A DNA stretch of 34,940 bases from Actinomycetota bacterium (GTDB taxonomy: Bacteria; Actinomycetota; Thermoleophilia; Gaiellales; Gaiellaceae), in assembly GCA_005885245.1 (NCBI GenBank), contig VAWR01000002.1, forward strand, positions 1-34,940. The letters are read 5' to 3'. The notes below the pieces were generated by a model. It was given only the letters and a program-made list of their open reading frames with translations. It had not been told where the DNA came from and ran no database searches. The position numbers and the translations under genes were made by a program. This document shows positions 1-34,940 of the stretch, one piece after another (position 1 is the first letter of the stretch; every line of letters starts with the position of its first letter).

Positions 1-17
1 CGAGTTCGGGATTAGAC

Positions 18-44
18 GGAGGGGCGGGCAAAGCCGGCCCCTCC
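18..44 (+). terminator. GC-rich hairpin upstream of pyrF, probable terminator of the preceding gene
   Basis: The arms GGAGGGGC (18-25) and GCCCCTCC (37-44) pair perfectly. Inside them a GGC/GCC stem closes an AAA loop, leaving one G-G mismatch. The hairpin is followed by TCTCT rather than a clear T-run, so this is an actinobacterial-style stem rather than a textbook intrinsic terminator. It lies just after a TAG (13-15) that may end a gene entering from the left, of which too little is present to identify. Confidence 0.5.
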
Positions 45-105
45 TCTCTGGCGGCGCCGGCAAGCGGGCGCCTCGGCAGCGGCCTTCGCTGTCTTTGGGG
101 GAAAG

Positions 106-111
106 TAGGCT
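106..111 (+). promoter_or_regulatory. -10 hexamer for leaderless pyrF
   Basis: TAGGCT fits the TANNNT form of an actinobacterial -10 box and ends exactly 6 nt before the GTG start of pyrF, so transcription would begin at or next to the start codon. No convincing -35 was seen. The same hexamer-N6-start spacing recurs before guaB, the nitroreductase, the UDG-like gene and fabI. Confidence 0.45.
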
Positions 112-117
112 CAGGAC

Positions 118-1029
118 GTGGCCGCAGTCGCAACGACCAACTTCGCGGACCGCGTAGCCGAGGCCGTGGAGCGGAAGCGTTCGCAGCTCGTCGTCGGGCT
201 CGATCCGAGGCCTGATCTCCTGCCGGTCGAGCTGCGGGGGGAGGCGCACCTCGGGCGCGCGGAGGCGGCCGACGCCTGCTCGCGCTTCTGCCGGGGTCTC
301 GTCGATGCGGTTGCCCCGTACGTTGTCGCCGTGAAGCCTCAGGTTGCGTTCTTCGAAGCGCTCGGCTCGCACGGCGTCCGCGCTCTCGAGGAAGTCTGCA
401 GCTACTCTCGCTCGGCGGGCCTGCAAGTGATCGTGGACGCCAAGCGAGGTGACATCGGGTCGACCGCACGCGCGTACGCCTCTGCGTTCCTCGAGCCTCC
501 GAACGGCGGCAACGTTCCACTTGCCGACGCCTTGACCGTGAATCCCTACCTCGGCCGCGACTCGCTCGACCCGTACCTCGCCGCCTGCCGGCGAGACGGG
601 GCGGGAATCTTCTGCGTCGTCAAGACCTCGAACGCGGGCGGGGCCGAGGTGCAGGATCTCGTCCTGTCCGACGGTCGCCGTGTCTGGCAGCAGGTTGCGG
701 AGCTCGTGTCGGAATGGGGCGCGGATCTGGTCGGCGAGCACGGCCTGTCCGCCGTCGGGGCAGTCATCGGCGCGACGCATCCACGCGCGGTCGGCGAGGC
801 GAGGAAGCTCCTGCCGAGATCGATCCTCCTTCTGCCCGGGGTCGGCGCGCAGGGTGCCACTCCCGCGGACGTCGCGCGAGCGTTCACGAGCGGTCCCGCC
901 AGCGCGCTCGTCAACGTGGCGCGGAACGTGATCTACGCGTTTCGCGTGTCGGGCATGGACTGGCGCAGCGCTGCTGCCGCGGAGGCCTCCAAGTACGCCC
1001 GCGAGGTGTGGGCGGTTTCCGGCTGGTAA
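118..1029 (+). CDS. pyrF: orotidine 5'-phosphate decarboxylase, type 2
   Basis: PyrF decarboxylates OMP to UMP, the last step of de novo pyrimidine synthesis, in the cytoplasm. The 303-residue protein shows the type 2 layout: VVGLDPRP near residue 25, KPQVAFFE near 74, and the catalytic VDAKRGDIGSTA at 106-117 with Lys109 and Asp107/Asp112 as expected catalytic residues. It ends with the family's LLPGVGAQG loop and a phosphate-binding Arg in NVARN. The length is normal for type 2 enzymes, which are longer than the type 1 form. The GTG start is chosen because the -10 box TAGGCT ends 6 nt before it and the N-terminus matches the family. A LysM gene follows after 10 bp, so co-transcription is likely. 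Confidence 0.93.
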   Translation: MAAVATTNFADRVAEAVERKRSQLVVGLDPRPDLLPVELRGEAHLGRAEAADACSRFCRGLVDAVAPYVVAVKPQVAFFEALGSHGVRALEEVCSYSRSAGLQVIVDAKRGDIGSTARAYASAFLEPPNGGNVPLADALTVNPYLGRDSLDPYLAACRRDGAGIFCVVKTSNAGGAEVQDLVLSDGRRVWQQVAELVSEWGADLVGEHGLSAVGAVIGATHPRAVGEARKLLPRSILLLPGVGAQGATPADVARAFTSGPASALVNVARNVIYAFRVSGMDWRSAAAAEASKYAREVWAVSGW

Positions 1030-1039
1030 AGACAGAACC

Positions 1040-1423
1040 ATGGATCCGCGCAGGCGTCAGGAGCTGACGCGGTATGGGGCCCCTGCTGCCTTGCTCGCAG
1101 CCGTGACGATCGCGGTGATCCTGGTCAAAGCGGGTCTCAACGGCTCCGATTCCGGGCCGGCGACCGTCGGCGCGCTGCCGACGAGCTCCTCGACCACGAC
1201 CTCGACGACGTCGACGACTACGAAGCTCGTCCTGACCACGCCGGCCGCCCCGATGACGACCGAGACGACCACGCCGGGTGCGCAGTACTACGTCGTCCAG
1301 ACCGGAGACACGCTCGGCTCGGTGGCACAGAAGTACTCCACGACCGTGCAACAACTCCTGACGCTCAATCCGGGCGTGGATCCAACCGCGCTTCACATCG
1401 GACAGCGCATCCGCGTTCAGTAG
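1040..1423 (+). CDS. LysM-domain protein with one N-terminal membrane anchor
   Basis: This 127-residue protein is probably a cell-wall-associated accessory factor. A short basic N-terminus precedes one hydrophobic segment (about residues 14-31), which acts as an anchor or uncleaved signal. A Thr/Ser-rich low-complexity linker follows (about 46-84, including TTTSTTSTTT), and then one LysM domain (about 85-127, YYVVQTGDTLGSVAQKY to HIGQRIRVQ), which binds GlcNAc-containing glycans. There is no catalytic domain. The linker suggests the LysM is held out across the periplasm-like zone. It sits 10 bp after pyrF and 16 bp before a D-Ala-D-Ala carboxypeptidase, which supports a wall role. The specific function is unknown. 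Confidence 0.8.
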   Translation: MDPRRRQELTRYGAPAALLAAVTIAVILVKAGLNGSDSGPATVGALPTSSSTTTSTTSTTTKLVLTTPAAPMTTETTTPGAQYYVVQTGDTLGSVAQKYSTTVQQLLTLNPGVDPTALHIGQRIRVQ

Positions 1424-1426
1424 CGC

Positions 1427-1432
1427 TAGCCT
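1427..1432 (+). promoter_or_regulatory. possible -10 box for the D-Ala-D-Ala carboxypeptidase
   Basis: TAGCCT ends 7 nt before the GTG at 1440. It fits TANNNT and would give a near-leaderless transcript. It overlaps the region right after the LysM stop codon. The case is weaker than the N6 examples because the spacing differs by one base. Confidence 0.3.
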
Positions 1433-1439
1433 CTCCCCT

Positions 1440-2573
1440 GTGATCCCCCCGCGGATCTGGGTCGCCGCAGCTGTCGCGGCGCTCGCCTTCGTTTCAGCCA
1501 TGGCCGCGCATGCAGCCGCGCCGCGCGTCGACGCGCGCGCGTACCTCGTCGAGAATCCGGTGACGGGAGAGGTGCTCGTGCAGCACGGCGCCTGGGGACG
1601 CGCACCGATCGCGAGCCTCACCAAGCTGATGACGGTGCTGGTCACGCTCGACCGTGCGCACTGGAACGACATCGTGCGTGTGCGCTCCGACGCGGCCGCG
1701 GTCGGCGAGTCGACCGTGAACCTGCGTGCAGGCGAGCGTCTCAGCGTCGGTGATCTCGTGAAGGCCGCGCTGATCCAGAGCGCAAACGATGCCGCCGATG
1801 CGCTGGCCGATTACGTCAGCCACGGTGACCGCAACGCCTTCGTCGCGCTGATGAACGAGAAGGCGAAAGAGCTGGGCCTGGAGCGAACGCACTTCATCCG
1901 GCCGGACGGACTGGACGTGCCCGGTCACTACTCGACCGCCCACGACGTGACCGTGCTCGCCCAGGTCGCGATGCGCGACCCCCGTATCAGGGCCGTCGTT
2001 CGGCTCAGGACCGACACGATCGCCGGGCATCGGCGCCTACACACCTGGAACGACCTGCTCGGCGTCTTCCGCGGCCTCTACGGCGTGAAGACAGGACACA
2101 CGGCGACGGCCGGCTGGTGCGAGGTCGCCGCGGTGCGTCGCAACGGTGTCACGCTGTACACCACGGTGCTGGGCAGTCCAACCCGGTCACAACGCAACAC
2201 CGATCTGGCGTCTCTTCTGCGCTGGGGCGTCTCGCGTTACCGGCCGGTGTGGTTGGTGAGGCCGGGACACGTGTATCTGCGTGCCCGCGTCGGGTATGGG
2301 AGACCGGCAGTTCCCCTCGTTGCGCAGAGGGGGCTAGCCGAGCCGGTGCGGATCGACAAGCCGCTCGTCGAGCGCGTGATCGCTCCGGCTGCGCTCGAGT
2401 TGCCGGTCGAACGCGGCCGGCCTGTCGGCGAGCTCCGGGTCTATTCGGGTCGCCGACTCGTCGCGCGGCGTCCACTCGTCGCGGGAAGCTCGGTCTCGAA
2501 GCCGGGATTCGGCGGCAAGGTGGGGTTCTACGCGGGTCAGACGCTGCACCACATCGGAGGCTGGTTCTCGTGA
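1440..2573 (+). CDS. serine D-alanyl-D-alanine carboxypeptidase (PBP5/DacF-like)
   Basis: This is a peptidoglycan-trimming DD-carboxypeptidase of the S11 family that removes the terminal D-Ala of stem pentapeptides outside the membrane. The 377-residue protein begins with a signal peptide (about 1-26, ending AAHAAA). All three penicillin-binding motifs are present: SLTK with nucleophile Ser59 and Lys62, SAN at 114-116, and KTG at 217-219. After about residue 280 comes a second domain (RVGYGRPAVPLVAQRG onward) like the beta-rich C-terminal domain of PBP5, and then a short hydrophobic tail that could be a weak amphipathic anchor. The GTG start gives a complete signal peptide. Its stop TGA overlaps the GTG of the next gene (GTGA), so the two are translationally coupled. 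Confidence 0.9.
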   Translation: MIPPRIWVAAAVAALAFVSAMAAHAAAPRVDARAYLVENPVTGEVLVQHGAWGRAPIASLTKLMTVLVTLDRAHWNDIVRVRSDAAAVGESTVNLRAGERLSVGDLVKAALIQSANDAADALADYVSHGDRNAFVALMNEKAKELGLERTHFIRPDGLDVPGHYSTAHDVTVLAQVAMRDPRIRAVVRLRTDTIAGHRRLHTWNDLLGVFRGLYGVKTGHTATAGWCEVAAVRRNGVTLYTTVLGSPTRSQRNTDLASLLRWGVSRYRPVWLVRPGHVYLRARVGYGRPAVPLVAQRGLAEPVRIDKPLVERVIAPAALELPVERGRPVGELRVYSGRRLVARRPLVAGSSVSKPGFGGKVGFYAGQTLHHIGGWFS

Positions 2574-3523
2574 TCGTCACCGTGACCCTCAACGCGGCGC
2601 TCGACCGGACCCTGACCGTGCCGAACTTCCAGCTCGGGCACAGGCATCGGGCGAGCCAGGGCCTCACACTCGCGGGCGGAAAGGGCATCAACGTCGCGCG
2701 GGCGCTGAAGCGACTCGACGTCCCGGTCGTCGCCACCGGACTCGCCGGCGGCCGGACAGGCACGCGCATCGTCGAGGAGCTCACATCCGAAGCAATCCTC
2801 AACGACTTCGTGCGAATCGGGGACGAGTCCCGCACGTCGACGGCGGTGGTCGACCCGACCGCGGGGACCTACACGGAGATCAACGAGTGGGGACCGCACG
2901 TCGAGCCCGACGAGCTCACCATGTTGCTCGACAAGATCAGCTACCTCGCTCGTGCTGCGGACATGGTGGTCTTCGCCGGAACGCTCCCGCGCGGCGTGGA
3001 CGACTCCTTCTACGCTGAGGCGATCCGAGACCTCAACCGGCGTCACGTTCGAGCGGTACTCGATTCGGAAGGGCCGCCCCTCCGACTCGGCGTGGAGGCG
3101 GAGCCGTTCCTCGTTACCCCGAACCAGCGCGAGGCAGAAGGACTCGTCGGCCAGGAGCTCGGCGACGACGAGGACTACACGATGGCTCTCGACCGGATCG
3201 CCGACATGGGCGCGCGCAGCGTCCTCATCACCTCCGAGTCGCGGAGCTTCGGGCTCTTTCGCGTGGAGCGGAAGCGGACGCTGTTTCGGGCCGACGCACC
3301 CCTGGTCGAGCCGGTCTCGGCGGTCGGGTCCGGAGACGTCTTGCTGGCCGCGTTCCTCGTCGCCCTGCTCGCCGAGCGGCCGCTGGAGGAGTCGCTGCGG
3401 AGCGCCGTCGCGGCCGGCGCGGCCTCGACGCTCGAAGTCGGCGCCGGCCGCTTCGAGCCACGCGAGGCCGCTCGCCTGCAGAGCTCCGTCGAGGTCCGCG
3501 AGCTCGAACCGGTGGTGGGCTGA
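2570..3523 (+). CDS. PfkB-family sugar-phosphate kinase, 1-phosphofructokinase/tagatose-6-phosphate kinase type
   Basis: This is a 317-residue ribokinase-fold kinase that phosphorylates a hexose phosphate with ATP. The N-terminus VTVTLNAALDRTLTV and the following GGKGINVARALKRL (about residues 37-50) are diagnostic of the FruK/LacC branch, whose substrates are fructose-1-phosphate or tagatose-6-phosphate. The C-terminal PfkB signature AVGSGDVLLAAFLVAL carries the catalytic base Asp256. I see no fructose PTS genes next to it, so the substrate is not settled. The GTG start overlaps the carboxypeptidase stop (GTGA), and the frame open further upstream is not needed for the fold. The gene ends 28 bp before guaB, which has its own promoter. 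Confidence 0.85.
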   Translation: MIVTVTLNAALDRTLTVPNFQLGHRHRASQGLTLAGGKGINVARALKRLDVPVVATGLAGGRTGTRIVEELTSEAILNDFVRIGDESRTSTAVVDPTAGTYTEINEWGPHVEPDELTMLLDKISYLARAADMVVFAGTLPRGVDDSFYAEAIRDLNRRHVRAVLDSEGPPLRLGVEAEPFLVTPNQREAEGLVGQELGDDEDYTMALDRIADMGARSVLITSESRSFGLFRVERKRTLFRADAPLVEPVSAVGSGDVLLAAFLVALLAERPLEESLRSAVAAGAASTLEVGAGRFEPREAARLQSSVEVRELEPVVG

Positions 3524-3536
3524 TGTCGGAGCCGGC

Positions 3537-6179
<2,643 letters not shown>

Positions 6180-6225
6180 GGTTCTGTCGCTGCCGGAGCG
6201 TGCGCCGGAGGAGCGTCCCGTCCTG

Positions 6226-7740
6226 GTGCTCGACCTCGGCGGTCAGTACGCACAGCTGATCGCGCGGCGCGTTCGCGACTGCCGCGTGTACTCGGAGCTC
6301 GTCGGCCACGGTGTCACTGCATCGCAGGTGCTTGCGCGTAACCCGCACGCGTTGATCCTCAGCGGTGGCCCGGCCTCCGTGTACGCCGAGGACGCTCCCC
6401 GGGTCGATCCTGGTCTCTTCGAGCTCGGCATTCCGACGCTCGGGATCTGCTACGGCGCGCAGCTGCTCGCCCTGGATCTCGGCGGCACCGTCGAGCGCAC
6501 CGGCGTCTCGGAGTTCGGAAAGACCGACTTGACCGCGTCGGAGTCCGCGCTCTTCGCCGGACTCCCCGAGGAGCAGACGGTCTGGATGTCGCACCGCGAC
6601 ACCGTGACCGCTCCGCCGGCCGGCGCTCAGGTCGTCGCCGCGTCTCCGTCGACTCCAGTGGCCGCCTTCGAGGATCCGGAGCATCACCTGTACGGCGTGC
6701 AGTTCCATCCGGAGGTCGTGCACACGCCGCACGGCAACGATCTCCTGAAGAACTTCCTCTACAACGTCGCGGGCGCGCCGCCTGCGTGGACGCCGGCTGC
6801 GGTGATCGAGGAACAGGTCGAACGAATTCGCGCCGCGGTCGGGCGCGAGCGCGTGCTCTGCGCGCTATCGGGCGGGGTCGACTCGGCGGTCGCCGCGCTC
6901 CTCGTGCACAAGGCGGTCGGCGACCAGCTCACATGTGTGTTCGTCGACCACGGCTTGCTGCGCGAGAACGAAGCCGAGCAGGTCGTCGAGACCTTCGGCG
7001 GACACTTCCGCGTCCCGCTCGTCCATGTGCAAGCTCAGGATCGTTTTCTCTCACGGCTCGAGGGTGTCGAGGATCCCGAGGAAAAGCGCAAGGTCGTCGG
7101 CGAGGAGTTCATCCGCGTCTTCGAAGAAGAAGCTGGCAAGCTCGGGAACATCCGCTTCCTGGTTCAGGGAACGCTCTACTCCGACGTGATCGAGTCGGGC
7201 GGCGACGAGGAGGTCGCGGCGAAGATCAAGTCCCACCACAACGTCGGTGGACTGCCGGCAGACATGACCATGCGGCTCGTCGAGCCGCTTCGCCTGCTGT
7301 TCAAGGACGAGGTGCGGCGTGTCGGCGAGGAGCTCGGCATGCCGGAGCGGATGGTGTGGCGACAACCCTTCCCGGGCCCCGGACTCGCGATTCGCATCAT
7401 CGGCGCCGTCACCGCCGAACGGCTCGCGATCCTGCGCTCCGCCGATGCCATCCTGCAGGACGAGATCCGCCGCGCCGGTCTCTATCGCGACCTGTGGCAA
7501 TCCTTTGCAGTGCTGCCTGCCATCCGTTCCGTGGGTGTGCAGGGGGACGAGCGGACCTACGCCTACCCGATCGTCATCCGCGCGGTGACCTCGGAGGATG
7601 CGATGACCGCGGACTGGGCTCGGCTTCCCTACGACCTGCTCGAGACGATCTCGAGCCGGATCATCAACGAGATCCCCGGCGTCAACCGCGTCGCGCTGGA
7701 TCTCAGCTCGAAGCCACCCGCGACGATCGAGTGGGAATAA
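6226..7740 (+). CDS. guaA: GMP synthase (glutamine-hydrolysing)
   Basis: GuaA aminates XMP to GMP using glutamine and ATP. The N-terminal class I amidotransferase has the nucleophile in LGICYGAQ (Cys75 from this start) and the His-Glu pair in FHPEVVH. The ATP-pyrophosphatase domain has the P-loop [13 protein letters not shown], and the dimerisation domain ends in the family-typical [11 protein letters not shown]. The GTG at 6226 is the first canonical start in frame, but it removes the opening strand PVLVLD that normally precedes the LGGQ motif. Codons upstream are open back to 6150 without ATG, GTG or TTG. A CTG at 6184 or 6190, just after the guaB stop, would give 518 or 516 residues, close to the usual size. 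GGAGGAG lies at 6207-6213. The function is certain; the start is not. Confidence 0.95.
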
Positions 7741-7754
7741 GCCGCGAAAGCGGC
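7741..7754 (+). terminator. GNRA-capped hairpin immediately after guaA
   Basis: GCCGC-GAAA-GCGGC begins at the base after the guaA stop. A second perfect hairpin follows at 7763-7779 (TCCGCGC, loop GTA, GCGCGGA). Neither has a T-tract, so the pair may act as an RNA 3' end stabiliser or a factor-assisted terminator. Confidence 0.45.
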
Positions 7755-7775
7755 GCAATTCGTCCGCGCGTAGCG

Positions 7776-7866
7776 CGGACCGGTGGAGGGGGTCTGGGGG
7801 AACCGGGAGACGCGTAGCGTCCGTCCGCGAAGCGGACCAGTGGAGGGGATCTGGGGGAACCGGGAG
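7776..7866 (+). repeat. 34-bp direct repeat, two copies
   Basis: The segment at 7776-7809 recurs at 7833-7866 with 32 of 34 bases identical by hand count. Both copies begin CGGACC and end CTGGGGGAACCGGGAG. The spacer between them holds another small hairpin (GTCCGCGAAGCGGAC). The second copy runs into the palindrome and tandem array that follow. Confidence 0.8.
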
Positions 7867-7876
7867 GTTCCCCCAG
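7851..7876. repeat. palindromic element CTGGGGGAACC-GGGA-GGTTCCCCCAG
   Basis: A perfect 11-bp inverted repeat has a GGGA loop. Read on the other strand the loop is TCCC, which matches the palindrome at 33721-33744. The two are therefore members of one family of small GC-rich palindromes in this genome. Confidence 0.7.
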
Positions 7877-7985
7877 GGGCGAGCCCGGGAGGTTCCCCCA
7901 GGGGCGAGCCCGCGAGGTTCCCCCAGGGGCGAGCCCGGGAGGTTCCCCCAGGGGCGAGCCCGGGAGGTTCCCCCAGGGGGAGCCC
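7861..7985. repeat. five tandem 25-bp units
   Basis: Five head-to-tail 25-bp units start at 7861, 7886, 7911, 7936 and 7961. The core of each is GGTTCCCCCAGGGGCGAGCC. Unit 3 has one change in its first bases and unit 5 has lost the CGA register at its end. Each unit carries one arm of the palindrome at 7851-7876. The array ends 5 bp before the acylphosphatase stop codon. No protein is predicted here: the stretch between guaA and the acylphosphatase (7741-7989) appears wholly repetitive. Confidence 0.85.
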
Positions 7986-7989
7986 GCAT

Positions 7990-8256
7990 CTACCGGACAC
8001 TGAAGCCAGCGAGGCCCTCCGGCTCCTCATCGCTCACCTCGACCGACTCGACGCGAGCTCCACGTGGGCCTCGGCGGGCGAAGGCGACGAGGCGTTCGAC
8101 GGCGTCCTCGTCGCCTTCGAACACCGCCTCCACTGTCCCGTCGCGACGGTTGGACACCCACCCGGAAACGTGGTGCTGCTGCGCGAGCCGCCGCATCGAG
8201 TCGCGGAAGAACACGCCCTGGACCTGACCGTGGACGATGACGCGGCGACGGATCAC
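7990..8256 (-). CDS. acylphosphatase
   Basis: This small cytosolic enzyme hydrolyses carboxyl-phosphate bonds. The 88-residue length is that of the family. The signature VIVHGQVQGVFFRDS contains the phosphate-binding loop and catalytic Arg, and GWVSNRRDGTVEAVFEG contains the catalytic Asn. The start is taken as GTG at 8256 (VIRRRVIVHG), since extending further adds nothing conserved. It is divergent from the nitroreductase with only 18 bp between start codons, so both promoters must overlap. On this strand GAATAT lies 5 nt before the GTG and partly overlaps the opposing -10 box. Its 3' end abuts the tandem repeats. Confidence 0.88.
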   Translation of the reverse strand: MIRRRVIVHGQVQGVFFRDSMRRLAQQHHVSGWVSNRRDGTVEAVFEGDEDAVERLVAFARRGPRGARVESVEVSDEEPEGLAGFSVR

Positions 8257-8262
8257 CGGGCA

Positions 8263-8268
8263 TATTCT
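8263..8268 (+). promoter_or_regulatory. -10 hexamer for the leaderless nitroreductase gene
   Basis: TATTCT ends exactly 6 nt before the GTG at 8275. The reverse strand of the same bases reads AGAATA, continuing to AGAATATG, a plausible -10 for the divergent acylphosphatase. The two promoters therefore share this AT-rich patch in an otherwise GC-rich region. Confidence 0.5.
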
Positions 8269-8274
8269 CGCGCG

Positions 8275-8892
8275 GTGGATTTCAAGGACACCCTGCGGCG
8301 GCGGCGCATGGTACGAGCGTACGAGCCCGAGCCTATCCCGCGCGCCGCGATCGAGCGGATCGTCGGAACGGTCCGGCGCGCCCCCAGCGCCGGCTTCAGC
8401 CAGGGCCAGCGGCTGCTCGTCATCACGGAGGCGGAGACACGGAGGCGGATCGCGCAGCTGCTCGAGGAGAACAATCCCATGCGCGGGCGTGCTCCGAAGA
8501 ACGACCGGTGGATCACGGCCGCTCCAGTCCTGATCGTCGTCGGCGTTCGGGAAGACGACTACCACGATCGGTACCGGAAGCCTGACAAGTTGATCGACGG
8601 CCGCGAGCTCGACTGGCCGATCCCGTATTGGCATTTCGACGCCGGTGCCGCGGCGATGCTGCTCCTGCTGGGTGCGATCGACGAGGGCTATGCCGCCGGG
8701 GTCTTCGGAGTGTTCATGGAGGCGATCGAGCCGTTCAAGAGCTTGCTCGCGATCCCGGACGACGTCGATGTCGCGTGTTGCATCACGATCGGCAAGCCTG
8801 CGGACGACTCGAACTGGAGCGCAACCTCGAGCCGGCTGACGCAGGCGCGTCGCTCGGTGGACGACCTCGTCCGCTGGGAACACTGGAGTTAG
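8275..8892 (+). CDS. nitroreductase-family FMN oxidoreductase
   Basis: The 205-residue protein belongs to the nitroreductase/FMN-dependent oxidoreductase superfamily. The family opening FKDTLRRRRMVRAYEPEPIP is followed by RAPSAGFSQGQ (FMN phosphate contacts). The middle has the HFDAGAAAMLLLLGAIDEGYAAG helix and the C-terminal half has IPDDVDVACCITIGKPADD. Members reduce nitro compounds, quinones or flavin-linked substrates as dimers; the substrate here cannot be told. The GTG at 8275 is chosen because of the -10 box 6 nt upstream and the match to the family N-terminus. It ends 4 bp before a repeat element that separates it from the convergent sialidase-like gene. Confidence 0.85.
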   Translation: MDFKDTLRRRRMVRAYEPEPIPRAAIERIVGTVRRAPSAGFSQGQRLLVITEAETRRRIAQLLEENNPMRGRAPKNDRWITAAPVLIVVGVREDDYHDRYRKPDKLIDGRELDWPIPYWHFDAGAAAMLLLLGAIDEGYAAGVFGVFMEAIEPFKSLLAIPDDVDVACCITIGKPADDSNWSATSSRLTQARRSVDDLVRWEHWS

Positions 8893-8896
8893 ATCT

Positions 8897-9058
8897 GTGC
8901 TCCTGCCAGTAATGCCGCCGAGTTTCTGGGTCGCGAGCACCAAGCCAGAGGCCGCACTCGACCGAAGCAAGGCTGGTCAGCCTTGCTGAGGGCGAGGGTG
9001 GGCTCTGGCGCCGCGTGATCGCGGGCCAGAAGCCGGCATGTATTGCTGGAAGGGGCAC
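8897..9058 (-). repeat. 162-bp terminal-inverted-repeat element, copy A
   Basis: Read on the minus strand, it starts GTGCCCCTTCCAGCAATAC and its other end, reversed, reads GTGCTCCTGCCAGTAATGC (15 of 19 matching), which are clear terminal inverted repeats. In the centre, AGCAAGGCTG and CAGCCTTGCT (8966-8987) form a perfect 10-bp palindrome with a 2-bp spacer. It is 136/162 identical by hand count to the copy at 18579-18740. The first G of the element is the last base of the TAG stop of the sialidase-like gene, and the other end is 4 bp from the nitroreductase stop. It thus sits exactly between two convergent genes and could terminate both. Confidence 0.8.
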
Positions 9059-10797
9059 TATGGCGTCCGAACCTTCGATACCAGCTGTTGCTGGTGGAAG
9101 CCCGGATTCTCCCCCCCGGCATTGAAGGTCTCGACCGAGGCGGTGTAGGTAAAGCCGCCCCGTGAGTCGATCCCGAAGTAGTCGCCGATGAAGCTCGCGG
9201 AATTGCAGATGCAAGCGAACCGCGGAGAGGAGAGCTGCGGATCCCAGCTGTGCCCGGAGAGGCGGATGTTGTGACCGACCGGACGCAGCCTGGGGCGATA
9301 GAACTGGATTGCCGTGTCGATGCAGTAATTCGCGCGGCCGTACGGCGCCTGCGGATCGAAGACGAGTCCCGCCACAGTGGCCTCGAGTGTGTCTCGAACC
9401 GGACAGGCAAGCCGCCGGTCGTAGAAGGCGACCGCGACCGTCCCGTTGGGAGCGACGGCGAGATTGGGTTGCAGCGCATCGGTCTGCCCGTCGCCGTCGT
9501 TCACCTGGATCGCGCGCCCCCAGTGGCGGCCCCCGTCGTAGGAGGCACGCATGAAGATCGCTGTGTTGCCCGCCACCGCGTTCTCGTAGGCGACGTAGAG
9601 GGGATAGAAGCGTCCAACCTTGCGCGGGCCGACGATGAAGGCCTCGCCGAAGGCCGCCCGGAACGTCGTGTTCGCGTAGCCGTTCACCTGGTGGCGTACG
9701 ATCACGCGCCGCCGCGCCCAGGTGCGCCCGCCGCTCTTGGACGAGGTCAGCCACATGGTGAACGGTCCGTTCGATGGGCCGAAGCTCGACGTTGCGAGCC
9801 AGACTCGTCCGTCCGGGGCGACGCGCGGCAGCGAGCCGTTGTCGCCGATGCCGGCCGCATGCCCTAGGACCAGCCGCGGCCTCGACCAGTTGGCATGGGT
9901 GCCGTTGCGACGCGCCTGCGCGTAGGAGGTGTAGATCCGCAGGCTGAGGTCCGAGTTGCCGATCGCCCAGGAAACGTACACACGGCCGAAGTGCGCGCTG
10001 CGCGGGTTGGTGTCGATCGCGATCCACTGCTTGTCGAAGACCGAGGCGCCGTTGAACGGTGTGCTCGCGACCAGGTCGACACGCCCGCCGTGGACGACGT
10101 TCCACGCGTCTGCGGTCGCCGCGCCCCTTGGCCGGACCGCGATCCCGATTCCGGATCGCGGCAGTGTCGGATTGATGCTGCTCGAGACAAAGCCGTGCTG
10201 CCCATCTGGGGCATACGAGAACATGTACGGGAGCACGACGACGTAGAAATTGCCCCAGGGATCAAATGCGCCCGCAGGATCGGAGTTGTCGGTCCAGCCT
10301 TCGTAGCCGGGAACATGGCCGACCTGCGGCCAGGTGGCGCCACCGTCGAAGGACTCGAAGAAGCCGGCGAGATGGTTGTAGCCCTCGGCGTTCACGATCC
10401 ACTTGCTCACGCCGATCAGATGCCGTGCGTCGGCCGGGTCGACGTGGAGGTCCGACTCGGAGAAATCCTTCGCACGCAACGCCGGGTTGGTCACGTCCTG
10501 TGTCGCGTACGGGCCGATGTTCTCGCCTGTGGTCGCCGCGCCGGCGCACGGGATGGAGCCACCGTCCGGATACCCCTGACCGGGCAGGAGACTGCCCTGG
10601 TAGCTCACCTCCGGGGCATAACAGCTGACGCGTTGTGTGGTCGCGGTGACGCTCGTCACGCCACGTTGCGTGTAGCTCGCCGCAAACGCCGCGTCCGACT
10701 GGGAGCCTTGCGGCGGCGCTGCGTGCGCGACCGGAACGCAGACCCCCCCGCAGGCCGCGACGACCGCGGCGATGCGTCCTCTCACGGACATGAGCAT
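9058..10797 (-). CDS. secreted Asp-box (BNR/sialidase-like) beta-propeller protein
   Basis: This is a 579-residue exported protein. The N-terminus has a signal peptide (about 1-26, ending VAHA). Asp-box turns typical of sialidase-type propellers recur: SFDGGATW, SKSGGRTW and SYDGGRHW. I do not see the full catalytic set of a true sialidase (an Arg triad with FRIP), so it is better called Asp-box protein than sialidase. Phrases such as SESDLHVDPADARHLIGVSKW and SSFIGDYFGID-like SFIGDYFGID occur in poorly characterised secreted propellers. The ATG at 10797 or the one at 10791 both keep the signal peptide. It is divergent from the UDG-like gene by 9 bp and its stop is followed at once by a repeat element. 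Substrate unknown. Confidence 0.75.
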   Translation of the reverse strand: MLMSVRGRIAAVVAACGGVCVPVAHAAPPQGSQSDAAFAASYTQRGVTSVTATTQRVSCYAPEVSYQGSLLPGQGYPDGGSIPCAGAATTGENIGPYATQDVTNPALRAKDFSESDLHVDPADARHLIGVSKWIVNAEGYNHLAGFFESFDGGATWPQVGHVPGYEGWTDNSDPAGAFDPWGNFYVVVLPYMFSYAPDGQHGFVSSSINPTLPRSGIGIAVRPRGAATADAWNVVHGGRVDLVASTPFNGASVFDKQWIAIDTNPRSAHFGRVYVSWAIGNSDLSLRIYTSYAQARRNGTHANWSRPRLVLGHAAGIGDNGSLPRVAPDGRVWLATSSFGPSNGPFTMWLTSSKSGGRTWARRRVIVRHQVNGYANTTFRAAFGEAFIVGPRKVGRFYPLYVAYENAVAGNTAIFMRASYDGGRHWGRAIQVNDGDGQTDALQPNLAVAPNGTVAVAFYDRRLACPVRDTLEATVAGLVFDPQAPYGRANYCIDTAIQFYRPRLRPVGHNIRLSGHSWDPQLSSPRFACICNSASFIGDYFGIDSRGGFTYTASVETFNAGGENPGFHQQQLVSKVRTP

Positions 10798-10800
10798 AGT
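10795..10800 (+). promoter_or_regulatory. -10-like hexamer for the UDG-like gene
   Basis: CATAGT ends 6 nt before the GTG at 10807, the same spacing as the pyrF, guaB, nitroreductase and fabI cases. It lacks the first T of the consensus, so it is the weakest of the five. It overlaps the first codon of the divergent gene. Confidence 0.35.
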
Positions 10801-10806
10801 GACGCT

Positions 10807-11394
10807 GTGAATACGGAAAGGTTCGTGGCGCGACTCGCTTCGGCGCGGATCGGAGCGACGTTCAACTTCTACCGCGACGGCGAAGGGGCCGACGAACGCC
10901 GCCGCCGTTTGCGCGAGTACCTCGAAGAACGTGCTCGCGCCACCCTGCTCCTCGTCGGCGAAGCCGCCGGGTATCGCGGGGCGCGCGTCTCCGGAATTCC
11001 GTTCACCTCCGAACGCCAGCTCAGCGGGACCGGTCCAGCCGAGGCAACGGCGACGATTGTGCAGCGCGTCCTGCAGGAGCTCGAGCTCGAGGCCCTGTGT
11101 TGGAACGTGGTGCCGACCCACCCTGGCACCGAGACCTCGAACCGAGCACCGACGAAAGGGGAGGTGGCGGCCTCGCGGCCTTTTCTGGAGGAGCTGGCCG
11201 AGGGACGCCGTCTCATCGCCGTGGGCCGGCTTGCCGAGCGGGTTACGGGGGCACCTTACGTCCGCCATCCAGCCCATGGAGGCGGGGCCGAATTCAGGGC
11301 CGGGCTGCTAGCATTCGCCGCCGGCGGACGCCCTAGTCCGCTTTTTGTGCGCCCAAGCCAGGCTGAAGCCTGGCACGGGAGAAAAGTGAAATGA
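10807..11394 (+). CDS. uracil-DNA-glycosylase-superfamily protein
   Basis: The 195-residue protein resembles bacterial UDG-superfamily members. [23 protein letters not shown] (about residues 48-70) fits motif A of the superfamily, which positions the catalytic water or Asp. WNVVPTHP (about 98-105) fits the uracil-binding Asn region, and [16 protein letters not shown] (about 158-173) fits the motif B His loop. The expected role is excision of uracil or a damaged base from DNA, but substrate preference cannot be read from sequence. The last 25 or so residues lie beyond motif B and are encoded by what looks like the rplM promoter and leader, so this tail is probably unconserved. Its TGA overlaps the rplM ATG (ATGA). 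Confidence 0.7.
11306..11314 (+). promoter_or_regulatory. extended -10 promoter of the rplM-rpsI operon
   Basis: TGC TAGCAT is an extended -10 inside the 3' end of the UDG-like gene. The surrounding GGCTGCTAGCATT is nearly the same as the guaB promoter GGCTGCTAGCGTT. It would give a leader of about 70 nt containing a GCCGCCGGCGG stretch and the hairpin at 11357-11374. Confidence 0.45.
11357..11374 (+). promoter_or_regulatory. leader hairpin before rplM
   Basis: GCCAGGCT and AGCCTGGC pair perfectly around GA (the real loop would be 4-6 nt). It ends 16 nt before the rplM start, just ahead of the Shine-Dalgarno-like GGGAGAAAA. L13 operons in other bacteria are autoregulated through the leader, so a similar role is possible, but no specific leader family was recognised. 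Confidence 0.4.
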
Positions 11395-11828
11395 AGACCT
11401 ACAACGCGAAACCGGGCGAGATCGCCCGCCACTGGTACGTCGTGGACGCCGACGGGCAGACGCTCGGCCGGCTTGCGACTCGTATCGCCGACACCCTCCG
11501 CGGCAAGGGCAAGCCTGAGTACACGCCGCACGTCGATACGGGCGACTTCGTCGTCGTCGTGAATGCGGAGAAGATCCGGGTGACGGGCAACAAGCTCGAC
11601 CAGAAGCGCTACTACCGCCATTCCGGCTACCCGGGCGGCCTGCGCAGCCGGACTCTCCGGGAGCAGCTCGAACGGCGGCCGGAAGAGGTGCTGCGCACGG
11701 CGGTCAAGGGGATGCTCCCGAAGAACCGCCTCGCCCGGCAGCAGATCACGAAGCTCAAGATCTACGCGGGGCCGGACCATCCGCACGGACCCCAAGCCCC
11801 GCAGCCGCTGAAGTGGGAGGAACGATGA
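11391..11828 (+). CDS. rplM: 50S ribosomal protein L13
   Basis: The 145-residue protein is a clear L13. Family blocks include [43 protein letters not shown] split over residues 37-63, [26 protein letters not shown] and [17 protein letters not shown]. It is an early-assembly protein that binds 23S rRNA. The start ATG is preceded by GGGAGAAAA. It overlaps the stop of the upstream gene by 4 nt, but an internal promoter suggests separate expression. The stop overlaps the rpsI ATG (ATGA), the usual coupled L13-S9 pair. Confidence 0.97.
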
Positions 11829-12220
11829 ATCAGATCGCGCAGTACCGAGGAACCGGGAAGCGAAAGACGTCTGTCGCCCGGGTGATCCTCAGGCCCGGCG
11901 ACGGCCTGACCTGGTTCAACGGACGCACGATCGAGGACTACTTTCCGCGCGCCGCACATCGCACCGCTGCGCTCGCTCCGCTCCAGGTGGCCGGGGTCGA
12001 GGGGACGTTCGACATCCGCGTCCGCGTTCACGGTGGCGGACCCAGTGGCCAGGCCGGCGCCGTTCGCCACGGCATCGCCCGGGCGCTCGTCGAGGCGGAT
12101 CCCGAGCTCCGCTTGCCGCTCAAGCGAGCCGGCTTCCTCACGCGCGACGCCCGGATCGTGGAGCGCAAGAAAGCTGGTCTCCACAAGGCCCGCAAGGCGC
12201 CTCAGTTCAGTAAGCGCTAG
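11825..12220 (+). CDS. rpsI: 30S ribosomal protein S9
   Basis: The 131-residue protein is S9. It begins [14 protein letters not shown], has the [22 protein letters not shown] core, and ends in the basic [14 protein letters not shown] tail whose last Lys-Arg reaches the P-site tRNA. The ATG at 11825 (SD GGGAGGAAC just upstream) gives the family start; an in-frame GTG at 11813 is ignored. It is coupled to rplM by a 4-nt overlap. The stop codon TAG is part of a 13-bp hairpin that should end the operon. Confidence 0.97.
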
Positions 12221-12240
12221 AAGCTTCGCTTTTAGCGCTT
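12212..12240 (+). terminator. hairpin terminator overlapping the rpsI stop codon
   Basis: AAGCGCTAGAAGC (12212-12224), loop TTC and GCTTTTAGCGCTT (12228-12240) form a 13-bp stem with one G-U pair. The rpsI TAG at 12218-12220 lies within the left arm. The bases after it, GTTTGG, are mildly T-rich. Terminating ribosomes would cover the left arm. Confidence 0.7.
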
Positions 12241-12274
12241 GTTTGGTGTAGACCCGCGCTGCGCGCGGTCTAAC

Positions 12275-12302
12275 GGACGCGGGCGGCGCGACGCCCGCGT
12301 CC
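12275..12302. repeat. 10-bp inverted repeat between rpsI and glmM
   Basis: GGACGCGGGC and GCCCGCGTCC pair perfectly around an 8-nt loop. A further bulged hairpin (TAGACC...GGTCTA) lies at about 12249-12272. Together with the rpsI terminator, three hairpins fill the gap before glmM. Their role is unclear; they may be reserve terminators. Confidence 0.5.
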
Positions 12303-12335
12303 TCCTACGAGAAATGCCTAGGCCACTTCCTCACG

Positions 12336-12341
12336 TATCCT
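12336..12341 (+). promoter_or_regulatory. possible -10 box for glmM
   Basis: TATCCT ends 8 nt before the GTG at 12350 and no Shine-Dalgarno precedes that GTG, so a leaderless or near-leaderless transcript is possible. The support is weak. Confidence 0.3.
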
Positions 12342-12349
12342 CCGCCGCC

Positions 12350-13612
12350 GTGCCAAGACGCTACTTCGGGACGGACGGCGTGCGCGGGATCGTCGGGGAG
12401 GATCTGACGACCGACCTCGTCGAGCGCCTCGGCCGCGCCGCGACCGTCTGGTCGGGGCGCGGGCGTATCTTCGTCGGCCGCGACACTCGCGCCTCGGGTC
12501 TCGAGCTCGAGCAGGCACTCGCGCGCGGAATCGCCTCCGCAGGTGGAAATGCGGTCGTCGCAGGCGTGCTGCCGACGCCGGCGGTCGCGCTCCTCACTCT
12601 GGACCTCGGCTGCGTGATCACCGCGTCGCACAACCCGCCCGAATACAACGGCGTGAAGTTCTTCGACCGCGGCGGGCAGAAATTGTCCGACGCAGAGGAA
12701 GAGCAGATCGAAGCGCTGCTCGACTCCGCGCCGACGCGCGGCGGCGAGATCGACGAAGTTGGCGTTGCCACGGACAGCTACCTCGAGCACGTCGTCGAGC
12801 GCTTCGGCTCCGATCTCTCCGGCCTGAAGATTGGCGTCGACAGTGCAAACGGCGCGTACTCGGGTCTCGCACCCCAGGCGTTCGCGCAGCTAGGGGCCGA
12901 AGTGACGGCGCTCGGTGACGAGCCAAATGGGACGAACATCAACGTCGGCTGTGGTGCAACCGACCTGCGTCTGCTGCAACAGACGGTTGTCGATCGCGGG
13001 CTCGACCTCGGGGTTGCCTTCGATGGTGACGGCGATCGCATGCTTGCGGTCGACGGTCGGGGCGAGATGGTCGACGGCGACCAGATCCTCGCGGTGCTCG
13101 CGCTCGAGCGCAACGTCGACGTTGTGGCCGTCACGGTGATGGCGAACCTGGGGCTTCATCGCCTCATGGCGGAGCACGGCATTCGCGTGGTGACGACGGA
13201 TGTCGGCGATCGCTACGTCCTGGAGGCACTGCGTCGCGAGGGTGGGATCCTGGGCGGCGAGCAGTCCGGACATCTCATCTGGCTCGACGGTCACGTCACA
13301 GGTGACGGTCTCGTCGCCGCGCTGCTCCTCTGCGGTGCTCTCCACAGCCGGCCGCTCGCCGACGTGGCGGCGGTCATGCCCCGGTTCCCGCAGGCTCGGG
13401 AGAACGTTGCCGTCGCAGACCGGCGCTTGACTCCCGCGATCGAAGGCGAGGTGGAGCGAGTCAACGCCGAACTGGGGGACGAAGGGCGTGTGCTCGTCAG
13501 GCCGTCAGGAACCGAGCCGGTCGTCCGGGTTCTGGCGGAGGCCGAGGCTGCCCGGGACGCCGAGATCCTCTGTGCTAGGATCGCGGCTCTCGTTCGACGA
13601 GAGCTCGGCTGA
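12350..13612 (+). CDS. glmM: phosphoglucosamine mutase
   Basis: GlmM converts glucosamine-6-phosphate to glucosamine-1-phosphate on the route to UDP-GlcNAc. The 420-residue protein opens YFGTDGVRGIVGEDL and has the phosphoserine loop VITASHNPPEYNGVKFF, the metal-binding loop AFDGDGDRML, the sugar loop GGEQSGHLI and the C-terminal phosphate-binding RPSGTEPVVRVLAEA. It is a little shorter than the usual 445 or so residues, but no motif is missing. The GTG at 12350 gives the standard N-terminus; an in-frame ATG at 12314 would add 12 unconserved residues. It lies upstream of glmS, which acts one step earlier in the pathway. Confidence 0.93.
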   Translation: MPRRYFGTDGVRGIVGEDLTTDLVERLGRAATVWSGRGRIFVGRDTRASGLELEQALARGIASAGGNAVVAGVLPTPAVALLTLDLGCVITASHNPPEYNGVKFFDRGGQKLSDAEEEQIEALLDSAPTRGGEIDEVGVATDSYLEHVVERFGSDLSGLKIGVDSANGAYSGLAPQAFAQLGAEVTALGDEPNGTNINVGCGATDLRLLQQTVVDRGLDLGVAFDGDGDRMLAVDGRGEMVDGDQILAVLALERNVDVVAVTVMANLGLHRLMAEHGIRVVTTDVGDRYVLEALRREGGILGGEQSGHLIWLDGHVTGDGLVAALLLCGALHSRPLADVAAVMPRFPQARENVAVADRRLTPAIEGEVERVNAELGDEGRVLVRPSGTEPVVRVLAEAEAARDAEILCARIAALVRRELG

Positions 13613-13651
13613 CGTTTCCGACGAAGGGAACGAGCGCTCAGCCGGGCTTTT
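13602..13651 (+). terminator. long hairpin and T-run overlapping the glmM stop codon
   Basis: AGCTCGGCTGA (13602-13612, which includes the glmM TGA) pairs with TCAGCCGGGCT (13638-13648). A second stem, CGTTTCC with GGGAACG, stacks inside it around GACGAA. The stem runs into TTTT at 13648-13651. This is the most classical intrinsic terminator in the window, and like the rpsI one it uses the stop codon as part of its stem. The remainder up to glmS (13652-13731) shows nothing else recognisable. Confidence 0.7.
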
Positions 13652-13744
13652 GCCGTTTTCGGGAAGCTGTTTTCGGAAAGAGTCCGCGAATCTGCAGCGA
13701 TCCACCCTTGAGGTCCACGGGGCGGCAACTGAGAGGAGCTTCGG

Positions 13745-15574
13745 GTGTGCGGGATCATCGGATACGTCGGGGGTCGCGCCGCGAAGGATCTCCTTCTCGA
13801 CGGTCTGCAGCGGCTCGAGTACCGCGGCTATGACTCAGCGGGCCTCGCGCTTCGTGAAAACGGCGGTCTCGAATACGTCAGGGCGGTCGGCAACCTCCAG
13901 TTCCTGAGAGACGTCGCCGGACCGAACGGCTCGCGTTCGAACCACGGACTGGGACACACCCGCTGGGCCACGCACGGCGCCGTCAACGAGGAGAACGCCC
14001 ACCCGCTCACCGGTTGCGACGATGCGAGGCTCGCGATCGTGCTGAACGGCATCGTCGAGAACTACCGTGAGCTGAAGGAGTCGCTCGAGGCAGACGGTCA
14101 CCGCTTCAGCTCCGAAACCGACGCCGACGTCGTGGTCCACCTTGTCGAGCGCAATTACGACGGCGACCTCGTCGAGGCGGTCCGCGCCGCGTACGCGCAA
14201 CTCGAGGGTCACTTCGCCTTCGTCGTCATCCACCATGACCATCCCGGTCTGCTCGTGGGAGTACGTCGCCAGTGCCCGCTGGTCGTCGGCGTCGGTGACG
14301 GCGAGATGTTCCTGGCCTCGTCGATTGCGGCGTTCCTACGTGAGACGCGCAAGGTCCAGCTGATCGACGACGGCGAGGTGGTCGCGATCACGCCCGACGG
14401 CGCGCGCTTCTTCACCAAGGACGGTGAGATCGAGCACAAGGAGGTCGAGCCCATCGACTGGGACGACGAGAGCGCCGAGAAGGGCGGCTACGAGACCTTC
14501 ATGCTCAAGGAGATCTACGAGCAGCCCGAGGCAGTGCGCGAGACGATCGGCGATCGCGCCCGGCGCGGCAAGCTCGTGCTCGAAGGCATTGGCCTCAACG
14601 AGCTCGAGATCCAGAACCTGCGTCGAATCGTGATCGTCGCCTGCGGTACGGCTTACCACGCGGGCGTCGTCGGGCGCTACATCATCGAGGAGTGGGCGCG
14701 GCTTCCGGTCGAGCCGGACATCGCGAGCGAGTGGCGCTATCGGAATCCGGTGCTGTCGAAGGACACGCTCGTCATCGGGATCACGCAGTCCGGAGAGACG
14801 GCGGACACGATCGCCGCGATGCAGCTCGCGCGCGCGCAGGGCGCGCGGACGCTTGCGATCACGAACCAGCTCGGCACCCAGGTGACGCGCGAGGTCGACT
14901 CGGTTCTCTACACGCGCGCGGGGCTCGAGATCGGCGTCGCCGCGACGAAGACGTTCACCTCACAGGTCGCACTGCTGTCGCTGATCGCGCTCAAGCTCGC
15001 ACAGATACGTCGCACGCTGCCGGCCGACGAGATCGAGTTCATCCTCGAGGAGCTCTACGACCTGCCCGAGAAGATGGAGCAGTTCCTCGACGGCGACCAC
15101 CCGATCGAGGAGATCGCGGAGCGGCACTACAACAAGCCGTTCTTCCTCTACCTGGGGCGGCACATCGGACTTCCCGTCGCTCTCGAGGGCGCCCTGAAGC
15201 TGAAGGAGATCTCCTACATCCCGACCGAGGCCTACTCGGCCGGCGAGATGAAGCACGGGCCGATCGCGCTCCTCGACTCCGAGACGCCGGTCGTCTGCGT
15301 GGCGACCGATCAGCAGGTCGTCTACGAGAAGGTCGTGTCGAACATCCAGGAGGTACGCGCCCGTGGTGCGCAGGTGATCGCGATCGCAACGGACGGCAAC
15401 GAAGACGTCCAGCACCATGCGGACGACGTCATCTACGTGCCGAGGACGCCGGCCTTCCTGCAGGCCGTGCTCGCGGTGCTGCCGCTACAGCTTCTCGCCT
15501 ACCGCATCGCCCGCCTGCGCGGACTGAACGTCGATCAGCCGCGCAACCTGGCCAAGACGGTCACGGTCGAGTAG
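13745..15574 (+). CDS. glmS: glutamine--fructose-6-phosphate aminotransferase (isomerizing)
   Basis: GlmS makes glucosamine-6-phosphate from fructose-6-phosphate and glutamine, the entry to amino-sugar synthesis. The 609-residue length is standard. The start gives Met-Cys-Gly-Ile-Ile-Gly, exposing the N-terminal nucleophile Cys after Met removal. The class II amidotransferase covers about residues 1-220 (LQRLEYRGYDSAGLA, LGHTRWATHG). Two SIS domains follow: CGTAYHAGVVG and ITQSGETADTIAA in the first, and YLGRHIGLPVALEGALKLKE with SAGEMKHGPIALL in the second. It ends with NLAKTVTVE as in the family. The GTG start is preceded by GAGAGGAG, a strong Shine-Dalgarno unlike the leaderless genes nearby. 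No glmS ribozyme was recognised in the leader. Confidence 0.96.
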   Translation: MCGIIGYVGGRAAKDLLLDGLQRLEYRGYDSAGLALRENGGLEYVRAVGNLQFLRDVAGPNGSRSNHGLGHTRWATHGAVNEENAHPLTGCDDARLAIVLNGIVENYRELKESLEADGHRFSSETDADVVVHLVERNYDGDLVEAVRAAYAQLEGHFAFVVIHHDHPGLLVGVRRQCPLVVGVGDGEMFLASSIAAFLRETRKVQLIDDGEVVAITPDGARFFTKDGEIEHKEVEPIDWDDESAEKGGYETFMLKEIYEQPEAVRETIGDRARRGKLVLEGIGLNELEIQNLRRIVIVACGTAYHAGVVGRYIIEEWARLPVEPDIASEWRYRNPVLSKDTLVIGITQSGETADTIAAMQLARAQGARTLAITNQLGTQVTREVDSVLYTRAGLEIGVAATKTFTSQVALLSLIALKLAQIRRTLPADEIEFILEELYDLPEKMEQFLDGDHPIEEIAERHYNKPFFLYLGRHIGLPVALEGALKLKEISYIPTEAYSAGEMKHGPIALLDSETPVVCVATDQQVVYEKVVSNIQEVRARGAQVIAIATDGNEDVQHHADDVIYVPRTPAFLQAVLAVLPLQLLAYRIARLRGLNVDQPRNLAKTVTVE

Positions 15575-15579
15575 CGCCG

Positions 15580-16371
15580 TCAGGTGGTCGAGGCGTCGCC
15601 GGGCCGCGGCTCGAGCACGCCGGTCTCGGGTGGGCCTACGGGCTCAGGCCGCGGCGGGCGCAGATACAGGAAGTCGTACGCGAGCGCTGCCAGCGCGCCG
15701 CCGGCGAAGGGTCCGGCGTACCAGACCCACGCGTTCGACCACGTCCGCGAGAGGAGCTCGGGCCCGAAGGCCCGCGCCGGGTTCACCGCAGCGCCGGTCA
15801 GCGGGCCGCCCATCAGGATGTCGAGCGTGATCGTGAGCCCGATCGCGAGTCCGGCGATGGACTTGAACGAACCGCCTGGATCGGCGGCAGTCGCGAAGAC
15901 CACCCAGACCAGGAAGAACGTCAGGACGAGCTCGATGACGAGTCCCTGCCAGTGGTCGACGCCGCTGCCGAGAGCCGGCGTGCCGAGATGCGTCAGCCGT
16001 CGGGCTTCCGGGGCGTAGAGCCAGCGCAGGAGGGCGGCGGCAGCGGTGGCGGCCGCGAACTGCATGCTCCAGTAGACGACGGCCAGGGACGGCGCTATCC
16101 GGCGCGTGACGAAGAAGCCGAGCGTGACCGCTGGATTGAAGTGACCGCCCGAGATGTGTCCGACAGCGGACACCATCACGGCGATCGCGAGGCCGTGTGC
16201 AAGCGCGACGCCGACGAGCGTCAGGCCTCCGAGGTAGTCCTGCGCCTGTGGCCCGTTGATCGCCGGTGCCAACACCTTCCCGAGCGTGAGAATCGAGCCC
16301 GCACCGACGAAGACGAGCGTGAAGGTGCCGACGAACTCGGCGAAGCCGCGCCTCAGCGGATCGTAGTCCAT
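15580..16371 (-). CDS. aquaporin / MIP-family channel
   Basis: This 263-residue integral membrane protein has about six hydrophobic segments. Both hallmark NPA boxes are present: GGHFNPAVTLGFF in the first half and GAAVNPARAFGPEL in the second. The residue after the second NPAR is Ala, whereas glycerol facilitators usually have Asp there, so water or another small neutral solute is favoured over glycerol; this is inference. The start is the ATG at 16371, giving a short cytoplasmic N-terminus ahead of FAEFVGTFTLVFVGAGS. It is convergent with glmS with 5 bp between stop codons and no visible terminator. The upstream minus-strand neighbour is a STAS-domain gene 33 bp away. Confidence 0.92.
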   Translation of the reverse strand: MDYDPLRRGFAEFVGTFTLVFVGAGSILTLGKVLAPAINGPQAQDYLGGLTLVGVALAHGLAIAVMVSAVGHISGGHFNPAVTLGFFVTRRIAPSLAVVYWSMQFAAATAAAALLRWLYAPEARRLTHLGTPALGSGVDHWQGLVIELVLTFFLVWVVFATAADPGGSFKSIAGLAIGLTITLDILMGGPLTGAAVNPARAFGPELLSRTWSNAWVWYAGPFAGGALAALAYDFLYLRPPRPEPVGPPETGVLEPRPGDASTT

Positions 16372-16404
16372 CCGGCAGGAAAGTACGGGGAGAGTCGGAC
16401 GGAC

Positions 16405-16794
16405 CTACGCAGCCTTGCTCGGCCGTCGGGCCGCCTGACCCGCTCGGGCCGCGCGGAGCCCGTCGTCGAGCGAGCTGAAGCTCGCGAAGGCGCGTCCGAG
16501 CTGTGTCAGCTCGAGAATCTGATGCACCTGCGCGTATTCGTCCTTCGGCAGGACGAGGGCGAAACCGAGGCCTGCCTGCTCGGCCCGCTGTCGTGCCCCC
16601 AGGAGGACGCCGAGGGTGGTCGAGTCGATGAAGGTGGCGTCACGAAGGTCGACCACGATCCGCAGCCCCTCTTCGAGGAGCACGGTCAACTCGTTCTCGA
16701 GCCGCTCCGAGGAGTAGGCGTCGTGCTCTCCGACGAGAGCGACGACGGCAGCCGGAGGGTCCCGCCTAGCTAGGGTGACGGAGATCGGCGCCAT
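16405..16794 (-). CDS. STAS-domain protein, anti-sigma-factor-antagonist type
   Basis: The 129-residue protein is one STAS domain. VVALVGEHDAYSSERLENELTVLL split over about residues 17-40 leads to VVDLRDATFIDSTTLGVLLGA, where the Ser of IDST is the usual phosphorylation site of SpoIIAA/RsbV-like proteins. By family, such proteins bind an anti-sigma kinase and release a sigma factor when unphosphorylated; no kinase or sigma gene lies nearby. The basic tail GQAARRPSKAA is low complexity. The ATG at 16794 is chosen because the domain begins 4 residues later; the open frame further upstream runs through the next gene and is ignored. Confidence 0.8.
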   Translation of the reverse strand: MAPISVTLARRDPPAAVVALVGEHDAYSSERLENELTVLLEEGLRIVVDLRDATFIDSTTLGVLLGARQRAEQAGLGFALVLPKDEYAQVHQILELTQLGRAFASFSSLDDGLRAARAGQAARRPSKAA

Positions 16795-16841
16795 GGCTTG
16801 CTCAGCGGTATAACGCCGGAAGGGCCGAAAGGGATGCGGGC

Positions 16842-17252
16842 TCAGTCTTCGGGCTCTCGCCGGAGTCGTTTCGTCCGCGACCGGCGTCGCTTCTCGTCGA
16901 GACGACGCTCGCGGGCCGCCGCGGTGGGCTTCGTGGGGACTCTGCGCCGCTCGACCTTCAGCGCCTGCCGGAGCTGCTCCACCAAGCGCTCCACTGCCAG
17001 CTCTCGGTTTCGGGCCTGACTGCGCTCGTCCTGGGCGACCGCGCGCAGCACCGGACCCGAGCGCGCGACGACCCGCCGCTTCTGCGTCTCCGTGAGCGCC
17101 GTCGACGATTCGACGTCGAAGACAGCCTCCACCCGCGTCTCGGACTTCTGGGCATGTTGACCGCCGGGGCCGCTCGAGCGAGAGAACCTGAGCTCGATCT
17201 CCGCGGCGGGCAGAACGACAGAACGCGTTACCCGAATAGACTCGCCGTCCAT
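16842..17252 (-). CDS. arfB: ArfB-like alternative peptidyl-tRNA hydrolase
   Basis: The 136-residue protein carries the GGQ motif of class I release factors in FSRSSGPGGQHAQKSETRVE (about residues 25-44). It lacks a codon-recognition domain and ends in a long Lys/Arg-rich tail (RRLDEKRRRSRTKRLRREPED). This is the plan of ArfB/YaeJ, which enters the empty mRNA channel of stalled ribosomes with its basic tail and hydrolyses the peptidyl-tRNA. The ATG at 17252 gives the standard N-terminus. That ATG overlaps the ATG of the divergent HAD gene: the four bases CATG at 17250-17253 carry both start codons. CAGAAT 7 nt upstream on this strand is a possible -10 inside the HAD gene. Confidence 0.88.
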   Translation of the reverse strand: MDGESIRVTRSVVLPAAEIELRFSRSSGPGGQHAQKSETRVEAVFDVESSTALTETQKRRVVARSGPVLRAVAQDERSQARNRELAVERLVEQLRQALKVERRRVPTKPTAAARERRLDEKRRRSRTKRLRREPED

Positions 17253-18027
17253 GGCAGCGATTCTGCTTGACGTCGACGGTGTCTTCCACGTCTCGAGCGA
17301 ACCGATCGGGGGAGGCGCCGACGCCGTCCGGCGTCTTCGAGCAGCGGGGCATCGCCTGCGCTTCGTCACGAACAACACGATCAGAGCGCGATCCGCGCTG
17401 GCCGAGGAGCTGAGGTCGATGGGTATCGAGCTCGACGACGAGGAGCTACAGACGACTCCACGAGCAGCGGCCGCGGCTCTCGCCGGACGACGTGTCCTCG
17501 CGCTCACGATGCACGCGATCGTGGGTGAGCTCGAGGGCATCGAGTTGGTGGGCGAAGACGCCGAGGCAGTGCTCGTCGGCGGTGCGGACGAGACCCCCGA
17601 GACGAACCTCGTCTTCAGCTACATGAACCTGGCGCGGGCGTTCCACGAGCTCGAGGGGGGCGCGCAGCTCTACTGCTTGCACAAGAACCGCTGGTGGCAG
17701 ACGAAGCACGGGCCACTCCTCGACGCCGGCGCCTTCGTCGCCGGACTCGAGTACGCGGCCGACGTCGAGGCGATCGTGCTCGGCAAGCCCTCGACCGCCT
17801 ACTTCGAAGCTGCTCTCCAGGCGCTCGACGCCGATCCCGGCCTGACCTGGATGGTCGGTGACGACATCGACGCGGACATCGGCGGCGCGCAGAGCCACGG
17901 GATGAAGACCGTGCTGGTGCGAACGGGCAAGTTCCGTCCGGACGCCGTGGAGGCGGGTCGGGTCCGACCGGACGGAATCATCTCGTCGATCGCGCAACTT
18001 CCGGACTGGCTCGAGGAGCACTTGTGA
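17251..18027 (+). CDS. HAD-superfamily (class IIA) phosphatase
   Basis: The 258-residue protein is a haloacid-dehalogenase-fold phosphatase of the NagD/HDHD2/LHPP branch. It opens MAAILLDVDGVFHVS with nucleophile Asp7 and acid-base Asp9. Motif II is FVTNNTIR, the motif III Lys is in VLGKPSTAYFEAAL, and motif IV is MVGDDIDADIGGAQSHGM. The class IIA cap lies between motifs II and III. Possible substrates include sugar, nucleotide or phospholysine phosphates; none can be assigned. The ATG at 17251 shares CATG with the divergent arfB start. TAGACT lies 8 nt upstream as a possible -10. A repeat element starts 4 bp after the stop. Confidence 0.85.
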   Translation: MAAILLDVDGVFHVSSEPIGGGADAVRRLRAAGHRLRFVTNNTIRARSALAEELRSMGIELDDEELQTTPRAAAAALAGRRVLALTMHAIVGELEGIELVGEDAEAVLVGGADETPETNLVFSYMNLARAFHELEGGAQLYCLHKNRWWQTKHGPLLDAGAFVAGLEYAADVEAIVLGKPSTAYFEAALQALDADPGLTWMVGDDIDADIGGAQSHGMKTVLVRTGKFRPDAVEAGRVRPDGIISSIAQLPDWLEEHL

Positions 18028-18031
18028 CAAG

Positions 18032-18211
18032 GTGACCCAACCGGCGACATTCGGCGGCGCCTGGCTCGCGATCACGCGGCGCGCTGCGGCGTCCTCAGTC
18101 GCGCCCGGGCTTGCTAGCCCGAGCGCTCACGTGAGCGCCGGAGGCGCGAGCGCCATTGCATCGCTTGGTGCTCGCGACCCAGGCATCCACCAATATCACC
18201 GGCTGGATCAC
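18032..18211 (+). repeat. 180-bp terminal-inverted-repeat element, divergent copy C
   Basis: The left end GTGACCCAACCGGCGACATT matches the reversed right end GTGATCCAGCCGGTGATATT; over 33 bp, 24 match by hand count. Its inner flanks share CGCGATCACGCGGCGC and CTTGGTGCTCGCGACCCA with copy A, but the centre is different and holds a 16-bp palindrome GCGCTCACGTGAGCGC. It fills the gap between the HAD stop and the acpS start (ATG 18214), so the acpS ribosome-binding region is supplied by the element's right end. Confidence 0.65.
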
Positions 18212-18213
18212 CT

Positions 18214-18579
18214 ATGACCGTCGGCGTCGACCTGATCGAGATCGAGCGCGTGAGGCGGGCGCTCGAGCGCTATCCGCGCTTCCGCGCGCGTTGCTTCACC
18301 GAGGCGGAGCGCGCCTACTGCGACTCGCGGCCGAACCCGGCTCAGAGCTACGCCGGGAGGTTCGCCGGCAAGGAGGCGGTCGGCAAGGCACTCGGGTTCG
18401 GCGTCGCCCGGGCATTCGCCTGGCGCGAGATCGAGATCGCCGGCCGTCCGAAGCCGTCCGTTCGTCTGAGCGGGCGGATGGCGGCGTGGGCAGAGCGGGT
18501 GGGTGCGGGTGCGATCGACCTGTCGATGACGCACTCGCGGGAGCTCGCCAACGCCGTCGCGGTCGTCGCGAAGGAATAG
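18214..18579 (+). CDS. acpS: holo-[acyl-carrier-protein] synthase
   Basis: AcpS transfers 4'-phosphopantetheine from CoA to apo-ACP, activating fatty acid synthesis. The 121-residue length is typical. TVGVDLIEIERV has the Mg-binding Asp, RFAGKEAVGKALGFG has the conserved Glu and Lys of the CoA and metal site, and the C-terminus has SMTHSRELANAVAVV. The ATG at 18214 lies 2 bp after repeat copy C. The G of its TAG stop is the first base of repeat copy B. Its place before nnr and alr matches the usual actinobacterial order. Confidence 0.93.
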   Translation: MTVGVDLIEIERVRRALERYPRFRARCFTEAERAYCDSRPNPAQSYAGRFAGKEAVGKALGFGVARAFAWREIEIAGRPKPSVRLSGRMAAWAERVGAGAIDLSMTHSRELANAVAVVAKE

Positions 18580-18740
18580 TGCCCCTCCAGGCAATGTCCT
18601 CCGGCTTCTGGCCTGCGATCGCTCGGCGTCGGAGTCCACCCTCGCCCTTAGCAAGGCTGACCAGCCTTGCTGCGGTCGAGTGCGGCCTCTGGCTTTGTGC
18701 TCGCGACCCAGAAACTCGGCAACATCGCCTGCAGGGACAG
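18579..18740 (+). repeat. 162-bp terminal-inverted-repeat element, copy B
   Basis: This copy has the same length as copy A (8897-9058) and 136/162 identity by hand count. The ends GTGCCCCTCCAGGCAATGT and, reversed, CTGTCCCTGCAGGCGATGT match at about 15 of 20 bases. The perfect central palindrome is at 18650-18671. It starts with the G of the acpS TAG and ends 2 bp before the nnr ATG, so it is the whole spacer, and its end GCAGGGACAG supplies the only Shine-Dalgarno-like sequence for nnr. Confidence 0.8.
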
Positions 18741-18742
18741 TG

Positions 18743-20062
18743 ATGTTCCAGCCGCTCTACACGGCGGAGGAGATGCGCACCGCCGAGCAGGGCCACGATG
18801 TCCAAGCGCTGATGGAGCGGGCGGGCCGTGCGGTCGCCGAGGCCGTCGTGCGCCGCTACCCCGACGCCCGCCGCATCGCGGGCGTCTGCGGAAAGGGAGC
18901 GAACGGCGGCGACGGCCGCATTGCGCTGCGGCTTCTCGGCGAGGCCGGCCGTGAGACGACCGAGGAGCTGGACGGCGACGTCGACCTCGTCGTCGACGCG
19001 CTGTTCGGAACGGGCTTCCATGGCGAGCCGCGTCCAGAGGCGGCGGCGCTGATCGAGCGGATCAATGCAGCGGGCGCGCCGATCGTCGCGGTCGACCTTC
19101 CCTCCGGCGTGAATGCCTCGAGCGGCGAGGTCGCGGGCGCCGCCGTGCGCGCAGACGTGACGGTGACGATGCACGGCCCGAAGGTCGGCTTGCTGGTCGC
19201 CCCTGGGCGCTTCCTGGCCGGGGAGATCGAGGTCGCGGACATCGGCCTGGCGCCCGCCCAGACGGAGCACCGCCTCGTCACCGAGGAGATCCTCGGACTC
19301 GTTCCCCGCCGACACGAGGGAGACACGAAGTACACCGCGGGCTCCGTCCTGGTCGTGGGCGGTTCGCCGGGGTTGACCGGGGCGGCGTGCCTCGCGGCCG
19401 AGGCTGCGTTTCGCTCGGACGCCGGCTACGTCGCGGTCTGCGTTCCCGAGGCGTCCCTGCCGGTCCTGGAGACGCTGCTGGTCGAAGCGGTGAAGGCCCC
19501 GCGCGAGCGGATCGACGAGCTCGCCGACCGTGCGTCGTCCCTCGCCGTCGGACCGGGGCTCGGGCGGGCGGCTGAAGAGCGTGCCCTGGTACGCCGGCTG
19601 CTCGCGGAGCGCGACCTACCGGCGGTCGTCGATGCAGATGCTCTGTACGAGCTGGAGCCGGCCCGCTGGCCAGCGCCGCGCGTGCTCACTCCGCACTCCG
19701 GAGAGCTTGCGCGGCTGCTCGGCGAGGACTCGAAGTGGGTGGACGCGCACCGACTCGACGCGCTGCGCCAGGCGGTCGACCGCTTTGCCTGCATCGTCTT
19801 GCTGAAGGGGCCAGACACGCTGGTCGGCGCGCCAGGACACGGGGTGCTCGTCTGCAGCTCCGGCACGTCGGCGCTCGCCACTGCCGGCACCGGCGACGTG
19901 CTGACCGGTGTGATCGCATCCTTCTTGGCCAAGGGCATGGAGGCGCGCCTTGCCGCCGCAGCGGGCGCCGTTGCACACGGCCGAGCGGCACAGCTCGCCC
20001 CACACCAGGTCGGGCTCGTTGCTTCGGACGTCATCGATTCCCTGCCGCTCGCGCTCGCCTGA
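18743..20062 (+). CDS. nnr: bifunctional NAD(P)H-hydrate epimerase / ADP-dependent dehydratase
   Basis: This cofactor-repair enzyme epimerises damaged NAD(P)HX and dehydrates it back to NAD(P)H. The 439-residue fusion has an N-terminal YjeF_N domain (about 1-200: CGKGANGGDGRIALRLL, DALFGTGFHGEPRPEA, VDLPSGVNASSGEV). The C-terminal ribokinase-like dehydratase covers about 200-439 (HEGDTKYTAGSVLVVGGSPG, VLTPHSGELARLLG, TAGTGDVLTGVIASFLA with the catalytic Asp). The epimerase half looks slightly compact between its nucleotide loop and the VDALFG strand. The ATG at 18743 follows the repeat directly. The stop TGA shares one base with the alr ATG (TGATG), so the two are coupled. Confidence 0.92.
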   Translation: MFQPLYTAEEMRTAEQGHDVQALMERAGRAVAEAVVRRYPDARRIAGVCGKGANGGDGRIALRLLGEAGRETTEELDGDVDLVVDALFGTGFHGEPRPEAAALIERINAAGAPIVAVDLPSGVNASSGEVAGAAVRADVTVTMHGPKVGLLVAPGRFLAGEIEVADIGLAPAQTEHRLVTEEILGLVPRRHEGDTKYTAGSVLVVGGSPGLTGAACLAAEAAFRSDAGYVAVCVPEASLPVLETLLVEAVKAPRERIDELADRASSLAVGPGLGRAAEERALVRRLLAERDLPAVVDADALYELEPARWPAPRVLTPHSGELARLLGEDSKWVDAHRLDALRQAVDRFACIVLLKGPDTLVGAPGHGVLVCSSGTSALATAGTGDVLTGVIASFLAKGMEARLAAAAGAVAHGRAAQLAPHQVGLVASDVIDSLPLALA

Positions 20063-21084
20063 TGCACCGTTCGGAGCTCACGGTCGATCTCGGAGCCCTC
20101 CGGCGCAACGCGCGCACATTGCTACGCGCCCTCGACGGGCCGCGTCTCTGGGCGGTGGTGAAGGCGAACGGGTACGGACATGGAGCGGTCGACGTTGCGG
20201 GTGCCGCGCTCGGCGCCGGCGCGACGGCCTTGTGTGTGGCGACGATCCCCGAGGGACTCGCCCTCAGGAGCGAGTACCGGACGGAGCGCATCCTGGTCAT
20301 GGGTCCGGCGGGCTCGAACCGAGAGGTCGCCCAGGCGCGCGAGGCGGGCCTCGAGCTGGCGATCGCCGACGGCGAGATCCCTGAGGGGGTCCGCGTCCAT
20401 CTGAAGCTCGACACCGGCATGGGCAGGTACGGGCTTGCCGAGCTGCCGTCGCCGCCGGCCGAGGTCGTGGGCCTGATGACCCATCTCGCCACGGCGGACA
20501 GCGATCCCGAGTTCGCGCGGGAGCAGCTCGAGCGCTTCCGCACGGCGACGGCGGAGTTCAGCCACCTGACCCGCCATGCGGCGAACAGCGCAGCCACGCT
20601 CCGGCTGCCCGAATCGCATCTCGACGCGGCCCGGTGCGGAGTCGCCCTCTACGGGCTGTCGCCGTTCAATACGGATCCCACCGCTGACGGGTTGGAGCCG
20701 GTTCTCTCGTGGCAATCGACGCTGGCGCAGGTGAAGCGGCTCGAGCCGGGCCAGAGCACCGGGTACGGTCGCCGCTTCGTCGCGGCGGAGCCGACCTGGA
20801 TCGGAATCGTCCCAGTTGGGTACGCAGATGGCTTTCGCCGCGACTTCGCGGGGACCGAGGTGCGCGTCGCCGGCGAGCCGCGGCGAGTCGTCGGCACCGT
20901 GTCGATGGACTCGTTCGCGGTGGAGCTCGACCGCGAGCTCCCGGCCGGCGCACCTGTCGTCCTCCTCGGGCACGGCGTCTTGGCGGAGACGCATGCCGCC
21001 GTCGCGGGCACGATCAACTACGAGCTGGTCTGCGGAATCGAGAGCGGCCCGCTGCGCGCCCGTAGGACGGTGATCGATGCCTGA
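20062..21084 (+). CDS. alr: alanine racemase
   Basis: Alr is a PLP enzyme that makes D-alanine for peptidoglycan. The 340-residue protein opens SELTVDLGALRRNAR and has the PLP lysine in AVVKANGYGHGA (Lys34). KLDTGMGRYGL and HAANSAATLRLPESHLDAARCGVALYG follow in the barrel. The C-terminal beta domain holds STGYGRRFVAAEP (expected catalytic Tyr) and VPVGYADGFRRDF. It is shorter than the usual 360-380 residues, mainly in loops. The gene is coupled to nnr by a 1-nt overlap and overlaps the next gene by 8 bp. With the DD-carboxypeptidase and glmM/glmS it makes this window rich in wall-precursor steps. Confidence 0.93.
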   Translation: MHRSELTVDLGALRRNARTLLRALDGPRLWAVVKANGYGHGAVDVAGAALGAGATALCVATIPEGLALRSEYRTERILVMGPAGSNREVAQAREAGLELAIADGEIPEGVRVHLKLDTGMGRYGLAELPSPPAEVVGLMTHLATADSDPEFAREQLERFRTATAEFSHLTRHAANSAATLRLPESHLDAARCGVALYGLSPFNTDPTADGLEPVLSWQSTLAQVKRLEPGQSTGYGRRFVAAEPTWIGIVPVGYADGFRRDFAGTEVRVAGEPRRVVGTVSMDSFAVELDRELPAGAPVVLLGHGVLAETHAAVAGTINYELVCGIESGPLRARRTVIDA

Positions 21085-21820
21085 TCCGCAATCGAACGCC
21101 GACGCGGTCCGCGCACGCTTCGGCGCGACTGCCCCGCTCGTCGCCGAACATGCGCAACAGCAGATCGAGCTGGTGCGCGGGCAAGTGCGGTCCTTCATCG
21201 CGCCGAACGGAGACGAGCGTGTGCTCGATGCCGGCACCGGTGCGGGAACGCTCGCTCTCGCCCTCGCACCGCTGGTACGCGAGGTCGTCGGCGTCGACAT
21301 CGTTCCGGAGCTGCTCGAGCGGGCGCGCGAAGGAGCGCCGGACAATGTGACCTTCGTCGAGGGCGACGTCACGAAGCTCCCCTTCGAGTCCGGAACGTTC
21401 GACCTCTCGTGCTCCCGCCGGACGCTGCACCACATCGCCCGACCCGAACGGGCCGTCGCCGAATTGGCACGGGTCACCGTGCCAGGCGGTCGGGTCTTCG
21501 TGGACGATCAGATCGCGCCCGTGGATCCGCTCGTTGCGCTCGACCTCGACCGCTTCGAGCGAGCCCGTGATCCGTCGCACACCAGGACGCTTCCTGACAC
21601 CGACCTCCGCAGCCTCTTCGATGCGAACGATCTCGTTCTGCAGCGCACCCACTTCCAGTCTCATACGCGTCAGCTGGACTACTACCTCGACCTGGCCGGA
21701 TGCCAGGGCGACGCCCGCGAGCGCGCGCGAAAGTTGTCGCCTGGCGGTCCCGAGGCCTACGTCGCCGAGAGCTGCTGGTACCTGCTCTTGAAGCGGAGCT
21801 CTACTGGTGCGGGAACTTAG
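21077..21820 (+). CDS. class I SAM-dependent methyltransferase
   Basis: The 247-residue protein has the Rossmann-like methyltransferase fold. Motif I is VLDAGTGAGTLALALAP (about residues 49-65), the acidic residue binding the ribose is in VVGVDIVPELLERA, motif II is VEGDVTKLPFESGTFDLSCS, and LHHIARPERAVAELARVTVPGGR follows. This pattern resembles the UbiE/MenG-like or Methyltransf_11 group of small-molecule methylases; the substrate is not identifiable. It overlaps alr by 8 bp and is probably translated with it. Its stop (TAG 21818-21820) overlaps the stop of the convergent SDR gene, leaving no room for a terminator. Confidence 0.82.
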   Translation: MPDPQSNADAVRARFGATAPLVAEHAQQQIELVRGQVRSFIAPNGDERVLDAGTGAGTLALALAPLVREVVGVDIVPELLERAREGAPDNVTFVEGDVTKLPFESGTFDLSCSRRTLHHIARPERAVAELARVTVPGGRVFVDDQIAPVDPLVALDLDRFERARDPSHTRTLPDTDLRSLFDANDLVLQRTHFQSHTRQLDYYLDLAGCQGDARERARKLSPGGPEAYVAESCWYLLLKRSSTGAGT

Positions 21821-22569
21821 CTTCGGTAACCGGAGCGCGTGGAGAGCCGCGAAACGAGGCCTGGGGCCAGGGCTTGCGCGACCGCCGCCGCGCGGTACCA
21901 GCGCGGCACGAACGTTTCCCGCCGATCGTGGTCGATGACCTTCAACACGTGCCGGGCGACATGCTCCGGCCCGACCACGAGTCGGCGCAACAGCCCGCTC
22001 CGGAGGGTCGTCGCCTGCGGGAAGCCTTCCGTCTCCACGAGGCCTGGATTCACCGTGTGCACGTGGATGCCCTTCGGACGTAGCTCCGCCGTAGTGGCAC
22101 GGGAGAAGGCAAGTTGTGCGTGCTTGGACGCGGAGTACGGGCCCGCCGGCCCGAAGGCGACCGAGCCGGCGACCGAGACGATGTTGACGACGTCGGAACG
22201 ACCGGCTGCCTCGAGTGCGGGAAGGAACGCGCGTAGGCACCAGATGCCGCCCAGGTAGTTGATCCTGAGCAACTCCTCGATTCGCTCCGGCTCGATCGAG
22301 GTGAAGCCTCTGCGACCTGGGACGCCGGCGTTGTTCACGAGCAGGTCGATCCGCGGCTGGCGCTCCATCACCGTGGCGGCGACGCGCTCCACGTCGTCGC
22401 GTCGACCGACGTCACAGACCTCGTACTCGGCGCCGAGTTCCGAGGCGAGAGCCCTCAGTCGATCCTCCCGCCGCGCCAGCAGAACGACGTGCATGTGCCG
22501 GGCCGCGAGGACGCGGGCGATCGCCTCGCCGATCCCGCTCGAAGCCCCGGTGACGACTGCTACCGGCAG
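21817..22569 (-). CDS. short-chain dehydrogenase/reductase with probable CTG start
   Basis: This NAD(P)-dependent oxidoreductase of the classical SDR type has about 250 residues from the start used here. VVTGASSGIGEAIAR is the cofactor glycine motif, followed by LVNNAGVPGRRG, the catalytic Ser in VNIVSVAGSV and Tyr-x3-Lys in YSASKHAQLAFSR. The first canonical start in frame is the ATG at 22494, but it lies after the glycine motif, so the enzyme could not bind its cofactor. Upstream the frame is open for about 40 codons with no ATG, GTG or TTG. CTG at 22569 gives MPVAVVTGASSGIG, an ordinary SDR beginning, and overlaps the end of the upstream protease gene. The substrate is unknown. Confidence 0.8.
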   Translation of the reverse strand: MPVAVVTGASSGIGEAIARVLAARHMHVVLLARREDRLRALASELGAEYEVCDVGRRDDVERVAATVMERQPRIDLLVNNAGVPGRRGFTSIEPERIEELLRINYLGGIWCLRAFLPALEAAGRSDVVNIVSVAGSVAFGPAGPYSASKHAQLAFSRATTAELRPKGIHVHTVNPGLVETEGFPQATTLRSGLLRRLVVGPEHVARHVLKVIDHDRRETFVPRWYRAAAVAQALAPGLVSRLSTRSGYRS

Positions 22570-25500
22570 ATGCGAACGTGCCGTGTGGCGGCGAGCGTGC
22601 GCCCACCGGCGTCCAGGGCGACCGCGCGGAGGACGTGCCTACCCGTGGGAGCGAGGCGCGTCCTCCACGAGCCCGAGTAGAGCTCGGCTGCTCCCTTGCG
22701 GTCGATGCCGATCTGCTTTCCGTCTGCGAAGAAGCGAACTGAACGCAGGCGCTTGTTCGAGCTGGCGACGACCACGAGCCCTGCGGTCTTGGCGACGCAC
22801 TGGTTCTCGGCGGGGCTGACCCACGTGAGCGCTGGGCCGGCCACCCCCGTGATCTTGACGGGCCGGAAAGACGTGTTCGGCATGATCTCGTCGCCGACCG
22901 AGTCCACGTTCTTCGCCTCCTGGAAGTCGGAGGCCGTAACAACGGCGCGTGTCCGGCCCTTGGGGATCTTTGCAGCGGCTTTCGGGAGTGGGAAGAGCGC
23001 GATGCCGGTGACGGGGTCGTAGACCACCGCGCCTACGAGCACGCCGCGGTATGCGATGACGAGCGACAGGGGATCGACGCCCGCACCCTTGTCGATCACG
23101 CGCGCGACGATGGTTGGACGTCCCGCCGTCACGCGGCGTGTCAGCAGCCGGATCTTCGGAGGGGTCACGTCGTTGACCCACGAGCGGAGAACGTAGGCGC
23201 CGGGGAGGGGCCGGTGCGTGAACGCGTCGGAGCTCGAGTCGACGGCGATCCAGAAGCGCTGCACCTTCGGGAAGGACGCGCCCGCCGCGCCGATGTCGAC
23301 ATGGAAGTCGAACATCAGCTCGTTGGCATTGACCGGTGTGCCCGCGTACCCCTGGACGTCCCGTTCGTTCGGGGAGCCGAGGAACCACGGATCCACGAGT
23401 GAGCCCGCCTGCGCCGCTTCGACCGCCACGCCCAGGTTTGCGACCGGCGTGTCGATCTTCGTGACGTAGAGCGTTTCCGATCCCGTCTCGTCCATCGTCG
23501 GCCCGACGTAGTCGGGCGGCGGGCCGAACGGTGCGGCCGGACAGCAGTAGCTCGAGACGCGGTTCGGCCCCTTGACGGTGTCGCCGGCCTGGAACTTGAC
23601 CAGCCGCTTTGCCTCCATGAGGCCGAGTTGCGGGCGGCCGACGTAGAACTCGTACGGGATCTTTCGCGTGACTGAGCCCTGGCGCAGCAGGATGAACCCG
23701 TAGTCCTCGCCGGCCGTGGCACCGGCGCTCCCGCGTGCGACGGCGACGAGATCAGCCTCGCCCCCCGGCGAAATCGACAGCAAGGGTGGGAGGTCGACTG
23801 AGGCGCCGTTCGATGCCGCTTGCGGCGTCAGCTCCACCTGCCATTCGCCCGCACCGCCGCCCGCGTCCGTGACGCGGACGACCAGGGCGCGACTATCGGC
23901 GCCTCTGCTGACATTCAGGTCCTGGAAGGAGAGCGAGGCCGGCTCCGTGAACACGGCCGGCCGAGCGGCGCGCGGCAAGTCGACCAGGCCCCCGCCGCCG
24001 AGCGTGACCGGCGCCTCTTGCCGGCGCGCCGTGTCCGCCCAGGCCGCGCCCGCCGTCGACACAAGAGCCGACTTCACCTGCTGCGGGGACCACCCTGGAT
24101 GGAGCTGGAGCAGGAGCGCCGCGCCTCCGCTCACGTGTGGCGCGGACATGCTCGTGCCGTCGAAGACTGCGAACGGCGCGCCGCTGGTGAACTCCGGCAG
24201 GGTTGACGAGAGGATCGATCCGCCCGGCGCCGCGACGTCCGGCTTCAAGAGGTGCTCGAACGCGGTCGGCCCGCCCGACGAGAAGCTCGTGATGATTCCG
24301 CTGCGTCCGGTGTCGACGCGTTGGATCAGGTTGCCGATCGTGACGTTCGCCGCGCCGCCGGTCGTCGCGAGGTACGTGCGCAGGCGTGCGCCGTCGAGGT
24401 CGCTGATCATGCAGGCGGGGAGCGGCAGCTGGATCGGGATCGAGTTCGCCTCGCCAGGGCGGTTGTCGACGAGCACGAGCGCGACCGCCCCGGCCCGGGC
24501 GGCGCGGAGCGCCTTCGAGACGAACGTGCAGTGCCCGCGCGAGACAAGCGCGATGTCGCCGCTCAGCGATCCGGGTTGCAGCGGTGAGCGGGCGTCGTTG
24601 TTCGTGTCGCTGTCCGGCCCGCAGAGCCTCCGGTCGACCGGCTTGCCGTCCACGCCCGTAAGAGCTCCGACGTCGACGAGCCTGTGTCCGCTCGAGGCAA
24701 ACGAGCCGGGGAAGCGCGTCCCTCCCGATCCGGCGATCGGAATCTGCTGCAGGCTCTGCGGAGCTCCGGGCGTGCGCACGGCCAGGATCGGCGTGAAGAC
24801 GTGCGTGTTCGAGACCGCGGCGACGGTGATCGCATCGGGTGCGGTTCCCGGGGAGCCAACCGAGCCCAGGCCGAAGTCGTCGCGATCGTTTCCGGCAGAG
24901 ATGACGGACACCACGCCGGCCGCGGCGACGTTGTGCACGACCTCGATCATCGCGTCGTTCGCCGGCTCGGTCTCGGCGCCGCCACCGGAGAAGTTGATCA
25001 CGTCCATGCCGTCGCGCACGGCGGACTCGAAAGCCGCAGCTATCTCGGGCGTGTTCGCCGTGTCGCCGATCGGCGTCGGAATGTCGAACACGCGGTAGGT
25101 GCCGATGTACGCACGTGGTGCCACGCCGGTCAGGCCGCAGGTCGGCGGATGGTCTCGTCCTCCGGGGGAGCATGTGCCCGAGTCGCCGGCGGCGATCCCG
25201 GCGACGTGGGTTGCGTGGAACGACGCGTTGCGGTCGATCGGAAGACGGCCCCGCCGTCCCGAGTTGGGTCCCGGAAACGCGCGCGCGACGATCACCTTCG
25301 GCGTCGTGAACTTCAGCTGGCCCTTTGGAAAGCCCGCCGGGAACGAATAGCCGTTCGAGTTCAGGAACGGGTTCTTGGCATCGACGCCGTCGTCGACGAT
25401 GCCGATCTTCATCCCGTCCCCGCGCATGCCGGTGAGGGTCTGAAGCTCGGTCGCGCCGATCACGGCCGTGCTCGTGTCGGTGGCGAGGTGATAGCGGATG

Positions 25501-25955
25501 CTCGGATAGACGTGACGGACGAAGCCCAGGCGCGCGAGCCGGGGCAGCCTGGTCACGGGCAGCGAGACGGTGAGACCGTCGAGGACGATCTGAAACCGCC
25601 GGCTGATCCGTGCCTGCGGGATGGCCCTGCGCAATTGCGCCGCGGCAAGGCGCTGCGCGGCGACGACGCGCGCGAGGTAGCGGCGCGAAGCCTCGCCGGC
25701 GACGTCGAGCTTGCGTGCGCCTCCGGCGCTCGAGAACCTCCTCCCCGACCACGCTGCGAGCGGCGGAAGCGGGAGGCCGATGATCACCCGCACTCGACCC
25801 GAGGCCTGGTTGCGCGGGATCGCGAGCGTGCCGGCTCGAACCCGCGGCAGGGTCAGGTCGCCGAAGGTGCGGTTGATCGGGGTGAGGGACGCGCCTGCGG
25901 GGAACGCCGACGCCAACGCCGCCGCGACTGCCATGGGGCCCACGAAACGGCGCAA
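22560..25955 (-). CDS. secreted subtilisin-family (S8) serine protease with PA insert and C-terminal Ig-like domains
   Basis: This is an exported protease of about 1131 residues. The TTG at 25955 gives MRRFVGPMAVAAALASAFPAG, a good signal peptide; an ATG at 25934 would also work. A propeptide-like region (VRVIIGLPLPPLAAW and RRFQIVLDGLTVSLP) precedes the catalytic domain. The triad is Asp in KIGIVDDGVDAKNPFL, His in SFHATHVAGIAAGDSG and Ser in FDGTSMSAPHVSGGAALLL. A PA domain (ALVSRGHCTFVSKALRAA) is inserted before the Ser. After it come a fibronectin-III-like segment and a C-terminal Ig-like domain ending ALDAGGRTLAATRHVRICR. Substrates are probably extracellular proteins. It is divergent from fabI, and its stop overlaps the start of the SDR gene. 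Confidence 0.9.
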   Translation of the reverse strand: MRRFVGPMAVAAALASAFPAGASLTPINRTFGDLTLPRVRAGTLAIPRNQASGRVRVIIGLPLPPLAAWSGRRFSSAGGARKLDVAGEASRRYLARVVAAQRLAAAQLRRAIPQARISRRFQIVLDGLTVSLPVTRLPRLARLGFVRHVYPSIRYHLATDTSTAVIGATELQTLTGMRGDGMKIGIVDDGVDAKNPFLNSNGYSFPAGFPKGQLKFTTPKVIVARAFPGPNSGRRGRLPIDRNASFHATHVAGIAAGDSGTCSPGGRDHPPTCGLTGVAPRAYIGTYRVFDIPTPIGDTANTPEIAAAFESAVRDGMDVINFSGGGAETEPANDAMIEVVHNVAAAGVVSVISAGNDRDDFGLGSVGSPGTAPDAITVAAVSNTHVFTPILAVRTPGAPQSLQQIPIAGSGGTRFPGSFASSGHRLVDVGALTGVDGKPVDRRLCGPDSDTNNDARSPLQPGSLSGDIALVSRGHCTFVSKALRAARAGAVALVLVDNRPGEANSIPIQLPLPACMISDLDGARLRTYLATTGGAANVTIGNLIQRVDTGRSGIITSFSSGGPTAFEHLLKPDVAAPGGSILSSTLPEFTSGAPFAVFDGTSMSAPHVSGGAALLLQLHPGWSPQQVKSALVSTAGAAWADTARRQEAPVTLGGGGLVDLPRAARPAVFTEPASLSFQDLNVSRGADSRALVVRVTDAGGGAGEWQVELTPQAASNGASVDLPPLLSISPGGEADLVAVARGSAGATAGEDYGFILLRQGSVTRKIPYEFYVGRPQLGLMEAKRLVKFQAGDTVKGPNRVSSYCCPAAPFGPPPDYVGPTMDETGSETLYVTKIDTPVANLGVAVEAAQAGSLVDPWFLGSPNERDVQGYAGTPVNANELMFDFHVDIGAAGASFPKVQRFWIAVDSSSDAFTHRPLPGAYVLRSWVNDVTPPKIRLLTRRVTAGRPTIVARVIDKGAGVDPLSLVIAYRGVLVGAVVYDPVTGIALFPLPKAAAKIPKGRTRAVVTASDFQEAKNVDSVGDEIMPNTSFRPVKITGVAGPALTWVSPAENQCVAKTAGLVVVASSNKRLRSVRFFADGKQIGIDRKGAAELYSGSWRTRLAPTGRHVLRAVALDAGGRTLAATRHVRICR

Positions 25956-26084
25956 GGCACCGCAATTTAGCGGAAGGGCCCAAGGCGCGGCCTTGCAGCG
26001 CCCCGTGGATGCCGCCGTGCGAGCTTCGCGTGCGCGGCCGTCCGATGCACCGCTGGGATGGAGAACCAACCGCCGCTTCCAATC

Positions 26085-26101
26085 AAATTGCAATTTATGC
26101 T
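26085..26101 (+). promoter_or_regulatory. fabI promoter: AT-rich palindrome overlapping the -10 box
   Basis: AAATTGCAATTT (26085-26096) is a perfect 12-bp palindrome in a very GC-rich region. The -10 hexamer TATGCT (26096-26101) shares its last base and ends 6 nt before the fabI ATG. A repressor bound to the palindrome would block the promoter. No known operator was recognised. Confidence 0.5.
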
Positions 26102-26107
26102 CGCGCA

Positions 26108-26887
26108 ATGACTGGGACCTACGAGGGGAAACGCGGTTTGGTTCTCGGGGTCGCGAACCGCAGGTCGATCGCCTGGGCGATCGCGAAGCGGCTTGCCGAC
26201 GCCGGCGCGGAGCTCGCGTTCACCTATCAGGGCGATCGCATCGAGAAGAGCGTGCGTGACCTCGCGGGCTCTGTGTCGAGCCCGCTCGTGACGGAATGTG
26301 ACGTCCGCTCCGACGAGGACGTCGCGCGGGTCTTCCAAGAGGTCGGCGACGCGTTCGACGGTGGCCTGGACCTACTCGTCCACTCGGTCGCCTTCGCGGC
26401 GGCCGAAGATCTCGAAGCGCGCTTCACCGACACGCCGCGCGAGCGCTTCTGGATGGCGCTCGACGTCAGCGCGTACTCGCTCGTTGCCTGTGCTCGTGCC
26501 GCCGAGCCGTTGATGGAGGCGCGCGGCGGCGGTTCGATCCTGACGATGACGTACCTCGGTGGCGTACGGGCGGTGCCGCACTACAACGTGATGGGCGTCG
26601 CCAAGGCGGCGCTCGACGCCTCGATGCGCTACCTCGCGTGGGACCTCGGAGAGAAGAACATCCGGATCAACGCCATCTCCGCCGGCCCGGTGCGCACGCT
26701 GGCCGCTCGTTCGATCGCAGGTTTTCCGACGATGGAGGCGATCGTCGAGGAGCGGTCGCCGCTCCATCGACACATCGACGCCGACGACGTCGGCGCGGCT
26801 GCGGCCTACCTCCTTTCGGAGGACGCGCGCAACGTCACCGGTACGACGTTGTACGTGGACTCGGGATATCACGCGATGGGGATGTAG
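26108..26887 (+). CDS. fabI: enoyl-[acyl-carrier-protein] reductase (NADH)
   Basis: FabI reduces the trans-2-enoyl-ACP double bond, the last step of each fatty-acid elongation cycle. The 259-residue protein opens with the FabI-type cofactor loop GLVLGVANRRSIAWAIA instead of the usual SDR TGxxxGIG. HSVAFA follows. The active site contains TYLGG and Tyr159-x6-Lys166 in HYNVMGVAKAALDASMRYLA, the wide spacing diagnostic of FabI. It ends GTTLYVDSGYHAMGM as in the family. The ATG at 26108 is favoured over in-frame upstream starts because the promoter -10 ends 6 nt before it and no Shine-Dalgarno is present, so it is probably leaderless. It is monocistronic and divergent from the protease. Confidence 0.94.
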   Translation: MTGTYEGKRGLVLGVANRRSIAWAIAKRLADAGAELAFTYQGDRIEKSVRDLAGSVSSPLVTECDVRSDEDVARVFQEVGDAFDGGLDLLVHSVAFAAAEDLEARFTDTPRERFWMALDVSAYSLVACARAAEPLMEARGGGSILTMTYLGGVRAVPHYNVMGVAKAALDASMRYLAWDLGEKNIRINAISAGPVRTLAARSIAGFPTMEAIVEERSPLHRHIDADDVGAAAAYLLSEDARNVTGTTLYVDSGYHAMGM

Positions 26888-26956
26888 CTAGAGCAGCTCG
26901 GCGATGAGGTCGGGCCGCGCGGCCTGCGCCGCCGCCGTCGACCGGCTCGTACGAAG

Positions 26957-27053
26957 GCTCGCTCCCGATTGGACCCGCGAAGCCGCTGCGAGTCTGTTCC
27001 TCAGCCCCAAGACGATCGAGGGCCGACTCCTAGCCAGGCGCTTCGCGTGCCAA
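26957..27053 (+). pseudogene. possible remnant of a LuxR-type helix-turn-helix domain
   Basis: In one frame the spacer between fabI and the PfkB-family gene encodes WTREAAASLFLSPKTIEGRL, which strongly resembles the recognition region of LuxR-type regulators (consensus near NREVAAALFLSPKTVEHHL). No start, no upstream domain and no proper third helix are present, and the match runs into the 3' end of the opposing gene at 27030. It reads as a decayed fragment. A chance match in GC-rich DNA is possible but the run of identity is long. The rest of 26888-26956 shows nothing recognisable. Confidence 0.4.
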
Positions 27054-27830
27054 CCGCGCACCCGCCTCGCAGGCGACCTCCAAAGCGCGATCCAGCGGAT
27101 CGTCCCGTACGAGTGCGACGAGCAGGGCACCTGCGAACGCATCCCCGGCGCCGAACGCCGGGCGATCGGCAACCGGTTTGGCCGCAGCACGCTCGACCCG
27201 ATCTCCCCGAACGGCGATGGCCCCCTGCTCGCCGAGCTTGATGCAAGCGATCTCGAACTGCGAGGCAAGCCGGTATGCCGCTCCTTCCGGCTCGGCGCCG
27301 GTGAGCGCGCGCGCCTCATCGGCGGTCGCCAGGATGACGTTCGCGTTGGCCGTCAGCTCCTCGGTGCGCGCGGCGACGGCGAGCTTCGGCGACGCCGTGT
27401 CGACAGCCGCCCAGCGGCCGGCAAAGCGCTCGAGCGCGACCGTGGCGGCGGCCGCCGAGCCGTGCTGGAGCAGCGCAAATCCGGACACGAGCAGCGCGTC
27501 GGCAGCGAGCGGCTCGGGAATGTCCTCGGGCGACAGCTGCGCGTTCGCCCCGCGGTGAGCGATGACGGTCGCGCCGAGCGCAACCGCTGCGCCGGTCGAC
27601 AGGTCCGGGTCTCGCGCGAGCTGTCCAGCGATGTCCCGTTCGGCAAGTGCTGCTGAGACGAGATCTCCCGCGGGATCGGACCCGACCCGTCCGATGACCG
27701 TCGAGGCAGCTCCGGCTGCCGTGGCCGCGACCGCCGCATTCACTGCGGTTCCTCCCGCACGAATGATCACATCCGCATGCACGCGTGAACCAGCCGACGG
27801 CAACTCGGCGCAGATGACGTCCACCATCAC
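27030..27830 (-). CDS. PfkB/ribokinase-family carbohydrate kinase with uncertain start
   Basis: The protein has the ribokinase fold: an N-terminal glycine-rich substrate loop IRAGGTAVNAAVAATAAG, strands VIGRVGSDPAGDLV, and the C-terminal signature FGAGDAFAGALLVALV with the catalytic Asp. The sugar or nucleoside substrate cannot be told. The coordinates use the first canonical start (GTG 27830, with an ATG at 27827), giving 266 residues, but this discards the opening strand RFVAVGDVMVDV that is normal in the family. Upstream in frame there is no ATG, GTG or TTG; an ATT at 27854, 7 bp after the stop of the cyclase gene, would give MRFVAVGDVMVDV and 274 residues. It is the last gene of the minus-strand run. 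Confidence 0.82.
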   Translation of the reverse strand: MMVDVICAELPSAGSRVHADVIIRAGGTAVNAAVAATAAGAASTVIGRVGSDPAGDLVSAALAERDIAGQLARDPDLSTGAAVALGATVIAHRGANAQLSPEDIPEPLAADALLVSGFALLQHGSAAAATVALERFAGRWAAVDTASPKLAVAARTEELTANANVILATADEARALTGAEPEGAAYRLASQFEIACIKLGEQGAIAVRGDRVERAAAKPVADRPAFGAGDAFAGALLVALVRDDPLDRALEVACEAGARLAREAPG

Positions 27831-27861
27831 GTCGCCGACCGCGACGAAGCGAATGCGTGAC

Positions 27862-30800
27862 TCAGCCGACAGCGCGGCGGCCTACGAGCGAGACGATCTC
27901 GTCGACGTCCGGCGCTGCGAGCAGCTGTGCTGCGCGCTCGGGAGCGAGCGTGGCGACGAATCCCTCGACCAGATCTCCGGCCTCGCCGTACGCCGCCGCT
28001 GCGGCCTCGTCGTCCCCGAGCTCGTACGAGACTTTGCCGAGGACAGCTCGGGCTTGCCAGCGTGCCGGTGGACCGACCAGCTCGTCCGCGAGGACGACGG
28101 CGGAACTGAGGGCCTGCAAGGCCTCGTCGCGGCGCCCGAGCTTCGCGAGCGCCTGCCCCAGGATCTCCAACGAACGGGCTTCGTACTTTCGCCGCTTCGT
28201 GCGGCGTGCGATCTGGATCGCACGCTCCGCCCACTCGGCTGCTGACTCGGGCGACTCGGCGTGCAAGGCGATTTCAGCCTTGCTGCAGGCGAGCCGGCCG
28301 GCGATCAGCCAGGTCGTCCAGGCGGTGGCTTCGGCGGCCCCTTCCCAGAGGGCCGGCCAGGAGGCCTGAGCTTCGCCGATATTCCCGGCGAGCATTCGGG
28401 TGAGGAGCAGGTCGGAGCCGGCGAACTGCCTGGGCATGCCGAACCCACCCGCGGGTGAGAGCGACAACGCTTCTTCGCTGCGGTTACGCGCTTCATCGAG
28501 GTCGCGCAGTTCCCGATAGATCAGGGCGGAGTAGTTGAGCAAAACCTGACGGGGCTGCCCAAGCTCTCGCGCGATCTCGAACAGCTCGTCGAAGATGACG
28601 ATTGCTTCTTCGTGACGGCCCAGGCCGGCGAGGGCGAGCGCCTCGAGTCCGCCGCCACGCAGAAGGGACTCCGCACTGTGAACGTCGCTCGCGACGGCCC
28701 GCGTTCGTTGCGAAAGCCCGATCGAGCGCTCGTACCGGCCGGCCCAGTACAACGCATCTGCGTGGAGATGCAGATGCTGCCTCAGGTCGAGAGGCCTCGT
28801 TCCCGGGACCCAGAGGTCGAGTGCACGATCGCCGAGTTCGAGGGCCTGGTCGATGTCGTCCTCCTCCTTCCCCCGCATCGCGAGGGCCTGGCTCTTCGCG
28901 GCGAGCGCTGCTGCCACCGCGGTCTCGTCGCCCACTTGCTTCGCCAGCGGCAACGCCTCCTCTGCGAGCGCAAGCGTCACCGCGTCCTGTTCGGTCCACA
29001 GCGTTGCGTGCGCCCGCGCGATCAGTACGTCCAGCCTCTGTTGACCTTCTAGCTCGGGCAGCAACTCGCGGAGCTCCTGGTCGGCGCTCGGGTAGTCGGC
29101 CAGCTCCACGAGTGCAAGGCCCCGCTGCATGCGGATGCTTCGTCGCAGGTCGTCGTCTTCGGCCAGCTCGAGGGCTCTCGAGTAGAGATCGACCACGGCG
29201 CCTTTCGCCCAGCCGCGGCGGGCGGATTCGGCAGCGGCGAGCAGATATGGAATCGCCCGCGCCGGCTCTCCGGCCTCGCGCCAGTGGTAGGCGAGGATCG
29301 CCGAGAGGGTTTCCGTAGCACCGGCGATCGTCTCCTCGACGTGGCGCGCAACGGCGGCGTGACGCTCCCGCCGTGCGGCGCGCGGGACGATCGAGTAGGC
29401 GACCTCCCGGATGAGCATGTGCTTGAACGTGAACTGAGGATCTGCGGACAACTGGGTCGACGGATCGCGGCGGACGAGATCGCGGGCCTCCAGGACCGCA
29501 AGCGTCTCGTCGACGTCCTCGACTCCGCCCGCGGCCTGAAGGACGCCGCGCCAGAACGTCTTGCCGATCACGGCGGCCGAGAGCAGGGCGCTGCGCGCAT
29601 CGGCGGGCAGCGCGTCGATTCGTCCCGAGATCGCCTCCCTGACGGTGACCGGGAGGTCGTCGCGCCCGCCGAGCTCGACCACGGAGGCCGCGAGCTCCTC
29701 GAGGAAGAGGGGGTTGCCGCCCGCCACCTCGACGAGGCGCGCGAGATCGAACGCGCCCTCGTCGGCGGGGACGAGCTGGGCGGCCAGCGCCTCGGCTTCG
29801 TGAGGTGGAAGAGGCTCGAGGGGGATGGTCGTCTGCGCGGCGAGTCCGCTACCCCACGTCGGCTGCAGGTCGAGCAACTCCGGCCGAGCGGCGGCCACGA
29901 GCATCACCGGAGAATCGCGGACGTGTTGTGCGAGGTACTCGAGAAGGGCAATCTCGCTGCTTCGCGCCCAGTGAATGTCCTCGAACACGAACACTGTGGG
30001 CTGCGCGAGGCCCACGCACTCGATGAAGCGCCGCGCCGCGAAGAACAGCAGCAAGACCTGCGGCACGTCGTCGTCCGGAGCGAGCCCGAGCAGAAGCGCG
30101 AGATAGCGGAATGTCTCCGCCCACTCGTCCTGCGGCAGGACCTCTTCCACCGTGTGCTGCAGCTTTTCGCGGGCGACGTCAGGAGGATCGGACTCGAGGA
30201 TGCCGCTCGCTTCGTACACCAGGCGCGAGAACGCCTGATAGCCGGCCTGATCCTCGTAGGGCAGACAACGGCCGCGCAGGATCCTGCCGCCATCCGCTTC
30301 GACGAGCGCCGCGATCTCCCGGCACATGCGCGACTTGCCGATCCCAGGCGGTCCGACCAGGGTGATCAGGTGCGGTCGGCGCTCCGTGAGCGCTTGGCTC
30401 CAGACCGAGCGCATCAATTCCAGCTCCCGTACCCGGCCGACGAGGGCCTTGACGCCGGCGGGCCGTTCGGAAGGGGCGAGCACAGGCTCCACGGCGAGCC
30501 ACGCCTCGACCGCCTCCGCCTTCCCTTTGGCCTCGACGGCCGCGAAGGCGGTGTAACGGATCACGTGGCGCGTCGCGCGATGCGTGGCGGTTCCGACGAT
30601 CAAGCGTCCCGGAGGCGCCGCCGACTGGAGCCGCGACGCAGTGTTGACGACATCGCCGGTCGCCAGCGCCCCGCCGTCCTGAGCGGCGTCCAGGGAGACG
30701 AGCGCGTCGCCGGTGTTCACGGCCGCACGCGCGGCCAGATCGAGGGCGTGCTCGCGATTGAGCTCGTCGATCCCTTCGAGAACGCGCAGGCCGGCGCGGA

Positions 30801-31152
30801 CTGCGCGCTCCGCGTCGTCTCCGTGCGCGACCGGTGCGCCGAACACGGCCATGACAGCGTCGCCGATGAACTTCTCGAGCACGCCTCCGTGCTGCTCGAT
30901 CTGCCGCTTCGCGCTCGCGTGGTAGAGCTGCAAGGCGTCGCGGACGTCTTCGGGATCGGCCTGGTCGGAGCGCGCGGTGAACCCGACGAGATCGACGAAC
31001 AGGACGGACACGAGCTTCCGCTCCTCACGGGGCGAGGCTGCGACCTCGAGCCGCGCGCCGCAGCTGTTGCAGAAGCGTGACTGGGCCGGATTCCCTGCTC
31101 CACAACTCGCGCAGAGCAGAGGCCCTGCCTGCGCAGCCTCCGGGCTCGTCAT
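27862..31152 (-). CDS. class III nucleotide cyclase / AAA ATPase / TPR-like signalling protein
   Basis: This is a cytoplasmic multidomain protein of 1096 residues. Residues 14-31 form a zinc ribbon with two CxxC pairs (CASCGAG, CNSCGAR). The class III cyclase domain (about 45-225) has metal-binding Asp54 (LFVDLVGFTA) and Asp98 (KFIGDAVMAVFG), substrate-specifying Lys94 and Asp167, and transition-state Asn170 and Arg174 (GDVVNTASR). Lys plus Asp favours ATP over GTP. An AAA/STAND-type ATPase follows, with Walker A VGPPGIGKS (267-274) and Walker B VFVFEDIHWA. The remaining 500 or so residues are Ala/Leu/Glu-rich helical repeats, TPR-like. The layout is common in actinobacteria and is thought to couple a sensed signal to cAMP. 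The start ATG at 31152 has CACACT 7 nt upstream and a TTGGCA 17 bp further up. Confidence 0.88.
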   Translation of the reverse strand: MTSPEAAQAGPLLCASCGAGNPAQSRFCNSCGARLEVAASPREERKLVSVLFVDLVGFTARSDQADPEDVRDALQLYHASAKRQIEQHGGVLEKFIGDAVMAVFGAPVAHGDDAERAVRAGLRVLEGIDELNREHALDLAARAAVNTGDALVSLDAAQDGGALATGDVVNTASRLQSAAPPGRLIVGTATHRATRHVIRYTAFAAVEAKGKAEAVEAWLAVEPVLAPSERPAGVKALVGRVRELELMRSVWSQALTERRPHLITLVGPPGIGKSRMCREIAALVEADGGRILRGRCLPYEDQAGYQAFSRLVYEASGILESDPPDVAREKLQHTVEEVLPQDEWAETFRYLALLLGLAPDDDVPQVLLLFFAARRFIECVGLAQPTVFVFEDIHWARSSEIALLEYLAQHVRDSPVMLVAAARPELLDLQPTWGSGLAAQTTIPLEPLPPHEAEALAAQLVPADEGAFDLARLVEVAGGNPLFLEELAASVVELGGRDDLPVTVREAISGRIDALPADARSALLSAAVIGKTFWRGVLQAAGGVEDVDETLAVLEARDLVRRDPSTQLSADPQFTFKHMLIREVAYSIVPRAARRERHAAVARHVEETIAGATETLSAILAYHWREAGEPARAIPYLLAAAESARRGWAKGAVVDLYSRALELAEDDDLRRSIRMQRGLALVELADYPSADQELRELLPELEGQQRLDVLIARAHATLWTEQDAVTLALAEEALPLAKQVGDETAVAAALAAKSQALAMRGKEEDDIDQALELGDRALDLWVPGTRPLDLRQHLHLHADALYWAGRYERSIGLSQRTRAVASDVHSAESLLRGGGLEALALAGLGRHEEAIVIFDELFEIARELGQPRQVLLNYSALIYRELRDLDEARNRSEEALSLSPAGGFGMPRQFAGSDLLLTRMLAGNIGEAQASWPALWEGAAEATAWTTWLIAGRLACSKAEIALHAESPESAAEWAERAIQIARRTKRRKYEARSLEILGQALAKLGRRDEALQALSSAVVLADELVGPPARWQARAVLGKVSYELGDDEAAAAAYGEAGDLVEGFVATLAPERAAQLLAAPDVDEIVSLVGRRAVG

Positions 31153-31211
31153 GACCTCAAGTGTGGCGGGTCGGTCAGCCTGTGCCAAATCTGGGGTCCG
31201 GGGGCGCGGTT

Positions 31212-33164
31212 TCACCGAGTCGATGGGGCCGACCAGCCGATCCGGGTCAACTGCAGCCCCACCCGCTTGCTCCCTCCTTCGGCCTCGACGAGTCGCGGGA
31301 CCTCGACGGTCACCAGATGCCAGTCTCGTTTGCCCGCGACGAGCGTCTTCCGTCCATCGACTGTCACGCGGCGCGGCAGCGGAGAAGACGCGAACTCGAG
31401 CTTCAACCGACCGGCTCCGTAGATCCAGAACGGGGCGTGCGTCTCGCTCATGTAGCGACCCGAGCCGGTGTGCCCGAACCACCCCTGACAGAAGATCGGC
31501 CTCGTGTGGACGGGTTCGCTGCGCTTCGGCAGGAAGCCGATGCTGTTGCGCTCGAAGAGCCAAACCGGGCCCGCGGTCCTCTGCACCGACCAGCCGTGCG
31601 CGAGGAGTCCACGCGCAGCGAACCAGCCGGCGCTCGGCACGGCGAGGTTGCGGATGTAGAGCCCGCGATGCAGCGCGATCGAGCGGACGCCCAGCCGGTC
31701 GAGCTCGGCTGACATGCCGCCGCTCCAGTCGCCGCAGTTCAGGCGTTGCAGGCGATCGGCGATCGCCTTCGCCTGCGTCGGCGCGGTGGTGGAGTAGCCC
31801 GCCGGGCGTTGTCGCTGCGCTGCGGTGTCGTACCAGAGGTAGACGCTGCCGTAGTGGATGCCGGGATCGAAGATCGGGAGTTCCAGCAGCCGTCCGGCAG
31901 CCAAGGGCACGGCACCGTCCGGATCGCCGGGCGCCGATTTTCCGTAGACGCGTGCGTGGAGGTCGACGAGCAAGAGCGCGACTGCCAGGAGTGTCACGAC
32001 CGTGCGGCGCGTCTGCGCGAGCGCAAACGCAAAGAGTGCGGCGACGCAGAGGCAGGCAATCGGCAGCAGGCGCTCCGGTACGCGGGGAAAACGGAAGGGC
32101 GGTAGGGCGTGCCAGATCGCCGAGTAGACCGGTGTCCGCGTGCCCAATGCGAGCACGATGGGGACGGCGGCACCGAGCCCGAGCAACGCTGCCAGTGCGA
32201 ATCGGCGGGCGCGCAGGAGCACCACGAGGCCTGCCAGCGCAACCAGCGGTGTCGCCCACCCGAGGAAGACGAATTGCTCGCTGCGGGCGTGATCCACGTG
32301 TCGCGACACGAAATCCCCCACCCGGGCCGAGTAGAACGAGATCTCGTCGAGGGAGCGGCCGCCGGACTGCGTCGAGCTCTTGATCACGGTCTGGCGCACG
32401 ACGATGCCTCCGGCAATCGCGGCCAGCGTCGCGACCGCAGCCCCGACGAGCAGCAGTCGGTCGCGCGTTCGGCAAAGCGCATACGCGACAAAGAACGGGA
32501 TGACGCCGAGCGCAAGATGCACCTGCCCGGACAAGGGGATCGAGGCAACTGCAGCCCCTGAGAGGAGCAGCCACCAGGCGCTTCCGCGGCGTGCGCGCTC
32601 GAACGCCCAGAGCGTCAGCGGGATCAGGATCGAGATCGGACCGAGGAGGTGACCGATACTCTGTTCCACGCGATAGGGCGCGATGGCGAACGCGAGCCCG
32701 CCTGCGAGCGCGGGTCCGCGCGGCAGCCCGAGCTCGCGCAGCCACGCGGACGCCGCCAGTCCGGCGAGGCCGTACAGGAGGAGCTGCAAGACGTTCCAGC
32801 CGCCGACGAGCCCGAACGCCGCCGCCAGCGGCCAGAAGAGGAGGCCGAACGGCCAGCCGGGGTAGTTGGGCTGTGGCTTCGCCTCGGGCCGGAACGTATA
32901 GGGGTCCCGCCACGGAGCGCGGCCGTGCTCGAGCTGATGTCCGACGAGCCAGTAGTGATAGAGCGTCTGTAGGTGGTCTCCAGGAGAGGCCTCGCCGTGC
33001 GCGGGAGCACCTCCGGAGAGGAAATGCGAACGAGCATGCAAGACCGCCGGCCAAGTGGCTGCGACCCCAGCCGTCAGGTACAGCGCAGCCCCGAGCGCTA
33101 CATAGCCTGCGCGGCGCGAAGCAGCTCGTCGAAGTCCGGCACCTCGGCCGTGTCGTAGCGCCAT
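31212..33164 (-). CDS. multi-pass membrane protein, GT-C/YfhO-like
   Basis: This is a protein of about 650 residues. The N-terminal two-thirds hold roughly ten hydrophobic segments with an early luminal loop GDHLQTLYHYWLVGHQLEHG followed by WRDPYTFRPEAKPQPNYPGW. That arrangement, with an acidic residue in the first outer loop, is reminiscent of GT-C fold glycosyltransferases and YfhO-like proteins that use lipid-linked sugars. I cannot assign a donor or acceptor. The last 200 or so residues are soluble and beta-rich, probably extracellular. The ATG at 33164 overlaps the peroxiredoxin gene by 67 bp; a later start is possible but the first membrane segment begins soon after that overlap. It lies in the minus-strand run ahead of the cyclase gene. 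Confidence 0.7.
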   Translation of the reverse strand: MALRHGRGAGLRRAASRRAGYVALGAALYLTAGVAATWPAVLHARSHFLSGGAPAHGEASPGDHLQTLYHYWLVGHQLEHGRAPWRDPYTFRPEAKPQPNYPGWPFGLLFWPLAAAFGLVGGWNVLQLLLYGLAGLAASAWLRELGLPRGPALAGGLAFAIAPYRVEQSIGHLLGPISILIPLTLWAFERARRGSAWWLLLSGAAVASIPLSGQVHLALGVIPFFVAYALCRTRDRLLLVGAAVATLAAIAGGIVVRQTVIKSSTQSGGRSLDEISFYSARVGDFVSRHVDHARSEQFVFLGWATPLVALAGLVVLLRARRFALAALLGLGAAVPIVLALGTRTPVYSAIWHALPPFRFPRVPERLLPIACLCVAALFAFALAQTRRTVVTLLAVALLLVDLHARVYGKSAPGDPDGAVPLAAGRLLELPIFDPGIHYGSVYLWYDTAAQRQRPAGYSTTAPTQAKAIADRLQRLNCGDWSGGMSAELDRLGVRSIALHRGLYIRNLAVPSAGWFAARGLLAHGWSVQRTAGPVWLFERNSIGFLPKRSEPVHTRPIFCQGWFGHTGSGRYMSETHAPFWIYGAGRLKLEFASSPLPRRVTVDGRKTLVAGKRDWHLVTVEVPRLVEAEGGSKRVGLQLTRIGWSAPSTR

Positions 33165-33556
33165 GCGCCGAGGACCGTACCGTCCTCGTCGACGAGGAAC
33201 GCGCTCCTCTCGGCTACCGCTTCGTGGCCGCGGAACTCGCCCTCGACGCCGAATGCTTGCATCGCCTCCCGATTCCAGTCCGACAACAGCGGAAAGCTCA
33301 GTTCGAGCGCCTGCGCCCAGGCAATGTGCGTCCACTCCGAGTCACCCGAGATGCCGAACGGACGAACGCCCGCCTGTTCGAACTCCGCGCTCCTGTCACG
33401 CAGGAGCTCCATCTCGTGCGTTCAGGTGGAGGACCAGTCGAAGAGATAGAAGAGAAAGAGCGCGCGCCCGTCGCGGACGAGCTCCTGGATCGATCGTCGC
33501 TGGTGCGGCGCGGTCCAGACCGACGCAGCAGGAACCCGGTCGCCGACTCCCAGCAT
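33098..33556 (-). CDS. peroxiredoxin (AhpE-like) with selenocysteine encoded by in-frame TGA
   Basis: Peroxiredoxins reduce hydroperoxides with one essential Cys. Reading through TGA at 33424-33422 gives a continuous 152-residue protein: MLGVGDRVPAASVWTA, then FLFYLFDWSST-Sec45-THEMELLRDR, then FGISGDSEWTHIAWAQAL, FPLLSDWNREAMQAFGV and ERSAFLVDEDGTVLGAW. Residue 45 is exactly where AhpE-type enzymes carry the peroxidatic Cys, with Ser at -3. There is no other Cys, so it would be a 1-Cys-type enzyme with Sec. A hairpin with a GU loop starts 14 nt after the TGA. Without readthrough only a 104-residue piece without active site could be made from the ATG at 33412. A sequencing error or a decayed gene is the alternative, but both flanks are well conserved. 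Confidence 0.82.
33389..33407 (-). promoter_or_regulatory. candidate bacterial SECIS element
   Basis: On the minus strand GCTCCTG pairs perfectly with CAGGAGC around the loop CGTGA. The loop begins 21 nt after the TGA, within the 16-37 nt window known for bacterial SECIS hairpins, and contains the GU that SelB recognises. The stem is in the coding sequence and is read through as LLRDRS. Confidence 0.7.
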
Positions 33557-33623
33557 GGCGCGGAGCCTACTGCGCCAGCTGAGGCTCGACCGCGACCTCC
33601 GTCGCGTCGCTTGCTTCGCTCGC

Positions 33624-33656
33624 TCCCTCAGGGGAAACCAGGTTTCCCCTGAGGGA
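33624..33656. repeat. 16-bp perfect palindrome with 1-bp spacer
   Basis: The left arm TCCCTCAGGGGAAACC and right arm GGTTTCCCCTGAGGGA are exact reverse complements around a single A. An RNA copy would be a very strong hairpin. It shares GGGGAAACC and GGTTTCCCC with the palindrome at 33721-33744 and resembles that at 7851-7876. Confidence 0.85.
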
Positions 33657-33720
33657 CCCCTTCTTCAGGTAACGCCTTCGCAGCTGCGTCGTACCGCCGG
33701 GTCTGCGAAGGAATTCGATG

Positions 33721-33744
33721 CGGGGAAACCTCCCGGTTTCCCCG
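33721..33744. repeat. 10-bp palindrome CGGGGAAACC-TCCC-GGTTTCCCCG
   Basis: This is a perfect inverted repeat with a TCCC loop. The palindrome at 7851-7876 has the same loop on the opposite strand and one base difference in the core of each arm, so the two are related elements. It may also act as the terminator of the ybdK gene, which ends 34 bp away. Confidence 0.7.
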
Positions 33745-33777
33745 GAGCCCCTTCCCCCGCGACAGAGGTCGTCGTGA

Positions 33778-34926
33778 TCACGTAACAGCGGTTGGCACGC
33801 CGGCGACCTCCGTCGCGTCAGCGATCTCGCTCACGACCTCGACGATGTCGTGGTTCGCGTTGAAGACGCGAAGCTGCCGGTCGGCGCCGTTCCCGTTCGC
33901 GAGGATCTCCTCGATCACCTCGAGCTCTCGTTCCGTGCCGAGCTCGCGAGCGTGTGGCTCGATCTCCTTGAGCGTCCTGCGGATGAGCTGCCCGACCGGG
34001 ACGCGGTTGCGCCGTCCCGTCGCCAGATCCATCAGCGGCGCCTCGAGGCCATATCGCCCGGCGAGCCACTTGTTCTCCGTCGTGAGGATCCGGTGGTAGG
34101 ACGGGATCTCCTCGCCGCGCTCGAACCGTTCGGAGTACAGCTTCACGAGTGCCTGGCAGTAGGCGACGAGCGCGACGACGTGCTCCATCCGCGTGACCGC
34201 GTCGCAGATGCGGACCTCGATCGTCCCGAGCCGCGGGTGCAGGCGGATGTCCCACCAGATGTGCGAGTAGTCCGCGATACAACCCGTCTTCTCGAGTTGG
34301 CCGACGACCTCCGCGTAGTCCGCGTAGCTCTCGAAGCGGGGTGGGGGACCCGAGCGCGGAAAAGCAGCGAACACCATCTGGCGGCTCGAGCGCAACCCGG
34401 TGGGCTCGCCGCGCCAGAAAGGTGAGCTCGCAGACAGCGCCAGCAGCGGTCCGAGCTGCGGGAGGAGCCCGTTGACGACCTGGATCGCCTTCTCGGCGTC
34501 GTCCACGGCCACGTGGATGTGTAGTCCGAAGATGAGCTCGCGACGCGCGACGTACTGCATCTGATCGATGAGGGCGCGGTAGCGGTCCCGGGCGGTGATG
34601 CGCTGGCGCTCGAAGAGGCTGAACGGATGCGTTCCGGCCGAGCCCACGCGCAAGCCCTGATCTCGTGCGACCCCACACACGTAGCCGCGGATGCGCAGCA
34701 GCTGATCGGCGACCTCTGCAGGGGTGTGGCACACGGGCGTCGCGATCTCGAGCACGGATTGCATCAGCTCGGGGTTGATCACAGTCTCGAGCTCGTGACC
34801 CGCGACGGCGGCGAGGACGGTGTCGATGTGTTGCACCAGGTCGAAGGTCTCGCCGTCGAGCAGCATGTATTCCTCCTCGACGCCCAACGTGTAGGCGTCG
34901 CTCTTGCCGAAGGCGTGGTCGTACAC
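33778..34926 (-). CDS. carboxylate-amine ligase, GCS2/YbdK family
   Basis: The 382-residue protein belongs to the glutamate--cysteine ligase type 2 family. It opens YTLGVEEEYMLLD (the metal and ATP-binding Glu cluster), then PELMQSVLEIATPVC, GTHPFSLFERQRIT, LIFGLHIHVAVDD and the C-terminal DIRLHPRLGTIEVRICDA. Members join the gamma-carboxyl of Glu to Cys or another amine with ATP; the actual amine here is not known. The GTG at 34926 gives the family start, 14 bp from the window edge, so an upstream start cannot be ruled out. The last residues GVPTAVT appear to come from a repeat insertion; the pre-insertion ending was probably VEPQLAQ. The peroxiredoxin gene is next downstream, which suggests a shared thiol/redox role. 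Confidence 0.87.
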   Translation of the reverse strand: MYDHAFGKSDAYTLGVEEEYMLLDGETFDLVQHIDTVLAAVAGHELETVINPELMQSVLEIATPVCHTPAEVADQLLRIRGYVCGVARDQGLRVGSAGTHPFSLFERQRITARDRYRALIDQMQYVARRELIFGLHIHVAVDDAEKAIQVVNGLLPQLGPLLALSASSPFWRGEPTGLRSSRQMVFAAFPRSGPPPRFESYADYAEVVGQLEKTGCIADYSHIWWDIRLHPRLGTIEVRICDAVTRMEHVVALVAYCQALVKLYSERFERGEEIPSYHRILTTENKWLAGRYGLEAPLMDLATGRRNRVPVGQLIRRTLKEIEPHARELGTERELEVIEEILANGNGADRQLRVFNANHDIVEVVSEIADATEVAGVPTAVT

Positions 34927-34940
34927 GCTGCCGCCGGGAG

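Follow-up and report, generated by a model that had tools for sequence, protein, structure and literature searches.

A 162-bp palindromic, MITE-like family of Gaiellales, frequently placed at stop/start junctions and folding better on one strand

TA-flanked palindromic MITEs located near genes are already known. Many bacteria carry short palindromic elements, whose mover and selected strand are mostly obscure. Only the folded bottom strand of integron attC sites recombines; the likeness of attC to the element described here is one of analogy only, and no cassettes were seen at the elements. For ERIC, we know of no mover. ERIC (127 bp) is comparable in being, according to the available parts of PMC2229807 and PMC10969869, a fixed-length imperfect palindrome with TA ends and target duplication, intergenic and cotranscribed, with an orientation-dependent effect on mRNA. 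Similar features are reported in the available text of PMC2229807 for Correia/NEMIS of Neisseria (approximately 107–155 bp, TA ends, long terminal repeats and a hairpin RNA) and for YPAL/RU-2 of Yersinia (approximately 168 bp), which is alike in size, palindromy and recent mobility as judged by empty sites. RUP of pneumococcus (107 bp) is also short, TA-flanked and provided with terminal repeats. The REP/REPIN sequences with their TnpA_REP (RAYT) proteins share strand-specific folded palindromes and conserved irregularities, as described in the part of PMC8266576 available.

The window, that is, the whole stretch of DNA analysed, comprises 34,940 nucleotides and derives from a 3.2-Mb draft genome that is 90.5% complete. 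The features relevant to the element are the following.

17251–18027, plus strand: HAD hydrolase (Pfam), with its TGA stop at 18025–18027, 4 bp before the 180-bp copy
18032–18211, plus strand: divergent 180-bp copy of the element at the HAD/acpS junction (covariance-model E 1.9e-20)
18214–18579, plus strand: acpS (PF01648, E 2.2e-18), start codon 2 nt past the 180-bp copy
18577–18579, plus strand: TAG stop of acpS, composed of the flanking TA and the first G of the element
18579–18740, plus strand: 162-bp element copy in body-plus orientation, located between acpS and nnr (covariance-model match on the minus strand, E 1.1e-27)
18732–18737, plus strand: CAGGGA, Shine-Dalgarno-like, at the right end of the element and upstream of nnr
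18743–20062, plus strand: nnr, NAD(P)H-hydrate dehydratase/YjeF (PF01256, E 1.3e-48), start codon 2 nt past the element
8897–9058, minus strand: element copy of 162 bp behind the sialidase-like gene (covariance-model E 4.2e-36)
9058–9060, minus strand: TAG stop of the sialidase-like gene, composed of the flanking TA and the first G of the element
9058–11277, minus strand: sialidase-like gene (BNR_2 match below the cut-off only)

A previous sequence-only reading of this DNA had described the two 162-bp copies, and its coordinates, lengths, 84% identity (84% over 169 nt on alignment), central palindrome (AGCAAGGCTGACCAGCCTTGCT, present in both) and stop-codon overlap were all correct, as was the identification of the first element base with the G of the TAG stop of acpS and of the sialidase-like ORF. 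The third copy, of 180 bp, was also confirmed 4 bp past the HAD stop; it carries the other outer and centre module type. Terminal repeats of about 19 bp had been proposed together with a separate central palindrome: the pairing in fact goes further, nearly the whole element being one long hairpin, and it is much better on the opposite strand. The better-folding strand of the copy at 18579–18740 is the minus strand. The copy at 8897–9058 lies where the sialidase-like gene and the gene at 7783–8892 converge. Other repeats are present in the window, namely a tandem array at 7860–7984 with a 25-bp unit, CCGGGAGGTTCCCCCAGGGGCGAGC, in four copies in register, and an inverted piece related to it, in which 7844–7874 pairs with 33722–33752.

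Further copies exist in the same genome, beyond what chance would give. The DNA search recovered eight close copies, including both of 162 bp, plus one secondary inverted match, and the covariance model 16 distinct copies at E ≤ 0.001; three centre-variant copies (L014, L026 and L030) are beyond the reach of the model. The 180-bp copy used as query retrieved a wider set of relatives, many of them partial. Copies are located between the ribosomal protein genes L24/L5 and S17/L14 (Pfam) and between rpsJ/rplC, atpF/atpH and atpH/atpA (neighbours read from translations, without a family search). At one locus between presumed atpH and atpA (L007; G000:C115, approximately 41006–41167) most of the left terminal repeat is missing and the atpH frame enters the element, so that either the 3' end of atpH may have been lost or the assembly is wrong.

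With strict filters, the covariance model had matches in 91 of the 129 genomes of this order; 88 of them belong to the family of the window and three to the sister family f2, and families f3 and f4 showed none. Under fuller scoring, matches appeared in four of the five f2 genomes, of which three were clear and one was close to the threshold. Ten matches (nine from f2, one from the family of the window) were 160–165 nt long and the matched strand folded better in all ten; the f2 elements have the same architecture as those of the family of the window. A pattern scan of named genomes gave 112 stretches; among the matches listed (80 of 112), most were from Actinobacteria/Thermoleophilia MAGs, two from ‘uncultured Gaiellaceae bacterium’, and chance matches appeared in unrelated bacteria. 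The carriers are nearly all Gaiellaceae-like soil MAGs, and the data are short-read MAGs. The DNA search of plasmids and phages gave no match to the window copy, and viral contigs a single exact motif match (L261), around which element borders were not found. Rfam gave no match at the gathering score in 17 sources, and two at E ≤ 1, far below their gathering scores.

For the anatomy of the element 131 unique copies were assembled, after dropping L130, L148, L198, L223, L245 and L257 as duplicate or spurious, one overlapping reading of L149, identical bodies, and 22 motif matches in which no element could be delimited. Borders were called by demanding a G at the start and a C at the end; TA flanks were not demanded. 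The length is 162 bp in 87 of the 131 copies and 163 bp in 13, most others being 158–186 bp; outliers are four copies of a 225-bp variant with an insertion and single copies of 212 and 231 bp. Eight mini-copies of 39–92 bp keep the ends. The 225-bp variant (L005, L006, L099 and L142) owes its extra length to a 63-bp insert that forms two small hairpins; its presence in the window's genome and in G009 suggests that the longer form has spread as well. The 162-nt unit reads (TA)GTG..CAC(TA), and its ends covary (GTACCCC..GGGGTAC, GCGCCCC..GGGGCGC). Twenty-nine diverged copies, which combine two types of outer module and two of inner module in novel ways, align without gaps in 162 columns; these 29, and the 28 used for pair counts, were picked from 41 representatives of the 87 copies of 162 bp. 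The family is short, lacks a transposase gene and has complementary terminal inverted repeats, as in MITEs generally.

The flanks of 13 sites were joined and ten congeners searched for the empty site. Twelve were empty, with 3–10 uninterrupted alignments per site (63 in total), and at the remaining one (L098) no spanning alignment was found in the ten congeners. The copies are insertions and the family is mobile. Across the 30 genomes read, the acpS/nnr junction is filled only in the window's genome and G009; in most others acpS and nnr share 1 to 8 bases or are at most 16 bases apart. At the HAD/acpS junction, congener G003 has only the ends of the element, a remnant that is an internal deletion product. 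In G026 (L086) a 121-nt acpS/nnr gap contains repeated GGTGTCAGACACC palindromes, and the element is absent.

Of 129 copies, 57 have TA on both sides; TA is on the left in 84 and on the right in 78, and the right flank is TG in 25. Since L129–L147 had been chosen with a TA-containing pattern, values are also given for an unbiased subset leaving out L129–L148: both flanks 44, left TA 70, right TA 64 and right TG 25, of 114. At L003 the order is TA, element, TA, and TAGTG is kept in three congeners, which fits a TA duplication. At L093, TACTA, element, TGATG is found against an empty TACTGATG in G001 and G008; the left TA and right TG leave target-site duplication unproven, and the site fits it only with a later change. 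More generally, TA predominates on the left also at TGATG junctions, for which a strict duplication of 2 bp predicts TG; either an original TG copy became TA because a stop was selected for (TGG to TAG), or TA is provided by the insertion mechanism itself. The idea of an element carrying TA at one end only was rejected on account of TA on the stop side of antisense copies. At L149 (approximately 6680–7010) two copies lie head to tail with TA alone between them, as if the TA flanking the first had served as target for the second. Copies L191, L239, L252 and L254 each interrupt a short TA-centred palindrome (e.g. GCTAGC) at its midpoint, these palindromes being perhaps other hairpins.

Gene contexts were obtained from third-position G+C reading rather than full gene calling. 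A TAG at −2, formed by TA and the first G of the element, was found in 74 of 124 ends with a gene running in. Under an even-use null, in which 16.6% of gene-sparing TA sites are stop codons (73 loci), p was 3e-27; this null is rough, as selection is outside the model and the simple gene finder used calls one-base overlaps rarely (4 of 284 codirectional pairs). The stop/start preference may arise from selection alone. On the other side, the next start codon is at +2 in 51 of 98 cases (49 of 89 in the unbiased set), and in 38 of these 49 the right flank is TAGTG (16), TGATG (13) or TAATG (9), that is, an intact stop sharing one base with the start codon; right-flank TG precedes ATG in 13 cases and GTG in one. 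These flanks are read here as relics of one-base stop/start overlaps. The proposal that the element end supplies a Shine-Dalgarno-like stretch was supported by computed duplex energies: the 20 nt before +2 starts, paired with an assumed anti-Shine-Dalgarno sequence, had a median of −7.7 kcal/mol (n = 51), against −3.7 kcal/mol for other genes (n = 497; p 1.6e-11).

At codirectional gene pairs 84 copies are sense and 22 antisense (p 1e-9; unbiased set 76 and 18), and in mixed classes 14 and 9. The statement that all copies are sense-oriented is thus valid as a bias and not as a rule. The suggestion of a terminator or 3'-end module was not sustained, as copies are found inside ribosomal-protein operons and mostly at codirectional junctions. 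By contrast, that of a MITE-like family kept at gene ends agrees with the terminal repeats, TA flanks, lineage-specific insertion and TAG borders.

Folding is strand-specific. The complementary (bottom) strand of body-plus was more stable in 87 of 87 copies, which share ancestry and are not 87 independent trials, with mean minimum energies of −118.4 (bottom) and −95.7 kcal/mol (top). The strand present in operon mRNA is mostly the weaker-folding one. Across the 87 copies, the outer stems show 126 A.C and 14 G.T cells on the body-plus strand, or 80 and 14 without column 18-145 (46 A.C cells); the 12 antisense-operon copies gave the same sign, 24 and 4. Each A.C on body-plus is a wobble pair on the complementary strand, and the idea that these conserved mismatches serve the mRNA was dropped for that reason. 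No A.C-producing mutation bias is visible in the unpaired columns (146 against 196). On the bottom strand, the consensus of 86 copies comprises 42 pairs, whose cells are 3067 Watson-Crick, 450 G.U, 18 A.C and 77 other; two U.G pairs are nearly invariant (14-149 in 81 and 35-128 in 84 of the 86 sequences). When all symmetric columns were counted in a cruder way, A.C and G.T cells numbered 142 and 112 (51 and 42 in 24 representatives), and the effect is not seen there. This discrepancy is attributed to the inner helix being out of register, because the register-corrected consensus has 450 wobble against 18 cells.

In 28 copies, 97.3% of the cells of the bottom outer helix (41 pairs) are paired, 27 of its pairs being changed on both sides, and 76.0% of those of the inner helix (25 pairs), where the module types differ in some pairs. 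In the whole bottom structure 43 pairs are changed on both sides; none of 500 shuffles was as high and slid controls reached at most 42.4%. The same structure read on the top strand (29 copies) is paired in 86.0% of outer and 75.3% of inner cells. Loci from the pattern scan fix the bases CTTGGTGCTCGCGACCCAG of the right arm, so that in those rows the pairs are invariable on that side.

Two explanations based on host mRNA have to be weighed against these data. The A.C excess could reflect selection against stable sense-strand hairpins in host mRNA, with palindromy needed at the DNA level only; A.C breaks pairing in the mRNA and G.U does not, and sense copies prevail. Nevertheless, other mismatches would be equally useful and are few in the outer stems (40, against 126 A.C), transitions make up only 342 of the 721 deviations in unpaired columns, and the two nearly invariant U.G pairs belong to the bottom strand, making this explanation improbable. 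Very unlikely is a host-functional intercistronic RNA (stabiliser, processing site or terminator) selected on host mRNA. The sense bias, operon location and compensatory changes would agree with it, and ERIC reportedly alters mRNA stability in an orientation-dependent manner (available text of PMC2229807), but the sites are empty in most congeners, the constrained strand is antisense in most operons and the asymmetry is alike in antisense copies.

The search for a mobilising enzyme covered an autonomous element, IS630-type and Y1 transposases. The facing terminal repeats listed for 37 genomes of draft quality, in which such an element may be lost, were judged to lie near each other, none being 0.3–5 kb apart, and an autonomous transposase with the same termini, which the sequence-only reading had proposed to look for, was not found. 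Two partial copies approximately 0.9 kb apart (L015/L016) were rejected as ends of a larger element: between them are two genes read as OsmC-like and no transposase. An ordinary MITE, mobilised in trans by an IS630/Tc1-mariner DDE transposase acting on double-stranded ends, with the hairpin as a by-product and the stop link due to TA targeting and survival, is possible but rather doubtful. It would account for the TA flanks, the symmetric ends and the mini-derivatives with perfect ends, and TA-flanked RUP is ascribed to IS630-Spn1 in the available text of PMC2229807. However, the IS630 domain PF13358 had no match in the window's genome (at its 90.5% completeness) and was present in only six of 41 genomes; IS630 copies were also rejected as parent, the loci seen lacking these ends and the only one with TA-flanked ends having a different terminal repeat. 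Double-stranded recognition would, in addition, be blind to A.C versus G.T, and the pairing constraint reaches the interior.

A REPIN-like family whose mover is a Y1/HUH transposase of the RAYT type, recognising a single folded strand, is considered decidedly unlikely, even though RAYTs bind one folded ssDNA strand (in the part of PMC8266576 available), matching the strand asymmetry, and Y1_Tnp genes occur in 28 of 41 genomes, the window's genome having six such genes. Among 32 stretches around Y1 genes, some overlapping, no element adjoined save one weak match (E 0.016), G018 and G019 have no Y1 match yet carry elements, no GTAG-tagged short REP units were observed among the elements, and TA is at both ends. 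Y1/RAYT was rejected as the mover on this lack of linkage, and the earlier designation as REP-like is not supported if taken in the strict RAYT sense. Several different Y1 (RAYT-like) genes in a small genome, one of them (L359) near a GGTGCCAGGCACC palindrome, may represent a separate REP system.

The explanation preferred here, with somewhat more confidence than doubt, is a non-autonomous MITE-like family of Gaiellales whose insertions at stop/start junctions are nearly harmless and which passes through a folded single-stranded stage recognised by a putative enzyme. Insertion would occur at a two-base target, usually TA, and the element begins with G; where the TA of a stop codon is hit, the upstream gene would again end in TAG. 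On the other side TA or TG would remain directly before the next start, the element end providing the Shine-Dalgarno-like stretch. With the stop restored and the start signals supplied, insertions at tight junctions would be nearly harmless and thus survive. The complement of the usual mRNA strand appears to be kept foldable as a near-continuous hairpin of approximately 162 nt; such a constraint, acting on the element itself, points to a folded single-stranded stage, as ssDNA or RNA, and to the putative enzyme. The orientation bias in operons would result from selection against the tightly folding strand in host mRNA. The mini-derivatives (39–92 bp, intact ends) could indicate that the ends alone suffice for movement.

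An RNA form of this stage, in which the element, a bacterial counterpart of SINEs or otherwise RNA-templated and fixed at 162 nt, spreads via a folded RNA copy of one strand, the RNA being the selected molecule and the ends restoring the stop and the ribosome-binding site, is regarded as unlikely. It would be compatible with the kept G-U pairs, kept length and exchanged modules and, if true, the restored signals would let the element live in essential operons.

Under the preferred MITE-like explanation, the family illustrates how a selfish element may gain access to core operons, those for ribosomal proteins among them: it uses the TA already present in the stop codon and re-creates both the stop and the ribosome-binding signal. 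A gap-free natural alignment shows a strand-specific pairing constraint, which makes the single-strand question testable by comparing the hairpin with its complement. In the literature searched (including the available parts of PMC10969869, PMC2229807, PMC2759123 and PMC8266576; preprints and most subscription journals being outside its scope) this family is undescribed, and neither exact stop completion by TA + G at one-base overlaps nor a wobble-based strand asymmetry was found; ‘Gaiellales’ and ‘miniature inverted-repeat’ do not co-occur within that scope.

Compared with the described systems, ERIC has another sequence and belongs to another phylum, and precise stop/start placement and strand-specific wobble conservation are not described for it in the available text. 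RUP has a candidate IS630 parent (available text of PMC2229807), and none was found for the Gaiellales element. REP units are 20–50 nt with a GTAG tag, in contrast to 162 nt with TA flanks and without Y1 linkage. YPAL/RU-2 is without TA ends and has duplications of variable length, 3–26 bp, according to the same available text of PMC2229807. In Correia/NEMIS, as described there, RNase III cuts the mRNA and the mRNA strand matters, whereas in the Gaiellales element the better-folding strand is mostly outside the mRNA.

Follow-up and report, generated by a model that had tools for sequence, protein, structure and literature searches.

The window analysed here, 34,940 nucleotides that make up contig C68 of a 3.2-Mb draft genome in 213 contigs, carries on its minus strand a peroxiredoxin (Prx) gene and, upstream of it on the same strand, a GCS2 gene (Table 1). 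Read directly, the peroxiredoxin frame opens with the ATG at 33556, closes with the TAG at 33100-33098 and holds 152 sense codons, its sole internal stop being a TGA at codon 45; direct reading and translation thus confirm an earlier note on this DNA, which had described the TGA as interrupting an otherwise intact peroxiredoxin at the position of the catalytic Cys. Residue 45 aligns to the catalytic Cys in peroxiredoxins of known structure, e.g., 2cx3, and the window protein has Cys at no other position. Mechanical ORF calling yields merely a 104-aa fragment (33412-33098) that misses the catalytic residue, as had been predicted both for the output of gene callers and for the 3′ half of the gene taken alone; standard annotation would split a Sec peroxiredoxin gene of this kind and lose its active site. 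The GCS2 gene ends in a normal TGA stop, so the UGA code is not reassigned, and we rejected genome-wide reassignment on this ground.

Table 1. Positions of the features discussed in the text, numbered from the first nucleotide of the window.
Feature	Position	Strand	Remarks
Peroxiredoxin CDS	33098..33556	minus	152 aa, proposed Sec at residue 45; PF00578 E 1.1e-23; Prx fold
UGA codon, read as selenocysteine (Sec)	33422..33424	minus	Peroxidatic residue, codon 45; TGA in 64 loci, TGC in five members
Bacterial SECIS hairpin GCTCCTG-CGTGA-CAGGAGC	33389..33407	minus	Core in 64/64 TGA loci; CGT/AGG near-fixed; lost in Cys forms
GCS2 (YbdK-type carboxylate-amine / glutamate-cysteine ligase)	33778..34926	minus	PF04107 E 1.7e-58; NF010039 above cut-off
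GCS2-Prx gap	33557..33777		Two GC-rich inverted repeats
Cyclase gene	27862..33054	minus	1730 aa; guanylate/adenylate cyclase, AAA and TPR domains
SDR gene	26009..26887		

Conservation of the TGA codon and the downstream hairpin

The same single TGA was found in the orthologue of 33 of the approximately 60 genomes searched, the window's own included, and G013 contributes a distant paralogue that also bears the TGA. A scan of GTDB r220, taking one genome per species (84,980 species genomes), returned 72 loci. The TGA forms in hand number 64 when the window gene is counted; they come from separate assemblies, and their frames are intact down to 45% identity. Nearly all are labelled as metagenome-derived genomes (MAGs) of Actinomycetota/Thermoleophilia/Gaiellaceae, many from soils and sediments, and in a class-wide sample of 249 genomes the TGA family occurs chiefly in the window's own family, with a few members in one other family (f2) of the same order. 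The alignment of homologues that the earlier note had proposed as a check has only TGA or Cys at the residue-45 column within the family. Two loci are labelled Burkholderiales and Acidobacteriota (L103 and L105), and their peroxiredoxin genes are nested in the Thermoleophilia clade; these are probably mislabelled, mis-binned or chimeric MAG records rather than cases of transfer.

A hairpin with loop CGTGA and SECIS-like spacing, which had likewise been noticed earlier, is exactly in place: its stem begins 14 nt and its loop 21 nt after the TGA, in agreement with the bacterial SECIS pattern of a hairpin close downstream with a small loop holding a conserved G (PMC1088965). The perfect 7-bp stem ascribed to it holds for the window gene but not as a feature of the family, in which the outermost (seventh) pair is missing from 18 of 60 distinct sequences. 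The core CCTG-CG(T/G)GA-CAG(G/A) is kept in all 64 TGA-bearing loci, and codons 52-55 (L-R-D-R) read CTG CGT GAC AGG almost invariably, R53 being CGT in 61 and R55 AGG in 63 of the 64; in the rest of these genes, either codon accounts for 4.6% of the Arg codons. Such fixation is not explicable by protein constraint, whereas a hairpin CTCCTG-CGTGA-CAGGAG can explain it. Because the stem is nearly invariant, covariation is weak, with a compensatory change at one pair only (a G-C/C-G exchange at 18:36; one other pair shows T-A/T-G); 94.5% of stem cells are paired, exceeding all 500 shuffles.

R1, a covariance model built on the hairpin, scored the tested TGA rows at 64-73 bits and the tested Cys rows at no more than 24 bits. 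Over the whole genome it gave one strong match, the peroxiredoxin gene itself (72.7 bits); on inspection, none of the next matches (23.9, 20.7 and 19.5 bits) was taken to be a selenoprotein gene, and the scan did not recover fdhA (see below), whose hairpin differs. No Rfam family matches the window at gathering threshold.

Selenocysteine machinery and natural Cys variants

The earlier note had named selA, selB, selD and a tRNA-Sec as genes whose absence would speak against a selenoprotein, and all four were found in the window's own genome. A single contig holds selA and selB, which score above cut-off at 517 and 315 bits; selD scores 338 bits, and the tRNA-Sec, whose anticodon is TCA, 65.7 bits. 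The full-length SelB ORF comprises the EF-Tu-like domains and beta-barrel of SelB as well as a C-terminal SelB-wing_3 domain (E 1.5e-14), the domain that reads the SECIS in known SelBs. The genome also holds a second Sec gene, a formate-dehydrogenase-like fdhA (L145, G000:C48) with an in-frame TGA within ENQARIUHSS and a strong hairpin, GGTCCCC-AGTCT-GGGGACC, a little 3′ of it. Taken together, these genes indicate that this genome decodes Sec and has a classical selenoprotein besides the peroxiredoxin. An O-methyltransferase gene (Methyltransf_2; L142:3244-4206) lies between selA and selB; the gap between the two is likewise about 1 kb in G004, G009 and G022, and they are adjacent in G001 and G028.

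Among the 33 TGA-bearing genomes, selD was above cut-off in 32 and selA in 23, with a fragment of selA or a weak edge match only in 2 more; selA was not detected in the other 8, two of which (G030 and G034) are about 91% complete. These genomes are drafts, fragmented MAGs in which selA, selB and tRNA-Sec often share one contig, so that one missing contig removes all three together, and we take the absence of selA in the 8 as probable incompleteness, though in some it may be real; this is the main weak point of the Sec reading. Three genomes that are 91-97% complete (G018, G026, which is a single contig, and G027) have no orthologue, no selA and no selD above cut-off.

Five members of the family carry TGC in place of TGA: L111 (G032), L124 (G187), L136 (G196), L137 (G046) and L176 (G123). 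They are single ORFs that keep the LRDR protein motif with other codons, which break the stem or the loop; of the four scored with R1, L111, L124 and L136 reach at most 24 bits, and no site was reported for L137. In the tree, L111, L137 and the pair of L124 and L136 each branch separately within the Sec clade with good support, and L176 takes a fourth place that the tree does not resolve. The simplest account would be a single gain of Sec followed by three or four Sec-to-Cys reversions, each accompanied by decay of the hairpin, and such independent reversions are natural replicates from which to learn why Sec is kept and what a SECIS needs. No selA was detected in G123, which has the Cys form and is 93% complete. 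The Cys paralogue of G046 (C105:2828-3217; L137, L175) has a TAA in its 5′ part and a Sec copy elsewhere in the genome; it is probably a decaying duplicate or has a later start.

Subfamily and relation to known Sec peroxiredoxins

The protein scores 84 bits with PF00578 (AhpC/TSA), for which the cut-off is 26, and AlphaFold2 models, made with the window protein and 46 relatives, have a peroxiredoxin fold (pLDDT 96.5) with Sec45 at the N-terminal end of a helix spanning residues 43-61. The predicted fold compares with known structures at TM 0.80-0.92, PrxQ/BCP and related AhpC/TSA proteins being closest (3hjp, 0.92), and sequence matches are led by the PrxQ/BCP entries 2cx3, 3hjp and 2ywn (best 2.8e-20, 2cx3). 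The earlier note had called the enzyme AhpE-like, which we do not uphold: Mycobacterium AhpE (1xxu, 4x0x) belongs to the same superfamily, and its 1-Cys-type catalysis makes it a useful functional comparison, but it matches more weakly (44.6 bits, E 1.3e-10) than PrxQ/BCP, whose entries score above it by sequence and fold. The window protein thus appears nearer to a PrxQ/BCP-like fold, although the curated PrxQ/BCP profiles stay below their cut-offs (NF006960, 53 against 140 bits; NF053650, 44.6 against 260).

The active site is in part unusual. Position -7, the Pro of the PxxxT/SxxC(U) motif, is Leu in 62, Ile in 1 and Pro in 1 of the 64 Sec proteins; the Pro, which to our knowledge is near-universal among peroxiredoxins, is present in the Cys forms L124 and L136. 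Its replacement by Leu means that catalytic competence is not guaranteed, and the combination of this change with Sec in a nearly universal motif poses a direct question for enzymology. Position -3 is Ser in 58 and Thr in 6, the active-site Arg117 is invariant in the alignment (A2), and 53 of the 64 proteins have no Cys whatever. PrxQ/BCP proteins of Aeropyrum pernix (2cx3, 4gqf) and Sulfolobus solfataricus (Bcp4, 3hjp) share the placement of the catalytic residue on the helix; 2cx3 differs in its catalytic Cys, its motif Pro and a further Cys at +5, which is absent from the window protein.

That Sec peroxiredoxins exist in bacteria, as stated in the earlier note, is borne out by a Sargasso Sea survey (PMC1088965), by PMC1794560 and by a review (PMC13188914), which establish a "Prx selenoprotein" class with PF00578, a T/SxxU motif and Sec/Cys pairs between homologues; the motif as reviewed is PxxxTxxU (PMC13188914). 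Compared with the TxxU proteins of these surveys, the present family is LxxxSxxU, mostly Cys-free, found in Thermoleophilia and often located beside GCS2. PrxU of Eubacterium acidaminophilum (NF040737) shares with it Sec in place of the peroxidatic Cys, the AhpC/TSA fold, the T/S-x-x-U motif and a SECIS that lies within the coding sequence, but is of another peroxiredoxin subfamily (the window protein reaches 35.9 bits, where the cut-off is 270), and in the window protein the motif Pro is Leu. In the literature searched, which leaves out most subscription journals, we found no paper on a Thermoleophilia LxxxSxxU Sec peroxiredoxin family, nor anything relevant on selenocysteine in Thermoleophilia; the kind is already known, and the lineage-wide Thermoleophilia variant is, as far as could be found, undescribed.

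Two other lineages were seen in passing. L171-L174 (G064, G074, G139 and G133) form a separate Thermoleophilia peroxiredoxin lineage with the canonical reading YPLDWTPV-TGA, i.e., PxxxTxxU, and each of the three genomes tested for selA (G064, G074 and G133) has it; they are an independent group of predicted Sec peroxiredoxins. L170 (G211) and L169 (G013) are peroxiredoxin-like proteins whose active site is preceded by an insertion (FDFTGSPEGG-TGA); their Cys relative L179 (G027) reads GSLEKGQGC, and they may be a third Sec peroxiredoxin family.

Alternative explanations, proposed function and gene neighbourhood

We are highly confident that this is a true bacterial selenoprotein gene and that its product is a 1-Sec peroxiredoxin with a PrxQ/BCP-like fold, in which UGA-45 would be decoded via SelB, tRNA-Sec and the hairpin. 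The earlier note had reached the same view, and it is supported by the machinery, by the TGA/Cys column, and by a hairpin that is conserved beyond the needs of the protein and lost with the change to Cys; recoding of UGA-45 itself appears near certain from sequence comparison. In a contig from a MAG, one stop within the frame could be a misread TGC or TGT or a disabling mutation, and such errors are common a priori, but the same TGA recurs in 64 loci of separate assemblies with intact frames, together with a nucleotide-level hairpin that is missing in Cys forms; we rejected sequencing error and pseudogene because TGA and hairpin are conserved across species, and consider their probability negligible. 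One could also envision a true stop followed by a restart, giving a 44-aa peptide and a 104-aa protein from the ATG at 33412, which lies three codons past the TGA and opens the ORF that callers report. This ATG, however, is Met in 35 of the 64 loci and Leu (24), Val (4) or Phe (1) in the remaining 29, the fragment is without the catalytic residue, conservation extends over both halves in a single frame and the Cys forms run through as single ORFs, making a restart extremely improbable. The TGA in 64 loci, the conserved hairpin, the rare codons, the Cys variants and the lack of detectable selA in G123 all argue strongly against error, pseudogene or a real stop. The inserted residue is not readable from the DNA, and with Cys at this column in relatives, UGA might be recoded to Cys or another residue rather than Sec, through near-cognate readthrough or a Cys-loading tRNA; against this stand the full Sec machinery (tRNA-Sec(TCA), SelA, SelB with its wing domain, SelD), the SECIS spacing and the presence of fdhA, and we judge it very improbable.

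A further alternative concerns function only, namely that a Sec protein of peroxiredoxin fold serves mainly in something other than peroxide reduction, e.g., as a redox sensor or thiol transferase. The prevalence of Leu at -7 (62/64) and the lack of Cys in 53 of 64 would fit such a role, but Ser or Thr at -3 in all 64, the invariant Arg117, the standard fold and the persistence of Cys revertants with the same pocket argue against it; we regard this role as unlikely, if worth keeping in mind, and peroxidase activity as likely. As a Sec peroxidase, the protein would work as follows. SelB and tRNA-Sec would decode UGA-45 as Sec, guided by the hairpin 14 nt downstream, and the selenolate, which lies where the active-site helix begins and has Ser42 (or Thr) and Arg117 around it, would attack H2O2 or an organic peroxide, reducing it to water or alcohol and becoming a selenenic acid. 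Since most members have no second Cys, the selenenic acid would be resolved from outside, by a small thiol or thioredoxin. With this family, a class of soil actinobacteria that are for the most part uncultured gains a well-supported group of selenoproteins.

The reductant is hinted at only by the association with GCS2, which lies upstream of the peroxiredoxin gene on the same strand, at a gap of -4 to 221 nt, in 28 of the 66 loci with upstream sequence; in 23 of those 28 the gap is at most 13 nt or the genes overlap, and 27 loci have no GCS2 near the peroxiredoxin gene. GCS2 is likely an operon partner in relatives, and its frequent presence suggests a gamma-glutamyl thiol or similar as the reductant. 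We offer only tentatively the fuller picture of a ligase-peroxidase operon of soil Thermoleophilia, in which a 1-Sec peroxidase that has exchanged Pro for Leu and lost all Cys would be recharged by a small thiol from the adjacent GCS2; it is possible, though we do not favour it.

In the window, the gap between the two genes is 221 nt and holds two GC-rich inverted repeats (of the GGGGAAACC...GGTTTCCCC type); a T-run terminator was sought there and none was found. On the other side, the cyclase gene separates the peroxiredoxin gene from an SDR gene, which is found near the peroxiredoxin gene in about 30 relatives, and the cyclase gene itself has weak matches in just a few relatives.
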